Assembly (NCBI GenBank): GCA_021789935.1
Contig: JAJYIR010000003.1
Coordinates: 62,001 to 126,000, forward strand
Source of the DNA: Nitrospirota bacterium
Lineage (GTDB): Bacteria > Nitrospirota > Thermodesulfovibrionia > Thermodesulfovibrionales > JdFR-88
Length of the DNA: 64,000 bases
Direction of reading: 5' to 3'
Shown: positions 1 to 64,000 of the stretch, piece after piece
How the letters are laid out: each line of letters starts with the position of its first letter
Position numbering within the stretch: position 1 is the stretch's first letter
Notes under the pieces: model-generated
The model's input: only the letters and a program-made list of their open reading frames with translations
What the model was told of the DNA's origin: nothing
The model's database searches: none
Program-made: the position numbers and the translations under genes

Positions 1-1
1 C

Positions 2-1111
2 TTGATATTTATGGGCAAAAAAGACAAAGGTCCTGCCTATAAGACCGTCTCGGTCTCAACGGGCAGTATAATGTCCTCCATTACGGCAACAGGCACGGTA
101 AACCCAGTGACAACCGTTCTGGTGGGCACCCAGGTTTCCGGCACTATAAAGAGCATCAACGCCGATTTCAACTCCGTGGTCAGGAAGGGCCAGCTGCTTG
201 CCCTGATTGACCCAACCACTTTCGATGCCCAGCTAAGTGAGGCACAGGCCAACTACTTTTCCGCCAAAGCCAACCTGGACAAGGCTATTGCCACAGAAGT
301 AGACGCCAAAAGAACAATGGGCCGTAACAAAAAACTGATTTCAGAAAACCTGATAGCCCAAAGCGATTTCGATACCTCGGAGACCAATTACGAAACGGCT
401 GCGGCATCCGTGGAAGCCGCCAAAGGGCAGGTCGCCCAGACGCTGGCAGCCATGAAATTCGCCGAGACCAATGTGAAGAACACGCGCATCATTTCTCCTG
501 TGAACGGCACCGTTGTGGCCAGGAATGTCGATGTGGGCCAGACAGTGGCGGCGAGTTTCCAGACCCCAACCCTTTTTTCCGTGGCGCAGGACCTCAAAAA
601 AATGCAGATAGACACCAGTGTGGACGAGGCTGATATCGGCAATGTTAAAACCGGGCAGGATGTGGAATTCACGGTAGATGCCTACCCGGATACCACGTTC
701 AAAGGGAAAGTCACACAGGTCAGGATAAACCCGACCATAGTGCAGAATGTCGTTACATACGACGTGGTAATCGGGGTGGACAACAAGGATTTATTGTTAA
801 AACCGGGAATGACCGCAAACGTGGAGGTCATCACAGCGGTAAAAAAGGGGGTACTCAGAGTCCCTAATGCCGCCCTGCGCTTCCGTCTGCCCGGCTACGA
901 GGCAACCGCCAAAGGGAGAAAAGGCGGCCCCGGAGTCTGGGTGCTTGAGCAGGGCAAGCCAGAACGCGTTACCGTGAAACCCGGACTTACCGATGGCAAT
1001 TACACCGAGGTCACGTCCGGGGAACTCGAACAGGGGGATACGGTGATAGTGGAAGCGCTTGGAAAATCTAAGGACAAGGCTTCCTTTGGGCATGGTCCCA
1101 GGATGTTTTAG
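2..1111 (+). CDS. macA: MacA-type periplasmic adaptor subunit of an efflux pump, 5' end cut by the window
   Basis: Membrane-fusion (HlyD/RND-type) adaptor that links an inner-membrane MacB transporter to an outer-membrane TolC-like channel. The visible 369 residues show the split barrel-sandwich (lipoyl) motif near residues 39-70 (VSGTIKSINADFNSVVRKGQ), a long alpha-helical hairpin rich in Ala, Glu and Lys (about 75-150), the second lipoyl half (ISPVNGTVVARNVDVGQTV) and a beta-barrel domain. The N-terminal signal or membrane anchor is missing and the frame is open to the first base, so the real start lies upstream and the gene is partial here. It is followed 12 bases later by the ATPase and permease genes, the classic macA-macB arrangement. 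Substrate unknown. Confidence 0.9.
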   Translation: MIFMGKKDKGPAYKTVSVSTGSIMSSITATGTVNPVTTVLVGTQVSGTIKSINADFNSVVRKGQLLALIDPTTFDAQLSEAQANYFSAKANLDKAIATEVDAKRTMGRNKKLISENLIAQSDFDTSETNYETAAASVEAAKGQVAQTLAAMKFAETNVKNTRIISPVNGTVVARNVDVGQTVAASFQTPTLFSVAQDLKKMQIDTSVDEADIGNVKTGQDVEFTVDAYPDTTFKGKVTQVRINPTIVQNVVTYDVVIGVDNKDLLLKPGMTANVEVITAVKKGVLRVPNAALRFRLPGYEATAKGRKGGPGVWVLEQGKPERVTVKPGLTDGNYTEVTSGELEQGDTVIVEALGKSKDKASFGHGPRMF

Positions 1112-1123
1112 GTCTTTTCTGAA

Positions 1124-1822
1124 ATGGCACTGATAGAAGCAGATAAAATAAGCAAGAAGTACACACTGGGAGATGTAGAGGTAAACGCATTGCGCGACGT
1201 TTCCCTGACCATCGATAAGGGGGAATTCGTTTCGATAATGGGCGCCTCCGGTTCAGGCAAATCCACTTTTATGAACATATTGGGCTGCCTGGACAAACCC
1301 ACTTCCGGAAGGTATCTTTTGGAGGGCATTGATATCTCCGGCCTGGACCGTGATGAACTGGCGGAGATAAGAAACGTCAAAATAGGTTTTGTCTTCCAGG
1401 GTTTTAACCTGCTTCCCAGGACTCAGGCCATAGAAAACGTGGAGCTTCCGATGTTCTATAAGGGAGTGGCCACCCAGGAGAGGGCGGAACGCGCCATGGA
1501 TGCCCTGTCAATGGTCGGTCTTGAAACGAGGGCAAAGCATTACCCCAATCAGCTTTCGGGAGGGCAGCAGCAGCGGGTGGCCATAGCCAGGGCCCTTGTA
1601 AACGAAGCTCCCATAATCCTTGCCGATGAGCCAACCGGAAACCTGGACACCAAGACCAGCGTTGAGATCATGGACCTTTTTCAGCGTTTGAACGTGGAAA
1701 ATGGCATTACTATCATCCTTGTCACTCACGAGTCTGATATCGCGGAATGGAGCAGGCGCACGATCAGGTTCATGGACGGCCAGCTCATGCTGGATGAAGA
1801 GAGGAAAGCGACCCATGGTTAA
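1124..1822 (+). CDS. ABC transporter ATP-binding protein, MacB/LolD type
   Basis: ATPase subunit powering the adjacent MacB-like permease. All ABC motifs are visible in 232 residues: Walker [10 protein letters not shown] at 40-48, Q-loop at FQGFNLLPR (about 91-99), signature [14 protein letters not shown] from 144, Walker B IILADEP followed by TGNLD (about 164-174), and the switch His in LVTHES. Length fits stand-alone LolD/MacB-type ATPases. The 3' end overlaps the start of the permease gene by 8 bases, indicating translational coupling. It belongs to the MacAB-like tripartite efflux family; whether the cargo is a macrolide, peptide or lipoprotein cannot be seen. Confidence 0.95.
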
Positions 1823-3044
1823 CGTTCCGTGGACGGCAAGGCTTGCCCTGCGCGCCCTTAAGGCAAACAAGATGCGTACCCTCCTTACAATGCTCGGAAT
1901 CATTATCGGAGTGGCCGCCGTTATTGCCATGCTCGCGGTGGGCACCGGGGCCACTCAGCAGCTAACCGAACAGATATCCAGCATGGGAAGCAACCTGCTC
2001 ATTGTGCTGCCCGGGAGCACGACATCCGGGGGCATCAGAATGGGCGCAGGCACCCAGCCCACACTTACTGCCGGCGATGCTCAGGCCATTTTGGAGGAGG
2101 CCCCTGCTGTGGATGCCGTCGCTCCTGTACTAAGCGGCACGGCCCAGGTTGTCTATGGCCACCAGAATTGGTCCACCGGCATCGTGGGCACGACTTCATC
2201 CATGCTTACCGTAAGGGATTGGCCTCTTGCCCAGGGAAGGGGATTTTCCGGCGCTGACGTTAAGAACGCAACAAAGGTCTGCCTGATGGGACAAACTGTC
2301 GTGGACAACCTGTTTGGAGATGAAGACCCCATAGGCAAAAACATAAAAATACAGAACCTGCCTTTTACCGTTGTCGGCGTCCTTTCCGTAAAGGGGCAGT
2401 CCGCCATGGGCCAGGACCAGGATGACACCATTATGGTCCCGCTCACAACGGCACAGAGAAAGCTCTTTGGAACTGCCTTCCCCGGTATGATCAGGATAAT
2501 GCTGGTGAAGGCCAAAGACACCAGCGAGCTTGATAACGCCCAAACGCAGATAACAGACATCCTTCGCCAGCGGCACCATATCGGGCAGCAACAGGATGAT
2601 GATTTCACAGTAAGGAACCTTACACAGATAATGCAGGCGGCGGAGCAGTCCACAAAAATAATGACCCTCCTGCTTGGGGCCATCGCCTCTGTCTCACTGC
2701 TGGTAGGCGGCATAGGCATAATGAACATCATGCTTGTCTCCATTACTGAACGCACCAGGGAAATAGGCATAAGGATGGCCATAGGGGCAAAGACATGGGA
2801 CATCAGGTTCCAGTTCCTGATGGAGGCGTTCATCATGTCCATGATAGGCGGCATCGGGGGTATTGCCATGGGCATGTCCGGCTCGGCGGTGCTTTCAAAA
2901 ATCGCCGGTTGGCCGGTGATAGTCTCCCCTTTTTCAATCCTCCTGGCCTTCGGGTTTTCCGGGGCGGTAGGCATCTTCTTTGGTTTTTACCCGGCTTACA
3001 AGGCGTCCCTTTTGAACCCGATCGACGCCCTCAGGTATGAATAG
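1815..3044 (+). CDS. macB: MacB-type ABC transporter permease
   Basis: Inner-membrane permease of the MacAB-like pump, 409 residues from the ATG at 1815. A longer frame opens at 1701, but the sequence before 1815 is out-of-frame ATPase coding. Topology fits the MacB_PCD plus FtsX organisation: one N-terminal membrane segment (LLTMLGIIIGVAAVIAMLAV), a periplasmic domain of about 220 residues, then three C-terminal segments starting at LLLGAIASVSLLVGGIGIMN. The conserved LVSITERTREIGIRMAIGA coupling region is present. Unlike E. coli MacB, the ATPase is a separate gene. Last gene of the macA-ATPase-macB set. Confidence 0.93.
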   Translation: MVNVPWTARLALRALKANKMRTLLTMLGIIIGVAAVIAMLAVGTGATQQLTEQISSMGSNLLIVLPGSTTSGGIRMGAGTQPTLTAGDAQAILEEAPAVDAVAPVLSGTAQVVYGHQNWSTGIVGTTSSMLTVRDWPLAQGRGFSGADVKNATKVCLMGQTVVDNLFGDEDPIGKNIKIQNLPFTVVGVLSVKGQSAMGQDQDDTIMVPLTTAQRKLFGTAFPGMIRIMLVKAKDTSELDNAQTQITDILRQRHHIGQQQDDDFTVRNLTQIMQAAEQSTKIMTLLLGAIASVSLLVGGIGIMNIMLVSITERTREIGIRMAIGAKTWDIRFQFLMEAFIMSMIGGIGGIAMGMSGSAVLSKIAGWPVIVSPFSILLAFGFSGAVGIFFGFYPAYKASLLNPIDALRYE

Positions 3045-3075
3045 GACACCGCCTCTGATATACTAACAATCGCGA

Positions 3076-3924
3076 ATGCAAGCGATGGGAGAAAAAAAGC
3101 GTTGCGAAGCCTGGCGCCGGTGGAGTCCTGGGGGGCTTGAGGTTTTTTATAAAAAATACAACAAACGCAGGTATGTCCATCCGGACCCCATTGAATTCCT
3201 GTACGAATATACCGACATCAGAGACCGCGAAATTGCGGGTCTTATAGCTTCCTCTTTCGCTTACGGGCGGGTCAAACAGATCCTTGCCAAGACCGGCTTC
3301 GTGCTGGAGAAAATGGGGCCGCCGTACGAATTTGTCAGAAAAACAGGGGCAGGCATTGTGGAAAAGCTCTTTGGCGGCTTCAAGCACAGGCTTGTCACCG
3401 GCCAGGAGCTTATCTTTTTCATAGGCAGAATACGAAAAGTCCTTGAAAAGTACGGCTCTCTCAATGAATGTTTTTTGGCGGGTTTTAAAAATGATGACGA
3501 TACTGTCCTGCCGGCACTCACAGGGTTCGTTGAAGCGCTCTGCCCTTCCCCTATCTGTTCCAGGACAACCCTGTTGTCACGGCCGGAGAAAGGCAGCGCA
3601 TGCAAGAGGCTTAACCTGTATATGCGATGGATGATAAGAAAAGACGACGTGGATCCAGGAGGCTGGGACGGGGTCTCTACGGAAAAGCTCATTGTGCCGC
3701 TGGACACCCATATGCACTCACTTTCAATGGGTCTTGGCCTGACGGCAAGAAAACAGGCAGACATGCGGGCGGCCATCGAGATTACCCATGCTTTCCGGGA
3801 GATATCCCCCGGCGATCCTGTCAGGTACGATTTTACGCTCACCAGGCCGGGCATCCAAAACGATAAGGGACTAATGGATTTCCTGTATCAGTGCCTTGGA
3901 ACCAAAGAGGGGCCGGTTTCATAA
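3076..3924 (+). CDS. TIGR02757/DUF2400 family protein
   Basis: 282-residue conserved protein of unknown biochemical function. Recognised from the family pattern: an N-terminal YNKRRYVHPDPIEFLYEY segment, REIAGLIASSFAYGRVKQIL, a central RLNLYMRWMIRKDDVDPGGW block and IVPLDTHMHSLSMGLGLT. The DPGGW and PLDTHMH blocks resemble the active-site region of helix-hairpin-helix DNA glycosylases (HhH-GPD-like), which is the usual guess for this family. No signal peptide. It sits alone between the efflux operon and the ferritin-like gene. The exact start is uncertain; an internal Met at residue 4 is equally possible. Confidence 0.8.
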   Translation: MQAMGEKKRCEAWRRWSPGGLEVFYKKYNKRRYVHPDPIEFLYEYTDIRDREIAGLIASSFAYGRVKQILAKTGFVLEKMGPPYEFVRKTGAGIVEKLFGGFKHRLVTGQELIFFIGRIRKVLEKYGSLNECFLAGFKNDDDTVLPALTGFVEALCPSPICSRTTLLSRPEKGSACKRLNLYMRWMIRKDDVDPGGWDGVSTEKLIVPLDTHMHSLSMGLGLTARKQADMRAAIEITHAFREISPGDPVRYDFTLTRPGIQNDKGLMDFLYQCLGTKEGPVS

Positions 3925-3989
3925 AGGACCCTCAGGATAAAAAACTTTTTAAATACATAAAAAAGCAAACCAATTGCAAGGAGGGAAAT

Positions 3990-4481
3990 ATGGCTGTTTT
4001 TTTTAATGCGTTTGAAATTTTTGAAATGGCGGAACAGATAGAAAGAAACGGCGGCAGTTTCTACCGCAAGGTCGCAGAAGCTACAACAGATGAGGATCTT
4101 CGGGGAGTGCTCCTGCAGCTTGCCTCAATGGAAGATGATCACATAAAGGTCTTTTCCTCCATGAAGGAAGAGCTTGCCGGACAACCGTGGGCCCAGGGGT
4201 TCGAGCAGGAAAATGAGGCCGTGCTGTTCTTAAGGGCAATGGCTGCCGGGAAGGTATTTGATACGCAGAAAGACCCCGCGGTGCTTGTTGGGGAGATGAG
4301 CATGACGGACACTCTGAACAAGGCCATCAGTCTGGAAAAAGATTCAATCGCCTTTTACACCGGCATTAAGGAACTGGTGCCGGCAGAGTTCGGCAAAGGC
4401 AGGATAGACGCCATAATCAAGGAGGAGATGCGGCATGTCAGAATTCTTTCTGAAAGGCTTGCCTCCATGTCCGAGTTCTAA
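3990..4481 (+). CDS. Ferritin-like/rubrerythrin-type diiron protein
   Basis: 163-residue four-helix-bundle protein. The start at ATG 3990 is chosen because a strong Shine-Dalgarno (AAGGAGGG, about 3978-3985) precedes it; the longer frame from 3891 overlaps the upstream gene. Carboxylate and His ligands typical of the rubrerythrin/ferritin-like fold are visible: an E in MAEQIERNGGSFY, E and H in MEDDHIKVF, E in LEKDSIAFY, and E plus H in KEEMRHVRIL. There is no C-terminal rubredoxin domain. Members are usually linked to oxygen or peroxide stress, or iron handling, in anaerobes. The specific substrate is not predictable. Confidence 0.82.
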   Translation: MAVFFNAFEIFEMAEQIERNGGSFYRKVAEATTDEDLRGVLLQLASMEDDHIKVFSSMKEELAGQPWAQGFEQENEAVLFLRAMAAGKVFDTQKDPAVLVGEMSMTDTLNKAISLEKDSIAFYTGIKELVPAEFGKGRIDAIIKEEMRHVRILSERLASMSEF

Positions 4482-4542
4482 ATGGCAAAAGAGAATTTTT
4501 TCCCCCCGGCAATTTTTGAATATTCACAGAAAGCCGGAAATG

Positions 4543-4616
4543 GAATAAAATGAGAATCGAGCGAATATAACTAAATGAAAAAAGTCCCTGCATTCGATTC
4601 CTGAAAGGAATAAAAA
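4543..4616 (+). repeat. Dispersed hairpin element, copy A
   Basis: Intergenic copy between the ferritin-like gene and rnr. It contains the shared blocks GAGCGAA, AAGTCCCTGCATTCGATTCC and GGAATAAAAA. The end forms a small stem-loop: ATTCC at 4597-4601 pairs with GGAAT at 4607-4611. Related copies in the same orientation lie at 10497, 43398, 45186 and 49070. Copy A shares the AGTCCCTGCA/ATTCC-GGAAT variant with the 49070 copy. Confidence 0.6.
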
Positions 4617-4627
4617 TACTTCCGGCA

Positions 4628-6715
4628 ATGATGGAAAAAGAAGACGTTTTATCATATTTCAAACGCAAACCAAGGCCCCAGAGCTTTAAAGAGCTCTCCG
4701 TTGGTTTTAACCTTGGCAGGCAGGAGGCCCGCGGGTTTAAAAAACTCCTTCGCGAAATGCTTCATACCGGGGACCTGGTTCTTACAAGAAAAGGCCTTTA
4801 TGCGCCCTCCGAAGAGGTCAACCTGGTACGCGGTTACTTTGAGGCACACGGGGACGGCTTCGGGTTTGTCGTTTCCGACCTTCCGGGCCAAAGAGACCTG
4901 TTCATCCCGCCGTATGCCACAATGGGCGCGATGGACAACGACAAAGTGATCGCAAGACCTGAAAGCGGAGGCGGCAGGAAAGGCATGATAATAAGGGTGC
5001 TCGAACGGGCACCCAGGAGGGTCGCGGGCAGGCTTGATAAATCGAGGACGGCCTGCTTTATTAAACCAAAATCCAGAAATTTCAAACTGGACATCTATAT
5101 TCCCGGAGCATGTGACGGGTTTAAAAACGGCCAGGAAGTTATCGCCGAGATCGTGGATTATCCCTCGGACAAGAGGCCTCCCGTGGGAAAAATCATAAGA
5201 AGCGTCGAACCGCCTGAAAAACCGCTTGATGAAATAGACAGCATTATAGAGGAGTTCTCCCTGCCAATCAGGTTCCCTAAACAGGTGGCCGAGGAGGCAA
5301 AAAAGATACTGGCCGGAGGCGAAACTGAAGACGGGACCAAAAGAAAAGACCTTACACGATTGCCCACAATGACAATAGACGGCGAACGGGCCAAGGATTT
5401 TGACGACGCCGTTTCCATCAGGCTGACCGGCACCGGCTACAGGCTGTGGGTCCATATAGCCGATGTGAGCCATTACGTCCCCTGGGACAGCCTGATAGAT
5501 ATTGAGGCAAGGAAAAGGGGGACTAGCGTTTATTTCACTAACCGTGTTCTGCCTATGCTGCCAAAGGAGCTTTCCGAGGACCTCTGCAGCCTCGTCCCGG
5601 GGGAAAACCGTCATGCCTTTACAGTTCAGATGGACTTTGACAGGTCCGGCAAACGGGAGGCGGCTTCTTTCTACCCAAGCACTATTCGAAGCGATGAGCG
5701 GATGACTTATACCGATGTGAGTAAAATCCTTGTCGAGGGCGACACCGGACTTAGAACGCGCTACAGCGGTATTGTGAAAGACCTTGAGCTCATGGATGAG
5801 CTTGCTGGAGAGCTGAGGGCAAGGCGTTTTGAAAGAGGCAGCCTTGATTTTGACCTGCCGGAACCAGAGGTACTTATTGACCTTCAGGGCAGGCCTGAGG
5901 CCATAGTGAGGTCCGAGCGCAACATTGCCCACGTCCTGATAGAGGAGTTCATGATAGCCGCAAACGAGGCCGTGGCAGAATACCTGCAGGGCAGCGGAGC
6001 ACCCTCCATCTACCGGATACACGAGGAGCCGGACGCTGTAAAAATGGAAGAGGTCCTCCGTTTCGCTAAAAACCTGCTGCGTACAAAAAGTCAGGATTTC
6101 CGCTCATTGCTGGAGGCCGCAAGGGGGCGGCCTGAAGAGGAAGTGATAAACTTTTCAGTGCTCAGAAGCCTTAAGCAGGCCCGTTACAGCACGGTCAACG
6201 CCGGGCATTTCGGCTTGGCGTCGGAGTGCTATACGCATTTCACTTCACCCATAAGAAGATACCCGGACCTCGTGGTCCACAGGATACTCAAAGAGGCGCT
6301 TTCCCATAGACAGAAAAAAAGTGCTTTCCCCCCCGAAAGGGCCGAAATGCTTGGCGAGCTCCTGCCGGATATCGCCTTCAGTTCCTCCCGCATGGAGAGG
6401 AATTCAGATCAGGTGGAAAGGGCGGCCCTGAAAGCCATGAAGGCCTGGTTCATTAAAGACAAAGTAGGCGAAGAATTCCCGGTCAAGGTGATAGAAGTAA
6501 CAAACTACGGCATACGCGTAAGGTTCGAGGATTTTTACGTGGAGTCCTTTATTCACGTATCGCTTATGTCCGATGATTTTTACGTATTTAATGAAAAAAA
6601 TCTATCCATGGCGGGAAAGCACACGGGCAGGAAATTACGCATTGGCGATATTATACAGACAAGGATAGACAGGGTGGACATGCGGGAAAAGGAAATCATA
6701 CTGGGACTGGCATAA
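4628..6715 (+). CDS. rnr: Ribonuclease R
   Basis: 3'-to-5' exoribonuclease of the RNase II/RNB family, 695 residues, acting on structured RNA in the cytoplasm. An N-terminal winged-helix-like region (about 1-60) is followed by cold-shock domains. The RNB catalytic domain has the acidic Mg-binding motif at about 255-261 (AKDFDDAV; D257, D259, D260), WVHIADVSHYV, and HFTSPIRRYPDLVVHR near residue 540. A C-terminal S1 domain follows (FPVKVIEVTNYGIRVRFEDF). No good ribosome-binding site precedes ATG 4628 or the next ATG at 4631, so the exact start is open. A dispersed hairpin element ends 12 bases upstream. Confidence 0.95.
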   Translation: MMEKEDVLSYFKRKPRPQSFKELSVGFNLGRQEARGFKKLLREMLHTGDLVLTRKGLYAPSEEVNLVRGYFEAHGDGFGFVVSDLPGQRDLFIPPYATMGAMDNDKVIARPESGGGRKGMIIRVLERAPRRVAGRLDKSRTACFIKPKSRNFKLDIYIPGACDGFKNGQEVIAEIVDYPSDKRPPVGKIIRSVEPPEKPLDEIDSIIEEFSLPIRFPKQVAEEAKKILAGGETEDGTKRKDLTRLPTMTIDGERAKDFDDAVSIRLTGTGYRLWVHIADVSHYVPWDSLIDIEARKRGTSVYFTNRVLPMLPKELSEDLCSLVPGENRHAFTVQMDFDRSGKREAASFYPSTIRSDERMTYTDVSKILVEGDTGLRTRYSGIVKDLELMDELAGELRARRFERGSLDFDLPEPEVLIDLQGRPEAIVRSERNIAHVLIEEFMIAANEAVAEYLQGSGAPSIYRIHEEPDAVKMEEVLRFAKNLLRTKSQDFRSLLEAARGRPEEEVINFSVLRSLKQARYSTVNAGHFGLASECYTHFTSPIRRYPDLVVHRILKEALSHRQKKSAFPPERAEMLGELLPDIAFSSSRMERNSDQVERAALKAMKAWFIKDKVGEEFPVKVIEVTNYGIRVRFEDFYVESFIHVSLMSDDFYVFNEKNLSMAGKHTGRKLRIGDIIQTRIDRVDMREKEIILGLA

Positions 6716-6737
6716 TGCAGTTTTTCGTACTTTAAAT

Positions 6738-7142
6738 ATGAAAATAGCCATAGCGTCGGATATGGAAGGATTTTCCCTTAAAACACAACTTGTGGCCTTT
6801 CTTCGGCAAAAAGGACATGAGTTACTTGATAAGGGGGAAAAAGCGGAGGCCGCCGCATGCGCCGCCCTGGTTGCATCACCGGTTATGTCCGGAGAGTCCG
6901 GGGCCGGCATCCTCATAAGCGCCACGGGCGTTGGCGTTTCTGCGGCCGCAAACAAATTCGAAGGCATAAAGGCCTCGGTTTGCCCGGATACTTATGCCGC
7001 GGGGCGCGGCGCGCGGGAGGAAGGGATGAACGTACTTTGCCTGGGAGCCGGTTCTGTCGGAGTGGAGCTTGCGAAGGAACTCTCTATGAGTTTCATAAAG
7101 GCGATACCGCATCGGAAAGGGACGCCAGGGACGCTTGAATAA
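6738..7142 (+). CDS. RpiB/LacAB-like sugar-phosphate isomerase homologue, active-site residues replaced
   Basis: 134-residue protein with the fold signature of ribose-5-phosphate isomerase B: KIAIASDMEGFSLK at the N-terminus, GAGILISATGVGVSAAANK in the middle and MNVLCLGAGSVGVELAKEL near the end. The catalytic landmarks of RpiB are changed. The Cys of ILICGTG is Ser (ILISATG), the His after the first Asp (SDHAG) is Met (SDMEG), the conserved His in the REHND-type loop is gone (REEGMN), and the phosphate-binding Arg of GGRVIG is absent (GAGSVG). From family knowledge this argues against normal isomerase activity. It lies 22 bases after rnr and may be cotranscribed. Function unknown. Confidence 0.7.
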   Translation: MKIAIASDMEGFSLKTQLVAFLRQKGHELLDKGEKAEAAACAALVASPVMSGESGAGILISATGVGVSAAANKFEGIKASVCPDTYAAGRGAREEGMNVLCLGAGSVGVELAKELSMSFIKAIPHRKGTPGTLE

Positions 7143-7221
7143 TGGCACGCCGGCAAAACTGTTTAACGGACAGAGCACGGCTACGGACTTTGCCTCCTTT
7201 TAAATCAAAAATCCTTTTTTA

Positions 7222-7237
7222 TTATAAGGTCTTATAA
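7222..7237. promoter_or_regulatory. Perfect palindrome upstream of the cytochrome promoter, candidate operator
   Basis: TTATAAG-GT-CTTATAA, a 7+7 inverted repeat with a 2-base spacer, lies 11 bases upstream of the -35 box of the cytochrome gene. Position and symmetry fit an activator site for a homodimeric regulator (class I, CRP/FNR-like placement). The half site matches neither FNR (TTGAT) nor CRP (TGTGA), so the regulator is not identified. No other copy was noticed in the window. Confidence 0.45.
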
Positions 7238-7248
7238 AGTGATTTATC

Positions 7249-7276
7249 TTGACATTAAACAGGCCAATTTTATAAA
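7249..7276 (+). promoter_or_regulatory. Sigma70-type promoter of the triheme cytochrome gene
   Basis: TTGACA at 7249-7254, a 16-base spacer and TATAAA at 7271-7276. The -35 is a perfect match and the -10 has five of six. Expected transcription start is near 7283, giving a leader of about 35 bases with an ideal Shine-Dalgarno. Confidence 0.6.
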
Positions 7277-7317
7277 TTAGAGCATTAATAGTTGATCGGA
7301 AGGAGGTGAAAAATCAG

Positions 7318-7644
7318 ATGAAGAAGATCACAGCTATCATGGTATTTGTAATAGCCATTGTCTTCGTAGTGGGCTCCGCAATGGCAGTCCCGCCCGGCAA
7401 GAGCGTCACTTTCAAAGCCGGAGCTATGGGCAATGTCACCTTCAGCGGTTCTGTTCACGCAAAGGCCGGCTTGAAGTGCAACGATTGCCACACGAAGATA
7501 TTCCCGATGAAGGCACCTGGAACTCCTGGCGCAGCCAAGTTCACGATGTCTGACATCAGGGCAGGCAAGTATTGCGGTGAGTGCCATAATGGAAAGAAGG
7601 CATTCGCGCCAAATGGCAACTGCACTAAATGCCACAAAATGTAA
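7318..7644 (+). CDS. Triheme c7-type cytochrome, exported
   Basis: 108-residue periplasmic cytochrome with a signal peptide (KKITAIMVFVIAIVFVVGSAMA) and exactly three CXXCH haem c motifs: CNDCH, CGECH and CTKCH. Additional His residues (for example in SVHAK) can act as distal ligands. Size and spacing fit the cytochrome c7 family used for periplasmic electron transfer in metal- or sulfur-respiring anaerobes. The start is ATG 7318, because AAGGAGGTGA at about 7300-7309 is an ideal Shine-Dalgarno; an in-frame GTG at 7306 lies inside that site and is rejected. Monocistronic, with its own promoter and terminator. Confidence 0.93.
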   Translation: MKKITAIMVFVIAIVFVVGSAMAVPPGKSVTFKAGAMGNVTFSGSVHAKAGLKCNDCHTKIFPMKAPGTPGAAKFTMSDIRAGKYCGECHNGKKAFAPNGNCTKCHKM

Positions 7645-7669
7645 TTATTGTTTTAAAAAAGTAAAAAAA

Positions 7670-7707
7670 GAAGAGGGCCTCAGAAATGAGGCCCTCTTCT
7701 TTTTTTT
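7670..7707. terminator. Strong bidirectional Rho-independent terminator
   Basis: A 12-bp perfect stem (GAAGAGGGCCTC at 7670-7681 with GAGGCCCTCTTC at 7688-7699), a 6-base loop and an eight-T run at 7700-7707; on the other strand an A-rich stretch upstream supplies the U-tract. It separates the plus-strand cytochrome from the converging minus-strand isomerase genes and should terminate both. Confidence 0.93.
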
Positions 7708-7723
7708 GCCTGGAACAGGTTTG

Positions 7724-8668
7724 TTAAAGTCTTATCTCGATGTACGACCTTTCCCTGAGATCTTTCAGCCATAACTTGTAGTTCTTTTCGAACTTGGCTT
7801 CAACAAGCTCTTTTTTCGCATCGCTTTCAAGGTCCATGGGGCTGCCGCCGGAGGACTCATCCTCCAGCTTCAGTATATAAAGACCGTTTCCAGTCCAGAA
7901 AGGCTGGCTTACATCCCCAATTTTCATCTTGCTGATCACGGCCAGCATCTCAGTGGAGAGCACATCTTTTTTTATAACCCCTATATCGGGGTCCGATTGG
8001 GAATATTTTCCCGCGATAGTCATAAAATCAGCGCCGGCGCGTATCTTTTGCAACGCCTCATCCGCTTTTTTTTCAATCGCTTGTTTTTGTGCCGGGTCCT
8101 CCGGCGTATTGAAAAAAATCTCGGCAAGCTTATATGTATCCAAATTACCTGCAGTGAGATCTTTTGATTTTATGTAGCTGGCGACCTGGGCACCGCTTAC
8201 GCTTATCTTCTCCCGGACTTCCCTTGTGACGACCTCGCTCACCAGTATCTGGTCGGAAAGCCTCTTCCTGTATTGTTTCAGCGTGAGGCCCTCCGATTTC
8301 AACGCCTCCGCAAAGGCGCCATCGTCCATTGAATACTTCTTCTTTATAGAATTGATGGCGCTATCCACTTCCTTGCCGCTCACACTCATTTTTTGTTTTT
8401 TCGCCTCCTGGACCTGGAGGGTCATGTCGATCATCTTATTCAAATAGCCCGACTCATGGTCCTTAAGAAACTTCCTTTTAGCGCCGGCGGAAAGAGAGCT
8501 TATCTGGCTGCTGTAATCAAATTCCATGGCCTGGTATAGCTCGGACCATGTGATGACCTCGTTGTTTACTACCGCAACCACCTTGTCAAGCACAAAAGGC
8601 ACTTCGGCATATGCCACTGCCGGCAAAAAGAGAAAAATCGGAAAAAGAAGAAAAAGTATCTTTTTCAA
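7724..8668 (-). CDS. SurA-like periplasmic peptidyl-prolyl isomerase/chaperone
   Basis: 314-residue exported protein. A cleavable signal peptide ends at AVAYA (about residue 21). The SurA N-terminal domain follows (VLDKVVAVVNNEVITWSEL and a helical stretch to about 165), then one parvulin (PPIC) domain (about 175-280; AEIFFNTPEDPAQ, AGKYSQSDPDIGVI, FWTGNGLYILKLED). In Gram-negative bacteria SurA assists outer-membrane protein folding. Canonical SurA has two parvulin domains; this one has a single domain. Its start overlaps the stop of the upstream lipoprotein isomerase by 4 bases, so the two form an operon. Confidence 0.88.
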   Translation of the reverse strand: MKKILFLLFPIFLFLPAVAYAEVPFVLDKVVAVVNNEVITWSELYQAMEFDYSSQISSLSAGAKRKFLKDHESGYLNKMIDMTLQVQEAKKQKMSVSGKEVDSAINSIKKKYSMDDGAFAEALKSEGLTLKQYRKRLSDQILVSEVVTREVREKISVSGAQVASYIKSKDLTAGNLDTYKLAEIFFNTPEDPAQKQAIEKKADEALQKIRAGADFMTIAGKYSQSDPDIGVIKKDVLSTEMLAVISKMKIGDVSQPFWTGNGLYILKLEDESSGGSPMDLESDAKKELVEAKFEKNYKLWLKDLRERSYIEIRL

Positions 8669-9558
8669 TTGTAAATCTTTATATCTGCCGAGGCCTTTTT
8701 CCTGGAGATCAATTCCATAAGCGCCTGCTGCCTTTTCTGGTTAAGAAGCATCCCTTCTATCCGGGCCTTGACCGTATTAAAGTCCATTGGGGAAGCGGGC
8801 TTTCTTCCCTTCAGGCTGATAAGCAGATAACCATCATGGGTTTTATAAGGCCCGCCAAAGGAACCTTCCTTCAGGGATGAAAGCGCCTTGTCCATCTCCG
8901 GTCCGTAGATGCCGGCCGGCGTCCAGCTATAGTCACCCACACCTACCGTTTTAGACTTAAGATATTTGTCCGCGACCCGGTCGAATCCTCCGGACTTCAT
9001 CTGGGCAGCAATCTTGTCCGCTTCCTCAAGTGTGGAGGCCTGCACCAGCCTTACATTTACCTGCGGCGGCGCCATGAACATGGAGGGCTTGCCTTTATAA
9101 AAATTCATGGCATCGCTATCGGTTATAGACCCTGCGGGCACCATGCTGTCCATAAGCTTTTCTATCAAAATCCGCTCCTTGAGAGCCTGTTTGAACGTCC
9201 CCATATCGATCTTCATATCTTTTAACTGCTTTGCCAACACATCCTTGCCGTAGGACTGGCTGATACGAGCCATCTGGCTGTCCACTTCCCCATCACTGAC
9301 GTCAATGCCTTTGGCCTTGGCCTCCTGGGTGGCTAGCTTTTCAGCTATGAGCCCCTGAAGTATCCGTGACCTGACTGTCTGTTTATCAGAATCTTTCATC
9401 CCGGCCGCCGAAGGGCCCAGCCTTAGCGCTACCGCCTTGTCCAGGTCAGTTTGCGTAATCTTTTCCCCGTTCACCATGGCAGCGGGTTTCTTTGCGCAGG
9501 CGGCAGCCAATACAAGAAAGGCAAATATAATAAATACTAAAGGGATTCTGCGGCGCAT
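8665..9558 (-). CDS. PpiC/PrsA-like lipoprotein peptidyl-prolyl isomerase
   Basis: 297-residue protein with a type II (lipoprotein) signal: a hydrophobic stretch followed by the lipobox LAAAC with the acylated Cys at residue 21. The rest is a SurA_N-like helical region (MVNGEKITQTDLDKAVALRL) and a parvulin domain (VNVRLVQASTLEEADKIAAQM ... GGPYKTHDGYLLISLKGRKP). It probably folds exported proteins from the membrane surface. First gene of a two-gene operon with the SurA-like gene. The two proteins share the same layout and may be old duplicates specialised as anchored and soluble forms. Confidence 0.87.
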   Translation of the reverse strand: MRRRIPLVFIIFAFLVLAAACAKKPAAMVNGEKITQTDLDKAVALRLGPSAAGMKDSDKQTVRSRILQGLIAEKLATQEAKAKGIDVSDGEVDSQMARISQSYGKDVLAKQLKDMKIDMGTFKQALKERILIEKLMDSMVPAGSITDSDAMNFYKGKPSMFMAPPQVNVRLVQASTLEEADKIAAQMKSGGFDRVADKYLKSKTVGVGDYSWTPAGIYGPEMDKALSSLKEGSFGGPYKTHDGYLLISLKGRKPASPMDFNTVKARIEGMLLNQKRQQALMELISRKKASADIKIYN

Positions 9559-9800
9559 AAATATAACTTGTCTCCTTTATTTATTTTTGTTTTATTTACG
9601 GAATAATTGACCGTTATCTACAATACGTAGTTTGCCACATCGGGGCCTATAACCGCAACAAGCTGGGGTGCCCCATAGGGGCATCAATATGCTGTGGCCC
9701 TTAAAAAAGGTGCCTGTTTCAGGTAAAATACTTAGTCATGAAGGGGGTTTTGACCGCAAATAATGGAAAACGGATCCTTTTTTTTTAAGCCGGAGAGGAT

Positions 9801-10517
9801 ATGATTGTTTTAGGAGTGGAGACGGCCACAATGAACGGCGGAGTTGCCCTTGCAGGCAATGAAGGGCTCATCGCCGAACTAAGAATGAATGTACGGACCA
9901 CGCATTCAGAGCGGCTTTTGCCGGGGCTGGATTACCTGCTTAAGCAAACTGGCCTTGAATTTGGGCAAATAGACATCTTTGCCATTTCACACGGCCCGGG
10001 CTCTTTCACCGGGCTAAGGGTGGGGATAGCTCTTGTAAAAGGAATGGCGTTTGCGTCCGGCCGGAGGGGGAAGATAGTTGCCGTCCCCACCCTGGAAGCC
10101 TTTGCATGGCACTTCCCTTTCAGCTGCCTGCCGGTCTGTCCCCTCCTTGACGCCAGAAGAGGCGAGCTGTACGGGGGGATTTTTTTGTGGAAGGAAGGCT
10201 CCTTTATAAGGGCCGTGCCGGATGCGGTCCTCCCTCCCAGGAAGTGGATAGAGCTGGCAAAAGCTGCCCTTGACCATGGACATGGTAAAATTATTCTAAT
10301 GGGCGAAGGCGCAACTGTTTACAAAAATGAGTTCGAGCACTCACTTGGTGGACACGTGCTTTTCGCGCCGCCTTCGGCAATATCGCCTTCTCCGGCCAAC
10401 GTGGCCCTGATCGGCGCGCATATGGCGAGCGAGGGTCTATTTGCCGATCCCGAAACACTTGTCCCCTATTACATCAGGAAATCAGAGGCGGAGCTAAAAT
10501 GGGCAGCGAGCGTTTAG
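9801..10517 (+). CDS. tsaB: tRNA threonylcarbamoyladenosine biosynthesis protein TsaB
   Basis: 238-residue ASKHA-fold partner of TsaD in t6A37 tRNA modification. Signature regions: MIVLGVETATMNGGVAL at the start, THSERLLPGLDYLL, and SHGPGSFTGLRVGIALVKG. TsaD itself is encoded at 50813. A Shine-Dalgarno-like GGAGAGG precedes ATG 9801. The last codons (KWAASV and the TAG) are formed by the start of a dispersed hairpin element (copy B), which runs on into the rimI start. This tsaB-rimI pairing is common. Confidence 0.93.
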   Translation: MIVLGVETATMNGGVALAGNEGLIAELRMNVRTTHSERLLPGLDYLLKQTGLEFGQIDIFAISHGPGSFTGLRVGIALVKGMAFASGRRGKIVAVPTLEAFAWHFPFSCLPVCPLLDARRGELYGGIFLWKEGSFIRAVPDAVLPPRKWIELAKAALDHGHGKIILMGEGATVYKNEFEHSLGGHVLFAPPSAISPSPANVALIGAHMASEGLFADPETLVPYYIRKSEAELKWAASV

Positions 10518-10579
10518 CGAGCGAACAATGATAAATCAGAAATTCCTTACATTCGATGCCCGGAGGGCATAAAATGGCA
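10497..10579 (+). repeat. Dispersed hairpin element, copy B
   Basis: The best-preserved copy. It starts AAAATGGGCAGCGAGCG, continues TTAGCGAGCGAACAATG and ATTCCTTACATTCG, and ends in the perfect stem ATGCCC (10556-10561) / GGGCAT (10565-10570) followed by AAAATGGC. It overlaps the final codons of tsaB and supplies the start codon of rimI (ATG 10574). Confidence 0.65.
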
Positions 10580-11023
10580 GTCGACCATCTGATTGTGGAG
10601 CAGATGGGGAGCCGCCATCTTGACGATGTGCTTGTGATAGAAAAGCAGGCTTACAGCACCCCATGGTCTTCAAACTCTTTTAAAAATGAGATCTACAACC
10701 CTTACTCGATCGCCCTTGCCGCTGTGCTGGACGGCAAAGTCGTGGGCTATATACTCGCCAACTACCGGTTCCATGAGGGGCATATACTTAATGTTACGGT
10801 ACACCCGGAGCATACGAGAAAAGGGATAGGAACGCATCTTATGAAGCTGGTATTGGAGATGCTCAGGCAAAGGCGCTGCACTGTGGCCTACCTTGAGGTG
10901 CGAGCATCCAACCAGGACGCTCGGCGAATCTATAAGAAACTCGGTTTTTATGAGGCGGGAAGAAGAAAAGCCTATTACATAGATCCCTTCGAGGACGCCG
11001 TGCTTATGACCGCGGAACTCTGA
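10574..11023 (+). CDS. rimI: [Ribosomal protein S18]-alanine N-acetyltransferase RimI
   Basis: GNAT-family acetyltransferase, 149 residues from ATG 10574. An in-frame upstream start at 10556 would add only residues encoded by the hairpin element. The acetyl-CoA binding motif is clear (LNVTVHPEHTRKGIGTHLM, with the R-x-x-G-x-G/A core), followed by YLEVRASNQDARRIYKKLGF and the YYIDPFEDAVLM tail typical of RimI. It acetylates the N-terminus of ribosomal protein S18. The gene follows tsaB, a frequent arrangement. Confidence 0.93.
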   Translation: MAVDHLIVEQMGSRHLDDVLVIEKQAYSTPWSSNSFKNEIYNPYSIALAAVLDGKVVGYILANYRFHEGHILNVTVHPEHTRKGIGTHLMKLVLEMLRQRRCTVAYLEVRASNQDARRIYKKLGFYEAGRRKAYYIDPFEDAVLMTAEL

Positions 11024-11076
11024 TTTTTCACAAGAATTTACACAGTTCAGCCCGGCAGACCCAACCTGCGTTTTTT

Positions 11077-11451
11077 TCAGGACTTTTTGCTCCCCGACAT
11101 CCTCACAACGTCTTCCAGCATCTCTATGAACCCATGTTTGAGTTTTTTGCTTTGGAGCCTTCTAAACAGCATCAGGAGTTTCGCCTCTTCGTTCAAAAGC
11201 GCCACATGGACGGCCTTTGCCTCACCCGTCCTCACCATCTCTTCATCATCCAGGAAAACGTTTACCGGTACTCCAAGGGCCCCGGATATCTGTTTCAGCC
11301 TGGACAGGCTCAGTTTATTTATCCCTTTTTCATATTTCTGGACCTGCTGGTAAGACACCCCGATCTTGTCAGCCAACCCCATCTGGGACATGCCGGATGA
11401 TTTCCTCATGTGCCTGATAAGCTCGCCTATGGCCTTCTCGCTTTTGAACAT
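11077..11451 (-). CDS. Xre-family HTH transcriptional regulator
   Basis: 124-residue DNA-binding protein with an N-terminal helix-turn-helix (residues about 10-65; GMSQMGLADKIGVSYQQVQKYEKG and LSRLKQISGALGVPVNVFL). The C-terminal half is charged and lacks an identifiable sensor or peptidase domain. Monocistronic, with a -10-like TATAAT on the minus strand (plus coordinates 11507-11512) and an A/T-rich leader of about 55 bases. The target is unknown; the divergent neighbourhood offers no clear regulon. Confidence 0.87.
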   Translation of the reverse strand: MFKSEKAIGELIRHMRKSSGMSQMGLADKIGVSYQQVQKYEKGINKLSLSRLKQISGALGVPVNVFLDDEEMVRTGEAKAVHVALLNEEAKLLMLFRRLQSKKLKHGFIEMLEDVVRMSGSKKS

Positions 11452-11617
11452 CTACTCTCCCCTTAATTTTTTGTTTTTTATTTTTTTATTTTTCATGTGT
11501 ATTTTTATTATACAATAGTACATAAATACTGCCGACAATCACGCGCGGCTGTCTACAAACCCGCGGTTGCATAGGCCCTGATACTCAAAACGTCATGCCA
11601 CCCGTTTTTTCCCCGGG

Positions 11618-12643
11618 TTAGGGAAGGATTTCCCATATACCCTTGACCTTCCCGGAACATACCGGGCACACGCCTTCCCTCTTGAGCTTCACAGCGAGTA
11701 TTCGATAGCCGCTTCGTGAGACAACAACCGCCCCGCAGGAAGGGCAACAGGTGTCCTCACCGCCCTCCCCCGGCACATTACCCAGGTAAACGTGTTTGAG
11801 TCCCTCCTCGAATCCTATCTCCCTGGCCCTCCTTAGGGTGCCCACCGGAGTGGGAGGGCTATCCAAGAGCCGGTAGGCAGGATAAAACTGGCTTATATGC
11901 CATGGGATGAAGGGGTCCACCGACTGTATGAACCTCGCGATGTCCCTTAACACCTCATCCGAGTCATTATGTCCGGGGATGACAAGCGTGGTGATCTCAA
12001 CCCACACTCCTTTTTCCTTCATCAGTTTTACTGTCTCCTTCACAGGGGCCGCCCTGGCATGGCAAATCTCCCGATAAAATTTTTCATCGCCTTTTAAATC
12101 GATGTTGTTTGCGTCCAGGTACGGAGCAATGGCAACGGCGCTCTCGGGCGTCATAAACCCATTGCTCACAAACACGTTCCTTATGCCGCGCCCTCTGGCA
12201 AGAACAGCGCAGTCAAGGGCGAACTCCAAAAAAATGGTGGGTTCCGTGTAGGTATAGGAAATGCTCTTGCAGCCCTTCTCACCCGCGGCGGAAACCACGG
12301 CCTCAGGGGTCATGTCCGTGCCGGGGATGCCGACATCGGGCCTTTCCCTCGGGAATTGGGATATCTCGTAGTTCTGGCAGTGTTCACACCTGAAGTTGCA
12401 GCCGGCGGTTGCTATGGAATATGAAAGCGATCCGGGCAGGAAATGATAAAGGGGCTTCTTTTCTATCGGGTCCACATTCATTGCGGCAATCTTGCCATAG
12501 ACGAGAGTATAGAGCGTACCCGCCCGGTTCTCCCGGACGGCGCAGATGCCCCTTTTACCCTCCCCTATAACGCAGCGATGGGCGCACAGAAAGCAGCGCA
12601 CGGCGGCTCCGTCCTTCTTTTCATAAAACATGGCTTCTTTCAT
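11618..12643 (-). CDS. amrS: AmmeMemoRadiSam system radical SAM enzyme (AmrS)
   Basis: 341-residue radical SAM protein related to pyruvate-formate-lyase activating enzymes. The 4Fe-4S/SAM motif is CNFRCEHC (C82, C86, C89) inside ATAGCNFRCEHCQNYEIS. An N-terminal Cys cluster (RCFLCAHRC ... GICAVREN) and C-terminal zinc-ribbon-like pairs (CCPSCG, CPVCSGK) are also present. The start is ATG 12643 (MKEAMFYEKK); a longer open frame to 12793 lacks family sequence. AmrS is usually encoded with AMMECR1 and MEMO homologues, which are not in this window. The reaction remains unknown in the literature I recall. Confidence 0.88.
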   Translation of the reverse strand: MKEAMFYEKKDGAAVRCFLCAHRCVIGEGKRGICAVRENRAGTLYTLVYGKIAAMNVDPIEKKPLYHFLPGSLSYSIATAGCNFRCEHCQNYEISQFPRERPDVGIPGTDMTPEAVVSAAGEKGCKSISYTYTEPTIFLEFALDCAVLARGRGIRNVFVSNGFMTPESAVAIAPYLDANNIDLKGDEKFYREICHARAAPVKETVKLMKEKGVWVEITTLVIPGHNDSDEVLRDIARFIQSVDPFIPWHISQFYPAYRLLDSPPTPVGTLRRAREIGFEEGLKHVYLGNVPGEGGEDTCCPSCGAVVVSRSGYRILAVKLKREGVCPVCSGKVKGIWEILP

Positions 12644-12679
12644 ATTTAATATCTTATCACCTTGGAGATAAGACCAAAA

Positions 12680-12708
12680 TTGAATTTGCCTTGCCACGGG
12701 ATTATAAT
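12680..12708 (+). promoter_or_regulatory. Sigma70-type promoter ahead of the Cys-rich ORF and nfeD
   Basis: TTGAAT at 12680-12685, a 17-base spacer, and a perfect TATAAT at 12703-12708, in the divergent gap after amrS. The expected transcription start (6-8 bases downstream) falls at 12714-12716, on the ATG of the Cys-rich ORF, which would give a leaderless message. Confidence 0.55.
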
Positions 12709-12713
12709 TGGTT

Positions 12714-12878
12714 ATGGAAAAAGGCAGGGGAATTTGCCAGCTTTGCGGTGAACCTGGAAACAGGTGCGCCTGCGGTGAAGGGTGAGCACACATCTGCCCC
12801 CTGGACCTGGGGGAACCATTCTGCCCCGTCTGTAAACCGGACCCCGGCTCTTGCGTTGAGGAAAGGATCGTTCCCTGA
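12714..12878 (+). CDS. Candidate Cys-rich small protein with an in-frame TGA (possible selenoprotein or nonsense pseudogene)
   Basis: A 54-codon frame not previously delimited by stop-to-stop ORF logic. ATG 12714 reads 23 codons, meets TGA at 12783-12785, then continues 30 more codons to TGA at 12876-12878. Both halves are Cys-rich and look like one zinc-ribbon-like protein: ICQLCGEP, RCACGEG, [TGA], AHICPL, FCPVCKP, SCVEE. Residue 24 (the TGA) lies midway between C20 and C28, the spacing expected of another Cys. A hairpin CCCCC-TGGACCT-GGGGG (12797-12813) begins 11 bases after the TGA. No Shine-Dalgarno precedes the ATG; a promoter ends 5 bases upstream. A sequencing error or pseudogene is the alternative. 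Confidence 0.4.
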
Positions 12879-12944
12879 TCTCCGCCCCAAGGGATCGATT
12901 TCCCTTTAATTTCGCTTTCGTTGCGCGTGAAGTCAGGATAAAAT

Positions 12945-14291
12945 ATGGCTATGTGTAAAATGCGTCATTTTTTTCTTCTCTTGCTCCTTTTTCTGTTGTC
13001 TCTGCCTTGTGTTTCATGGGCCAAGGCACAGCAAAATACACAGCAAGAAAGGCCCCGGATCATTGTCATAGATTACGAAGGCGTGATAAACCCTGTCGCA
13101 AGCCAGTACATGGAGGAAAATATCCGGCTGGCAAACAGGTCTGACGCTCAGGCGCTTGTCATAGAGCTGGACACGCCGGGAGGCCTGGACAGCTCCATGC
13201 GCTCCATAATCAAATCTATAATCGGAAGCGATGTGCCGGTAGTGGTCTACGTCGCGCCCAACGGCGCCAGGGCGGCCTCTGCGGGTGTCTTTATCACCCT
13301 TGCGGCAAATGTGGCGGCAATGGCCCCCGGCACAAACATCGGAGCAGCCCATCCGGTCGAGATAGGCGGGAAGCTTGGCAAGACGATGGAGGAAAAAGTC
13401 ACAAACGATGCCGTCGCCTACATAAAATCCATCGCCCAGTTAAGGGGGCGAAATGCCCAGTGGGCTGAAAAGGCAGTGAGGGAAAGCATCTCCTCCACGG
13501 CCAGCGAGGCCCTGGAGAACGGCGTAATAAATCTTATAGCCCGGAATCGTGGTGACCTTTTTGAAAAACTTAACGGCGTGAAGGTCGTTACCGCCAGCGG
13601 GCCAAGGGTGATAAACACAACAGGGGCGGAAGTGACAGTAAAACAGATGGGGTTCAGACTCAGGGCGCTCTCCGCCCTGAGTGATCCGAATGTGGCCTAT
13701 ATTTTGATGCTTCTGGGCTTTTATGGTATCTTTTTTGAGATAGTCAGCCCCGGGGCCATACTGCCAGGTGTTATCGGGGCCATTTCACTTATAACGGCTT
13801 TTTATGCGTTCCAGATGCTTCCGGTAAACTACGCGGGGGTACTTTTGGTCCTTCTTGCCATTGTCATGTTTGTCCTTGACGTCAAGCTGGCCTCTCATGG
13901 CGCGCTGACCGCCGGCGGGATAATTTCCATGACAATAGGCTCCCTGATGCTCTTTGAAAGGGGCGGGCCGCTGCTGCAGCTTTCTATCGCGGTCATCGTT
14001 CCTGCTGTTGCAGTCACGGTCCTTTTTTTCTTTTTTACCGTAAAGCTGGCGATTGAGGCCAGGCGCAGAAAGCCGGTCACGGGCATGGAAGGGCTGAAAG
14101 GCGAAACGGGCTTCGCAACCACTGAAATAAACGTACAGGGTACGGCAAGGGTCCATGGAGAACTGTGGTCTGCCTGGTCCGAGGAGCCCATAAAGGCCGG
14201 TGAACGGGTCGAGGTCTTGTCTATGGAAGGGCTGAAACTGAAAGTAAAAAAAGCGCAAAAAAATACGGAAGCCAAGGAGGCAGGAAAATGA
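12945..14291 (+). CDS. nfeD: NfeD-family membrane serine protease-like protein (NfeD1b type)
   Basis: 448-residue membrane protein. Signal sequence ([19 protein letters not shown]), then a ClpP/SppA-like protease domain (about 35-220) with [10 protein letters not shown] and [19 protein letters not shown] containing the presumptive catalytic Ser, then four to five membrane segments (about 245-370), and a C-terminal OB-fold NfeD domain ([14 protein letters not shown] ... [16 protein letters not shown]). It partners with the slipin encoded next, whose start overlaps its stop by 4 bases; in studied systems NfeD proteases cleave their stomatin partner. The first of several nearby Met codons is used as start. 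Confidence 0.92.
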
Positions 14292-15064
14292 ACAACCTGG
14301 TGGCATCATCGGCCCTGGGCGTGATCGCAATCATCATCTTCGTCATCTATTTTTTGTCGGCGGCAATCAAGATACTCAGGGAGTACGAGCGCGGTGTGGT
14401 GTTCAGGCTCGGAAGGGTCATTCCGGTAAAGGGCCCCGGCATGGTAATAATATGGCCCATAATAGACAAGCTGATCCGGGTGGGCTTAAGGACGGTCACA
14501 TTGGACGTCCCTTCCCAGGATGTAATTACAAAGGACAACATCACCGTGAAAGTGAGTGCGGTGGTCTATTTCCGCGTCGTAGATCCCATAAAGGCGATAA
14601 CGGACGTGGAGGACTTTTTTTACGCCACCAGCCAGATTGCGCAGACTAGCCTTAGGAGCATCCTTGGGCAAGGCCAGCTCGATGACCTGCTTTCCAAGCG
14701 GGATGAGCTTAACGCCGCTCTCCAGAAGGTGATAGACACCCAGACGGAGCCCTGGGGCGTGAAAGTGACGGCGGTCGAGGTGAAAAACGTTGATATCCCG
14801 CAGGAAATGCTCCGGGCAATAGCCAGGCAGGCAGAGGCTGAAAGGGACAGGAGGGCCAAGATAATCCACGCGGAAGGGGAATTCCAGGCCGCACAGAGAC
14901 TCTCGGAAGCGGCTGACATAATGTCCCATAACCCCATCACCCTGCAGCTCCGGTTTCTCCAGACCCTTTCCGAGATCGCTACTGAAAAGAACTCAACCAC
15001 CATATTCCCTGTACCTATAGACATATTGAAACCGTTCTATGAAATGGCAGCCAAAAAACAGTAG
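14288..15064 (+). CDS. Slipin/stomatin-like SPFH-domain membrane protein
   Basis: 258-residue protein with one N-terminal membrane hairpin segment ([19 protein letters not shown]) followed by the SPFH/band-7 domain ([21 protein letters not shown] ... [20 protein letters not shown] ... [27 protein letters not shown] split over several blocks). Slipins form large oligomers organising membrane microdomains. Its start overlaps nfeD (ATGA), so the pair is translationally coupled, the classic prokaryotic NfeD-slipin operon. Confidence 0.94.
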
Positions 15065-15197
15065 GGGATTTTTCCGGAAAATACGGGCGATTTCCCCCAG
15101 CCGGTATTTTCAACAGTCTCCGGCAGCCCTGTCAGTGCGCGCTGAGGGGGCATGGACACTGATACGCCACAGGTATCCGGGGATATACCCATACGAG

Positions 15198-15518
15198 ATG
15201 GCGCGCGGGTTCCTGGGGATATCGCTCATCATATTCGTATATTACATTTTCAGGAAAAATCTGGCCAGGGAGCGCGGCTGGCTCTATATCGCCGTTGCGG
15301 CCTCGGGAATGTTCCTGTGGGACCTGCTGGACCTGCTTGAACCTTCCTCAGGCCGAGCTCTCAGCTTTGGCATGGGAGGATTTTTCAGTGCAAAGGCGGC
15401 GTTTGCGGATGTGACCTTCTGGCTTTACTGGCTGAACGGCATTGTGCTTTCTGTATCTCTTTTTTTTCTTTATCTGGGCATAAGATGGCACTATAAGTCC
15501 TTAGAAGGTAAAAAATAA
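15198..15518 (+). CDS. Small integral membrane protein of unknown function
   Basis: 106 residues from ATG 15198, with three likely membrane segments: GFLGISLIIFVYYIF, LYIAVAASGMFLWDLLDLL and FWLYWLNGIVLSVSLFFLYLGI. No family recognised. The open frame extends back to 15039, overlapping slipin, so the start could also be a GTG between 15065 and 15198. It ends 3 bases before the histidine kinase gene, whose own N-terminal half is membrane-embedded, so the two may form a membrane sensor unit. Unlikely to be spurious given the hydrophobic periodicity. Confidence 0.6.
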   Translation: MARGFLGISLIIFVYYIFRKNLARERGWLYIAVAASGMFLWDLLDLLEPSSGRALSFGMGGFFSAKAAFADVTFWLYWLNGIVLSVSLFFLYLGIRWHYKSLEGKK

Positions 15519-15521
15519 AAC

Positions 15522-16664
15522 ATGCATTTTCTCCCGCTCTATCCGTTTTATCTTTTAGACATCGCGACCTCGGCCCTGGTCATTTTCTTTGCCTGCGCCG
15601 GTCTGCGGCTTTCAATCAGGCTCTTCCGCGCGGAGCCCGACAAACTGTTCTGGCTGTATTTTATATGGCTTATGTCGTCACTGACCGTCTTTGCCTTTTC
15701 ACGCGGGTTCGAGCACATGCTCAGATACGCGCTGGCATACTCAGGGCAAGGACGCCTCTGGAGCGCAATTGAGCCTTACAGCGGCGGCCTTGATATGCTC
15801 AGTTTCGTTTTTGTGGGGGCGGTAAGCCTTTTTTTCATCATGGTAAACAACCTTTATCAAAAAATCTCAACGGACAGAAGGAGGCTTTCCGAACTTAATG
15901 CGGAGCTTTCCAAGCTGAACGAGGAACTGGAAAGCGTGGCATCCGAACGTTCCCTTAACCTCATGGCCCTGCGAGTGGCGGACAGGGTCAGAAACCCGGC
16001 GACCATCATAGGCGCGATAGTATTAAGATTGTTTCATACCCAGGAGCTTTCCGAGCCCGTCAGGAAAAAACTTATGGACGTGCGTGAGGCCTCCGGAAGG
16101 CTCGATCTGATAGTAAAGGAGTACGAGGATATACTCAAAAGCAAGGAAAAGTTCTTCAGAGTCGAGGACCTGAACGAAATATCCAGGGAGACCCTTCTTA
16201 CATTTGACAGCCGTGTGAGGGAGAAAAGGGCCATCGTCATGCTGGAGCTTTACGGCATGCCGCTGTACTTCTACGCAGTGAAGCACCTCATACGCATCGC
16301 TCTCGTTCACATGATCGGAAACGCCCTGGACGCATCACCGAAAGGCGGCAGGATCATCATCCACTCCGGTCTTTCGGACAAGCGCATTTTTATTTCCATA
16401 AGCGACCAGGGGCCGGGCATAGACCGGGGGGACATCGCCAGGATATTCGATCTTTTCTACAGCACCAAGGGGCGCATGGGAACGGGGCTTCCAATGGTAA
16501 AGCAGATAGTTGACGAGCACGGGGGAGAGATAGACGTGGAGAGCTCCGGACAGGGCTCCGTATTTACACTTTATTTTCCGGCGGGGTGGATAGAGTTTGC
16601 CGGCTCTCTACCATTTAAGAAGGGCAGAGGCCCAGGTGAGCCCTCCCCCGAAGGCCTCCAGTAG
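15522..16664 (+). CDS. Membrane histidine-kinase-like protein lacking the phosphoacceptor His
   Basis: 380 residues: three to four membrane segments (about 5-28, 42-62, 90-112), a coiled-coil linker (about 118-145), a degenerate dimerisation region and a good HATPase_c domain with N box (HMIGNALDAS), G1 (DQGPGID), F box (IARIFDLFYSTKG) and G2 (GTGLPMVKQIVDEHGG). The H-box reads VADRVRNPATIIG where kinases have VAHEIRNPLT: the phosphorylated His is Asp. There is no response regulator nearby. The last 26 residues extend beyond the ATPase fold and are encoded antisense to the end of fabH (57-base convergent overlap). Confidence 0.82.
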   Translation: MHFLPLYPFYLLDIATSALVIFFACAGLRLSIRLFRAEPDKLFWLYFIWLMSSLTVFAFSRGFEHMLRYALAYSGQGRLWSAIEPYSGGLDMLSFVFVGAVSLFFIMVNNLYQKISTDRRRLSELNAELSKLNEELESVASERSLNLMALRVADRVRNPATIIGAIVLRLFHTQELSEPVRKKLMDVREASGRLDLIVKEYEDILKSKEKFFRVEDLNEISRETLLTFDSRVREKRAIVMLELYGMPLYFYAVKHLIRIALVHMIGNALDASPKGGRIIIHSGLSDKRIFISISDQGPGIDRGDIARIFDLFYSTKGRMGTGLPMVKQIVDEHGGEIDVESSGQGSVFTLYFPAGWIEFAGSLPFKKGRGPGEPSPEGLQ

Positions 16665-17591
16665 CACGTAATCCCCGTGTTTCAGCCTTCCCGCCCGGAC
16701 AGCTTCATCCAGGGCGATGGGAATCGATGCGGCAGAGGTGTTGCCGAACCTGTCTATGTTCACGGCGACCCTGTCCATCGGGATCCCAAGCCTTTCGGCG
16801 GTCGCCTTTATTATCCTCAGGTTTGCCTGATGCGGTATAAGAAGCGCTATCTCGGAGGAGTGCAGACCGTTCGATTTCAGGGTGTTAAGGACAAGGTTTT
16901 CAAGCGTCTTTACGGCCACCTTGAAGGTCTCGTTACCGCTCATCTGAAGGTAATGCAGCCCGTTTTTCAGGGTGTCTTCAGAAACGGGCATCTTCGACCC
17001 TCCGGCAGGTATCATCAGCAGGTCCCCTTTGCTTCCGTCGGCATGGATGTCCACGGAGACAATGCGCCCTTCCCCGCCCGGGGCCTCCTCCACCAGGACC
17101 GCTCCGGCCCCATCCCCGAACAGTACGCAGGTAGACCGGTCCTGCCAGTTGGTTATCTTCGAAAGCACCTCGGAGCCGACGACAAGCACTTTACCGTACT
17201 GTCCGCTGCGCACAAATGAATCGGCCACCGAGAGCGCATAAATAAAGCCGGAGCACGCCGCGTTCATGTCGAAGGCCGCGGCCTTCGAGGCCCCCAGTTT
17301 TTCCTGGAGCATGCAGGCTGCCGATGGGACGAAGGTATCCGGGGTGACTGTCGCGACTATGATCAGGTCCAGTTCGCCCGGTTTCATTCCCCTTTGCTCA
17401 AGGGCATTCTCCGCGGCCTTGGCCGCAAGGTCCGAGCATGCCTGGTTTTTGGATGCTATCCTTCTTTCCTTTATGCCCGTGCGGGCGGTAATCCATTCGT
17501 CGCTCGTATCGACCATTTTCTCAAGGTCCAGATTTGTCAGCTTTCTCACGGGGACGTAAGAGCCTGTAGCGGTAATCCTAGCCTGCGGCAA
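16608..17591 (-). CDS. fabH: Beta-ketoacyl-ACP synthase III
   Basis: 327-residue initiating condensing enzyme of type II fatty acid synthesis, joining acetyl-CoA and malonyl-ACP. The catalytic triad is visible: Cys in DMNAACSGFIYAL, His in LIPHQANLRI and Asn in RFGNTSAASIPIA. Other hallmarks are TSDEWITARTGIKERR and LFGDGAGAVLVE. The start overlaps the end of plsX by 14 bases; the order yceD-rpmF-plsX-fabH is widely conserved in bacteria. Confidence 0.97.
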   Translation of the reverse strand: MPQARITATGSYVPVRKLTNLDLEKMVDTSDEWITARTGIKERRIASKNQACSDLAAKAAENALEQRGMKPGELDLIIVATVTPDTFVPSAACMLQEKLGASKAAAFDMNAACSGFIYALSVADSFVRSGQYGKVLVVGSEVLSKITNWQDRSTCVLFGDGAGAVLVEEAPGGEGRIVSVDIHADGSKGDLLMIPAGGSKMPVSEDTLKNGLHYLQMSGNETFKVAVKTLENLVLNTLKSNGLHSSEIALLIPHQANLRIIKATAERLGIPMDRVAVNIDRFGNTSAASIPIALDEAVRAGRLKHGDYVLLEAFGGGLTWASALLKW

Positions 17592-18612
17592 CGGGGTTTC
17601 CTTTCAAAGGCAGCATTGTCTTGCTCTTATTTATCTCTTCTCTTATTATTTCGTACATTTTTTTCCTGGAGAATTCAGCCGCTATTTTAACGGCATTTTT
17701 TATGGCCTTTGAGGTGGAGCGGCCATGTCCTATTATGCAGGTGCCGTTTATGCCCAGAAGAGGCGCGCCGCCGTATTCCGCATAATCGGTCTTCTTTTTA
17801 AACCCCCTCAGGGCGCTCTTTATGAAGAGATAGCCGAGCCTCCCGGTAGGCAGGCTGCCGATCTCCTGCTTGAGCATCTTTATGACCGTCTCGGCCAGAC
17901 CCTCGCTGGTCTTCAGCACTATATTGCCGATGAAACCATCGCAGACAACGACGTCCGCCTCGCCGGAAAAGAGGTCCTTGCCCTCTATGTTGCCCATGAA
18001 ATTCAGACCCGCCGGCTGTATAAGCTTAAAGGACTCCTTGGTAAGCTCGTTCCCCTTGCTCTCCTCCTCTCCTATGGAAAGGATCGCCACCTTGGGCGAA
18101 GGTCTGCCCAGAATATGTTTCGCGAAGGCATTGCCCATCAGCGCAAACTGGAACAGGTTTATGGGGGTCGAGTCCACGTTGGCCCCGGCATCTATCAGAA
18201 CGAAAGGTTTTTTAAAGGTCGGCATCATGGCCGCAATGGCAGGCCTGTCCACACCGGAGGAAGCGCCAAGCACTATAAGCGCAAGCGCCATGACCACCCC
18301 GGAATGCCCAGCGCTTACCACGGCATGGGCCTCACCAGCCTTGACCAGATCAACGGCCTTTCGGATAGAGGAGTTCCTCTTTTTCCTTATCGCAGCCATG
18401 GGGGATTCCCCCATGCCTATGGTCTCCGGGGCATGCGTTATCCTCACCCGCAAAGCGGGGAACCGCTTGCCCAGAAGCTCTTTTTTTATCGACGGCTCGT
18501 CTCCAACGAGTACAATCTCCAGATCATCGTACTCATTCAAGGCCTCGACAGCTCCCTCCACGATGGCAGAAGGGGCGTGGTCTCCGCCCATTGCGTCAAG
18601 CGCGATTATCAT
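17578..18612 (-). CDS. plsX: Phosphate acyltransferase PlsX
   Basis: 344-residue enzyme making acyl-phosphate from acyl-ACP, the first step of the PlsX-PlsY route to lysophosphatidate. Family hallmarks: IIALDAMGGDHAPSAIVEGA at the N-terminus, SAGHSGVVMALALIVLG, ANVDSTPINLFQFALMG, SIGEEESKGNEL and VVCDGFIGNIVLKTSEG. The start overlaps the rpmF stop by 4 bases, coupling lipid and ribosomal-protein genes as in many genomes. Confidence 0.97.
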   Translation of the reverse strand: MIIALDAMGGDHAPSAIVEGAVEALNEYDDLEIVLVGDEPSIKKELLGKRFPALRVRITHAPETIGMGESPMAAIRKKRNSSIRKAVDLVKAGEAHAVVSAGHSGVVMALALIVLGASSGVDRPAIAAMMPTFKKPFVLIDAGANVDSTPINLFQFALMGNAFAKHILGRPSPKVAILSIGEEESKGNELTKESFKLIQPAGLNFMGNIEGKDLFSGEADVVVCDGFIGNIVLKTSEGLAETVIKMLKQEIGSLPTGRLGYLFIKSALRGFKKKTDYAEYGGAPLLGINGTCIIGHGRSTSKAIKNAVKIAAEFSRKKMYEIIREEINKSKTMLPLKGNPVAAG

Positions 18613-18797
18613 CCTTCTTTTTCGACTACCTCAAGGATCTTGCGTCCGTCATAAGTCCCGCACGCCGGGCAGACCCTGTGAGGCACCTTGGGCTCGCTGC
18701 ATTCCGGGCAAACAACCAGTGCAGGCTGCTGACCCTTCCAGTTCGCTCTCCTTTTGTCTCTTCTGGACCTGGTATGTCTATGTGTCGGGTTGGCCAT
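18609..18797 (-). CDS. rpmF: 50S ribosomal protein L32
   Basis: 62 residues, standard L32 length. N-terminal basic region (ANPTHRHTRSRRDKRRANWK) followed by a zinc-ribbon with two CxxC pairs (VCPECSEP and VCPACGTYDG). A Shine-Dalgarno GGAG lies upstream of ATG 18797 on the minus strand. Zinc-binding form (C+), all four Cys present. Confidence 0.97.
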   Translation of the reverse strand: MANPTHRHTRSRRDKRRANWKGQQPALVVCPECSEPKVPHRVCPACGTYDGRKILEVVEKEG

Positions 18798-18846
18798 TTT
18801 CCGCTCCTTTCCAAAAAAAGAATTTTAATTTTATTTTTAAAAAAAT

Positions 18847-19350
18847 TCAGTTATTTCCCTTGAAATACTTTTTAAGCTCATCAAATTTCGAGGATGTCTT
18901 TTCCCCCGCGGGGCATGCGCAGCCCTCCACGTTAAGATCGCGCCCGCACCCGGGACATATTCCCTTGCACGCCTCGTTGCAAAGCACTTTAATAGGCACA
19001 TTGAGCAGGAGCTGTTCAGCCGCAATAACGTCCGTATCTATCTCATCTTCCCTGTAAAAACCCATATCCAGCTCTTTCTTGCCGATCGCACCCCGTTCTT
19101 CTTCCATCTCTTCGACGGGGTTATATACAAGGTCCACGGGCATTGAGACGTCCCGGGCGAACTCCTGCAGGCACCTGCTGCACATAAGGAGCATGCCTGC
19201 CTCCACGGTGCCTTTTACAAACACCTGGGGGCCTCTTTTGTCAATATGCAACCTGACGCTGGCCTGCGTTTCATGCTCGTTGAGCCCGATAGAGGTCTGC
19301 TCATCGACGTCTATCCCCTCTTCTGGTATTTCCGAAACTTTTAGCTTCAT
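18847..19350 (-). CDS. yceD: YceD/DUF177 family protein
   Basis: 167 residues from ATG 19350 (MKLKVSEIPEEGIDV, the usual N-terminus of the family); an in-frame ATG at 19389 would add 13 residues. Conserved features: VKGTVEAGMLLMCSRCLQEFA, a central acidic DMGFYREDEIDTDVIAAEQLLL block and the C-terminal Cys cluster CNEACKGICPGCGRDLN with an extra GCAC, probably zinc binding. YceD homologues are linked to 23S rRNA biogenesis and almost always precede rpmF, as here. Confidence 0.9.
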   Translation of the reverse strand: MKLKVSEIPEEGIDVDEQTSIGLNEHETQASVRLHIDKRGPQVFVKGTVEAGMLLMCSRCLQEFARDVSMPVDLVYNPVEEMEEERGAIGKKELDMGFYREDEIDTDVIAAEQLLLNVPIKVLCNEACKGICPGCGRDLNVEGCACPAGEKTSSKFDELKKYFKGNN

Positions 19351-19475
19351 TATCGGGCGTTCCCTTTGTAATCTTTTGTAATCTTTCATTTTATCGATTC
19401 GCAGCGGATTATGTCAACCGGAAACACCGCTTTGGACGGATGGAAAATTTTAGATCCGTGCCGGGCACGGCCTGT

Positions 19476-20075
19476 TTACCGCTTGAACCGGAGGGGGATA
19501 ACCTGCCCGGCGGATTTTTGCCTGCCCGCGGAATCGGGGCAGCAAGCGCCAGGCACTCCGCAATCTATTACGTTGAAGGCAAGCAGTATCCGGCGCTCCT
19601 TTTCCAGCCTCTCAGGAGAAAGAGTGATACATTCAGGGCCGGAGGCAATCTGCACGGCCGCGGCTTTGTCAGGGATTGATAAAAGGTCCTCTGAAATGAG
19701 GGCCCCGTTTTCCGTCCTCAAAACCCTCGAATAATCGGAGTTCGTGACTACCGATATGGGTATTATGCCGCCTTCCATCACGCGGCTGAATGCAAGCACA
19801 TGCCGCTCTATGGACTCCAGCGCGGAAACCGCGCATTTTATCGCGGTAATCCTTTTCCCCCCCGCCTTAACAATAAAATCCACGGAGCACCGCTCCTTCT
19901 GTTTGCTTGTTTCTATTTCAAAGGGTGCGTCTATTTCTATGTCCTCTTCGGCATAGCCTTTCTGTTTCACCAGGAACTCATATACGCGTTCCCTGATGAA
20001 ACCGGTCATCATGACAACACCGCGTTCATGCTCCCTGAGTTTTTCAAGGACCATTTTTTCCCTTTCGTTATCCAT
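19476..20075 (-). CDS. HsdR N-terminal-like (type I restriction nuclease fold) protein
   Basis: 199-residue stand-alone protein resembling the HSDR_N_2 domain (PF13588): a helical start (REKMVLEKLREHERG), then KQKGYAEEDIEIDAPFEI, SVDFIVKAGGKRITAIKCAVSALESIERH and LAFSRVMEGGIIPISVVTNSD. In PD-(D/E)XK terms the D of VDFIV is present, but the following E-x-K is replaced by IKC, so nuclease activity is doubtful. No HsdM or HsdS is nearby. The family occurs as a solitary core-genome protein in several Gram-negative anaerobes. Function unknown. Confidence 0.65.
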   Translation of the reverse strand: MDNEREKMVLEKLREHERGVVMMTGFIRERVYEFLVKQKGYAEEDIEIDAPFEIETSKQKERCSVDFIVKAGGKRITAIKCAVSALESIERHVLAFSRVMEGGIIPISVVTNSDYSRVLRTENGALISEDLLSIPDKAAAVQIASGPECITLSPERLEKERRILLAFNVIDCGVPGACCPDSAGRQKSAGQVIPLRFKR

Positions 20076-20214
20076 TGTGAAATTATACTACCCCCTCCCG
20101 TTTTATTCCAACAGTCCGCTGTTTAAACAAGTGCCCCGCCGGTCCGATTCCTGAGGGCCGCTTCTAAAAGCCTTGAAAATGTGAGAAAAAAAGTTTTATC
20201 CTAATGGTAATCCG

Positions 20215-21297
20215 ATGGGCGAAATAGAAAACCTGCGAAAGAACATAGATGCGATAGACCTTGACATTCTCAAGCTCCTGAATGAGCGGGCTTCTCTTGC
20301 CCTGGAAATAGGCAGGGAAAAGAGGGAGAAGAAAATCAGCTGTTATGCTCCGCAGAGGGAAAAAGAGGTCATCGCAAACCTCATGGAGCACAACAGCGGC
20401 CCCCTTTCCAACGAGACCGTGAAAGGTCTTTACAGGGAGATAATATCGGCCGCCCGTTCCCTGGAGGAGCCTCTCAAAGTAGCATATTTCGGGCCGATCG
20501 CAACATTCACGCACATGGCCGCGATAAGGCATTTCGGGTCCTCCGCCGATTTCATACCTGCCGACAGGATAAGGGGGGTTTTTGAGGAGGTGGAATCCGG
20601 CCGGGCCTCTTACGGTGTGGTGCCGATAGAAAACTCAAATGAGGGCGTCGTAAACTACACCCTCGATATGTTCGTGGATTCAGAGCTTCTTGTGTCCGGC
20701 GAGATCATGCTTGAGATATCACAGAACCTCCTTTCGATAAGCGGAGATCTCTCCAGGATAAAACACATTTACTCTTTCCTGCCCGCCACCGCCCAATGTA
20801 AGGGCTGGCTTGAAAAGAACATGCCCGCTGTCCCGATCGTGGAGGCCTCCAGCACGGCAAAGGCGGCGGAGATCGCTTCCGGAGACGCTGAGGGCGCGGC
20901 GATTGCGGGCGAAGCCGCGGCCAGGATTTATAACCTGAAACTGGCCGCCAGGGACATCGAGGACGGCAAGCACAATTTCACCCGTTTCCTTGTAATAAGC
21001 AAGGAGTACCCCGCAAGAACGGGAAGGGACAAAACGTCCATAATGTTCTCGGTTAAAGACAGGCCGGGAGCGCTTTACGATATCCTGGCGCCGCTGAAAA
21101 AGGCTGGCATAAATCTGACAAAAATAGAGTCTCGCCCTTCAAAGAGAAAGGCTTGGGAATATATTTTCTTTGTGGACATGCGGGGACACATCCAGGACAA
21201 GCCGCTCCACAAGGCCATCCAGACAATAAAAAAAGACTGCCTTTATCTGAAGATACTGGGCTCCTATCCAATGGTGGACGATGATAAAAGCCCCTGA
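20215..21297 (+). CDS. pheA: Bifunctional chorismate mutase/prephenate dehydratase
   Basis: 360-residue P-protein of phenylalanine synthesis. An AroQ-type chorismate mutase occupies about 1-85 (ENLRKNIDAIDLDILKLLNERASLA), prephenate dehydratase about 90-265 (VAYFGPIATFTHMAA, VVPIENSNEGVVN, and the NFTRFLVISK motif), and a regulatory ACT domain about 275-350 (FSVKDRPGALYDILAPLKKAGINLTKIESRPS split in two), which carries the Phe feedback site. Starts a long plus-strand operon; its 3' end overlaps hisC by 17 bases. Confidence 0.96.
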   Translation: MGEIENLRKNIDAIDLDILKLLNERASLALEIGREKREKKISCYAPQREKEVIANLMEHNSGPLSNETVKGLYREIISAARSLEEPLKVAYFGPIATFTHMAAIRHFGSSADFIPADRIRGVFEEVESGRASYGVVPIENSNEGVVNYTLDMFVDSELLVSGEIMLEISQNLLSISGDLSRIKHIYSFLPATAQCKGWLEKNMPAVPIVEASSTAKAAEIASGDAEGAAIAGEAAARIYNLKLAARDIEDGKHNFTRFLVISKEYPARTGRDKTSIMFSVKDRPGALYDILAPLKKAGINLTKIESRPSKRKAWEYIFFVDMRGHIQDKPLHKAIQTIKKDCLYLKILGSYPMVDDDKSP

Positions 21298-22384
21298 CCA
21301 CGTACTGAAAGTGAAGGCTTATGTGCCGGGCAAGCCCATGGAAGAGCTTGAGCGCGAGCTTGGCATAAAGGACCCGGTTAAACTGGCCTCGAACGAAAAC
21401 CCGGTTGGCCCATCTCCGCTTGCGCTGGAGGCGGTATTATCCGCCGCAAAAAAGGGGATAAACCGGTATCCGGACGGAAGCGGCTTTTATCTTAAAAAGA
21501 AGCTCTCCCATATCCTTGGCACGGACCCTGGAGGGATCATCCTGGGCAACGGTTCAAACGAGATCATCGATATTGCCGCAAGGACCTTCTTGAGGCCCGG
21601 GGATGAGGCCATAATGGCGTCCCCTTCCTTCGTCGTCTATTCCATGTCGGTCACGTTGCAGGGGGCAGCGGCTGTTGAGATACCTCTTGACCACAATTTA
21701 AGGCACGACCTGCCGCGCATGGCGCAAGCCGTCACACCCAGGACCAAAATGATCTTCATAGCGAACCCGAACAACCCTACGGGCACTATAAACTACCGGC
21801 AGGAATATGACAGTTTTTTTGCAGCAATCCCGGAAGATGTGCTGGTTGTCATCGATGAGGCATACCTGGAATACGTTACCAACCGGGATTACCCTGACAG
21901 CATGAGCTGCCTTGCTGGCGGAAAGAATGTTCTCATATTAAGGACGTTTTCAAAGATTTACGGCCTGGCCGGCCTGAGGACGGGTTATGGCATAAGCCAC
22001 CCGGAAATACTGGGACAGATGGAGAGGGTAAGGGCACCTTTCAACTCAAACTCCCTTGGCCAGGCGGCGGCAATACGCGCGCTCGATGACGAAGATCACG
22101 TAAAACGCTCCAGGGAGGTAAATGAGCAGGGGAAAGAATTCCTGTACGGGGAACTTTCCGCCCTCGGCTATGATTACACGCCGACAGAGGCCAATTTCAT
22201 CTATATCCGCGTAAGCGACCCTCTGGGCCTTTTTGACGCATTGCTGAAGGAAGGGGTTATAATAAGGCCCGCCGGCGGGGATGCCGTCCGCGTAACTATA
22301 GGGCTGCCGGAAGAAAATAAAAGATTTATTCATGCGCTCAAAAAAACGAAAACGCCGGCGCTTGAAAAAGATGCCGGAAATTAG
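21281..22384 (+). CDS. hisC: Histidinol-phosphate/aromatic aminotransferase
   Basis: 367-residue fold-type I PLP aminotransferase of the HisC family: LASNENPVGPSPLAL, ILGNGSNEIIDIAARTFL, FIANPNNPTGTI, VVIDEAYLEYV, and the PLP Lys in LRTFSKIYGLAGLRTGYG. Placed between pheA and aroF rather than in a his operon, it probably also or mainly transaminates phenylpyruvate and prephenate or hydroxyphenylpyruvate; this is inferred from context. Translation is coupled to pheA. Confidence 0.93.
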   Translation: MIKAPDHVLKVKAYVPGKPMEELERELGIKDPVKLASNENPVGPSPLALEAVLSAAKKGINRYPDGSGFYLKKKLSHILGTDPGGIILGNGSNEIIDIAARTFLRPGDEAIMASPSFVVYSMSVTLQGAAAVEIPLDHNLRHDLPRMAQAVTPRTKMIFIANPNNPTGTINYRQEYDSFFAAIPEDVLVVIDEAYLEYVTNRDYPDSMSCLAGGKNVLILRTFSKIYGLAGLRTGYGISHPEILGQMERVRAPFNSNSLGQAAAIRALDDEDHVKRSREVNEQGKEFLYGELSALGYDYTPTEANFIYIRVSDPLGLFDALLKEGVIIRPAGGDAVRVTIGLPEENKRFIHALKKTKTPALEKDAGN

Positions 22385-22414
22385 GATTTTTTAATAACGG
22401 GAGGACAAAAAAGA

Positions 22415-23440
22415 TTGGATATAATCGTACTTAAACCGGAGGCCTCTGATGAGCAGCTTAAACACATTACAAAAAAGCTCGAGGGACTGGGCCTTACATC
22501 AAGGATATCGAAGGGCACGGAGAGGACCGTTATCGGGGTCATCGGGGACACATCCAAGGTCACCGAGGAGACGGACGACTCTTTTCGGGCGATATCCGGG
22601 GTCGAAAGTGTAATGCGCATACTGAAACCATACAAACTGGCAAGCAGGGAATTCAAAAAATCGTCCACCGTCGTCAAATGCAAGGGGATGTCCATAGGCG
22701 GAAAACGAATATGCGTTATCGCGGGCCCCTGTTCCGTTGAGAACAAAACGATGATGATCGAGATCGCAAAACACGTAAAGTCGGCCGGGGCCAATTTTCT
22801 CAGGGGCGGGGCCTTCAAACCCAGGACGTCCCCCTACTCTTTCCAGGGGCTCGGCGAGGAAGGGTTAAGGCATCTCCAGGCGGCAAAGGAGAAAACGGGG
22901 CTTCCGATCGTAACCGAGATCATGGATCCCAGAGACATGGAGGCCGTGGAAAAATACTCGGACATAATACAGATAGGCGCGAGGAACATGCAGAATTTCA
23001 GGCTCCTGCTGGAAGTTGGCCAGAGCAGGAAACCGGTCCTGCTGAAAAGAGGCCTTGCCGCCACCATAAAGGAATGGCTCATGTCCGCCGAGTACATAAT
23101 GAGCAGAGGCAACCACAACGTAATAATGTGCGAGAGGGGCATAAGAACGTTTGAAACCGCCACAAGGAACACCCTCGACTTAAGCGCGGTGCCCGTGCTT
23201 AAAAAACTTACCCATCTGCCCGTCGTTGTCGACCCCAGCCACGGGGTCGGAGTGCTGGAGCACATACCCTCAATGGCGAAGGCAGCCGTGGCAGCCGGAG
23301 CGGACGGCCTGGTGATAGAGGTCCACACGAACCCGGAAGAGGCCCTTTCTGACGGCGAGCAGTCAATGAGACCGGAGGCCTTCAAAAAATTAATGAAGGA
23401 ACTCAAGCCGGTCGCCAAAGCCGTGGGAAGAGAGATTTAG
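22415..23440 (+). CDS. aroF: 3-deoxy-7-phosphoheptulonate (DAHP) synthase, type I-beta
   Basis: 341 residues; first step of the shikimate pathway. An N-terminal ferredoxin-like domain (about 1-70, [18 protein letters not shown]) typical of the I-beta subclass precedes the TIM barrel: [53 protein letters not shown], and VVDPSHGVG with metal and phosphate ligands. The start is TTG 22415, supported by GGGAGG about 10 bases upstream; no ATG fits. The FL domain mediates Tyr/Phe feedback in related enzymes. Confidence 0.95.
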
Positions 23441-23467
23441 CTTAAAAGAAACAAAAAATCTAAAAAA

Positions 23468-24316
23468 ATGTTTTTTGAAAAAACAGCGATTCTGGGAGTC
23501 GGGCTCCTGGGGGCCTCCTTGGCCCTTGCATTGAAAAAAAAAGGTGTTTCGCGCTCAATATCCGGATTCGGCCGCACGGAGGAAAACCTCCGGAGGGCCG
23601 TAGGAAAGGGGATAATAGATTCCTACTCCCTTGATCCCCGGGAGGCTGTAAAAGGCGCGGACCTGGTAGTGCTGGCAACCCCGGTAGGGTCCTTTACGCA
23701 GACCGCTCACATCATAAAGGACTCGGTCGATAAGGATTCGATCCAGACAGATGTAGGGAGCGTCAAAGGTGCTTTGGTTTACGAGTTGGAATCCATCCTC
23801 CCCCGGTTTGTAGGTGCCCACCCCATCTCGGGCGGAGAACGGTCCGGCGCGGACAACGCGACTGACGGCCTCTTTGACGGGGTGAGATGCATAATAACCG
23901 GCACGCCACGGACTGACTCCCGCGCGCTTGACAGGATAGAGGGCCTCTGGCGGGCCCTCGGCGCAAAAGTGGAACTGATGGACCCTGACCTGCACGACAG
24001 GGTATACGCGTTCGTGAGCCATCTGCCTCACATCCTGGCCTACTGTCTTGCCAACACACTGGACACAGCGGACGGTGAGCAAATAAAATTTGCAGGCCAG
24101 GGCTTCAAGGACACCACACGTATAGCATTAAGTTCCCCGGAATTGTGGAGGGACGTTTGCAGCCTGAACCGCAACAACCTGCTGGACTCGATAAAGGAGT
24201 TCAGAAAGGAGCTGGAAAAGATCGAAGCCCTTATTCGTCAAAATGACATGGCTGGCCTGGAGGCCGAATTCACGCGGGCAAGGAGCCTGAGGAAACGCAT
24301 TGATCAAAAGAATTGA
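23468..24316 (+). CDS. tyrA: Prephenate dehydrogenase
   Basis: 282-residue TyrA. Rossmann motif GVGLLGASLALALK at 11-24, catalytic-region blocks TDVGSVKGALVYEL, FVGAHPISGGERSG (His and Ser), and VYAFVSHLPHILAYCLANTL. It converts prephenate to 4-hydroxyphenylpyruvate in tyrosine synthesis. Its 3' end overlaps aroA by 17 bases. No Shine-Dalgarno is obvious ahead of ATG 23468; the sequence is A-rich there. Confidence 0.94.
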   Translation: MFFEKTAILGVGLLGASLALALKKKGVSRSISGFGRTEENLRRAVGKGIIDSYSLDPREAVKGADLVVLATPVGSFTQTAHIIKDSVDKDSIQTDVGSVKGALVYELESILPRFVGAHPISGGERSGADNATDGLFDGVRCIITGTPRTDSRALDRIEGLWRALGAKVELMDPDLHDRVYAFVSHLPHILAYCLANTLDTADGEQIKFAGQGFKDTTRIALSSPELWRDVCSLNRNNLLDSIKEFRKELEKIEALIRQNDMAGLEAEFTRARSLRKRIDQKN

Positions 24317-25670
24317 AGGGAAAGCGGGCCTGAAAGGGACTGTGATCAGTCCACCCGATAAATCCATTTCCCACAGGGCTCTCATTTTCTCTTCAATTGC
24401 GCAGGGGCAAAGCAGAATAGAAGACCTTTTATTGGCGGCCGACACTATCTCCACTTTAAATGCAATGAAGCTTCTGGGCGCGAAAATAGAGGGCTATGGA
24501 AAGAAAAAACGCGTTCCGGGTTTTGGCGCGGCATACCGGAACTATTTGATAACCGGAAAAGGGCTGCATGGCCTTTCAGAGCCGGCAACATTCATAGACT
24601 GCGGCAATTCCGGCACAACAACAAGACTGCTTTGCGGGTTGCTGTCGGGCAATCCTTTTTTTTCGGTCCTCTCCGGAGATGAATCGCTTAATTCAAGGCC
24701 CATGAAACGGGTGATCCAACCGCTTGTGAACATGGGAGCGGATATCAGGGCCAGGGCATCGGATTCCTATCCGCCGATCGCCATCAGGGGCGGCAACCTG
24801 AACGGGCTCAAATACGACATGCCCGTGGCCTCGGCGCAGGTGAAATCCGCGCTTATGTTAGCCGGGCTGTATGCGGATGGCGAGACCGTAATAAAAGAGC
24901 CGTCCCTTTCCAGAGATCATACGGAAAGGATGCTCTCTTCAATGGGCGCCAGCATAATAGAAGAAGTAACAGGGGAAGTGAGCGCGGGAGGAAATCCCAT
25001 AGGCGCGGCTCATGTAATAAGAATACAAAAACCCGCAAATGAGTTGAGCCCTTTTGAGATCAAGATACCGGGTGATTTTTCTTCGGCCGCTTTCTTTATA
25101 GTGGGGGCATTAATTACTCAAAATTCCAGGATCACAATAAAAAACGTCTGCCTGAACCCTACGAGAACCGGGCTTTTGGGCGCACTTCAGGCCATGGGTG
25201 CAATAATTAATATAAAAAATAAAAAAATAATTTCGGGAGAGCTGGTTGGAGACCTGCATGTAAATGGAAAGCAGGGTCTCAGAGCCATCGATGTGAACGA
25301 ATCCTGGATACCGCTCATGATAGACGAGATCCCGATCCTGTGCGTCGCCGCGGCCTGTGCACAGGGCCGCTCGGAGATACGGGGGGCAACCGAACTACGG
25401 GTCAAGGAATCCGACCGCATAAAAGCCATGGCCAAGGGACTCGAGTCCATGGGTATCGAGGTTGAAGAATTCGAAGACGGATTGGCCATAACCGGGGGCA
25501 CGATGAAAGGCGCACTGATCGATTCGTTCGGAGACCATAGGATCGCCATGTCTTTCGCCATAGCGGGACTGTCCGCTTCCGGAATTACAGAAATAGAAAA
25601 CGGGGAAGAAGCCGTAAAAATATCTTATCCGGATTTTTTCCAGACACTAAAAAGGCTTGCCAATGGGTAA
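24300..25670 (+). CDS. aroA: 5-enolpyruvylshikimate-3-phosphate synthase
   Basis: 456-residue EPSP synthase, slightly longer than the usual 425-445 because of a basic insert near residues 60-95 (YGKKKRVPGFGAAYRNYLIT). Hallmarks: SPPDKSISHRALIFSS, DCGNSGTTTRLLCGLLSG, LNSRPMKRVIQPLVNMGADI, and LRVKESDRIKAMAKGL. The GNSGTTTRL block carries Thr rather than Ala after the second Gly region, of interest for inhibitor class but not decisive. Overlaps cmk by 8 bases; sixth step of the shikimate pathway. Confidence 0.95.
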   Translation: MIKRIEGKAGLKGTVISPPDKSISHRALIFSSIAQGQSRIEDLLLAADTISTLNAMKLLGAKIEGYGKKKRVPGFGAAYRNYLITGKGLHGLSEPATFIDCGNSGTTTRLLCGLLSGNPFFSVLSGDESLNSRPMKRVIQPLVNMGADIRARASDSYPPIAIRGGNLNGLKYDMPVASAQVKSALMLAGLYADGETVIKEPSLSRDHTERMLSSMGASIIEEVTGEVSAGGNPIGAAHVIRIQKPANELSPFEIKIPGDFSSAAFFIVGALITQNSRITIKNVCLNPTRTGLLGALQAMGAIINIKNKKIISGELVGDLHVNGKQGLRAIDVNESWIPLMIDEIPILCVAAACAQGRSEIRGATELRVKESDRIKAMAKGLESMGIEVEEFEDGLAITGGTMKGALIDSFGDHRIAMSFAIAGLSASGITEIENGEEAVKISYPDFFQTLKRLANG

Positions 25671-26343
25671 GGTCGTTGCCATTGACGGCCCCTCGGGGGC
25701 GGGCAAAAGCACATTGGCCAGGTCTCTGGCCGCGGCCCTCGGTTTTGAATACCTTGATACCGGCGCCCTGTACCGGGCCACCGCCCTCGCCCTCAGATTC
25801 AAAGGCGTTGCGCCGGAAGATGATGACAAAAAGATCAAAGACGCACTGGAAGGCGTGAGGATCGATTTCAGGGACGGGAAGGTGTATCTGGACGACAGGG
25901 ACGTATCGGAGGAGATAAGGACTAAAGAGGCGGGACATTATTCCTCTGTTTTTTCTGCCCGCAGGCCGGTAAGGGATTTCCTTTTGCCTCTGCAAAGAGG
26001 TTTCTCTTCCTCCTCTTCCGGCGGCAAGGACCTTGTGGTTGAAGGCCGGGACATGACCACTGTGGTGTTCCCCGGCGCATGGAAAAAATTCTACCTGGAC
26101 GCATCTCTGCTGGAGAGGGCCCGCAGGAGATATGAGCAGATGGCGGCCGCGAGAAGACATATCTCCATGGAAGACGCGATGGAGGATGTGGCCTTGCGCG
26201 ATAAACGGGACTCTTCAAGGGAAATAGCGCCTCTGAAAATAAGCGAAGAGGCATTCTATATTGACACCACGAACCTTTCGGAGTCACAGGTGCTTGAGAA
26301 GATGATCGAGGTCATAAACGGCTGCTGGATGGCCGGGAAATGA
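25663..26343 (+). CDS. cmk: Cytidylate kinase
   Basis: 226-residue (d)CMP kinase from ATG 25663 (overlapping the aroA stop as ATGGGTAA). P-loop IDGPSGAGKSTLARSL, CMP-binding LDTGALYRATAL, VVEGRDMTTVVFP and RDKRDSSREIAPLK in the lid region. aroA-cmk-rpsA clustering is common across bacteria. Coupled to plsC, which starts one base after the stop codon. Confidence 0.95.
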   Translation: MGKVVAIDGPSGAGKSTLARSLAAALGFEYLDTGALYRATALALRFKGVAPEDDDKKIKDALEGVRIDFRDGKVYLDDRDVSEEIRTKEAGHYSSVFSARRPVRDFLLPLQRGFSSSSSGGKDLVVEGRDMTTVVFPGAWKKFYLDASLLERARRRYEQMAAARRHISMEDAMEDVALRDKRDSSREIAPLKISEEAFYIDTTNLSESQVLEKMIEVINGCWMAGK

Positions 26344-26344
26344 A

Positions 26345-26968
26345 ATGAAGAAAGACTGTTACTTCGCCTTCAAAAATCTCTTCAACATCTACTTCAGGGC
26401 CTATAACTGCCTGGAGGTCACGGGAAGAGAGTTTATACCGCTTGAGGGCGGCCTCATAGTCATCTCGAACCATTCGAGCTACCTGGACCCTCTCATCATT
26501 GGGGCGGCCGTGACCCGGAGGATGACATATCTGGCGAAAAAAGAGCTTTTCACGCGGCCCCTCATAGGGAGGTTCGTAAGCAGTTTCTCTCTCCCCGTGA
26601 GCCGTGAAGGATCATCGCACACGATGATAAAAGAGACCGTAAAAAGACTCTCCGGCGGGGAGGCCATCGCCATGTTCCCGGCAGGTGAAAGAGAAAAGGG
26701 GGGCGACGGCTCCGCAGCCGGCTTTAAACGCGGGCTGGAGCTCCTGGCCAGGCTATCAAAAGTGCCGGTGCTGCCCGCCTATATCAAGGGGGCGGACAGG
26801 TCGCTTCCCGTAGGGGGCAAGTTCCCAAAACCGGCCAGGATATCGGTAAGATTCGCTCCATGCCTGCTGCCTTACAACTATACTGACGGGCCGGACGGGG
26901 AAAATGGAACGAAAAAAAGCATAATCTCCCGCGCCATGGAAAGCATAGGGAGGCTGAAGACGGCATGA
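26345..26968 (+). CDS. plsC: 1-acyl-sn-glycerol-3-phosphate acyltransferase
   Basis: 207-residue PlsC-type acyltransferase making phosphatidate. Motif I HX4D is NHSSYLDPL; motif II region SFSLPVSREG; motif III FPAGEREKGGDG (FPEG-like with Ala); motif IV VLPAYIKGA. A short hydrophobic N-terminus may associate with the membrane. Located between cmk and ispH, overlapping ispH by 4 bases. PlsX at 17578 belongs to the preceding part of the same pathway. Confidence 0.92.
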   Translation: MKKDCYFAFKNLFNIYFRAYNCLEVTGREFIPLEGGLIVISNHSSYLDPLIIGAAVTRRMTYLAKKELFTRPLIGRFVSSFSLPVSREGSSHTMIKETVKRLSGGEAIAMFPAGEREKGGDGSAAGFKRGLELLARLSKVPVLPAYIKGADRSLPVGGKFPKPARISVRFAPCLLPYNYTDGPDGENGTKKSIISRAMESIGRLKTA

Positions 26969-27810
26969 AGCTGGTCATCGCCAAGAGCGCGGGTTTTTGC
27001 TTCGGCGTAAAAAGGGCCATAGACAAGGCCTTCGAGGTGGCGAAAACGGAGAAAAACGTCTTCACCCTTGGGCCCATCATACATAACCCGCAGGTTATAG
27101 ACGCCCTTGCAAAAAAAGGCATAGGAGTGGCTGTTGATATCACCGACCTGAAGCGCGCCGGTGCAAAGAAGGTCATCATAAGGACGCACGGCATCTCTCT
27201 TGAAGACCGCAATAGACTGGAAGAAGAAGGCTTTGAACTGATGGATCTGACCTGTCCATATGTCCAAAAAGCCCAGCGATATGCTAAACTTCTTAAGGAC
27301 GAAGGCTATCAGGTCATCATCCTTGGTGATATTGAGCACCCGGAAGTAATTGGTCTCAAGAGTTATGCGGGGCAAGACGCCTGGGTGGTCAAGGGCTCGG
27401 AAGGCTTCCCGAAGGAAATAAAAAACAGGGCCGGCCTTGTGGTTCAGACCACTCAACCCGTGGACGAACTGAAAAAACTCGTCTCCAAGTTGATTGAGCA
27501 GACCATGCAGCTCAAGGTTTATAATACTATATGCAGCTCGACTGCTCTTAAGCTCAAGGAGACGGAGGATGTGGCGACGGGGGTGGATGTCATGCTCGTT
27601 GTTGGCGGCAGAAACAGCGCCAATACAACTCAGCTTGCCAGGCTCTGTGAGCATCTTTCCGTGCCCACTCATCACATAGAGACATCAGGCGAGCTTGAAA
27701 AGCAATGGTTCAGCGGGGCCTGCAAGATCGGGCTCACCGCCGGGGCCTCTACCCCGGACTGGATAATAGATGAAGTAATTAAAGTCTTAAAAGGATACGG
27801 GAGGACGTAA
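26965..27810 (+). CDS. ispH: 4-hydroxy-3-methylbut-2-enyl diphosphate reductase
   Basis: 281-residue IspH (LytB), last enzyme of the MEP isoprenoid pathway, a 4Fe-4S protein. The three cluster Cys are in AGFCFGVKRAID (C12), DLTCPYVQKAQ and TICSSTALKLKE. Substrate-binding His blocks IIHNPQV and ILGDIEHPEVIGL and the catalytic Glu/Thr region VVQTTQP are present, with GASTPDWIIDEV at the C-terminus. ispH directly upstream of rpsA is a conserved pairing in Desulfobacterota and others. Confidence 0.96.
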   Translation: MKLVIAKSAGFCFGVKRAIDKAFEVAKTEKNVFTLGPIIHNPQVIDALAKKGIGVAVDITDLKRAGAKKVIIRTHGISLEDRNRLEEEGFELMDLTCPYVQKAQRYAKLLKDEGYQVIILGDIEHPEVIGLKSYAGQDAWVVKGSEGFPKEIKNRAGLVVQTTQPVDELKKLVSKLIEQTMQLKVYNTICSSTALKLKETEDVATGVDVMLVVGGRNSANTTQLARLCEHLSVPTHHIETSGELEKQWFSGACKIGLTAGASTPDWIIDEVIKVLKGYGRT

Positions 27811-27815
27811 AAACA

Positions 27816-29399
27816 GTGGACATGAACGAAAACGAACTTCAAGAGCTTTACGAGCAGAGTTTCCATGAAATCGAAGCCGGCACTTTAATAAAGGGCAAGG
27901 TTATATCGGTCAAGGAAAACGGAATGGTAGTGGACGTCGGCTACAAGTCCGAGGGTTTCATTTCCCGCGAGGAATTCTCCGAGGTGGAGATGGAACAGAT
28001 GCGGCCTGGCGACGTTCTGGAAGTATATGTGCAGCAGCTATCCGACCGGGAAGGCATGGTGGTGCTTTCCAGGAGGAAGGCGGTAAGGATAAAGGCGTGG
28101 GAGCGCATAGAAGAGGCGATGGGCAAAGAGGAGCCGGTTGAGGGCGTCATAACAGGCAAAACCAAAGGCGGCCTTTTTGTGGACGTTTACGGGCTCAGGG
28201 CCTTCCTCCCCGGATCACATGCCGGAGTGAGGGTGAACGAGATAGATTCGTTCATAGGCAGGTCCCTCATGTTCAAGGTGCTCAAAACCAACAACAAGCA
28301 CTCCACCCTGGTCGTCTCCAGAAAGAGCCTTATCGATGAGGAAAGGCTGAAGAAAAAGACCGAGACCCTGAAACACCTGCAGGAAGGCGCCGTGCTTAAA
28401 GGCGTGGTCAAGAATATAACCGATTACGGAGCATTCATAGACCTTGGCGGCATAGACGGCCTCCTTCACATATCTGACATGTCCTGGGGAAGGATTTCGC
28501 ATCCCTCCGAGATGCTCAAGGTGGGACAGGAGACAGAGGTGCTCGTCCTTAAATTCGATCCGGAAAACGAAAAGGTCACCCTCGGATACAAGCAGAAGAT
28601 GCCGGACCCCTGGGGTAATGTCGATGAGAAATACCCATCCGGTACCAAAATCACCGGAAAGGTTGTAAGCATTACGGACTACGGCGCATTCATAAAGGTG
28701 GAAGAGGGCCTGGAAGGCCTCGTCCACGTGTCCGAGATGGACTGGGCGCCCAAACCAAAGCATCCCTCCAAATATCTTCAGGTTGGCGATGAAGTGGAGG
28801 CGCTTGTTCTGAAGGCTGACAAGAACGAAAGAAGGCTGTCGCTGTCACTGAAACAGCTGAAAGCCTCTCCCTGGCAGCTCGTTGCCGAAAATTACTCTCC
28901 TGGCAATGCCGTCTCCGGCAAGGTCAAGAGCGTCACCGATTTCGGTGTTTTCATAGGGTTGCCCGAGGGTGTCGACGGCCTCATCCATATCTCCGATCTG
29001 TCCTGGACGAAACACATAAAGCATCCTCAGGAGATGATCAAAAAGGGCCAGAAACTTGACGCGGTAGTCCTCTCCGTGGAACCGGAAAAGGAGAGGATCG
29101 CATTGGGACTCAAACAGCTGAAGCCTGACCCGTGGGTCGCGGATATACCGCAGACGCTGCACCTCGGCGACGAGATAGAATGCAAGGTGCTCAGGCTTAC
29201 GGATTTCGGCATATTCGTGGAGATGCAGGGAGAGATAGAAGGCCTCGTCTATTCCTCTGAAACATTGAAGGAAGAGGAAAACCCCATAAAGGAAGGCGAT
29301 GTAATATGGGCGAGGATCATCAAGATCGATCTCGACAACCGCAAGATCGGCCTCAGCATGAAGAACGTCAAGGCGCAGCATATTCATTCTGAAGGATAA
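27816..29399 (+). CDS. rpsA: 30S ribosomal protein S1
   Basis: 527 residues with six S1 (OB-fold) repeats: LIKGKVISVKENGMVVDVG, EPVEGVITGKTKGGLFVDV, AVLKGVVKNITDYGAFIDL, TKITGKVVSITDYGAFIKV, NAVSGKVKSVTDFGVFIGL and DEIECKVLRLTDFGIFVEM. Repeats 3-5 are the most canonical RNA binders. The start GTG 27816 is preferred because GGGAGG is about 10 bases upstream; ATG 27822 is an alternative. It binds mRNA on the small subunit. Follows ispH by 5 bases. Confidence 0.95.
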   Translation: MDMNENELQELYEQSFHEIEAGTLIKGKVISVKENGMVVDVGYKSEGFISREEFSEVEMEQMRPGDVLEVYVQQLSDREGMVVLSRRKAVRIKAWERIEEAMGKEEPVEGVITGKTKGGLFVDVYGLRAFLPGSHAGVRVNEIDSFIGRSLMFKVLKTNNKHSTLVVSRKSLIDEERLKKKTETLKHLQEGAVLKGVVKNITDYGAFIDLGGIDGLLHISDMSWGRISHPSEMLKVGQETEVLVLKFDPENEKVTLGYKQKMPDPWGNVDEKYPSGTKITGKVVSITDYGAFIKVEEGLEGLVHVSEMDWAPKPKHPSKYLQVGDEVEALVLKADKNERRLSLSLKQLKASPWQLVAENYSPGNAVSGKVKSVTDFGVFIGLPEGVDGLIHISDLSWTKHIKHPQEMIKKGQKLDAVVLSVEPEKERIALGLKQLKPDPWVADIPQTLHLGDEIECKVLRLTDFGIFVEMQGEIEGLVYSSETLKEEENPIKEGDVIWARIIKIDLDNRKIGLSMKNVKAQHIHSEG

Positions 29400-29424
29400 G
29401 ACAATTGAAAAGGGCCACTGAAAA

Positions 29425-30264
29425 TTGAAAAAAGGCTGCCTCGTTCTGTCTGGAATAGTGCTTTTTCTGTTGATAGCCGGCGCTGCCATATCGTTTTTCT
29501 CACGGATGCAGTCCGGAGAAAAAATCGGCCTGATAAGGGTGGAGGGCACCATAACTGATTCGGGCGACATCATTCAGGCGCTGAAGCAGTTCACTGATGA
29601 CCCATCGATAAAAGCCATTGTCATGCGGGTTGACAGCCCGGGTGGCGGGGTTGCCCCCTCCCAGGAGATTTACGAAGAGGTAAAAAAAGCCGTTGCGAAA
29701 AAATACATCATCGTGTCAATGGGATCACTGGCCGCCTCCGGCGGATATTACATCTCCGTCCCTGCAACAAAGATATTCGCGAACCCCGGCACAATAACGG
29801 GCTCCATAGGGGTGATAATGGAGGTTCCTAATGTGCAGGGTCTTCTGAACAAGATCGGGGTCAAGGCCGAGGTAATAAAAAGCGGCAAAAATAAAGACAT
29901 CGGCTCCTATTTCAAAAGCATGACCGGTGAGCAGCGCCGCATCCTGCAGGATGCCCTGGATAACGTGCACGGACAGTTCATCCAGGCGGTCGCCGCTGGC
30001 AGAAAAATGCCTGTGGGTGTCATAAAACAGCTTGCCGACGGGCGCATATTTACCGGCCAGCAAGCCAAGAAACTGGGCCTTGTGGACGAGCTTGGCGACC
30101 TTGAGGACGCCATTAATGCCGCCAAGACGATGGCCGGCATCAAGGGGAAGCCTGAAATAGTGGAAAAAAAGAAGAGCAAGGGCCTCATTGATATCTTCAA
30201 ATCCAAGGTTTCATTGCCCGATATTTACCCGTCTTTCAAAATGGGATATCTATTTGCTCCATAG
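29425..30264 (+). CDS. sppA: Signal peptide peptidase SppA
   Basis: 279-residue membrane serine protease degrading leftover signal peptides. An N-terminal anchor (LVLSGIVLFLLIAGAAISFF) is followed by a ClpP-like fold with VMRVDSPGGGVAPSQEIYE, the catalytic Ser in SMGSLAASGGYYISVPATK, and VIKSGKNKDIGSYFK containing the general-base Lys region. Short, single-domain (archaeal/Bacillus-type) form. The start is TTG 29425 (MKKGCL...); there is no ATG before the hydrophobic segment. In the ispH-rpsA-sppA-ihf series. Confidence 0.92.
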   Translation: MKKGCLVLSGIVLFLLIAGAAISFFSRMQSGEKIGLIRVEGTITDSGDIIQALKQFTDDPSIKAIVMRVDSPGGGVAPSQEIYEEVKKAVAKKYIIVSMGSLAASGGYYISVPATKIFANPGTITGSIGVIMEVPNVQGLLNKIGVKAEVIKSGKNKDIGSYFKSMTGEQRRILQDALDNVHGQFIQAVAAGRKMPVGVIKQLADGRIFTGQQAKKLGLVDELGDLEDAINAAKTMAGIKGKPEIVEKKKSKGLIDIFKSKVSLPDIYPSFKMGYLFAP

Positions 30265-30279
30265 GGAGGTTATGAATCC

Positions 30280-30609
30280 ATGACTAAATCCAGCCTTATA
30301 GAAAAAGTCGCGGCAAAGGTGGAAGGACTGACCCTTAAGCAGACGGAGATAATAGTCGATACCGTATTTGACAGTATGAAGGATTCCTTGTCCAAAGGGG
30401 ACAAGATCGAGATAAGGGGATTCGGCAATTTCAGGCTGCGTGCAAGAAAACCGCGGCGGGCCAGGAATCCAAAAACGGGGGCCAGCGTTGACGTTCCTCA
30501 AAAGGTGGCCCTCCACTTCAAGATGGGCAAGGCCCTTAAGGAATCGCTCAACCCCGGGCCGGAAAAACCGGGAGCCTCCGGGCAGAGCGCGGGGCATATA
30601 AGCGGATAA
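30280..30609 (+). CDS. Integration host factor/HU-type DNA-bending protein
   Basis: 109-residue DNABII protein: LIEKVAAKVEGLTLKQTEIIV, DKIEIRGFGNFRLRARKPR and the beta-arm RNPKTG with the intercalating Pro. Compared with the usual 90-95 residues it has a Pro/Gly-rich C-terminal tail of about 12 (GPEKPGASGQSAGHISG). IHF subunits next to rpsA and sppA occur in many proteobacteria, so an IHF-beta-like role is likely, but HU cannot be excluded. Shine-Dalgarno GGGAGG precedes ATG 30280. Confidence 0.92.
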   Translation: MTKSSLIEKVAAKVEGLTLKQTEIIVDTVFDSMKDSLSKGDKIEIRGFGNFRLRARKPRRARNPKTGASVDVPQKVALHFKMGKALKESLNPGPEKPGASGQSAGHISG

Positions 30610-30652
30610 AAAACGCAAAAGAACAAGAACAAAAAAAAGAAAAAGACTCTGA

Positions 30653-31084
30653 GTGCAAAGAAGAGATTTCCTGTCATGGCTGCTTAAATCGGCGTATGCC
30701 GTACTCGGCCTGGGATGTGTGGCCACCCTGCCCTACCTGTATCGCGGCGGCAACGAAGATATCAAGACTTTTTTCGTAAAAACGGTAGATGAGGACGACC
30801 TGCCAAGAAGGGGAGTAAAAGAGGTTGAATTCCCGTTCCGGGGGCTGACCCACAAGGCGTTTATTGTAAGAAAAAACACGGACCTCTTCGTATTGTCCCC
30901 GATATGCTCCCACCTTGGATGCTCCGTCAACTGGAACTTTGTCAATAACGAGTTTGACTGTCCCTGTCATGGCGGTAGATATGACATGTCGGGGCACGTT
31001 ATAGGCGGCCCTCCTCCAAAACCGCTCACCAGGCTTCCCTATGTGATCAAAGACGGTTTTTTCTATATAGGTATAAGGGCCTAG
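30653..31084 (+). CDS. Rieske 2Fe-2S protein of a cytochrome b6-type quinol oxidase complex
   Basis: 143 residues with a twin-Arg-like N-terminus (MQRRDFLSWLLKSAYAVLGL), a single membrane anchor and a periplasmic Rieske domain: CSHLGC (C-x-H) and CPCHGGRYD (C-x2-H) ligate the cluster, followed by the PPPKPLTRLP Pro-rich loop. The start is GTG 30653. First gene of a three-gene quinol:acceptor oxidoreductase with the cytochrome b6 and subunit IV genes downstream. No cytochrome c1 or f accompanies it. Confidence 0.92.
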   Translation: MQRRDFLSWLLKSAYAVLGLGCVATLPYLYRGGNEDIKTFFVKTVDEDDLPRRGVKEVEFPFRGLTHKAFIVRKNTDLFVLSPICSHLGCSVNWNFVNNEFDCPCHGGRYDMSGHVIGGPPPKPLTRLPYVIKDGFFYIGIRA

Positions 31085-31090
31085 CCTGGC

Positions 31091-31741
31091 ATGATACGGC
31101 GCATCATAAATCTGCTCGATAGATGGTTTGGGACAAAAGAGGCCCATAGAAACTTTCTTGCCAGGGCACTGCCCGGCAAAATAGGCGTATCTTACTGCCT
31201 GGGAGGCATGGCCTTCACGGCTTTCCTGGTGTCGGTCCTGACCGGCTTGCTCCTGTCGATATATTATGTGCCATCCGGCACAGAGGCTTATCCGAGCATT
31301 GTTACCCTGCACAATGAGGTTTGGTTCGGATGGGGGATAAGAAGCATCCATAAATGGAGCGCGAATTTTCTCATAATATTCGTGGCGCTCCACGCCGTAA
31401 GAGTTTTCCTGCATAAGGCGTACAGGCCGCCAAGGGAACTGAACTGGATGGCTGGAGCGCTGGGATTCGTTCTGATAATGGCTTCAGGGTTTACCGGGTA
31501 CCTGCTGCCCTGGGACCAGAAGGCCTATTGGGCAACTGTAGTGGGCACGTCAATGGCGAAAACCGTACCCGGCGCGGGGGGATTGCTGGTGAGGCTCCTG
31601 CGGGGCGGGCCGGAAGTCGCCGGGGCAACCCTTGTAAGGTTTTACAGCATGCATGTCCTTTGGATACCTTTCGGGTTGATGCTTATCTTCTGGACGCATT
31701 TTCATATGGTAAAAAGACAGGGGATATCCGGCGGTCTATGA
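31091..31741 (+). CDS. Cytochrome b6-type subunit (b/b6 N-terminal half) with haem ci Cys
   Basis: 216-residue four-helix membrane protein. Two His pairs ligate b haems: in SIHKWSANFLIIFVALHAVRV and in SMHVLWIPFGLMLIFWTHFH, with 14 residues between the helix-D His as in b6 proteins. GFTGYLLPWDQKAYWA is the conserved C-D loop. C36 in YCLGGMAFTAFLV aligns with the Cys that covalently binds haem ci (cn) in b6f complexes. It overlaps the subunit IV gene by 4 bases. Expected to oxidise menaquinol in the inner membrane. Confidence 0.92.
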   Translation: MIRRIINLLDRWFGTKEAHRNFLARALPGKIGVSYCLGGMAFTAFLVSVLTGLLLSIYYVPSGTEAYPSIVTLHNEVWFGWGIRSIHKWSANFLIIFVALHAVRVFLHKAYRPPRELNWMAGALGFVLIMASGFTGYLLPWDQKAYWATVVGTSMAKTVPGAGGLLVRLLRGGPEVAGATLVRFYSMHVLWIPFGLMLIFWTHFHMVKRQGISGGL

Positions 31742-32121
31742 GCCAAAACGGCAACAAGAAGGCGTTCTATCCGGATTATCTCCCGTTCGTCCTGGTTGCT
31801 GCCCTTATCGCAGTTGAGGCCATAATCGCGTCGGCCCTTCTGTTTCCGCCGCGCATAGGCCCCGCCATAGACCTGACCGCACCTTATCAACCGAAACCGG
31901 AATGGTATTTCCTTTGGATATATCAGCTCCTGAGGTATTTCCCCGGCAGCTGGGCCATTTTCGGGACTGTGCTGCTTCCCGCCCTCCTCATCCTTTCGTT
32001 CATATTCATGCCATATATAGACAGGGGGCCGCGCGGCAGGAAAAAGTCTCTTCTGGTTGGGATAGTCCTTTTCACAAGCCTCGCGGTGCTCACGCTCATC
32101 CCGGTGCTGACCGGGAGATAA
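31738..32121 (+). CDS. Subunit IV-type C-terminal half of cytochrome b
   Basis: 127 residues from ATG 31738, which overlaps the b6 stop. Three membrane segments (LPFVLVAALIAVEAIIASALL, GTVLLPALLILSFIFMP, VGIVLFTSLAVLTLIPVL). The Qo-site PEWY motif is present in KPEWYFLWIYQLLRYFPG. The b6/subunit IV split and the short three-helix form match b6f-type and Gram-positive qcr complexes, not the fused bc1 type. Last gene of the plus-strand array; the next gene converges. Confidence 0.92.
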   Translation: MSQNGNKKAFYPDYLPFVLVAALIAVEAIIASALLFPPRIGPAIDLTAPYQPKPEWYFLWIYQLLRYFPGSWAIFGTVLLPALLILSFIFMPYIDRGPRGRKKSLLVGIVLFTSLAVLTLIPVLTGR

Positions 32122-32317
32122 AAAAATCCCGCCACGAAAGATTCTAAACGCAGCTTCTTCCCGGATTCCGCCGCTACCGGCGACGACCAGACTCACCTAA
32201 TGGCCGGAATGACCAGTACAGGAAAACATAATTCGATCAAATCAACAGGCAAGAACGTTAATTTTTTACTTTAACTTTCAGCGAAAAGACACTGATTTGA
32301 TGGGATATTGAGGGAGA

Positions 32318-33643
32318 CTATCTGAAGCCGGCGATATTGGGCATCCTGAGCCCCTTGCCGCCCTTGAACATCTTGAGCATCTTTTTCATCTCGACGTACT
32401 GCTTTACAACACGGTTGACGTCTGAAACCTGGGTGCCGCTTCCGATTGCTATGCGCTTTCTCCTGCTTCCGTTTAAAAGGTGGCGGTTCCTGCGCTCGGA
32501 CGGCGTCATCGAGTTGATGACTGCCTCCACCTTCACGAACTCTTTTTCGTCTATCTTGACGTTTTTAAGCTTTGCTCCAAGACCCGGTATCATCCCGAGA
32601 AGACTCTCGATGGATCCCATGCTGCGGACTTTTTTGAGCTGGTCGCGCAGGTCCTCAAACGTAAAGGACTCCGCCATTAACTTTTTACCCAGCTTTTCCG
32701 CCTCCGCCATATCATATGCGCTCTGGGCCTTCTCTATGAGGGACAGCACGTCACCCATGCCAAGCACCCTTGAGGCAAGCCTGTCCGGATGAAAGGCCTC
32801 AAGCATGTCCAGTTTTTCGCCGGTCCCCATGTACTTGATGGGCTTTCCGGTTACGGCTTTTATGGAAAGGGCGGCCCCTCCCCTGGCGTCTCCGTCCATT
32901 TTCGTGAGGATGACGCCTTCAAGCCCTATTTCCTCGTTAAAAGTCTTTGCGATATTGACCGCTTCCTGTCCCGTCATGGAATCGGCCACAAGAAGGGTTT
33001 CATGAGGCGATGTCTTCTCTTTTATCTCCTTAAGTTCGACCATCAGGGCCTGGTCTATGTGCAACCTGCCTGCTGTGTCAATAATGACGATGTCCCTTGC
33101 TTCCAGCCTGGCCTTCTTCAACGCCTCCGAGGAGAGCGCCGCGGGCGACATCTTGTCCCTGGTAAAATGGACCGGTACGTCCAACTGCTTTCCAAGGGTT
33201 ATTAGCTGGTCTACGGCGGCAGGCCTTTGAAGGTCCGCCGCAACGAGCATCGGCCTTCTGCCTTCCTTCTTGAATATCCTGGCCAATTTCGCCGAAGTCG
33301 TGGTCTTTCCAGACCCCTGCAGGCCTATCATCATTATTACGGTGGGCGGATTGGGGGCGAGCTTTATCTTGTCCTCAGTGCCGCCGAGGAGCTGACATAT
33401 CTCGTTATGAACGATTTTCACGACCTGCTGACCCGGGGTGAGACTTTCAAGGACCGCCTTGCCGGTTGCCTTCTCCTTCACCGACGCCACAAAGTCCTTG
33501 ACCACGCGGAAATTGACATCCGCTTCCAGCAGGGCCACTCTCACTTCTTTAAGAGCAAGCTCTATGTCCTGCTCCTTCAGAAGCCCCCTGCCCTTCAGCT
33601 TTTTGAATATTCCCTCAAGTCTTTCGCCCAGGCTTTCAAGCAT
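32318..33643 (-). CDS. ffh: Signal recognition particle protein Ffh (SRP54)
   Basis: 441-residue GTPase that targets nascent membrane proteins. N domain about 1-85 (LKGRGLLKEQDIELALKEVRVALLEADVN split), G domain with GLQGSGKTTTSAKLA, DTAGRLHIDQ, TKMDGDARGGAALS, and the Met-rich M domain (about 300-430; SLLGMIPGLG, SERRNRHLLNGSRRKRIAIGSG split, MKKMLKMFKGGKGLR). Its RNA partner, the small SRP RNA, is encoded at 43239-43343 in this window. Convergent with subunit IV. Confidence 0.97.
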   Translation of the reverse strand: MLESLGERLEGIFKKLKGRGLLKEQDIELALKEVRVALLEADVNFRVVKDFVASVKEKATGKAVLESLTPGQQVVKIVHNEICQLLGGTEDKIKLAPNPPTVIMMIGLQGSGKTTTSAKLARIFKKEGRRPMLVAADLQRPAAVDQLITLGKQLDVPVHFTRDKMSPAALSSEALKKARLEARDIVIIDTAGRLHIDQALMVELKEIKEKTSPHETLLVADSMTGQEAVNIAKTFNEEIGLEGVILTKMDGDARGGAALSIKAVTGKPIKYMGTGEKLDMLEAFHPDRLASRVLGMGDVLSLIEKAQSAYDMAEAEKLGKKLMAESFTFEDLRDQLKKVRSMGSIESLLGMIPGLGAKLKNVKIDEKEFVKVEAVINSMTPSERRNRHLLNGSRRKRIAIGSGTQVSDVNRVVKQYVEMKKMLKMFKGGKGLRMPNIAGFR

Positions 33644-33704
33644 TTTTTATTTAAAAAAGTCCTTGCATTTCAATTTGTTAGCTAATGTTATCTCAAGCAT
33701 CTGT

Positions 33705-34241
33705 TTATTTCAAAAGCCCTTGAATTTCGTTTGATATCTCATCAAATTCATCGGGGCTGAACCCCATATGGTGGTCCCGTATGATTCCATCCTTGTCAAT
33801 TATGAAAAGGTTGGGTATTCCACTTACTCCATACCTGTCGGCAATATCCTTGTCGTCCCGGGCAATCGGATAAAGGACCTGGAAATTCTTTACAAAACTC
33901 TTCACCTGCCCATCGGCCCCCGCGCCGTCATCTATGGATATGCCAAGCATCTTGAAATTCCCGCCCTTGAACCGGCTGTATATCCTGTTCATCACAGGAA
34001 TGGACGCCTGGCAGGGAGGACACCATGTGGCCCAGAAATCGACTACCACGACCTTGCCCTTCATGGAGGCAAGACTGCGGGACTGCCCGTTTATATCGGT
34101 AAGAACGAAATCCGGGGCCTGCACGCCGACACCCGCCGCCGCTGGCGCCTTTTTCTTGCAACCGTACGAAAAAAACAAAACAAAAAGGACCGCCATGACA
34201 ACGGCAGGCAAAAAAATCTTCTTGGTCCGTAAAAAAATCAT
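33705..34241 (-). CDS. TlpA/ResA-like thiol-disulfide oxidoreductase, probable lipoprotein
   Basis: 178 residues. N-terminal hydrophobic stretch ending in FSYGC (C28), a plausible lipobox, then a peroxiredoxin/TlpA-like thioredoxin fold with the CPPC redox centre in VVDFWATWCPPCQASIPVM and the cis-Pro loop GVSGIPNLFIIDKDG. Such proteins keep periplasmic Cys of c-type cytochromes reduced for haem attachment, which fits the c7 cytochrome in this genome. It lies 9 bases after the thioredoxin gene, as an operon on the minus strand. Confidence 0.9.
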   Translation of the reverse strand: MIFLRTKKIFLPAVVMAVLFVLFFSYGCKKKAPAAAGVGVQAPDFVLTDINGQSRSLASMKGKVVVVDFWATWCPPCQASIPVMNRIYSRFKGGNFKMLGISIDDGAGADGQVKSFVKNFQVLYPIARDDKDIADRYGVSGIPNLFIIDKDGIIRDHHMGFSPDEFDEISNEIQGLLK

Positions 34242-34250
34242 ATTTCTCTT

Positions 34251-34583
34251 CTAACCCGCAAGCAGGGCATCTATTTTGGCCTTCAACTGGGGCTTCGGAA
34301 CGGCACCCACTACCTGGTCCACCTTCTCGCCGTTTTTGAAGAATATGAGAGTGGGTATCCCCATTATTTTATACCTGCTCGCGACCTCCGGGTTTTCATC
34401 AGTGTTCAGCTTCATGATCTTCATCTTTCCAGCGTACTCGCTTGCCAGTTCCTCGACGGTAGGCGCTATTATGCGGCAGGGACCGCACCATGCCGCCCAG
34501 AAGTCGATCATGACGAGGCCTCCGAATTTGAGGACTTCATTTTCCCAAGTCGCCGATGTAACCGCCGAAACTCCTTCCGCCAT
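34251..34583 (-). CDS. trxA: Thioredoxin
   Basis: 110-residue cytoplasmic thioredoxin with the canonical active site in [42 protein letters not shown] (cis-Pro) and [17 protein letters not shown]. Normal length and all key residues. Shine-Dalgarno GGAGGG lies upstream of ATG 34583 on the minus strand. First gene before the TlpA/ResA-like gene. Confidence 0.96.
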
Positions 34584-34670
34584 ATGCTGTCCCTCCTGAG
34601 TGATTTATTGATATCCCCCGCGGCAAGACCGCAGGAAATCTACTTTAAGGATTTTTTTTCACTTAATTCA

Positions 34671-34704
34671 TTAGCGAGCGTACCTGAATATTATAATAAA
34701 ATTC
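34671..34704 (+). repeat. Possible degenerate fragment of the dispersed element
   Basis: TTAGCGAGCG at 34671-34680 and AAATTCCCT about 20 bases later match blocks of the element found at 10497, in the same order and orientation, but the terminal hairpin is missing. Sits upstream of proS, overlapping a TATAAT-rich promoter-like region. Weak evidence. Confidence 0.25.
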
Positions 34705-34762
34705 CCTATAATAATTAAAGTCTAAAAAGCTGAAAGATATAAATAAAGAGGAGGGTGTTCCA

Positions 34763-36511
34763 ATGAGATTGTCAAAGATGCTCGTCCCCACGGTCCGGGA
34801 GGTGCCTTCCGAGGCCGTGGCAGAAAGCCACAAGCTTATGCTCCGGGCGGGCTATGTCAGGCAGCTTGCCGCCGGGCTTTACATATACCTGCCCCTGGCC
34901 TGGAGGGTCATGACCAGGATAAATCGCATCCTTCGCGAGGAAATGGACTCCATTGGGGCCCAGGAGGTCTCCATGCCCGTGCTTCAGCCCGCAGAGCAGT
35001 GGCAGCAGACCGGCAGGTGGTCCGATATCAAAGAGGAGATGTTCCGGCTCAAGGACAGGGGCGGCAGGGACATGTGCCTTGGCATGACCCATGAGGAAAT
35101 AATGACATGGCTGGCCTCAAGAGAGATACGCTCTTACAAGCAGATGCCCCAGATGTGGTACCAGATACAGACCAAGCTGCGGGATGAGGCAAGGCCAAAA
35201 AGCGGAATACTGCGTACGCGGGAGTTCCTCATGAAAGACAGTTACAGCTTCGATTCTTCCGTGGAAGGGCTGCAAAGGAGCTATAAACTGCATGAGGACG
35301 CCTATCACCGCATATTTACCCGATGCGGCCTGAAATTCTACCAGGTGGAATCGGACACCGGCATGATGGGCGGGTCGGTTGCGCATGAATTCATGGCGGT
35401 AAGCGAGGCCGGCGAGGACGAAATAGTGCTCTGCGCGTCTTGCGGCTACCAGTCCAATGTGGAGATCGCGGGCTCCGTCCCGTCCTCCGCAGTCATTGAT
35501 CCGCCCGCACCGGAAGGGGGAAACGGCATCGGCGAAAATGAAAAAACGGGCGAAGAGGTACATACGCCTGATAAGAGGACCATTGAAGAGGTAAGCCGGT
35601 TTCTGAAAGAGAGGCCGGAGCGCTTCATGAAAAGCATCCTTCTTATAGCCGGGGACGGGCCTGTGCTTGCCATTGTGCGCGGTGACCAGCAGCTGCATGA
35701 AAAAAAGCTCCAGCGCGTCATCGGCCCCTTCAGGACCGCGAACAAACAGGAGATAAAGGACATCCTCGGCGTGGAGGCGGGCTTCATCGGCCCCATGGGC
35801 CATGGGGATATGAGTATCATCGCGGACCCTGCCCTCAGGGTTGGAAGTTACATCACCGGCGCCAACAAACCGCATTACCACCGGCGAGGGGTAACGGCGG
35901 GGGTCGATTTCAAGGCCGCCTGGCACGACATCCATGTGGCCAGGGAAGGAGACCTCTGCCCTAAATGCGGCTCTCCGGTGAAAATAGAAAAAGCAATCGA
36001 GATAGGAAATATATTCCAGTTGGGCACAAAGTATTCTCAGGCCCTGCACGCTTTTTTCCTGGATGAGGCCGGAGAGGAAAAGCCCATCATAATGGGCAGC
36101 TACGGTATCGGCCCCGCCAGGATAGCGGCCGCCGCCATAGAACAGAACCATGACAAGGACGGCATAATATGGCCCGGAAACATAGCGCCCTTTGACGTGG
36201 AGGTCATCCCTATTTCAGCGGATGAGCCGGAAGTGGAGGCTGCCGCCCGGAGGATCTACGAAGAATTGGCCGCAGCCGGGGTGGAGGCGCTCATCGATGA
36301 CCGCGACCTGCGGGCCGGGGTGAAATTCAAAGACGCAGATCTGATAGGCATCCCCAGGCAGGTAATCGTAGGCGGACGGAACCTGAAGGAAGGCCTTGTT
36401 GAGCTTAAAGACAGGCGCACGAGGGAAATACGGAAGGTCAGCCCGCAGGAGGCCGTCGCCATTTTAAAAGAAGGCATTTCTTCCGCCTGCGAATCGGGCG
36501 GCGGTGCGTAG
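34763..36511 (+). CDS. proS: Prolyl-tRNA synthetase
   Basis: 582-residue class II synthetase of the bacterial type with a central insertion (editing/INS) domain about 230-390. Hallmarks: VPSEAVAESHKLMLRAGYVRQ, motif 2 region PQMWYQIQTKLRDEARPKSG then LRTREFLMKDSYSF, motif 3 MGSYGIGPARIAAAAIEQ and a C-terminal anticodon-binding domain. GAGGAGGG at about 34749-34756 is a strong Shine-Dalgarno. Expected length (about 570). Confidence 0.97.
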   Translation: MRLSKMLVPTVREVPSEAVAESHKLMLRAGYVRQLAAGLYIYLPLAWRVMTRINRILREEMDSIGAQEVSMPVLQPAEQWQQTGRWSDIKEEMFRLKDRGGRDMCLGMTHEEIMTWLASREIRSYKQMPQMWYQIQTKLRDEARPKSGILRTREFLMKDSYSFDSSVEGLQRSYKLHEDAYHRIFTRCGLKFYQVESDTGMMGGSVAHEFMAVSEAGEDEIVLCASCGYQSNVEIAGSVPSSAVIDPPAPEGGNGIGENEKTGEEVHTPDKRTIEEVSRFLKERPERFMKSILLIAGDGPVLAIVRGDQQLHEKKLQRVIGPFRTANKQEIKDILGVEAGFIGPMGHGDMSIIADPALRVGSYITGANKPHYHRRGVTAGVDFKAAWHDIHVAREGDLCPKCGSPVKIEKAIEIGNIFQLGTKYSQALHAFFLDEAGEEKPIIMGSYGIGPARIAAAAIEQNHDKDGIIWPGNIAPFDVEVIPISADEPEVEAAARRIYEELAAAGVEALIDDRDLRAGVKFKDADLIGIPRQVIVGGRNLKEGLVELKDRRTREIRKVSPQEAVAILKEGISSACESGGGA

Positions 36512-36514
36512 TGC

Positions 36515-37909
36515 ATGGAAAAAGCTGATTTTATTCTGAAGGCCCAATACGTCCTGACAATGGACGAAACGGCTGACGCCGTAGGGGATGAAACGGCTAA
36601 AACCGTGGGGCACGAAGCGGCCAAGGACACGGCGTGCCGGCCTTTGCTTATCGAAGACGGCGCCGTGGCCGTACGGGGAGACAAGATAATAGATGTGGGC
36701 CCGGGCAAGGAAATAGAAAAAAAATATGACCCTGCCGCGGTTATCGGCGGAAACGGGCGGCTGAAGGCGCTCCTTCCCGGTTTTGTGAACACGCATACCC
36801 ACGCCCCCATGGTGTACCTAAGGGGCATCGCTGACGACCTGCCTCTGAGGGAATGGCTCGAAAAGCACATCTGGCCGATAGAATCCAGATGGCTCGGTCC
36901 CGAGTTCATAAACGACGCCACGGAGCTTGCCTGCCTGGAGATGCTGAAAGGCGGCATAACGACCTATAACGATATGTATTTCTATGAGACACATGCCGCC
37001 CCGGCTGTAAAGCGGGCTGGCATGAGGGCCGTCCTGGGGGCGGGCATACTCGATTTTCCAACCAGGGTCGCCCAAAACAGGGACGAGTACTTCGAGCGCG
37101 CGGAGGAACTAGTAAACGCTTTTTTAAACGATGAGCTGATAACGCCCTCAGTGGCCCCGCATGCCCTTTATACCTGCGGCCCGGAGGGACAGAAGAGGGC
37201 CGCCCAAATGGCGGAGAAATACGGCATACCCATGCACATACACCTTTCCGAGACCAGGTGGGAAGCCGAGGAGATTGAAAAACTCTATGGGCAAAGACCG
37301 GTAAAATTCCTGGACGGACTCGGAGTGCTTTCCAGGCGCGTAATAGCGGCCCACTGCGTATGGCTCGATGATGAAGAGATAGAAATACTGGCAAAAAGAC
37401 ATGTCGGGGTCTCGCACTGCGTAGAGAGCAACCTGAAACTCGTCTCCGGCTTTTCTCCCGTGGCCAAAATGATAAACGCAGGGGTGAAGGTGACATTCGG
37501 AACGGACGGGGCCGCAAGCAACAACGATCTGAACCTGCTTGGGGAAATGGGCACCGCCTCGAAACTCCATAAGACCGTTTCCGGAGACCCTTCCGCCATG
37601 GACGCCAAAACAACTGTCAAGATGGCCACCATCCTTGGCGCGGAGGCGCTGGGCCTTGGAGACAAGACCGGCTCCATCAGGAAAGGAAAAGCCGCGGACC
37701 TCATCATGCTGGACCTTGACAAACCGCACCTGACTCCCATTTATAACATATTTTCCCATATCGTATACGCAGCAAGGCCTTCGGACGTGGAAAACGTCAT
37801 GGTAAACGGCAGGCTCGTCGTCAAAGACGGGCAAATCACCACCGTGGACGAAAAAGAAATCCTGCACAAGGCCAGGGTGTGGGGAAAAAAGATAAAGGAG
37901 TCGGTCTGA
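36515..37909 (+). CDS. mtaD: 5-methylthioadenosine/S-adenosylhomocysteine deaminase-like amidohydrolase
   Basis: 464-residue metal-dependent deaminase of the ATZ/TRZ-SsnA-MtaD group. Metal ligands: GFVNTHTHAPMVYLRG (HxH), MHIHLSETRWEAEEIE, VIAAHCVWLDDEEI and FGTDGAASNNDLNLLGEM. Probably deaminates MTA or SAH in methionine salvage; guanine-type substrates cannot be excluded. An unusual N-terminal insert (residues 19-42) is built of three 8-residue repeats from 24-base tandem repeats. Starts 3 bases after proS. Confidence 0.87.
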   Translation: MEKADFILKAQYVLTMDETADAVGDETAKTVGHEAAKDTACRPLLIEDGAVAVRGDKIIDVGPGKEIEKKYDPAAVIGGNGRLKALLPGFVNTHTHAPMVYLRGIADDLPLREWLEKHIWPIESRWLGPEFINDATELACLEMLKGGITTYNDMYFYETHAAPAVKRAGMRAVLGAGILDFPTRVAQNRDEYFERAEELVNAFLNDELITPSVAPHALYTCGPEGQKRAAQMAEKYGIPMHIHLSETRWEAEEIEKLYGQRPVKFLDGLGVLSRRVIAAHCVWLDDEEIEILAKRHVGVSHCVESNLKLVSGFSPVAKMINAGVKVTFGTDGAASNNDLNLLGEMGTASKLHKTVSGDPSAMDAKTTVKMATILGAEALGLGDKTGSIRKGKAADLIMLDLDKPHLTPIYNIFSHIVYAARPSDVENVMVNGRLVVKDGQITTVDEKEILHKARVWGKKIKESV

Positions 37910-37954
37910 TAACCGCCGGTTGCTTTATTTTTTTGCTGCACTAGAATTAAAGAA

Positions 37955-38335
37955 ATGAATATTTTAGAGACAGGGACGTTCAAGACATGCCCATGCTGCG
38001 GATGCGTTTGGCCCAAAAGGGAGACCTTCCTGGCCGACGGAAAGCTCTCATTGAATGGCTACCAGGCGGATTTTGGGGAACCCGGAGAGGGCCTTTTCAT
38101 CTTTACCCACACAGAAAAGGATTGCGGCACCAGCCTGGCAGTCAAGACAAAAAGCTTCAAGGACCTCTATCCCGGGCCCATTTATGCCCGGCGCGGCCTT
38201 GGGACTGAAGATTGCCCCGGATATTGTTTAGGGGAGTTCATCCTGGAGCGGTGCGATGCCAGGTGCGAATATGCCTCTATAAGAGAGCTATTGCAGATTA
38301 TAAAGCAATGGCCGAAGAAGCAGACTGCCGCATAA
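37955..38335 (+). CDS. Conserved Cys-rich protein of unknown function
   Basis: 126-residue soluble protein with ten Cys arranged as FKTCPCCGCVW at the N-terminus, a lone Cys in KDCGTSLAVKT, then EDCPGYCLGEF and ERCDARCEYA near the C-terminus, suggesting a zinc or iron-sulfur site built from N- and C-terminal pairs. The middle (LNGYQADF, GLFIFTHTEKDCG, FKDLYPGPIYA) looks like a compact beta fold. I do not recognise a named family. It stands alone between mtaD and a converging kinase gene, with its own short leader. Confidence 0.7.
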   Translation: MNILETGTFKTCPCCGCVWPKRETFLADGKLSLNGYQADFGEPGEGLFIFTHTEKDCGTSLAVKTKSFKDLYPGPIYARRGLGTEDCPGYCLGEFILERCDARCEYASIRELLQIIKQWPKKQTAA

Positions 38336-38350
38336 GAAAACGCCGCCCCC

Positions 38351-40177
38351 CTACCCCTTGCAGGGCAGGAAAAGGTTTACCGCCGTCCCGCTCCCCTCGT
38401 TGCTTGTTATCTCCACCTCTCCGTTCATTTTTGCCATCATCTTTTTTATCATTACCAGCCCAAGCCCGGTCCCCTTGGGTTTCGTGGTATAAAACGGCTT
38501 GAACAGGTTTTTTATCTCCGCCGCGGGTATACCCCGGCCATTGTCCTTCACCGTTATGAACACGACGGTTTCCAGTTGTCTGGCGCGAATGGTTATTTTA
38601 GGTCTTTCAGTGCCGGCCAGGGCGTCCGCGGCATTTGAGAAAATGTTCAAAAGGACATGTTGCAGCGCCCTCGGATCTGCAAGCACGCTTTCCACTTCGG
38701 GCCCTATCTCCGAGCTGATCTCTATCCCTCTGTTCATAAAATCCCTCCCGGCAAGGTCCAGGAATTTTTCTATATATCCGGGCACGGAAATGTTCGTTAT
38801 CTCCATGTCCTCGAACATGTTGAAGTTCCTCAGGGACTTCAATAGAAATTCAACGCGCTCCAGTTGCTCCAGCGCCGTCTCCACGTTGTTGCAGGCCTCA
38901 TCCTTGCTGCAGGTGGGGAGCTTCTCCCTGAGCACGGAAAGGACGAGCTTGGCCGTGTTCACCGGGTTGCCTATCTCATGCCTTATGCCGCTGAACACAT
39001 AGCCGATGCTGTCCATAAGGGTTGCTGCATTGGCTATCGATTCCAGCCGCTTTTTTTGGGTGATGTCCCTGCCTATATGGATCAGGCCCGTCAATCTTTG
39101 AGCGGCATCGAACCTTGGGATAGATGATATTTCGAGGAATTTTTTAAGATGGGGCTCGAAAAATTCCGTGGTTCCCGCCTGCAGGGTCTTGAGAGCGGCG
39201 CAGCTTGGGCACTTTTCAGGCGGACATGCCGTGCCGTGATAATATTCAAAACACTTTGACGCGGCCTTTTCGTTCAGATGAAGGCCCAATATCGATTCGG
39301 CGGCCTTGTTGGCGCGAATTATATTGTAATTTGTGTCATGAATGGTGATCATCTCGGTTATCTGGTTGAAAACGTCTTCCCAATCCCGCTCGGTTTGGGA
39401 CATCCTCTCTTCCATCTGCACCCTGTCCGTTATGTCCTCAAGGAGGCACATCATCGCCGTGATGCCGCCGGTCTCATCCCTCAGGGGAGAGATCGCAAGG
39501 TTAAGGTCAACCGGGGAGCCGTCCCTTTTCTTTCTTTCCACACGCACTCCGCTTATGCTTTCCCCATTCCTTACCATATTAAGAAACACCTCGAACTGCT
39601 CTTTTTTACCCTCCTCGACAAACGGGCAGCGAGATCCCTTTACCTCCATTTCCGGCCATCCGAAAATCCGCTCGGCCGCAGGGTTCCATAAAGTGACGAT
39701 ACCTTCAAGGTCAAGGGCTATGATGGCGAGGGGCGAAGCCTCTACAAGGGACCTGAGCGTACCGGCTGTTATGCGGGAGGCCTCTTTCAATTTCCTGTGC
39801 TTGGTCACATCCCGCACCACCTCTATGCCAGCGATGATCCTTCCCTGGCCATCTTTGAGGGGCGAAGCCGTTACGTCAATGTACCTTGTACCCGTTCGGG
39901 TCGCAACCTCCCTTTCGACACGGTGGACCTTGCCGTCCTCAAAGCACATCTCCAACTGGCAGCTTTCGCATACCCGGCTGTTGTGTTCATATGCCTTATA
40001 GCAATATTCGCCGGTATGCCTGCCGTTTTTTGCGATGGAAGATTTGTTTTGATAGATTATCCTGAAACTGGTGTCCTGAATGGTTACGGAGTCTCCGATT
40101 GCGGAGAGTACTGCGCCCAGATCCAACTGGGAGATGCTTTCCCCTGGGGGCTTATTTTCTATATTGACCTTGCGCAT
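38351..40177 (-). CDS. Multi-PAS soluble sensor histidine kinase with Cys-containing PAS domains
   Basis: 608 residues from ATG 40177 (MRKVNIENKPPG; AGGA upstream; the frame extends to 40270). No membrane segments. Three PAS domains: the first carries VCESCQLEMCFEDGK, the second is canonical (VEASPLAIIALDLEGIVTLW split), and the third carries CPPEKCPSCAALKT. The kinase core has H-box GIRHEIGNPVNTAKLVLS, N box NIFSNAADALAG, G1 DNGRGIP and G2 GTGLGLVMIKKM. A response regulator is not adjacent. The Cys loops suggest a redox or metal signal. Confidence 0.88.
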   Translation of the reverse strand: MRKVNIENKPPGESISQLDLGAVLSAIGDSVTIQDTSFRIIYQNKSSIAKNGRHTGEYCYKAYEHNSRVCESCQLEMCFEDGKVHRVEREVATRTGTRYIDVTASPLKDGQGRIIAGIEVVRDVTKHRKLKEASRITAGTLRSLVEASPLAIIALDLEGIVTLWNPAAERIFGWPEMEVKGSRCPFVEEGKKEQFEVFLNMVRNGESISGVRVERKKRDGSPVDLNLAISPLRDETGGITAMMCLLEDITDRVQMEERMSQTERDWEDVFNQITEMITIHDTNYNIIRANKAAESILGLHLNEKAASKCFEYYHGTACPPEKCPSCAALKTLQAGTTEFFEPHLKKFLEISSIPRFDAAQRLTGLIHIGRDITQKKRLESIANAATLMDSIGYVFSGIRHEIGNPVNTAKLVLSVLREKLPTCSKDEACNNVETALEQLERVEFLLKSLRNFNMFEDMEITNISVPGYIEKFLDLAGRDFMNRGIEISSEIGPEVESVLADPRALQHVLLNIFSNAADALAGTERPKITIRARQLETVVFITVKDNGRGIPAAEIKNLFKPFYTTKPKGTGLGLVMIKKMMAKMNGEVEITSNEGSGTAVNLFLPCKG

Positions 40178-40326
40178 CCTGATTTTTTCCTGTAGAAGCT
40201 TCCTGGAGCAGAGAGGGGTGACAGAAGGAAACCGCACATCAGCGGTGAATTTACATACTCGAAGCGTCAAAAATTATAACATCAAAAATGTTCTCCCTGC
40301 AACCCGGCAAAACGGAAACGGCCGTT

Positions 40327-40923
40327 TCACTCAAGCCTTGTCCTGCCTTCGAGCGATTTTTTCATCGTTATCTCGTCGGCAAACTCGATGTCTCCCCCAA
40401 GTGGAAGCCCGTAGGCGATCCTTGTTACGGCAACGTTAAAAGAACCCAGGGCCTCTTTTATGTGCCTGGCCGTAACCTCGCCTCTGGTATTGGGATTGGT
40501 GGCGATAACGACCTCATCAACCCCATCATTGTGAACCCTGTCCACCAGTTCTTTGATCCTCAACATCGCAGGCGTTATGCCGTCAATCGGCGAGAGGGCG
40601 CCCTGTAGCACATGATAGAGGCCGTTAAACCCGCCGGAGCGTTCCACCACAAGTATGTTGCTTGGCTCCTCGACCACACAGATCCTCTTCCTGTCCCTTA
40701 GAGAGTCTCTGCATATCTCGCAGGTGTCCGAATCCGTTATGTTGAAGCACTTTTGGCAAAACCTGGCGTTCTGCTTGAGGGCGGTTATCGCCCCCGCCAG
40801 GGCAAGCGCGTCCTCGTCTTTCATGTTGAGTATGAAAAACGCAAGCCTCTGGGCGCTTTTCCTGCCCACGCCCGGAAGCTTCGTAAGCTGCTCTATCAGG
40901 TTTTCTATTACGCCCCTTGCCAT
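40327..40923 (-). CDS. recR: Recombination protein RecR
   Basis: 198-residue RecR of the RecFOR gap-repair pathway. HhH region LTKLPGVGRKSAQRLAFFIL, four-Cys zinc finger (CQKCFNITDSDTCEIC), and a Toprim domain starting ICVVEEPSNILVVERSG and ending in EFADEITMKKSLEGRTRL. Standard length. It lies 15 bases after ybaB in the dnaX-ybaB-recR order, conserved widely. Confidence 0.97.
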   Translation of the reverse strand: MARGVIENLIEQLTKLPGVGRKSAQRLAFFILNMKDEDALALAGAITALKQNARFCQKCFNITDSDTCEICRDSLRDRKRICVVEEPSNILVVERSGGFNGLYHVLQGALSPIDGITPAMLRIKELVDRVHNDGVDEVVIATNPNTRGEVTARHIKEALGSFNVAVTRIAYGLPLGGDIEFADEITMKKSLEGRTRLE

Positions 40924-40938
40924 TTTTCTTTTTTAGCC

Positions 40939-41295
40939 TTACGCCCCGAACATTCCTCCGAGCCCGCCCATGCCAGGCCCACCCAGACCAGGTATATTCA
41001 GGCCGCCGGCAAGCCGGCCCATGTCCTCGCTCACTATCTGCTTTGCGCGCCTTAACGCCTCGTTTGTGGCCGCAAGTACGAGGTCCTCCAGCATTTCGAC
41101 ATCCTCGGGGTTTACCACGTCCTTCTCGATCTTTATGGAAACCACTTCACCGGCTCCGTTTGCCGTCACCGTGACCATGCCGCCTCCTGCAGTTGCCTCG
41201 GCGGTCTTGCTCTTGGCTTCCTCCTGCACCCTCTGCATCTCGGCCTGGAGCTTCTGCGCCTCACGCAGCATATTTCCGAGCATTTTCTTTGACAT
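40939..41295 (-). CDS. ybaB: YbaB/EbfC family nucleoid-associated protein
   Basis: 118-residue DNA-binding protein. LGNMLREAQKLQAEMQRVQEE helix, GGGMVTVTANGAGEVVSIKI beta-sheet, DVVNPEDVEMLEDLVLAATNEAL helices, and a Gly/Met-rich tail. Between dnaX and recR as in most bacteria. Forms dimers that bind DNA as tweezers. Confidence 0.96.
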   Translation of the reverse strand: MSKKMLGNMLREAQKLQAEMQRVQEEAKSKTAEATAGGGMVTVTANGAGEVVSIKIEKDVVNPEDVEMLEDLVLAATNEALRRAKQIVSEDMGRLAGGLNIPGLGGPGMGGLGGMFGA

Positions 41296-41372
41296 ACCTG
41301 CATTCCTCCATATATTTCTTTAAAAAATCCAAAGCAAAAACAAAAAAATTTAAAACGGGACCACTTTTATTT

Positions 41373-43154
41373 TTAGCCCTCGTTTACATCTGTCACCTTG
41401 CCATCAAAAAGGTCCAGCGCCTCGCGCGTGAAAGGCATGACCACAGCCTTCTGGATCAGGTCCTTCTTTGTAAGGCCGGAGCCTCTCCTCTGGGCCACGC
41501 TCAATTTAAGGGGCGCTCCGAACAGCGCCGAAGCCTCATCCTCAATCCATTTCTGGTCTTTTTTCAGGTACTCCTCGAAAAGCTCCGTGTTCAATCCATC
41601 GGGAAAACACAAAACCAGGTTCTTGCCATCCTTTATCGAGCCGTGAGCCATAGAAAAAGCCGATATGACCATAGGGTTTTTTGCCCGTTCCCTCAGAACG
41701 CCCAATATCCCGTTTGCCTCTTTTATTACTGTTGTTCCCGTGCTTATCTCGGGGGGATTTTTTGTCTCCACGGGATTTACCCCGGGGGCATTTTTATGAT
41801 TTTTTTTATTCGCCTGCGCATCTTTTTTCCCGGTCGCATCCCCATCTTCCGGCTGCAAAACATCTACCTGATGGGAAGCGTCTCCGGGATTTCCTCGAAA
41901 AACCGCATCCGGCTCTTTGATTTTTTTCTGGGGCGCGCTTTGCGCGGCGGGGCGTGGAGGCCGGCCCGGAGAAGAAAGCGTCTTTTTCTCTTCGGAAGCG
42001 GGGATTCTGTCCTCCAGGGAAATGCTGCTGGACCCAAGTTTTCTTAATGTCTCCCCGACCGGCAAAAAACTCCCGAAATAGCTTGCCTTCAGCAGGGCCA
42101 CCTCAAGGGCCACCCTGGGATTGGAAGAGAACCGGAGTCCGGTCTCCGCCCTCAAAAACTCAGACAGTAGCGCAAGCACCTGCTCAGGGGCAGCCGAAGC
42201 GGCAAGCGTCTTCAGTACCTCCCTGTCCTGCTCACCCATCTCAAGCGCCTCATCCGGCTTTTTTGCAAACTTGTACACAAGAAGGTCCCTGGTCAGCTTT
42301 ACAATATCTTTCAGTATCTGTCTGGCGTCCGCGCCCCTGTCGGCAAAGGCGGCCACCTCTTCAAGGACTTCCTCCCTGCGGCCATCCAGCACCGCGCCTA
42401 AAAGCGCGGCAAGGTTTTGATAACCGGTTATCCCGAGCAGTTCAGCTACAAGCTCTTCATCGATATCGTTTGAGACGGAGGCTATCTGGTCCAGCATCGT
42501 CAGGGAGTCCCTCATGCTGCCGTCTGCGGCCCTGGCAATGGTCTCCAGGGAACCGCGGCTTATCTTAAGGCCCTCCTGGGCGGCGATGTGCTCAAGCCTG
42601 TCCCTTATGTCCGCAGCCGATATGCGCCTGAAAGGCAGATGCTGGCAGCGGGAAAAGACTGTGAGCGGTATCTTTTTTGGCTCGGTTGTCGCCATTACGA
42701 AGACCACGTGCGCCGGGGGCTCTTCGAGGGTCTTCAGAAGCGCATTGAAAGCGGACTCGGAAAGCATGTGGGCCTCGTCTATTATATAGACCTTGTATCT
42801 GCCGGACGAAGGCGCATATTTAACCATGTCCCTCAGCTCTCTGACGTCATTTACGCCGTTATTGGACGCTCCGTCTATTTCCATGACATCCATGCTGGAG
42901 GCCCCCGTTATCCCCATGCAGAAATTGCACTTCCCGCATGGCTCCGGGGTTGGCCCGGCCTCGCAGTTAAGGGCCTTGGCCAGTATCCTCGCCATAGAGG
43001 TCTTGCCGACCCCTCTCGGGCCTGAAAATATATAGGCGTGGGCGATCTTGCCCTGGACGATGGAATTTTTGAGGACCCTGGCTGCCGGCATCTGGCCTAC
43101 CAGATCGCCGAAACCAGACGGCCTCCATTTTCTTGCTAGAACGAGGTAACCCAT
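41373..43154 (-). CDS. dnaX: DNA polymerase III subunit gamma/tau
   Basis: 593-residue clamp-loader ATPase. P-loop SGPRGVGKTSMARILAKAL, zinc module CEAGPTPEPCGKCNFC, Walker B YIIDEAHMLSESAFNALLKT, sensor 1 MATTEPKKIPLTVFSRCQHL, then domain III (about 225-370), a low-complexity linker (about 385-470) rich in Pro, Lys and Asp, and a tau-like C-terminal domain. An A7 run lies in the linker (minus strand, near plus 41921-41927), a possible but weak slippage site for a gamma form. Transcribed behind the SRP RNA and tRNA-Ser. Confidence 0.95.
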   Translation of the reverse strand: MGYLVLARKWRPSGFGDLVGQMPAARVLKNSIVQGKIAHAYIFSGPRGVGKTSMARILAKALNCEAGPTPEPCGKCNFCMGITGASSMDVMEIDGASNNGVNDVRELRDMVKYAPSSGRYKVYIIDEAHMLSESAFNALLKTLEEPPAHVVFVMATTEPKKIPLTVFSRCQHLPFRRISAADIRDRLEHIAAQEGLKISRGSLETIARAADGSMRDSLTMLDQIASVSNDIDEELVAELLGITGYQNLAALLGAVLDGRREEVLEEVAAFADRGADARQILKDIVKLTRDLLVYKFAKKPDEALEMGEQDREVLKTLAASAAPEQVLALLSEFLRAETGLRFSSNPRVALEVALLKASYFGSFLPVGETLRKLGSSSISLEDRIPASEEKKTLSSPGRPPRPAAQSAPQKKIKEPDAVFRGNPGDASHQVDVLQPEDGDATGKKDAQANKKNHKNAPGVNPVETKNPPEISTGTTVIKEANGILGVLRERAKNPMVISAFSMAHGSIKDGKNLVLCFPDGLNTELFEEYLKKDQKWIEDEASALFGAPLKLSVAQRRGSGLTKKDLIQKAVVMPFTREALDLFDGKVTDVNEG

Positions 43155-43238
43155 CTTAAAAATTCAAAAAAGAGGAATAAATAAAAAACCTCATATCGCC
43201 CGAAAAAAGGACAGGTCCTGATATTTATTAAAAATAAA

Positions 43239-43343
43239 CCGGGCAGCGGCTTGCTGCGGTACACGGCGAAAAATGCTTACCGTTGCTTCCTTCCGGACCT
43301 GGCGGGGTTCACACCTCGCCGTTACGCAGGGCCACTGCCCGGG
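43239..43343 (-). ncRNA. ffs: Small signal recognition particle RNA (4.5S type)
   Basis: Minus-strand RNA of about 105 nt. The universally conserved Ffh-binding hairpin is present (AGGTCCGGAAGGAAGCA on the minus strand, with GGAA tetraloop and AGCA asymmetric loop), and the ends close with a 12-bp stem: CCGGGCAGTGGC at the 5' side (plus 43331-43342) pairs with GCCGCTGCCCGG at the 3' side (plus 43239-43250), with one G-U. No Alu domain, so the short Gram-negative type. An A/T-rich tail follows. Located directly upstream of dnaX. End points are estimates within a few bases. Confidence 0.92.
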
Positions 43344-43397
43344 TCTTATCATTTTAAACATAATGCGCAAAATAATCAAAGCGGGAAAAGTAGAAGC

Positions 43398-43460
43398 CAA
43401 GCGGGCGGAGGTGATCAAATCCGGGATTCCTTGCAATCGATGCCCGCAGGACATAAGTTA
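43398..43460 (+). repeat. Dispersed hairpin element, copy E (divergent)
   Basis: GGGATTCCTTGCAATCGATG and CCCGCAGGACATAA match the 10497 copy in the conserved ATTCCTT-CA-TCGATGCCCG core; the stem ATGCCC (43440-43445)/GGACAT (43449-43454) has one mismatch. The 5' GAGCGAGCG part is poorly preserved. It abuts the 3' CCA end of the tRNA-Ser gene (43461) and lies antisense to the tRNA-SRP RNA unit. Confidence 0.45.
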
Positions 43461-43553
43461 TGGCGGAGAGAGTGGGATTTGAACCCACGGTGGAGTTTTG
43501 AGCCCCACACACGATTTCCAGTCGTGCTCCTTCGGCCGCTCGGACATCTCTCC
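43461..43553 (-). tRNA. tRNA-Ser (anticodon GGA)
   Basis: 93 nt including an encoded CCA (minus strand). Acceptor stem GGAGAGA/TCTCTCC with discriminator G; D-loop GTCCGAGCGGCCGAAGGA; anticodon stem ACGAC/ATCGT with loop CTGGAAA, giving anticodon GGA; a long class II variable arm (TGTGGGGCTCAAAACTCCACC); T-arm GTGGGTTCAAATCCCAC. It reads UCC/UCU codons. Upstream of the SRP RNA on the same strand. Confidence 0.96.
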
Positions 43554-43619
43554 TTGGCGCCAAACGTGACAAAGAACAGCAAAAAATCCTTGAAAAGCAA
43601 GAGCTTCCAGTACGCAGCT

Positions 43620-43649
43620 ATATTACACCACGCTCCGGGGGTTTGTCAA
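43620..43649 (-). promoter_or_regulatory. Promoter of the tRNA-Ser/SRP RNA/dnaX unit
   Basis: On the minus strand, TTGACA (plus 43644-43649) is followed after 18 bases by TAATAT (plus 43620-43625). The start would lie near 43613, about 60 bases before the tRNA. It faces away from pgk, which starts at 43730. Confidence 0.45.
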
Positions 43650-43729
43650 AAACCCGCTTCACAACCCTCTTTAACTCTGATAAGGTTTTTTTGATGATCC
43701 GGAAATTCCCGTAAAAGGCGGCGCAGATC

Positions 43730-45061
43730 ATGGAGCAGGAAAGAAAAACAAAAAAACAAACTCTCTCTCTCATACAGAATGCGCCTCTTGAGGGCAAGGT
43801 GGTCCTCGTGAGGTTTGACCATAACGTGGTCAAAGACGGGGAGATCAAGGACCCTTACCGGATTGACCGGAGCCTTGGAACGCTATACAACATTGTGGAA
43901 CGCGGCGGAAGGCCCATTCTCATGACCCACATCGGACGGCCAAAAGACAGGGAAGGAAAGATCACCTGCAAGGAGGGCGAATCCGTAAGACCCGTTGTGG
44001 AGTACCTGGAGCGTAAACTCCACGTTAAATTCCTTGTGCCGTATTTTCCGGCCGAACCCGGGCAGGGGATAAAAAATATAGACACATCAATAAACCACGC
44101 GATCAAGGCGCTCCGGGAAAGAAGGGCCGGAGGCATCTATCTGCCAAACACCAGGTGGTTTTCCGGGGAACAGGGCACCGGAGAGACCCGGGAGAGGTTC
44201 TCTCTCCAGCTTGCGGGGCTTGCCGACATATATGTAAACGACGCCTTCGGCTCCTGGCAGCCGCATGTCTCCACACTGGATATAACCGAACACCTGCCCT
44301 CCTACGCGGGCTATCTCATGCAGGTTGAGATCGAAAACCTCAACCACGTCCTTTCCCCCGAAAGGCCGTTTCTGGCCGTTGTGGCCGGCTCCAAATACGA
44401 TACGAAGATAAGACCCCTCTATGAGATATACCGTAAGGCGGACCGCCTTATCCTTGGGGGCGTTATTTACAATACGTTCCTGGCGGCAAAATACGGCATA
44501 ACCGTGAAAGGCGTGACTATGGAGGACATAGAGGCCGCAAAAGGACTCGCCAGGGAAGACAGCTCCAGGAAAAAGATAATAGAGCTTCCCTTCGTGATAG
44601 AGTCGGACGTTCCCGACAGCAGGGTTGAGGGCAGATTCAGAAAGGTCGCGGTCAGGGATTTTAAAAAGGGCGAAGGCTATAATTATTTTCTGGATATAGC
44701 GGCTGAATCCTTTGCCGACCCCAGGGTGCTTGAAAGCCTTCTCGGGGCAAAGACCATATTCGTAAACGCGGTCATGGGCTATACCCCCCATTTCACCGAG
44801 GGCTCAAAGGCCCTGGACGAGACGATAGACAGAAACTCGACGGCCAGGAAGCTCTATGGCGGTGGAGACACCCTCCAGGAGTTCAAAAACCTTTGCCCGG
44901 GCCTCTATCTCTCAGTGCTTGACAACGCCCGGTACTACTTCTTCACTGGCGGGGGGACCGTACTTACGGCCATCGAAAAAGGCAGCCCCTACGGCCTTGA
45001 GCCCGTCCACGCCCTGCTGGAAAAAGAGGCCCCTGCCTATGCCTCCGGAAACGGCAGATAA
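43730..45061 (+). CDS. Phosphoglycerate kinase-like protein, divergent
   Basis: 443 residues against the usual 390-400. PGK motifs are recognisable: VVLVRFDHNVVKDGEI (canonical VDFN), THIGRPKD (canonical SHLGRPK), YVNDAFGSWQPHVST (canonical NDAFGTAHRAH), VAGSKYDTKI (canonical GGAKVSDK), GGGDTLQEF and FFTGGGTVLTAIE. Substitutions in the AHRAH segment (SWQPH) remove one of the basic residues that bind 3-phosphoglycerate, and WNGPMGVFE is FVNAVMGYTP. It may be a lineage-specific PGK or a paralogue with another substrate. Next to a PPi-type phosphofructokinase gene. Confidence 0.75.
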   Translation: MEQERKTKKQTLSLIQNAPLEGKVVLVRFDHNVVKDGEIKDPYRIDRSLGTLYNIVERGGRPILMTHIGRPKDREGKITCKEGESVRPVVEYLERKLHVKFLVPYFPAEPGQGIKNIDTSINHAIKALRERRAGGIYLPNTRWFSGEQGTGETRERFSLQLAGLADIYVNDAFGSWQPHVSTLDITEHLPSYAGYLMQVEIENLNHVLSPERPFLAVVAGSKYDTKIRPLYEIYRKADRLILGGVIYNTFLAAKYGITVKGVTMEDIEAAKGLAREDSSRKKIIELPFVIESDVPDSRVEGRFRKVAVRDFKKGEGYNYFLDIAAESFADPRVLESLLGAKTIFVNAVMGYTPHFTEGSKALDETIDRNSTARKLYGGGDTLQEFKNLCPGLYLSVLDNARYYFFTGGGTVLTAIEKGSPYGLEPVHALLEKEAPAYASGNGR

Positions 45062-45185
45062 AAATAAAAAAATCTAAAAATCCTTTTTCACGGTCTTTCT
45101 TTTCAGGCAATATCCAAGCCCTTCAGGGTGATATTCAGCCTGAATTTAATTAAATCCTGCATTCGCTTAAGATATAATACCTGAG

Positions 45186-45280
45186 AAAAATGGACAGCGA
45201 GCGCAACCCGAAGGGCAAGCGAACGAACATGAATAAAAAGAAAAATCCTTACATTCAATGCTCAAGAAAGGGCATAAAAA
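45186..45280 (+). repeat. Dispersed hairpin element, copy C
   Basis: Longest copy, upstream of the phosphofructokinase gene. AAAAATGGACAGCGAGCGC, AAGCGAACGAACATGAATAA and AATCCTTACATTCAATGC match the 10497 copy block by block. The terminal stem is ATGCTC (45258-45263)/GGGCAT (45270-45275) with one G-U pair, followed by AAAAATCCC. A -10-like TATAAT lies just before it (45173-45178). The Shine-Dalgarno of the next gene begins 5 bases after its end. Confidence 0.6.
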
Positions 45281-45302
45281 TCCCAAGGAGGGCTTACTTG
45301 AT

Positions 45303-46514
45303 ATGAGCATAAAGCGCATAGGCATCATAACAAGCGGGGGTGACTGCGGGGGCTTGAACGCGGTGATAAAAGGGGCCGGCCTCATGGGGCTTTCCCTTGG
45401 TATCGAGATGGTAATAATCCCCAACGGCTATGCCGGTCTTTATAATCTGTCCGGCATGCAGAAGCTGACGGTCCTGACACCGGACAGGATGCGGCTCATA
45501 AAACCGTCGCTTGCCGGTTCCGAGGCGGGTCACTCAAGGGTGAAGATCAAAAAGATAAATGATCCGGAAAAATACGAAAGGATCAAAAATGGGCTCAAAA
45601 AGTTCCAGATAGACGCGCTCCTCATAAGCGGCGGCGATGACACGGGCAGCGTAATCGTGGACCTCACGGGCCAGGGCATCTCGTGCATCCACGTGCCAAA
45701 AACCATGGACCTTGACCTCCAGACCTATAGCGTGGGGGGTGACTCCGCGGTCAACAGGATAGCCGGGTTCATGCAGGACCTTCAGACCACCGGCTTGAGC
45801 CACAACAGGGTGATCGTGATGGAGGTCTTCGGCCGTTATGCGGGCCACACCGCTCTTCGGGGCGGGATTGCCGGGGAGGCGGACTGCATCCTCATCCCCG
45901 AGATTTCCGTGGACTTTGACGTCGTCTACCGTCACATGAAGAAAAATTTTACCCAGCGGGTGCTCTCAAGCGATGTGAAAGCCGGAACTTACAGCATAGT
46001 GGCGGCCGAAGGCATAACGGACATCAAGGGGCAGGTAATCACCGATAAAACGGCCGGCGTGGACGCCTTCGGCCATGCCAAGCTGGCCGGGGCAGGCAAA
46101 TACGTTAGGAAACAACTTGAAGAACGCATGAAAAACGACCCGGAAATAAAGGATTTTATGCAAAAGTCATTTATGTGGACCCCGGGCGTCTACGAATTGC
46201 CCGAAATCAGGGAGGTAACGCCGGGGCACCTCGTCCGTTCAGGCAAAAGCTCCGCCTATGATGTGAATTTCGGATTGCGCACGGGGGCGGCCGCCGTCCT
46301 CCTTTTAAAAGACGGCATCGCGGGCGTTACCCTGGTGGATGTAAATGACAAAAAAATCGAATACATCCCTACGGAAGATGCGATAAAACAAAGAAAAGTG
46401 GACCTGGATGAGCTTTCTCTTTACGAAAGTCTTGGCCTCTGCTTCGGCAGGGAACCAGTCCCCTTTGTCCCCAATCCCGTTAAAAGAGGGCTGCCTGTAT
46501 CAAGATTTTTTTAG
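45303..46514 (+). CDS. 6-phosphofructokinase, pyrophosphate-dependent type
   Basis: 403 residues from ATG 45303, 10 bases after AAGGAGGG. An upstream in-frame start at 45258 lies inside the repeat element and is rejected. Motifs: ITSGGDCGGLNAVIKG, LISGGDDTGSVIVD (Asp after GGD, as in PPi-using enzymes; ATP enzymes have Gly), HVPKTMDLDL (Lys of the PPi-type PKTIDND, with Asn replaced by Leu), and VMEVFGRYAGHTAL. It interconverts fructose 6-phosphate and the 1,6-bisphosphate, probably reversibly. The 3' end overlaps the converging polX by 15 bases. Confidence 0.87.
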   Translation: MSIKRIGIITSGGDCGGLNAVIKGAGLMGLSLGIEMVIIPNGYAGLYNLSGMQKLTVLTPDRMRLIKPSLAGSEAGHSRVKIKKINDPEKYERIKNGLKKFQIDALLISGGDDTGSVIVDLTGQGISCIHVPKTMDLDLQTYSVGGDSAVNRIAGFMQDLQTTGLSHNRVIVMEVFGRYAGHTALRGGIAGEADCILIPEISVDFDVVYRHMKKNFTQRVLSSDVKAGTYSIVAAEGITDIKGQVITDKTAGVDAFGHAKLAGAGKYVRKQLEERMKNDPEIKDFMQKSFMWTPGVYELPEIREVTPGHLVRSGKSSAYDVNFGLRTGAAAVLLLKDGIAGVTLVDVNDKKIEYIPTEDAIKQRKVDLDELSLYESLGLCFGREPVPFVPNPVKRGLPVSRFF

Positions 46515-48245
46515 CGAAATCAGTCTCTTTTTATGCAAAAGTTCAATCAGTTCTTTAACGTTTAAGGTGTTGGCTATGTTTTTTGGTTCAAGCCAGGCCC
46601 TGCGGGCAATGGCCACCCCGTAGGCCATGTAATTGAAGTGCTCCAGGATATGGGCGTCCGTGTTGATGGCAATCGGTATGCCCATGTCCCCGGCCCGTCT
46701 GGCTGCGGTATCATTAAGGTCCAGCCTGGCCGGGAAGGAGTTTATCTCTATGGCTGTGCCTGTTTCGAGGGCTGTGCTGAGCACTTCTTCCATATCCACC
46801 TGGTAGGCTTCCCGCTCCCCCAAGAGCCTTCCTGTAGGATGAGACAGCGTGGTTACAAAAGGGTCTTTCATGGCAGCCGTTATCCGCCCCGTGATGGTCT
46901 CTTTGGACTGCCTGAAGCCCGAATGGATGGAGGCGTTCACGATATCCAGCCTGGACAGTATTTCGTCCGGGAGGTCAAGCGTGTTGTCCGTCCTTATGTT
47001 CACCTCCACCCCTTTTAACACCCTGAATGAAAGCTTGTTCAGCTTGCTGTTTATCGCATCGATCTGTTTTATCTCCTCAAGAAGGCGCTCTTCGTCAAGC
47101 CCGCGGGCGATGCCAAGCCCTTTCGAGTGGTCCGTTATGGCCACATAAGACCATCCTTTTTTCATGGCGGCCTGCGCGATCTCTTCTATGCTGTAGTTTC
47201 CATCGCTCAGCTTCGTGTGGGCGTGCAAGTCTCCTTTAATGTCCTCAAGTCTCACGAGTTTTGGCAGTATGCCCTTCAGTGCGGCCTCTATCTCGCCCGA
47301 ATCCTCCCTGATCTCAGGCGGTATAAACGGCAGCCCCAGCGCATCGTAAACATCCTGCTCTTTTTCCCCGCCTGTTTTTTCCCCCTTTTTGTCGAATATC
47401 CCGTATTCGTTTATCTTGAGCCCTTTTTTCATCCCCATCTCACGAAGCCTTATGTTGTGCTCCTTGCTCCCGGTAAAATAGCAAAGAGCGGCCCCGAAAG
47501 AGCCCTCCTCCACTACCCTCAGATCGGCCTGGATGCCATCCGGCAGGATGACAGTGGATTTGGTGTCTCCTTTGGCTATCACCTGTTTTACCCTGGGGAG
47601 ACCGGTAAAGACATCCATTACCTTCCTAGGGTCCTTCGATGTGGCAAGAATGTCTATGTCGCCTATCGTCTCTTTCCATCGCCTTAGACTTCCGGCAATC
47701 TCAAGCTGCTTTACGGGAGCAGTGGCCCTCAGGGTATTTATCAAGTCTGCCGCAACGGGAAGAACCCTGCCTATGGGTTTTCTGCCCGTCCCCATCCTTG
47801 CCAGGCCGATCCCCCTCAATATGTTCTGCTCGGTCTTTTCCTTTATCTTCGGGACCGCCCCTTTCAGGCGGTGTTCCCTTGCAAGCCTCTCCAGCTCCGC
47901 AATGTCCTTTATCCTGAACTTTTCGTAAATGGCCCTGGCCGTCTTGGGGCCCAAACCGGGTACGGTAAGGAGAAGTGACAGCCCCTGCGGTATTTTTTTC
48001 TTTGCCTCTTCATATGCCTGGCAGGTCCCGGTCTGAACAATCTCGATGAGCTTCGAGGCCAGGTCATCGCCTATGCCCGGTATCTCCTTAAGCTCCTCTT
48101 TACTCATTTTAGAGATGTCATTGGGATGGCCTTCCACTACCATTGCCGCGCGCCTGTACGCCCGAACGCGAAACGGGTTCTCATCGGCAAGTTCGAGCAT
48201 GCCGGCGATCTCCGAAAAAATCCTTGCCGCCTCGCTATTTATCAT
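46500..48245 (-). CDS. polX: DNA polymerase X with PHP domain
   Basis: 581-residue family X polymerase/3'-5' exonuclease. Helix-hairpin-helix region about 1-100 (LKEIPGIGDDLASKLIEIVQ, LTVPGLGPKTARAIYEKF), palm with catalytic acids in RRWKETIGDIDILATS, thumb, and a C-terminal PHP exonuclease domain from about 340 (KGDLHAHTKLSDGNYSIEE, YVAITDHSKGLGIARGL, ISLDIVNASIHSGF-type block). Gap-filling repair in base excision is the usual role. Standard length (about 570). Confidence 0.95.
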   Translation of the reverse strand: MINSEAARIFSEIAGMLELADENPFRVRAYRRAAMVVEGHPNDISKMSKEELKEIPGIGDDLASKLIEIVQTGTCQAYEEAKKKIPQGLSLLLTVPGLGPKTARAIYEKFRIKDIAELERLAREHRLKGAVPKIKEKTEQNILRGIGLARMGTGRKPIGRVLPVAADLINTLRATAPVKQLEIAGSLRRWKETIGDIDILATSKDPRKVMDVFTGLPRVKQVIAKGDTKSTVILPDGIQADLRVVEEGSFGAALCYFTGSKEHNIRLREMGMKKGLKINEYGIFDKKGEKTGGEKEQDVYDALGLPFIPPEIREDSGEIEAALKGILPKLVRLEDIKGDLHAHTKLSDGNYSIEEIAQAAMKKGWSYVAITDHSKGLGIARGLDEERLLEEIKQIDAINSKLNKLSFRVLKGVEVNIRTDNTLDLPDEILSRLDIVNASIHSGFRQSKETITGRITAAMKDPFVTTLSHPTGRLLGEREAYQVDMEEVLSTALETGTAIEINSFPARLDLNDTAARRAGDMGIPIAINTDAHILEHFNYMAYGVAIARRAWLEPKNIANTLNVKELIELLHKKRLISLKKS

Positions 48246-48269
48246 TTTCAGCCCCGCAGTTTTTTTACT

Positions 48270-49043
48270 TTATCTTTCTTTTTTGTCCCGGACTGGTTTT
48301 TTATCTTGTACCATGCGGGCAAGCTCAAGGGCGTTTTTTGGCGCATACCCCTGCGCGTCGTTATTAAAATAAATAAAGACCTCTCTGCCGCCTTCCAGGT
48401 AGCGCTTGATCCTCACGGCGTCCTCCCCGAGTTCTCGTTCCGTATAGGAGCCGCCATAGGTGCCGTGCCCATGCCTCCTGATATACACGAAACCGGCCGT
48501 AAGGGGCAGATCCTGCAAAAATTCGGGCCAGTCGGCCATGCAGAGGGCGCAGCCATTCTCCGAGAGGGCCTCCAGAACCGCTTCGTCCCTCACCCAGGAC
48601 TCGTTCCTGAACTCAAACGCATTTCTCGCTTTATACGGTTTCAGTTCCCTTAGAAAGTCCACGAGCCGTCCGGCGTCCGCCCTGAAGGCCGGAGGAAGCT
48701 GCCAAAGGACCACGCCTGTCTTGTCTCTCAGGGGCGCCATCCTTTCAAAAAACTTTTTCAGGGGAAGCGCCGGGTCCTTCAGCTTTTTAACATGCGTTAT
48801 GAACCTGCTGCCCTTGACCGAGGCCAAAAAATCAGCGGGGGTCTGCTCATGCCATTTCCGGAAGGTGGACTTGAGGGGGAGCCTGTAGAACGTCACATTA
48901 AGCTCCACTGTTTCGAATTTCCCGCAGTAGTAGCCCAGCCATTTGCTCTTAGGCAGCCCTTCAGGATAGAAAACGCCCTTCCAGTGATCGTATGAAAAGC
49001 CGCTGCAGCCTACGTGCGCAGGGGGCTTTTTACGGGCGGTCAT
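48270..49043 (-). CDS. DUF72 family protein (YecE-like)
   Basis: 257-residue TIM-barrel-like protein: HVGCSGFSYDHWKGVFYPEG at the start, FETVELNVTFYRLPLKSTFRKW, FLASVKGSRFITHVKKL, LWQLPPAFRADAGRL, FEFRNESWVRDEAV, and VYIRRHGHGTYGGSY. YIRRHGHG is the family's VRLHG-type motif and EVFIYFNNDAQGYAPKNA the terminal one. No biochemical function is established. Located 24 bases upstream of polX on the same strand, so possibly cotranscribed. Confidence 0.9.
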   Translation of the reverse strand: MTARKKPPAHVGCSGFSYDHWKGVFYPEGLPKSKWLGYYCGKFETVELNVTFYRLPLKSTFRKWHEQTPADFLASVKGSRFITHVKKLKDPALPLKKFFERMAPLRDKTGVVLWQLPPAFRADAGRLVDFLRELKPYKARNAFEFRNESWVRDEAVLEALSENGCALCMADWPEFLQDLPLTAGFVYIRRHGHGTYGGSYTERELGEDAVRIKRYLEGGREVFIYFNNDAQGYAPKNALELARMVQDKKPVRDKKER

Positions 49044-49069
49044 ACGAAAATTCTATCATGATTCTGTTA

Positions 49070-49155
49070 GAATAAATGGGCAACGAGCAGTTTTTAGTGA
49101 GCGATATTGATAAAAACAAGAAAGTCCCTGCACTGGATTCCCGCAGGGGAATACA
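49070..49155 (+). repeat. Dispersed hairpin element, copy D
   Basis: Between the DUF72 gene (minus) and scpA (plus). AATAAATGGGCAACGAGCAG, TTAGTGAGCGATATTGATAA and AAGTCCCTGCACTGGATTCC correspond to copies A and B. The terminal stem is ATTCCC (49137-49142)/GGGAAT (49147-49152), perfectly paired. It ends about 10 bases before the scpA start codon. Confidence 0.6.
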
Positions 49156-49164
49156 AGCGGCCCA

Positions 49165-50100
49165 ATGAGCGAGCAATACAGCATAAAAATACCTGTTTTC
49201 GAAGGCCCCATGGACCTTCTCCTGCACCTCATAAAGAAAAACGAGGTGGACATATACGACATCCCGATCTCGCTGATAACCCACCAGTACCTGGAATATA
49301 TCGGGCTCATGAAAGAGCTGAACCTTGAGATCGCAGGGGAGTTCCTGGTAATGGCGGCCACCCTGATACAGATAAAATCGAAGATGCTTTTGCCCGTAGA
49401 GGAGCAGGAGCCCGAGGCCCCGGCTGAAGACCCGCGCTTTGAGCTCGTGCAAAGGCTGCTGGAATACCAGGCATTCAAGGGGGCGTCGCTGGACCTCCGG
49501 GAGATGGGGCAGAAGTGGTCGGACGTGCTATACAGGGCGGAGACCGGGGAAGAAGGACAGGAAGAGGAAGACGATTCCATACCGCTTTTTGACCTCTCCA
49601 TGTTCGACCTCATTTCCGCCTTTAAAAAAATACTTGAAAAGGCCCCGCCGGAGTTCCAGCTTATCTCCAAGGAAACGCTTACGGTAAATGACAGGATATC
49701 GCGGATAATCGCCAGGCTGGAAGAAAAGGAAACTGTCCGTTTTGAAGAATTTTTCGAGCTGGAGGAAGCCGTCTCGAAAGCGCACCTGATAATAACGTTC
49801 GTTGCCATCCTCGAGATATTGAAGCTGGGCCTTGCCCGGGTTTACCAGGAGGAGAAGTTCGGCCCCATATGGGTAATAAGGGCGAAGGACGCAGAAGCAC
49901 CTGTTGCGGCCCCGGAGAATGAAGCCCCGGAGGCGCACACTATGGGAGAGCCCGGCACCGGGGAAAAAATTATCTACCAGACCGGGAAGGCTGAGAGCGG
50001 GGAAACAGGCATGGCCCCCATAGAGGATGACTTCGTGCCGGCATCGGACATTGACGAGGAAGCCTGGTACACGGAGGCACCGGAGGAAGACGGGGAATGA
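49165..50100 (+). CDS. scpA: Segregation and condensation protein A
   Basis: 311-residue kleisin of the SMC-ScpAB condensin. N-terminal kleisin domain: IKIPVFEGPMDLLLHLIKKN, VDIYDIPISLITHQYLEYI, EIAGEFLVMAATLIQIKSKM; C-terminal winged helix at about 190-245 (ETVRFEEFFELEEAVSKAHL, ATFVAILEILKLG-type helix, IWVIRAK). An acidic, Pro/Glu-rich tail of about 65 residues is longer than usual. The usual partner scpB is not adjacent; lolA and tsaD follow. Confidence 0.94.
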   Translation: MSEQYSIKIPVFEGPMDLLLHLIKKNEVDIYDIPISLITHQYLEYIGLMKELNLEIAGEFLVMAATLIQIKSKMLLPVEEQEPEAPAEDPRFELVQRLLEYQAFKGASLDLREMGQKWSDVLYRAETGEEGQEEEDDSIPLFDLSMFDLISAFKKILEKAPPEFQLISKETLTVNDRISRIIARLEEKETVRFEEFFELEEAVSKAHLIITFVAILEILKLGLARVYQEEKFGPIWVIRAKDAEAPVAAPENEAPEAHTMGEPGTGEKIIYQTGKAESGETGMAPIEDDFVPASDIDEEAWYTEAPEEDGE

Positions 50101-50115
50101 AAGGGGACAGGGAAA

Positions 50116-50796
50116 ATGATCAAAAAAATCAAAAAAAGAATAAAATGGCATTTTATACGGACTACGGCGGCCCTTTTTATTATGGCCCCATTTTTGTTGG
50201 GTATGGGCCCAGGAAGGGCGGCGGCGGCCGGGCTTGCTGCGCGCGTTCAGGCGGCCTATAGCGGGATAAAGGACATAAGCGGCAATTTTACGCAGGAGAG
50301 CTTTCTAAAGGACCTGGGTAAAAAACAGGAATATCAGGGCCGTTTCGTTATCAAGCTCCCATCTGAGATGCGCTATATCTACCATGGTTCCAGCGAGGAC
50401 CAGGTGATAATAAAGGGGGGCCGCATAATCATCTATCAGAAAAAGGAAAAACAGGCCCTCGTAGGCAGGTTCAATGCCCAGACTTACGGCACGGCCCCCG
50501 TGGCCCTGCTTGGGGGCCTTGGCAAGATAGACACGGATTTCAAGGTCAGCGAAAAGAAAGGGGACCTCATCCTCACCCCCCGAAGCCCGGAAAACAAGAT
50601 CACCTACATAAAGGTCCAGCCATCAAAGGGACGCTTCCCTATAAAGAGCTTTACCATCCATGACATGTATTTGAATACGGTCAAGATAACCCTGAAGGAC
50701 GTTTCCGTGAACACCGGAGTGAAGGACCAGGCATTCGAATTTACCCCTCCTCCGGGCGTGAGCGTGTTCGATTACACCCGGCAGGACGCAAACTGA
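50116..50796 (+). CDS. lolA: Outer-membrane lipoprotein carrier protein LolA
   Basis: 226-residue periplasmic chaperone for lipoproteins. A basic N-terminus and hydrophobic signal (FIRTTAALFIMAPFLLGM, cleavage after about AAA) precede the half-barrel: ARVQAAYSGIKDISGNFTQE, YQGRFVIKLPSEMRYIYHG, QVIIKGGRIIIYQKKEKQA and VSVNTGVKDQAFEFTPPPGV. GNFTQ and FEFxPPxGV are family hallmarks. Marks the organism as diderm. 15 bases after scpA. Confidence 0.92.
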   Translation: MIKKIKKRIKWHFIRTTAALFIMAPFLLGMGPGRAAAAGLAARVQAAYSGIKDISGNFTQESFLKDLGKKQEYQGRFVIKLPSEMRYIYHGSSEDQVIIKGGRIIIYQKKEKQALVGRFNAQTYGTAPVALLGGLGKIDTDFKVSEKKGDLILTPRSPENKITYIKVQPSKGRFPIKSFTIHDMYLNTVKITLKDVSVNTGVKDQAFEFTPPPGVSVFDYTRQDAN

Positions 50797-50812
50797 TATA
50801 AATAAAAGTAAA

Positions 50813-51823
50813 ATGCTGATCCTTGGAATAGACACTTCCTGCGATGATACGTCCTCCGCGCTGGTAGAATTCGATGAGGGCGTAAAAAAAACAGGAACTC
50901 CGCGCGTCATCTCTAACGTCGTATCCTCGCAGGCAGAAATTCACGCCAGATACGGCGGCATAGTGCCGGAGCTTGCCTCAAGAAGGCACATAGAGATGAT
51001 ATGGCCTGTCGTCAGGGAGGCTTTGGGCGGAAAAGAGCTTGAAGAACTGGCTGCCATAGCCGTCTGCGCGGGCCCGGGGCTTATAGGCTCCCTGCTGGTA
51101 GGCTGCTCTTTTGCAAAAGCCTTGAGCTTCTCAAAAAACATACCTCTTGTGGGCGTGAACCACCTGGAGGGGCACATCCTTTCCGCCTTTATAGAGAACT
51201 CTCCGGAATTTCCTTTTATCTCCCTTGTGGTCTCCGGCGGACACACGTCTTTGTACCTTGCAAACGGGTTTCTCGACTACACGGAAATGGGGAAAAGCCG
51301 CGACGACGCCGCCGGAGAGGCTTATGACAAGGTCGCCAAACTCCTGTCTCTCGGATATCCCGGAGGGCCTGATATAGACAGGCTGGCACGCGAGGGCAAC
51401 CCCAGGGCCATCCCTTTCCCAAGGGCCTACCTGCCGGGCTCATTGGATTTCAGCTTCAGCGGCATGAAAACGGCAGTGCTCAACTACCTTAATGAGAAGA
51501 AGAATTCCGGGGACATCCCGGTCAATGATATTGCTGCCTCCTTCCAGCAGGCGGTGCTGGATGTGCTGCTGAGGAAATGCCAGCAGGCAATAAAAAAAAC
51601 CGGCGTCAGCAGGCTGGCGCTGGCCGGCGGCGTTGCCTCAAACAGCGCACTTAAAGAAGGCCTGCGCGTCATGGCGGGAAAAACCGGAACGGAGCTTTTC
51701 ATACCGTCTCCCGTTTTCTGCACCGATAACGCCGTTATGATAGCCGTGGCCGGCTACCACCGCATGAAGGCAGGCCAGCTTGCCGGACCAGGCCTGAACC
51801 CGAAGGCTTCCCTTAAACTGTGA
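50813..51823 (+). CDS. tsaD: tRNA N6-adenosine threonylcarbamoyltransferase TsaD
   Basis: 336-residue Kae1/Qri7-family enzyme catalysing t6A37 formation with TsaB (9801) and TsaE. Hallmarks: LGIDTSCDDTSSALVE, iron-binding HLEGH in GVNHLEGHILS, LVVSGGHTSLYL, GEAYDKVAKLLSLGYPGGP, FSFSGMKTAVLNYL and FCTDNAVMIAVAGYHR. Follows lolA by 16 bases. Full length; all motifs intact. Confidence 0.96.
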   Translation: MLILGIDTSCDDTSSALVEFDEGVKKTGTPRVISNVVSSQAEIHARYGGIVPELASRRHIEMIWPVVREALGGKELEELAAIAVCAGPGLIGSLLVGCSFAKALSFSKNIPLVGVNHLEGHILSAFIENSPEFPFISLVVSGGHTSLYLANGFLDYTEMGKSRDDAAGEAYDKVAKLLSLGYPGGPDIDRLAREGNPRAIPFPRAYLPGSLDFSFSGMKTAVLNYLNEKKNSGDIPVNDIAASFQQAVLDVLLRKCQQAIKKTGVSRLALAGGVASNSALKEGLRVMAGKTGTELFIPSPVFCTDNAVMIAVAGYHRMKAGQLAGPGLNPKASLKL

Positions 51824-51898
51824 CCGGTCCTGTTATCCCTAACGTTGCTTTACTACTTTGTCATTCCGGCCAGAAATTTTCTTATATACGGATAAAAC

Positions 51899-51946
51899 CC
51901 GGCAGAATCTTTCCCCTTCTTTCGGGGGTAATCGCCTGATTGCCGG
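51899..51946 (+). other. Nested inverted repeat downstream of tsaD
   Basis: CCGGCA at 51899-51904 pairs with TGCCGG at 51941-51946, enclosing CCCC (51913-51916) with GGGG (51924-51927) around a TTCTTTC loop. No T-run follows, so it is not a standard terminator. The surrounding gap 51824-52047 holds no gene that I can see and forms the left margin of the restriction-modification island. Confidence 0.3.
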
Positions 51947-52047
51947 AAGTTCAAAAAGGTATGAAAATTTTGGCGAAGGTTCAAATTTGAAAAAATCATG
52001 GATGAAGAGACTCCCAGAGAGGAAAGACAGAGGCTGCGCCTTTTTTA

Positions 52048-53097
52048 TTATTTTCCGCTGCCGCTAAACTGCCTTAGATTCGTATACTCGATCAATTGCC
52101 CAAGTGTCTTAAGCGTGAAAACTTTCCCTCTCGTCGCAATAATCATCTTTTTCATGTCTTCACGTCTCACACCGAACCCCCTCCCGCCAATACACGCGAT
52201 GACCTCGTATTTAGGATTCCCGTTCTTCTGTCCCGCCATACTTAATTCACCCAGATGCTGAATGCGAGTCACTTTGTCCCTCGCCGTACCGTCATCTTCA
52301 GTTATTTTGGCTTCTATAATGATTTGAGGATTAAATTCGCTTGGGACAATAAAATCAGGCGTCTGGTCGAAACCTTCGATTTTTTCGGCACGTTTTGTCT
52401 TTCTGTAGCTGATGCCAGCCTTGCTTAGAACATCTTCAATTGCCGATTCCAGGCTGTCACCCACTAAATCGCTAACTGAATCCCTGTGCCCGGCAAAAGG
52501 ACGTCCGAGGAAGCGCTCATAAAGAAGCATGGCATAGGGTGCGCCCATTCGGGAGAGGTGCCGAAGACTTTCAAGTCCGTTCTTTGTATCGGCTTTATTA
52601 AGTCTATGGAGCTGATTGCCATTCACTTTGGGAACGTTATTGGACAATAAATGACAGGCTGTTTCAATAAGGGCGCGAAGCCGTTCTTTAGTGCAGTCTG
52701 TAACCTTTATCGGGTGTGAAGGCGACAGCCGCACCCTGCGATCGAGAGCACGAGCAAAACCCTGCGAAACATCGACCCTCGTATGCTGCGCGGCAAGATA
52801 GCCCCACTCGGGCGGCGTAAATCCGAGCATGGAACGTAACACAATGAGAGCTATAGGCTCGTTAACTACAATTTCAAAAACTCTATCAGGACTCAACTCA
52901 CTGAAGCCGCTGGTCGCTGCCTTCAAGGCCTCATAGCCGCGTTCGAATAATGGATAATCTACAAAACCAATCCCTTTGGGCATTGTGAGAAACTCTGATT
53001 CCAGGCATGAAAAGACAGCATCCACATAAGAATCGGGGTCCTGCAGTATTTCATCAAAAGCAACCTCAAAAGGATATGCCGGCATATTCTTCTCCAT
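52048..53097 (-). CDS. PD-(D/E)XK nuclease-like protein paired with a DNA methyltransferase
   Basis: 349-residue protein not matching a family I can name. The N-terminal 210 residues are mainly helical. The C-terminal part has a nuclease-fold core: a Glu-bearing helix (GDSLESAIEDVLSKAGISY), then Pro-Asp at 247-248 in QTPDFIVPSEF, and IIIEAK (E262, K264), the spacing of PD-(D/E)XK restriction enzymes. Its start (ATG 53097, or ATG 53085) overlaps the end of the methyltransferase gene by 20-32 bases, indicating coupled expression. Most likely the restriction or effector component. Lower G+C than the flanks by eye suggests transfer. Confidence 0.7.
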   Translation of the reverse strand: MEKNMPAYPFEVAFDEILQDPDSYVDAVFSCLESEFLTMPKGIGFVDYPLFERGYEALKAATSGFSELSPDRVFEIVVNEPIALIVLRSMLGFTPPEWGYLAAQHTRVDVSQGFARALDRRVRLSPSHPIKVTDCTKERLRALIETACHLLSNNVPKVNGNQLHRLNKADTKNGLESLRHLSRMGAPYAMLLYERFLGRPFAGHRDSVSDLVGDSLESAIEDVLSKAGISYRKTKRAEKIEGFDQTPDFIVPSEFNPQIIIEAKITEDDGTARDKVTRIQHLGELSMAGQKNGNPKYEVIACIGGRGFGVRREDMKKMIIATRGKVFTLKTLGQLIEYTNLRQFSGSGK

Positions 53098-55261
53098 AGT
53101 TGACTTGCTTTTCCATTACCATAAGAGCTTTTCCTTGCCCTCTAGCAGGCTTCGTCCCATTGAGGTGCTTGACGACTTCGGGCCATCCTCCGAAATCCTG
53201 CATCCAACGTTCGACACCAGCAATACGAGCATCTGTACTCATTGTTTTATTCCAGTTTTTCCGTAAATTCCAGATGGCCAGTCTTATCAAATGCCCGTAA
53301 GCTATGCACCTTATATCGCCAGGCGCCGGCTTAACATCGCCGGCTTCAAGTTTTGTAATATCCGCCATTACCAACTTGGCAACACCATAAGGAGTATCGG
53401 TCAGCCATTCTTTCGGTTTCCTTCCGGTCGACCGGCAAACAAATATCGTGTCTACGATAGAGGAACCTGTCCCGTTAATGTGAATGGATGCTCCCATCTC
53501 CGCGGGGCACGGAAGCGATGCGGAACACGTTAGGCCCGCATCCAATATTGCCACAGCGACCGGGAAATATGCCTTGATATCATTATGATGATAGGTAAAA
53601 GCCAAAGGACGCCCTGGTTTAAGGGCCTTCGCCATTTGCCTGAATGTATTTGAAAGCCCCTCAGTGAAATGGATAATATCCCGGCCCATGTTCTCATTTC
53701 CGGTGAGTTCATCCGCATTCCTTGTAGAAGGGTTCGAAAATACAGATGACGATCTACCTATCAATCGCCTCAGCCAAACGTAACAGAAATCCATAAGTTC
53801 CGCATATTGAACATTACCAAAATAAGGCGGGTCAGTGAAGACTGCATCCAGTGATGCTTCTTCCAATTTTATCCGGCCGGCATCCGCACAAGAAATTTTT
53901 ATATTGCGCATAGTCGAGCCGTTGACCCGATCTCCAATCCATTCGCCTTTAATGGGAACAACCTCTTTTCCTCGTTTGCCGTGGCGCACTTCAAAGGGAT
54001 TATCGCAATATGCCTTGGCCCTGCGAAATTTTTCTATTATATTGGTCCAACCGCCACTTCCTATACATATACCCTTTTTTGTCATAATGCCGAGAAAGTT
54101 CGACTCACATTGCATCAGACCAACAGGAAATCCGTGTACAGAGAAGATGTCGAGAGACTTCAATGCTGTTGTATCGTAACGGCAGAGCATATTCTGATAT
54201 CGGAGCAAATCGGACAAGTTTGTAGCCAGTGCATTTCTGACCCTTTCATCTGAAACACTGGATATATATCGAGCGCTCAGTTCAAGACCGAGAAGTTGCC
54301 GGCGGTTGAACATCTCGGAGTACCGCTTATAACCCCATCGGTGCAGCCTGTCAGTTTCATCGCCCGATGGGATTTTATCATCAGGAATAAATCTCGGGCG
54401 CAATTTACTTAATCGACTCTCCGCCTCAACCGATAGGGCCAGATCGCGGTCATCCGGTTTTTTGAAAAACCTCCCCGTATGCTTACCTTTGCATTCTTCA
54501 CAATGATATTCCATGGCGTACAGGCGATGTTTAGGCATTACCGAAGCGGGCAAGACGGAATTGACTGTTCCGCATTTAGGGCATTCACAGCGGCTTCGTT
54601 TTGCCGGCCCCACTTCGGTCAATTGTGCGGAGCATGCCTTGCAAATGCCAGGCTTTGACCTATCATCGACTTCGGAAAGCTCTCCACAATCAGGGCAGAC
54701 AAAAACATTTTTAGGATGCCTCGCGTTGGCCGCAAGGAGGTAACCCGGAAATAAATCGATATCCACGCCACAGGCGTCACATTTCTTAACTTTTACCCAC
54801 AAAAAATATTTAACGTGGGCTTTTTCTGAGCCACAGATAATGCAGAGTGTGCGATAAAAATGACCTAATTCTCTACCCAAATTTATCTGCAATTCTTTTG
54901 CGGCTTTTCCATAGGCTTTGAGATCCAGGTGTTCGATTTCCTGTTTCACTATCCAGTAGGCCATAGGATTGATATCAAAACCCATCACATCGCAACCGAC
55001 CCTGTTCGCTTCAAGAATCGGCGTTCCCCCTCCCATAAAAGGGTCCGCGACCTTCATGCCTTTAAAATCATTGCAGACATAAAAAGCTTCGCGGAGCGGC
55101 GTTGTGCCAAACTCCGATAAGATCAACCCTCGGAAAAGAGTTCCTGGCCGCCTGGCAAACCACTTATGGACCGCTATAAGCGGCCTGTAATTCTGCTGGA
55201 TTTGTTTTTCTCTCAAGGAAAGATTGGCAATAAAAGCTATATCAAAACCGCGTTCAATCAT
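53066..55261 (-). CDS. DUF1156-type DNA methyltransferase (N6-adenine/N4-cytosine) with zinc-ribbon insert
   Basis: 731 residues. N-terminal DUF1156-like segment VHKWFARRPGTLFRGLI (about 31-47), SAM-binding motif I VADPFMGGGTPILEANRVG (71-89) with DINPMAYW, catalytic motif IV TDPPYFGNVQYAELMDF (DPPY at 477-480). Between them, residues 139-257 hold about six CxxC-type pairs (CIIC, CDAC, CPDC, CKAC, CECPKC, CEEC), a multi-zinc-ribbon insert. Such methylases occur in antiphage clusters with DUF499 ATPases or helicases. Here the start overlaps the stop of a truncated upstream gene (ATGA). Island gene, codon use unlike the flanks. Confidence 0.85.
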   Translation of the reverse strand: MIERGFDIAFIANLSLREKQIQQNYRPLIAVHKWFARRPGTLFRGLILSEFGTTPLREAFYVCNDFKGMKVADPFMGGGTPILEANRVGCDVMGFDINPMAYWIVKQEIEHLDLKAYGKAAKELQINLGRELGHFYRTLCIICGSEKAHVKYFLWVKVKKCDACGVDIDLFPGYLLAANARHPKNVFVCPDCGELSEVDDRSKPGICKACSAQLTEVGPAKRSRCECPKCGTVNSVLPASVMPKHRLYAMEYHCEECKGKHTGRFFKKPDDRDLALSVEAESRLSKLRPRFIPDDKIPSGDETDRLHRWGYKRYSEMFNRRQLLGLELSARYISSVSDERVRNALATNLSDLLRYQNMLCRYDTTALKSLDIFSVHGFPVGLMQCESNFLGIMTKKGICIGSGGWTNIIEKFRRAKAYCDNPFEVRHGKRGKEVVPIKGEWIGDRVNGSTMRNIKISCADAGRIKLEEASLDAVFTDPPYFGNVQYAELMDFCYVWLRRLIGRSSSVFSNPSTRNADELTGNENMGRDIIHFTEGLSNTFRQMAKALKPGRPLAFTYHHNDIKAYFPVAVAILDAGLTCSASLPCPAEMGASIHINGTGSSIVDTIFVCRSTGRKPKEWLTDTPYGVAKLVMADITKLEAGDVKPAPGDIRCIAYGHLIRLAIWNLRKNWNKTMSTDARIAGVERWMQDFGGWPEVVKHLNGTKPARGQGKALMVMEKQVNYGEEYAGISF

Positions 55262-55422
55262 AATAGTATTTCTCTGGCGTTCTCTAAAATAGCCACATTA
55301 TGAGATTTTTTAAGCTTACAATCCGTTTCAAGACCAATCTCAATAGGGCGATCATTGGGCACTTCATCTACTTCGCTCCCGTCTTTCGATCCTTTTCGTC
55401 CACTCCAATCCGGCTTAAGCTT
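55258..55422 (-). pseudogene. C-terminal remnant of a third island gene
   Basis: Reading the minus strand upstream of the methyltransferase, 54 sense codons run without a start codon from a TAG (plus 55423-55425) to a TGA that overlaps the methyltransferase ATG as ATGA. The peptide includes PNDRPIEIGLETDCKLKK and HNVAILENAREILL, and looks like genuine protein. The 4-base overlap is the hallmark of an operon partner, so this is probably the tail of a gene whose 5' part was deleted. The identity of the lost gene is unknown. Confidence 0.5.
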
Positions 55423-55443
55423 CTAATTCTTTAATCGGAATTT

Positions 55444-55469
55444 GCCGGGTTACGCTTCGCTAACCCGGC
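55444..55469. repeat. REP-like perfect hairpin
   Basis: GCCGGGTTA (55444-55452), loop CGCTTCGC, TAACCCGGC (55461-55469): a 9-bp perfect stem. The same kind of palindrome (CGGGTTA-CGCTTCGC-TAACCCG) is a widespread extragenic repeat in many bacteria as I recall. Single copy in this window, at the island margin. Confidence 0.6.
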
Positions 55470-55790
55470 CTGCATGAATAAATATTTCCGGTCGAAAGAT
55501 GCATGATTATAACAATATTTCAAGATGAGGTGTACAGGAAGCATTATTGATCCCGCCTCGCTCATCCAAAACCGTTTGTTCGAAGGGGGGTATTAAAATG
55601 GTTAGCAGAAATTTGAAACCGCCAGAGACTTCAGGAAGAAGGTGAAACCTGAACATTCAGCGTCTGCGGGTCAGGTTGTACCTTTTTTATAAACTGTTTA
55701 TGTGGACAGTTTCATGGTCCGGCGGATTATGATGGAGCTGGCAGGGTTTTATATTTCAAGCCGAAGCCGGAAAGGAGTTTTTGGGGGAAA

Positions 55791-55977
55791 GTGGAAAAAG
55801 AAAAAGAGGCCAAAATTGCCGATTATGACATAGTCAATGCCTTGCCCAAGAAAGAAGGCCATTGCATCTGCAATACTGGATGACAAGGCGGCGAAATTCG
55901 AAGCAATGGCCGCTTCGGCGGGGTCTGCGGCCTATACAGGCAAGGCCGGGGAAATCGCGGGCGAGACGTGCAATTAA
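55791..55977 (+). pseudogene. Frameshifted coding remnant of unknown origin
   Basis: GTG 55791, with AAGGAG upstream, reads EKEKEAKIADYDIVNALPKK. A single-base shift near 55858 then continues in the next frame as AIASAILDDKAAKFEAMAAS and SAGSAAYTGKAGEIAGE to TAA at 55975-55977. The two segments look like one Lys/Ala-rich protein broken by a +1 change. No family recognised. Could also be chance. Confidence 0.3.
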
Positions 55978-56092
55978 CCGCCATGAACCGGGGTATTCAT
56001 TGAACGCTTTGAACAGCCATGCCGGAAAAAACATTAAAAAACCGGAGATTAAGGTTTTTGCCTTGAACAAAAAAACACAAAAAGGGAAAGCC

Positions 56093-57349
56093 TTATTTTC
56101 TTTCCAGCAGGCAGAGGACTTCCATGTGGTACGTATGCGGAAAGAAATCGACAAGTCTCACAGACCCCACCTTGTATTTTTCCATCAGCCTCTTTACATC
56201 CCTTGCCAGCGTTGCCGGGTTGCAGGATATATAAAGGAGCCTTTCGGGCAGCAACCCCAGAAGCCTTTTGACCGCCTCTTTGCTGAGCCCCGGCCTTGGC
56301 GGGTCCAGTATCGCGGCGCCGAACGGACCTTTGGACTGGAATTTCTCAAACGGGGCCTTTATGAATTTCATGTTTTCAATGCCGTTCATCTCAAGATTAC
56401 GGATGCCGTCCTTTACCGAAGAGGCATTCTCCTCAACAGCCGTTATCTTCCGCTCCGGGCCGCTAAGCGGTATGGAAAAATTCCCCCCGCCGGCATAAAT
56501 ATCAAGAAGCGCCTTGCCGGAAGCCATGAACGAAGAGAGTGCTTCTTGTACGGCTCCGGCCGCTTTTTGATTGAGCTCCCAATTACTCTGGAAAAAACTA
56601 AGCGGAGAAACCGTATATTTAAAGCCCAGCAGGTCGAAAGTCACAAACCCCCTCCCACTGTGCCCGCTTTCGCTTTGATTGCCATCATCAAAAAAAACCG
56701 TCTCGAATCCGGCCCGGGCATAATCCCCGGCCAGCGCGGGGTCGAAGTCCCGCCCTTTTAAATATGCCGCAAGTCCGGGCGCATCCGCGCCATGGGCATT
56801 CACCCCCCCGCAGGTAATATGAATTTCCTTTGCCCCGGACGGGGGCATAAGCCTTATCTTATCAAGCGCTTCGTTAATGGCGCCTACAAGCAGAGGACAG
56901 CGGTCTACAGGCACAACGTCCCTAGTCCCCTCTTTGAAAAAACCTGTTACTTCACCTGGCTGCTGGGCCGGCTGCACCTTGAACTGGGCCCTGTGGCGGT
57001 ATCGGACATCGCTGCCCGTAAGAGGGGCCTCGGGCTCCACATCTATGCCCGATAGGCGCCTTAAGGAGTCTTTCAGAATGGCGTTTTTCATGGAGACCTG
57101 CTCCGCGTAAGCTATGTGCTGCAGGTGGCAGCCGCCGCACTCGCCGAAATGGGCGCAAAACGTCTCCACACGAAAAGGAGATGGCTCCAGCACCTCCTGT
57201 GTGACCGCAACACTGTAGTCCTTCTTTTTTTCCACTGTTCTGGCAAGCACAGTTTCGCCGGGAAGAGCGCCCTTTACGAACACTATCCCATCGTTTCTCG
57301 CTATGACGTACCCGCCGTAAACAGGGGCCTCGGTCTTTACCCTGATCAT
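56093..57349 (-). CDS. 23S rRNA (uracil-C5)-methyltransferase, RlmD/RumA family
   Basis: 418-residue SAM-dependent RNA m5U methyltransferase. N-terminal TRAM-like domain (YVIARNDGIVFVKGALPGE), 4Fe-4S Cys in FCAHFGECGGCHLQH plus a fourth Cys in DRCPLL, SAM motif LLDIYAGGGNFSIPLSG, PP-R-GL block ILDPPRPGLSKEA and the nucleophile Cys in YISCNPATLARDVKRL. It modifies U1939 or U747 in RlmD/RlmC terms, which cannot be told apart here. The start overlaps the response regulator stop by 4 bases. Confidence 0.9.
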   Translation of the reverse strand: MIRVKTEAPVYGGYVIARNDGIVFVKGALPGETVLARTVEKKKDYSVAVTQEVLEPSPFRVETFCAHFGECGGCHLQHIAYAEQVSMKNAILKDSLRRLSGIDVEPEAPLTGSDVRYRHRAQFKVQPAQQPGEVTGFFKEGTRDVVPVDRCPLLVGAINEALDKIRLMPPSGAKEIHITCGGVNAHGADAPGLAAYLKGRDFDPALAGDYARAGFETVFFDDGNQSESGHSGRGFVTFDLLGFKYTVSPLSFFQSNWELNQKAAGAVQEALSSFMASGKALLDIYAGGGNFSIPLSGPERKITAVEENASSVKDGIRNLEMNGIENMKFIKAPFEKFQSKGPFGAAILDPPRPGLSKEAVKRLLGLLPERLLYISCNPATLARDVKRLMEKYKVGSVRLVDFFPHTYHMEVLCLLERK

Positions 57350-57693
57350 TTTGAAAGAAGCTCTTTTATCTTGCCTTTAAGTTCCGTCAGGTCGGCGGAC
57401 TTGACTATGTAAGCCTCGGAGGCCCAAACGGCGAAATCATCCCGGTAATCATAGGCAGTGGACATTATTATCGGAACCCTGGGCCTCATCTCCTTCATCT
57501 TCCTTAAAAGGGTAATGCCGTCCATATCCGGTATCAGTATATCGAGAGTCACAAGGTCCGGGTTTTCCTGCTGAAAGACCTCCAGAGCCTGGGCTCCCGT
57601 CTTTGCGATCACAATCTCATACCCTTCCTCCTCCAACTCCTCTTTGTAGAGCCTTAGGATATGCTCGTCGTCATCGACAATCAATACTTTCAT
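57346..57693 (-). CDS. Receiver-only response regulator (CheY-like)
   Basis: 115 residues, a single receiver domain: acidic pocket VDDDE at 6-10, phosphoacceptor Asp 51 in LVTLDILIPDMDG, Thr/Ser in IIMSTAY and the conserved Lys in YIVKSADL. No output domain, so it signals by protein contact or phosphorelay. It begins at the base right after the stop of the 1395-residue kinase gene, its likely cognate partner. Confidence 0.93.
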   Translation of the reverse strand: MKVLIVDDDEHILRLYKEELEEEGYEIVIAKTGAQALEVFQQENPDLVTLDILIPDMDGITLLRKMKEMRPRVPIIMSTAYDYRDDFAVWASEAYIVKSADLTELKGKIKELLSK

Positions 57694-60600
57694 CTATCCC
57701 TCCTTTCTTATGGGTAAGTATATCTTAAACCGTGTGCCGCCGTTAGGCCAATCGCTTTTTACAAGGATCCTGCCCCCGTGCTCTTCCACTATCCTTTTAG
57801 AAATGGCCAGACCCAGCCCCGTGCCCATCGGCTTGGTTGTGAAAAAAGGATCAAATATTCTCCGTAGGTCTTCCTTCATAATGCCGCAGCCCGTATCGGA
57901 CACTTCTATGACCGGCTCGCCGTTTTCGGCCAGCACGCTTACGGCTATGAGGCCCCGTTCCGTGGACTGGTTGGCATTGGTTATAACGTTGTAAAGCGCC
58001 TCCTTCATCCGGTTGGGGTCTATGAACGCCTCTATTGGCTCCAGAGACCTTCGCACGGTATTGCCTTTCTCGAAAACCTCGGGTTCTATCAGATTGACTA
58101 TATCAGAGATCAGTTCATCAAGGCGGGTCGGCTGCCTGGATATCCTCGCCTCCCGCACAAAACCCAGTATCTCCCTTAATATCTGCTCAAGCCTGTCAAC
58201 CTCCACCGATATGATGGACGCGTATTCCTTGAGCGAGCCGTCCAGCTTCTTTTCGAGCCTCTTGGCGAATCCGCCCACGGACACCATCGGGTTTCTTATC
58301 TCGTGCGCCACCTTGGCCGCCACCTCTCCAAGAGCGGCCATCCTCTCGGCAGATTGGAGCCGCTCCTGCAGCTCTTTCATCTCCGTGATGTCCCTTACCA
58401 CATGGACCACACCTATAAAATTGCCGTCCACGTCAAAAAGGGGCGAGGTAGAGGAAAGGAAAGTGCCTTTCAGGCACGGGTCCTCGTATTCCTGGATATT
58501 CGCATGCCTGCTGGCTATGGTCTTGGCGTGGGGGCAGGAAGGAAACGGCTCCTGCGTTCCATGAAATATCTCGTAGCATTTTTTGCCTATCACCTCATTA
58601 AGGCTTTTCCCGACCCTCCTTAAAACGGCTTCGTTCGCTTTTTTAAGATTATAGTCCTTGTCCGTCAGGTAGACCATATCGGAGATGGAGCGAAAGATGT
58701 TTTCCAGCTCGGCCTCGGCCATGGAGATGCCCTCAAACAGCCGCGCATTTTCAATCGCGGAGGCCATCTGGTTTGAAAAAGCGTTCAGGAATTTCATGTC
58801 CTCTTCGCTTATCATGTGGCCGTTGTACAGGTTGTCCACCCACAGCACACCTATGACCATGTTCCTGGATACAATGGGCACCGCGGCGTAAGCGGTCGAG
58901 CCAAGGACGTCCATGATGGCCGGGTCAGCCGAAGGGTCAGCCTTTGCATCGCGGACATTGAAGGGCCTCTTTTCAGTTACGGACCTTGCCATGGCCGTTC
59001 CGGAGTCAAGGCGTATCTCTATGCTCTTTGCAGTCCAGTCGAAAGGCGATTCCCCCGTGCCCAGGGGCGTCTCCTCTATCTCCGTCAGGATATCGTGCAG
59101 GGTGCTATGGGCTGAGGAAAGGCGGCGCCAGATGGAGCCTGCTTCATCGGAGGAGGCCGGGCCCACACCCATCGCCCCCTTAAGTACATTCGCAGACCCG
59201 TCCACCCAGAACAGGATGGCGCGGTTGAAACCCAGGCCATCGCCCATTGTAACGGCCGTAAGTATCATCCTCAGGAGCCTATCCAGGTCCAGGGTCCCCC
59301 TCATGGCCGAGCTTATGAAGACAAGCCTGGAGAGCTCCTGGTTTCTCCTTATAAGCTCTCTTTCCGTTTCTTTCTTTTTTGTGATCTCCTGCGATATCCC
59401 GCTTATGCCGATGACTTCGCCGGTCGCGTCCTTTATGGGGGAAAGTGTAAGGCTCACTTCTATGGTCCTGCCGTCTTTCGTTCGCCTGAGGGTCTCCGCC
59501 TTTATCACGTCCCCCTGCTTTATCCTCTCCATGTAAGACATTTCCTGCTCGACCGCGGACTCCGGGATAAACGGAAGGAACTTGCCTATGATCTCTATCT
59601 CTCCGTAACCGTAAATGTCCTCCGCCGCCCGGTTCCAGGAGATTATGTTACCCGCAAGGTCCGTGGTGATAATGGCGTCGGCGGAGTTGTTGATAAGGCT
59701 TTCAAGATAGTCCTTGGTCTGGGCCACTTCACGGTAAAGGCCCATTATCTCTTCCTGGTAGAGGACCCTGTCCGTTATGTCCTGAATGAATATCACAGCC
59801 TCGCCGATATGGCCTTCCTCGCCCTTTACGGGGTAAGCGGTAAGCTCGGCATAGTTCATCCCGTTTGACTGGGTGATGGAGCTTATGTCGCCGGTGTCAA
59901 AAGTGGCGCGGGCGGCGCAGTGAGGGCATATGCCCCCTTTGGGATGGAAAACATCCTTTGCGTTCTTGCCCACTATCGCGTCCATTGGAAAATCCACCCA
60001 GCGCTCAACATAGCGGTTGGCCGCAAGTATCCGGTATTCGGAGTCCAGAGAGACGATGCCGCCCTGCACGGTATCAAAAAGCAGGTCCAGCCGCTTATTG
60101 GCCTCTATTATTTCCCGCCTCCTGTTGACCTCCTCCCCTTCCATCCTCGCCTTTTCGATCGTAATGGCGGAAAGGGACGCAAACCCCTCGGCCATGTTGA
60201 GGTCGTCCAGGTCGAACGGCTTCGGGGCGCCGCTTGGGCCCGCCTTGTCGTAAATGCCTAATGTGCCGATTATCCTTTTGCCGACCCTCAATGGCACGCA
60301 GATGGCGGATTTTGCTTTTATGTGCCTGGGCCTGAGGTTCTCGGGCAGCTTCCCTATGTCCTCGACAAAAAGAGACCTGCCCTCCTTCACTACCCACCCC
60401 GCGATCCCCTCACCGGCCTTGAGACCGTTTTCAGCGGCCTCCCCGGGGGCTATGCCGTAAGAGGACTTGACATTGAGGTCATCACCCTCCAGTATCCGGA
60501 TTATGCATATCCTGGCGCCGCTCAGCTTCGCTATCTGGCTGGAGATCGTGCCCAGCAGTTCCACGGGGTCATACATCGAGGTGAGCAGCCTGCTCAGATC

Positions 60601-61881
60601 ATAAGTCGCGCTCAACTGCCTCAGGTGCTTCCTGGTAGTGGAGTAAAGCTCCGAGTTTCTTACCACGACGCCTATCGTATGGGCCAGGATCATGGCGGTG
60701 TTTTTCTCATCCGGGCCAAAAACTCCGTCAGCCGCGCTGCGGCCAAGCACCAAAAGCCCCTTGCACGCGTTGTCCCTGAGTATGGGCGCCACAAGCATCG
60801 AACGGCCATGGCCGCATATCCTGGCGTCTTCTGACGTGCAGGAGGACGCGTCCTCGATGAACACGGGGGCCATCGTATCCATCGCCGTACCGGAAATATA
60901 CGAGTCCAGAGGCAGGGAGGTGGCGGTGGTGCCGTCCTTTGTGTTGGCGGCCTCCAGCATGAATGCCTTCAGCTCCGGGTATAAAAGATAGACGGCGCAG
61001 GCCTCCGTGCTCATTTTTTTTGAAACTGTATCCACAATAAGGTTAAGCGCGTCTTTAAGCTCCGGGGTGAGACCCGCGATCCTGGCAACCTCCAGCAGCA
61101 GTTCGGTCTCTTGCAGCCTGCCAGCCAGCCTTTTGTTCGAATCCTCAAGGTTTTCCACCATCCTGTTGAACCCGGAGGATATCTGGCCGAACTCATCCTT
61201 CCTTCCAGAAAGTATTCTCCATGACAGGTCACCCGCGGCCACCCTCCCGGTGGCCTCCAGTATCGCGCTGAACGGATGACTCAACATTCTCCGCATGAAC
61301 AGCGCCAGAAATATGAAGGCCAGGGAAACAAACGACACCAGGAGGACAAGATATCCGGTCATCGTCCTCCTGATCCTTTCCCCCATGGCTTCAAGGCCGG
61401 TCATCGACGATATCGACTGCTTATAGAGAGTGTCCATGTCCACGAATACCCGGTCCCTGGAGACCCCAAGGTCCCTGAGCGTTTTTTGCGCTTCCACGCT
61501 CCCAATGGGATGCGGGATACGGGTTATCCTGCCGGCTTGCCCTTTGGCCTGTTCCAAATCACTGCTGAGGCCCCGGACGCCGGCCATGTTACCCGCCTCA
61601 TCCTCGATCCAGCTTAAATCAGCGCCAAGGGCCGGCAGGCTTTTTTTATAAGCCTTCAAGTACCTGGCTTCGCCCGTGTATGCCCATCCTGAGGCGCTGT
61701 CGACAAGGTCATTTACCGCACCGCGCAGCCCTACATAATGCCTGTTGAGATCGACCTCCTGAGTTATAAGGGAAAGGTTCTTGTTCAGATTGGAAAATAT
61801 GTACAGAGCGCCCATGCCCAGCATGGCCGCCGCCGCCATAAAGGCGAACATGAACAGAATGAGCTTAAGCCGGATACTCAT
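57694..61881 (-). CDS. Giant membrane multisensor histidine kinase (HAMP-GAF-GAF-PAS-PAS-GAF-PAS-HK)
   Basis: 1395 residues. TM1 about 7-29, periplasmic helical (4HB-like) domain about 35-170, TM2 about 176-196, HAMP about 197-250 (ILEATGRVAAGDLSWRILSG), GAF about 265-410, GAF about 430-570, PAS about 595-700 with GGICPHCAARATF, PAS about 720-840, GAF about 865-1040, PAS about 1050-1150 with PFPSCPHAKTIAS, then H-box VAHEIRNPMVSVGG, N box NVITNANQST, G1 DTGCGIM and G2 GTGLGLAISKRI. Intact catalytic kinase. It sits 2 bases after glgA and abuts its response regulator, suggesting control of, or by, carbon storage. Confidence 0.92.
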   Translation of the reverse strand: MSIRLKLILFMFAFMAAAAMLGMGALYIFSNLNKNLSLITQEVDLNRHYVGLRGAVNDLVDSASGWAYTGEARYLKAYKKSLPALGADLSWIEDEAGNMAGVRGLSSDLEQAKGQAGRITRIPHPIGSVEAQKTLRDLGVSRDRVFVDMDTLYKQSISSMTGLEAMGERIRRTMTGYLVLLVSFVSLAFIFLALFMRRMLSHPFSAILEATGRVAAGDLSWRILSGRKDEFGQISSGFNRMVENLEDSNKRLAGRLQETELLLEVARIAGLTPELKDALNLIVDTVSKKMSTEACAVYLLYPELKAFMLEAANTKDGTTATSLPLDSYISGTAMDTMAPVFIEDASSCTSEDARICGHGRSMLVAPILRDNACKGLLVLGRSAADGVFGPDEKNTAMILAHTIGVVVRNSELYSTTRKHLRQLSATYDLSRLLTSMYDPVELLGTISSQIAKLSGARICIIRILEGDDLNVKSSYGIAPGEAAENGLKAGEGIAGWVVKEGRSLFVEDIGKLPENLRPRHIKAKSAICVPLRVGKRIIGTLGIYDKAGPSGAPKPFDLDDLNMAEGFASLSAITIEKARMEGEEVNRRREIIEANKRLDLLFDTVQGGIVSLDSEYRILAANRYVERWVDFPMDAIVGKNAKDVFHPKGGICPHCAARATFDTGDISSITQSNGMNYAELTAYPVKGEEGHIGEAVIFIQDITDRVLYQEEIMGLYREVAQTKDYLESLINNSADAIITTDLAGNIISWNRAAEDIYGYGEIEIIGKFLPFIPESAVEQEMSYMERIKQGDVIKAETLRRTKDGRTIEVSLTLSPIKDATGEVIGISGISQEITKKKETERELIRRNQELSRLVFISSAMRGTLDLDRLLRMILTAVTMGDGLGFNRAILFWVDGSANVLKGAMGVGPASSDEAGSIWRRLSSAHSTLHDILTEIEETPLGTGESPFDWTAKSIEIRLDSGTAMARSVTEKRPFNVRDAKADPSADPAIMDVLGSTAYAAVPIVSRNMVIGVLWVDNLYNGHMISEEDMKFLNAFSNQMASAIENARLFEGISMAEAELENIFRSISDMVYLTDKDYNLKKANEAVLRRVGKSLNEVIGKKCYEIFHGTQEPFPSCPHAKTIASRHANIQEYEDPCLKGTFLSSTSPLFDVDGNFIGVVHVVRDITEMKELQERLQSAERMAALGEVAAKVAHEIRNPMVSVGGFAKRLEKKLDGSLKEYASIISVEVDRLEQILREILGFVREARISRQPTRLDELISDIVNLIEPEVFEKGNTVRRSLEPIEAFIDPNRMKEALYNVITNANQSTERGLIAVSVLAENGEPVIEVSDTGCGIMKEDLRRIFDPFFTTKPMGTGLGLAISKRIVEEHGGRILVKSDWPNGGTRFKIYLPIRKEG

Positions 61882-61883
61882 GG

Positions 61884-63326
61884 CTACAAACCAGCGATGC
61901 CGTCGTAGAGGTCTTTATAAAGTGAAGCGGATTTTTTCCAGGAGAAGTCCTCCGCCATGGCCCTTTTCACAAGGCCTTTCCAGCAATCGGCTCTTTTGTA
62001 CGCGCAAAGAGCGTACCAGAGGGCCTGCCTGAACGAACGCGGGTCGTCCCCGGTGTAAAGGAAACCGGTGCCCTTTCCGCTCAGCGGAAGATAGTTGCGG
62101 ACCGTATCGGTTATGCCGCCCGTATCAGCCGCCACAGGAGGAGTGCCATAGCGAAGCGCTATCATCTGTCCAAGCCCGCAAGGCTCGTATCTCGAGGGCA
62201 TAAGAAAGATATCCGAACCCGCATACACCAGGTGGGCAAAATCCTCTTCGTACCCTATCCTCGCATAAACGCGCCCCACATGCCTTCCGGCAAGCTCCTT
62301 CAGTTCTTCCTGGTAGAGGGAGTCTCCCTTCCCAAGGAAAAGAAGGTTTACTCCTTCGGAAACGATATCGCCGGCGGCCGCGGAAATCAGATCGACACCC
62401 TTCTGGTATGAGAGCCTGCCGACAAATGACACCAGCGGCGCGTCATGGTCCTTGAAGCCGCATTCAGAGGCCAGTTCCTTCTTGCAGGCGGCCTTGCCCT
62501 CCACAAAGCTCTTCCTGTTAAAGGTTTCCGGAATGTGCCCGTCCCTGCCAGGGTCCCAGACGCTGTAATCTATCCCGTTTAAAATGCCCCTAAGCGCGCC
62601 GCCTTTTTTCCGCAGGACGCCCTCCAGGCCGAAACCGTACTCCTCTTCCTGTATCTGGCCCGCATAGGTAGGGCTCACCGTGGTAATCATGTCGGCCCCG
62701 ATGATGCCGGCCTTCAAAAAGTTTACCTTCCCGTAAAACTCGATCCCCTCCGGTGTGAACATATCTGCCGGAAGCCCGGTAAGGGCAAGGACGTCACGGC
62801 TGAAAATGCCCTGGTATCCCATGTTATGGATGGTAAGCACGCTCTTTGTTTTGGCGAAAAAAGGAAAAGAGCCGTTCCTGCTGTAAAACGCCTTAAGGAA
62901 AAGGGGGACAAGGCCCGTCTGCCAGTCGTGGCAATGTATTACATCCGGCTTGAAGTCCAGGAGCCTGGCGGCCTCGAAGACGGCGCGGGCAAAGAAAATG
63001 AACCTGTGGGGGTTGTCCGGATAATCGCCTGAAGGCGTGCCGTAGAGTTCCGGCCTGTCATAAAACCTGTCGCACCCGATGAAAACGGTGTTCCCGTCCC
63101 GGTAGAGGTGCCCGGCAATGCGCTCGCCCCCGATCTCCACAATGAAGGATTTACCCAGGTTTTCCGGGTTTTTAACACGCTCCTTCACCGCCCGGTAAAA
63201 AGGCATGATAAGCAGGACCTTTATCTTCAGCCTGGAAAGCTCTTTCGCAAGCGTTCCGGCCATGTCAGCCAGTCCCCCGGTCTTGGCGTAGGGAAATGCC
63301 TCAGGAGCGGCCATGATTACGTTCAT
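61884..63326 (-). CDS. glgA: Glycogen synthase (ADP-glucose type)
   Basis: 480-residue GT5 glycosyltransferase. N-terminal NVIMAAPEAFPYAKTGGLAD (Lys 15 in the KTGGL ADP-glucose site), VIHCHDWQTGLVPLFL, VLTIHNMGYQGIF, GILNGIDYSVWDP, FVGRLSYQKGVDLI and the C-terminal MPSRYEPCGLGQMIALRYGT with the catalytic EPCG Glu. Makes alpha-1,4-glucan for storage. 31 bases downstream of galT and 2 bases before the kinase gene. Confidence 0.96.
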   Translation of the reverse strand: MNVIMAAPEAFPYAKTGGLADMAGTLAKELSRLKIKVLLIMPFYRAVKERVKNPENLGKSFIVEIGGERIAGHLYRDGNTVFIGCDRFYDRPELYGTPSGDYPDNPHRFIFFARAVFEAARLLDFKPDVIHCHDWQTGLVPLFLKAFYSRNGSFPFFAKTKSVLTIHNMGYQGIFSRDVLALTGLPADMFTPEGIEFYGKVNFLKAGIIGADMITTVSPTYAGQIQEEEYGFGLEGVLRKKGGALRGILNGIDYSVWDPGRDGHIPETFNRKSFVEGKAACKKELASECGFKDHDAPLVSFVGRLSYQKGVDLISAAAGDIVSEGVNLLFLGKGDSLYQEELKELAGRHVGRVYARIGYEEDFAHLVYAGSDIFLMPSRYEPCGLGQMIALRYGTPPVAADTGGITDTVRNYLPLSGKGTGFLYTGDDPRSFRQALWYALCAYKRADCWKGLVKRAMAEDFSWKKSASLYKDLYDGIAGL

Positions 63327-63357
63327 TAAATCAAAAAGCCCCCCTCATTGAGTACAA

Positions 63358-63996
63358 TCAAAAAATACCCCTCATAAACCGGGCGGCCTCTTCGGGGGGC
63401 GTGGGGTTTATGTAAATGCCGGAACCCCACTCGAAGCCGGCGAACTTTGTCAGCTTGGGCATTATCTCTATATGCCAATGAAAGTATTCACTCTGCTCCT
63501 CGGAAAAGGGCGCGGTATGTATTATGTAGTTATATGGGGGGGCTTCAAGAAGGGCATCGAACTGCTTGAGTATTCGCTGGAGTATCTCCGCCAGTCCCTT
63601 GAAACTTTTCTGTCGGGGCACGAAAGCTGCCTCATGGTTCTTTGGCAGTATCCAGGTCTCAAACGGCGACCTGGGCGCAAAAGGCGCTATCGCCACATAA
63701 TCCTCATTTTCCCCTATGATCCTTTTGCCCTCGGCGATCTCCTGGTAGATTATGTCGCAGAATATGCACCTCTCCTTCATGTCAAAGTGGTTCCTGGCCC
63801 CCTGCAGCTCGTCCCTCACCGTGCGAGGCACTATGGGGAGCCCTATGATCTGGGAATGGCTGTGCTCCAGGGAGGCGCCGGCGGCCTCTCCCTCATTTTT
63901 AAAAATAAGGACATATTTTATCCTGTGGTCGTTTTTAAGCTCGGTAAGCCGGATGAAATAGGCCCATAGGGTGTCCTCAACAGATTTCTCAGGCAT
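63358..63996 (-). CDS. galT: Galactose-1-phosphate uridylyltransferase, N-terminal part outside the window
   Basis: 212 visible residues; the frame is open to the window edge, so the true start lies beyond base 64000. HIT-superfamily nucleotidyltransferase: GASLEHSHSQIIGLPIVP, ERCIFCDIIYQEIAEG, PFAPRSPFETWILPK and the active-site H-x-H in EYFHWHIEIMPKL. Expected full length about 330. Probably acts in the Leloir pathway or as a UDP/ADP-sugar pyrophosphorylase-like enzyme feeding the adjacent glgA. Confidence 0.9.
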   Translation of the reverse strand: MPEKSVEDTLWAYFIRLTELKNDHRIKYVLIFKNEGEAAGASLEHSHSQIIGLPIVPRTVRDELQGARNHFDMKERCIFCDIIYQEIAEGKRIIGENEDYVAIAPFAPRSPFETWILPKNHEAAFVPRQKSFKGLAEILQRILKQFDALLEAPPYNYIIHTAPFSEEQSEYFHWHIEIMPKLTKFAGFEWGSGIYINPTPPEEAARFMRGIF

Positions 63997-64000
63997 CGTG

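What the first reader, a model, noticed from the sequence alone, without database searches (positions are those of the whole stretch)
12714..12878. Cys-rich micro-ORF read through by an in-frame TGA, with a SECIS-like hairpin
Seen: one frame gives two Cys-rich halves separated only by TGA at 12783-12785. Cys lie at codons 8, 11, 18, 20, 28, 37, 40 and 47, and the TGA is codon 24, exactly midway between C20 and C28. A CCCCC/GGGGG stem (12797-12813) with loop TGGACCT starts 11 bases after the TGA, and the loop begins 16 bases after it with G at its second position. Known: bacterial SECIS elements lie just downstream of UGA with a G at the top of the loop. Inferred: a small, perhaps undescribed selenoprotein. 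Rivals: sequencing error or nonsense pseudogene. TGA is otherwise used as a stop in this window.
Basis: partly seen in the sequence, partly recalled or inferred. Interest (0 to 1): 0.62.

Follow-up and report, generated by a model that had tools for sequence, protein, structure and literature searches.

The report
New tiny cysteine-rich bacterial selenoprotein family
A gene that looks cut in two by a stop codon is a real 54-residue protein in which that codon is read as selenocysteine; relatives across the bacterial phylum Nitrospirota carry either this codon or a cysteine codon at the same place, and the family appears not to have been described.

Summary
The 54-residue readthrough peptide has homologues in 75 of 176 genomes of its order and in 29 sampled genomes elsewhere in its phylum (Nitrospirota). 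In 68 distinct copies, codon 24 is TGA in 55, Cys in 13 and nothing else. The half after the TGA is strongly conserved (invariant H26, C28, L30, D31, G33, C37, P38, C40; dN/dS about 0.11). The hairpin meets the published bacterial SECIS model. It is more stable than synonymous recodings in TGA genes (mean z about -2) but not in Cys genes (about 0); p = 1e-11. The genome encodes SelA, SelB and a SelD that is itself a UGA/Sec protein. tRNA-Sec is missing from this draft assembly but present in congeners. No NCBIfam or Pfam family and no entry of a 2026 catalogue of 119 prokaryotic selenoprotein families matches. In the order, TATAAT lies 3-10 nt before the ATG in 47/64 genes (10/375 neighbouring ORFs), suggesting a leaderless mRNA. 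Biochemical function is unknown; the best guess is a small Cys-knuckle metal-binding protein with a Sec/His/Cys reactive or metal site.

The parts
12714..12878 (+). selenoprotein gene, 54 codons with Sec at codon 24; terminal stop TGA at 12876-12878
   Evidence: homologues in 75/176 genomes of the order and 29 further genomes in the phylum
12783..12785 (+). Sec-encoding UGA (codon 24), aligned with TGA or Cys in homologues
12797..12813 (+). bSECIS hairpin: 5-bp stem (12797-12801 / 12809-12813), 7-nt loop UGGACCU (12802-12808)
   Evidence: z -3.12 against synonymous recodings; 92.9% of stem cells paired in Sec genes, 60% in Cys genes; constraints from PMC13188914
12735..12746 (+). first CxxC knuckle (C8-x2-C11)
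   Evidence: nearly invariant in 64 members
12765..12797 (+). central C18-x-C20-x3-U24-x-H26-x-C28 cluster
   Evidence: U/C24, H26, C28 invariant; C18, C20 nearly invariant; most relatives read CxCCPEUGHxC
12822..12833 (+). second knuckle (C37-P-x-C40)
   Evidence: invariant
12680..12708 (+). putative promoter TTGAAT-17-TATAAT; -10 box ends 5 nt before the ATG, suggesting a leaderless mRNA
   Evidence: exact TATAAT 3-10 nt before ATG in 47/64 family genes of the order against 10/375 neighbouring ORFs
12876..12897 (+). weak terminator-like stem-loop after the gene
   Evidence: expected 0.7 by chance in the region, so not strong

Best explanation
Window 12714-12878 is an intact gene of a small selenoprotein family. 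SHOWN by comparison: UGA at codon 24 is kept at one fixed place in dozens of species and is replaced only by Cys; the frame after it is under purifying selection; a SECIS-like hairpin is maintained by synonymous codon choice in UGA genes and not in Cys genes; the host has SelA, SelB and a Sec-containing SelD. INFERRED from the established bacterial pathway: SelB with Sec-tRNA-Sec and GTP binds the hairpin 11-28 nt after the UGA and inserts Sec, giving a 54-residue protein (about 41-45 conserved residues). INFERRED from a promoter just before the ATG: the mRNA is leaderless and the gene is transcribed on its own. INFERRED with lower confidence: the two knuckles (C8-x2-C11 and C37-P-x-C40) bind a metal such as zinc, as in rubredoxin-like or zinc-ribbon knuckles, and hold the C18/C20/U24/H26/C28 cluster as a selenol-based redox or soft-metal site in the cytosol.
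For: Homologues with one TGA at the same codon. Codon 24 is TGA 55 / Cys 13 / other 0 in 68 distinct loci; 68 TGA and 29 Cys over the phylum (where the pattern admitted only TGA or Cys). Sec and Cys forms occur within the same families (f1, f2, f6, f8, f10, f12, f13), so exchange has happened repeatedly. Invariant residues on both sides of the TGA; median dN/dS 0.107 over the 18 codons after it. Hairpin against synonymous recodings: mean z -2.31 in Sec genes, -0.34 in Cys genes, Mann-Whitney p 4.7e-7; with further orders and classes p 1.2e-11. Gly33 codon is GGG, needed for the stem, in 58/67 Sec genes, 5/29 Cys genes and 23% of Gly codons in general (p 9e-11). L199 and L202 keep a strong stem with a different sequence. 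All four bSECIS constraints met (PMC13188914). SelB G000:C22:2541-4397, SelA G000:C23:3477-4826, SelD with in-frame TGA in SSCSGUAAK. Promoter placement.
Against: No experimental evidence of selenium. tRNA-Sec was not found in the draft genome. A few TGA-bearing genomes lack a full SelA in their draft assemblies (G041, G391, G246; G205 has a fragment). No two-sided compensatory changes in the fixed 5-bp stem within the order; the support there is conservation of pairing. One lineage of Sec genes (L189, L191-L193) has no strong hairpin in this place. The metal-site idea rests on motif pattern only: sub-threshold Pfam hits, low-confidence AlphaFold models, no significant fold match.
Confidence: 0.93

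Rival explanations
1. Nonsense pseudogene or sequencing error: a Cys-coding ancestor whose TGC/TGT became TGA.
For: Decayed copies exist in the group: G040 (TAA, several Cys lost), G413 (TGA at Gly33), G099 (TAG in the second half, from an otherwise Cys gene).
Against: The same TGA recurs in dozens of separately assembled genomes with the downstream frame intact and dN/dS about 0.11; the hairpin is specific to TGA genes. A random nonsense mutation would not fall on one codon.
Confidence: 0.02
2. The TGA is read by something other than Sec: general readthrough, or TGA = Trp/Cys/Gly reassignment.
For: SECIS evidence is comparative only; tRNA-Sec is missing from the draft assembly.
Against: The only other residue at the site is Cys, the usual counterpart of Sec. 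The genome carries SelA, SelB and Sec-SelD. No Trp or Gly occurs at codon 24 in intact copies. TGA terminates other genes in the window (e.g. the terminal stop of this gene).
Confidence: 0.03
3. The real gene is another frame here (+ 12691-12909, 72 aa, or - 12702-12890, 62 aa) and the Sec frame is incidental.
For: Both ORFs are open.
Against: Conservation, invariant Cys and the Sec/Cys pairing lie in the Sec frame; the pattern of synonymous change fits that frame; the promoter is placed on its ATG.
Confidence: 0.01
4. On function: a thiol/selenol redox protein (peroxidase or disulfide carrier) without a bound metal.
For: Most selenoproteins of known function are redox enzymes (PMC13188914); the central cluster C-x-C-C-x2-U is dense in possible resolving Cys.
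Against: No UxxC or CxxU redox motif of the usual kind at the Sec in the window gene; no thioredoxin-like fold is possible in about 45 residues; CPxC knuckles with the proline are typical of metal sites (established knowledge of zinc ribbons and rubredoxins; sub-threshold Pfam hits).
Confidence: 0.35

Closest known systems
Bacterial selenoproteins in general (about 119 families/subfamilies, Table 1 of PMC13188914)
   Same: In-frame UGA with Cys-containing orthologues, bSECIS hairpin just downstream, host SelA/SelB/SelD.
   Different: No listed family has this size, sequence or motif C-x-C-C-x2-U-[GSAE]-H-x-C-x2-D-x-G-x3-C-P-x-C; no NCBIfam or Pfam model matches it.
NF041197, dual CXXC motif small (seleno)protein (OS_HP3 / hypothetical protein DW)
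   Same: A small selenoprotein with two CxxC motifs, by name.
   Different: None of 64 family members matches NF041197 at E <= 1; its Sec motif is listed as RxU or GxU.
Fe-S oxidoreductase-like selenoprotein (PTHR43551), motif UGH
   Same: Shares the three-letter motif UGH.
   Different: PTHR43551 could not be searched here; NCBIfam hits to Fe-S oxidoreductase-type proteins (DsrK, GlpC, HmcF) are E 0.35-0.94 in one member each. The present protein is only 41-54 residues.
Zinc-ribbon, rubredoxin-like and RING knuckle domains (PF13248, PF13240, PF21349, PF13920)
   Same: CxxC and CPxC knuckles; weak hits in 9-17 of 64 members, best E 1.8e-4; the 'LDxGExxCPxC' stretch resembles the end of TRIM RING domains.
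   Different: Hits are short and near chance, AlphaFold models have low confidence, and Foldseek finds nothing at E <= 0.001. No selenocysteine member was found among these in the catalogue read.

Membership tests
Bacterial selenoprotein | In-frame UGA at a fixed place, replaced by Cys in orthologues | tested here: met
   55 TGA / 13 Cys / 0 other among 68 distinct loci of the order; 68/29 over the phylum
Bacterial selenoprotein | Coding sequence after the UGA conserved and under selection | tested here: met
   invariant H26, C28, L30, D31, G33, C37, P38, C40; dN/dS 0.107
Bacterial selenoprotein | bSECIS: loop 3-9 nt, stem 4-16 bp, G in first two loop positions, 16-37 nt from UGA, MFE <= -7.5 | tested here: met
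   loop 7, stem 5, loop UGG..., spacing 16, hairpin -10.6 kcal/mol; constraints from PMC13188914
Bacterial selenoprotein | Hairpin maintained beyond the needs of the protein and specific to UGA genes | tested here: met
   one lineage of Sec genes lacks a strong hairpin there
Bacterial selenoprotein | SelA, SelB and SelD in the host | tested here: met
Bacterial selenoprotein | tRNA-Sec in the host | tested here: inconclusive
   not in the 60-contig draft; tRNA-SeC (tca) present in congeners G001, G003
Bacterial selenoprotein | Selenium in the protein | not testable with these tools
   needs 75Se labelling or mass spectrometry
NF041197 dual CXXC motif small (seleno)protein | Match to the NCBIfam model | tested here: not met
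   no member matches at E <= 1
Zinc-ribbon / rubredoxin-like knuckle proteins | Score above the Pfam gathering threshold | tested here: inconclusive
   weak hits in a minority of members, best E 1.8e-4; cut-offs are not listed for alignment scans; no hit at all for the window protein at E <= 1
Zinc-ribbon / rubredoxin-like knuckle proteins | Fold similarity | tested here: inconclusive
   model pLDDT 73, pTM 0.35; best matches RING and rubredoxin at E 5-8, not significant

The most novel reading that the evidence does not exclude
A phylum-wide family of leaderless, roughly 45-residue knuckle selenoproteins in which selenocysteine serves as a ligand or trap for a soft metal or metalloid within a Cys/His cluster: a selenium analogue of a metallothionein-like or zinc-finger protein.
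Probability: 0.25. Interest if true: 0.75.

Novelty: new member of a known kind. Interest (0 to 1): 0.62.

Why it matters
It adds a selenoprotein family, among the smallest, kept by many anaerobic and subsurface Nitrospirota, that automatic annotation misses because it is split at the UGA and shorter than usual gene-calling limits. The repeated Sec/Cys exchange within families, with the hairpin decaying once the UGA is lost, makes it a compact natural test case for how Sec is gained and lost. If the mRNA is leaderless, it also asks how SelB-dependent recoding works 69 nt from the 5' end of a message without a leader.

Tried and rejected
Rfam scan of the region: nothing. Dinucleotide-shuffle folding of the single sequence: no signal; replaced by synonymous recoding and comparative tests. 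Gene neighbourhood as a guide to function: the downstream gene differs by lineage (NfeD in the window's family, DUF520/YajQ in about 20 loci, RarA/MgsA-type AAA ATPase in 8, others), so no functional link. The divergent AmmeMemoRadiSam radical SAM gene lies beside it in only a few close relatives, so the peptide is probably not its substrate. AlphaFold and Foldseek: low confidence, no fold. Solved structures by sequence: only short Cys-motif matches. Phages, plasmids and viral contigs: no relatives. tRNA-Sec hunt in the own genome by covariance model, BLASTN, pattern and synteny: not found; the flanking genes in G003 map to two different contigs of G000. Literature: no paper found with this motif or with a Nitrospirota family of this kind. 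NCBI's full protein database could not be searched.

Full report
What is there. A 54-codon frame at 12714-12878 (+) is interrupted only by TGA at 12783-12785. A CCCCC/GGGGG stem with a 7-nt loop UGGACCU follows, with the loop starting 16 nt after the TGA. The gene lies between a divergent AmmeMemoRadiSam radical SAM gene (about 11618-12643, -, TIGR04337) and an nfeD gene (12945-14291, +).

Relatives. A six-frame search of 61 related genomes with the peptide (Cys at the TGA) found significant homologues in about half, most of them with exactly one in-frame TGA. Reading these loci shows the TGA at the same codon, in a consensus of roughly MExCPVCxxPxDxCxCCPE-U-GHVCPLDLGExYCPVCKPxP, and Cys in L006, L007, L009 and L018. 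A profile search found the family in 75 of 176 genomes of the order and in 29 sampled genomes of other orders and classes of the phylum. Named records show that these are Nitrospirota, largely Thermodesulfovibrionales, metagenome-assembled genomes; one record (L061) is titled Deltaproteobacteria. The position was left open to any residue in a scan of the loci of the order: 55 distinct genes have TGA, 13 have Cys, none has anything else. Including other orders and classes there are 68 TGA and 29 Cys genes (this scan admitted only these two). Sec and Cys forms are mixed within GTDB families f1, f2, f6, f8, f10, f12 and f13, so exchange has happened several times. G417 carries one copy of each type.

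Selection on the second half. Columns invariant in 64 aligned members lie on both sides of codon 24: Sec/Cys24, H26, C28, L30, D31, G33, C37, P38, C40, with C8, C11, C18 and C20 nearly invariant. Over the 18 codons after the TGA the median pairwise dN/dS among Sec genes is 0.107. A pseudogene or a sequencing error cannot give this.

The hairpin. The published bSECIS model asks for a 3-9 nt loop, a 4-16 bp stem, a G in the first two loop positions, 16-37 nt from the UGA, and at most -7.5 kcal/mol (PMC13188914). The window hairpin has 7 nt, 5 bp, UGG, 16 nt and -10.6 kcal/mol. Because the hairpin lies in coding sequence, the proper control keeps the peptide and redraws synonymous codons. Sec genes of the order then have mean z -2.31 (42 of 55 at p <= 0.05) and Cys genes -0.34 (1 of 13); Mann-Whitney p 4.7e-7. 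With other orders and classes added, p is 1.2e-11. These tests treat related genes as independent, so the p-values overstate the evidence, but the two groups are mixed on the tree. The stem is paired in 92.9% of cells in Sec genes and 60% in Cys genes. It is held by wobble positions: the Gly33 codon is GGG in 58 of 67 Sec genes, 5 of 29 Cys genes and 23% of Gly codons overall. Within the order there are no two-sided compensatory changes in the fixed 5-bp stem, but L199 and L202, from another class, form a strong stem from a different sequence. One lineage of Sec genes (L189, L191-L193) lacks a strong hairpin here and may use another bSECIS type.

Machinery. The genome has SelB, SelA and a SelD with an in-frame TGA in SSCSGUAAK, which shows that UGA-Sec is in use. 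tRNA-Sec was not found by covariance model, BLASTN with a congener's gene or pattern, though congeners G001 and G003 have it. The draft has 60 contigs, and the genes that flank tRNA-Sec in G003 lie on two different contigs here. I take this as an assembly gap, not shown. Some TGA-bearing drafts likewise lack a full SelA.

Expression. A promoter-like TTGAAT-17-TATAAT ends 5 nt before the ATG. In the order, 47 of 64 family genes have an exact TATAAT 3-10 nt before the ATG, against 10 of 375 neighbouring long ORFs, and few have a GGAGG-like ribosome site. A leaderless, independently transcribed mRNA is the simplest reading (inference). This also fixes the start codon and fits the shifting neighbourhood.

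Function. No Pfam or NCBIfam model matches the window protein meaningfully. Weak hits to zinc-ribbon, rubredoxin-like and RING domains in a minority of relatives and the CxxC...CPxC layout suggest a metal-bound knuckle. AlphaFold models are too uncertain to use. My working model is a small cytosolic knuckle protein whose C-x-C-(C)-x2-U-x-H-x-C cluster is either a second metal site with Sec as ligand or a selenol redox centre. This part is a guess from pattern.

Novelty. The 2026 catalogue of 119 prokaryotic selenoprotein families has no matching entry, the motif is in no held paper, and the nearest named small families fail by profile. It is a new member of a known kind, selenoproteins, with an unusual architecture. 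Unindexed database entries cannot be excluded.

Noticed in passing
window 12680-12714: -35/-10 promoter ending 5 nt before the ATG; exact TATAAT 3-10 nt upstream of the ATG in 47/64 family genes of the order, suggesting a leaderless mRNA. Outside the order only 1/27.
   Followed up: partly
G000:C40:37940-38863 (L212): selD of the window's genome is itself a UGA/Sec gene (SSCSGUAAK).
   Followed up: yes
G000, whole draft genome: tRNA-Sec not found although SelA, SelB and SelD are present; genes flanking tRNA-Sec in G003 lie on two different contigs here.
   Followed up: yes
L206 (G040), L195 (G413), L207 (G099): Decayed copies of the gene: in-frame TAA with lost Cys, TGA at Gly33, TAG in the second half.
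   Followed up: partly
L180 and L189 (G417); L178 and L204 (G321): Genomes with two copies, one with Cys and one with TGA at codon 24; the TGA copy of G321 looks degenerate.
   Followed up: partly
L189, L191, L192, L193: Sec genes whose downstream stretch (GCAGCCTTGATAACGGGGAA and similar) gives no strong hairpin in the usual place; possibly another bSECIS type.
   Followed up: no
window 11618-12643 (-): AmmeMemoRadiSam system radical SAM enzyme (TIGR04337), divergent neighbour of the selenoprotein gene in the window's family only.
   Followed up: partly
L198 (G374): Cys-type homologue with an insertion of several residues (VGTTRFR) just before codon 24.
   Followed up: no
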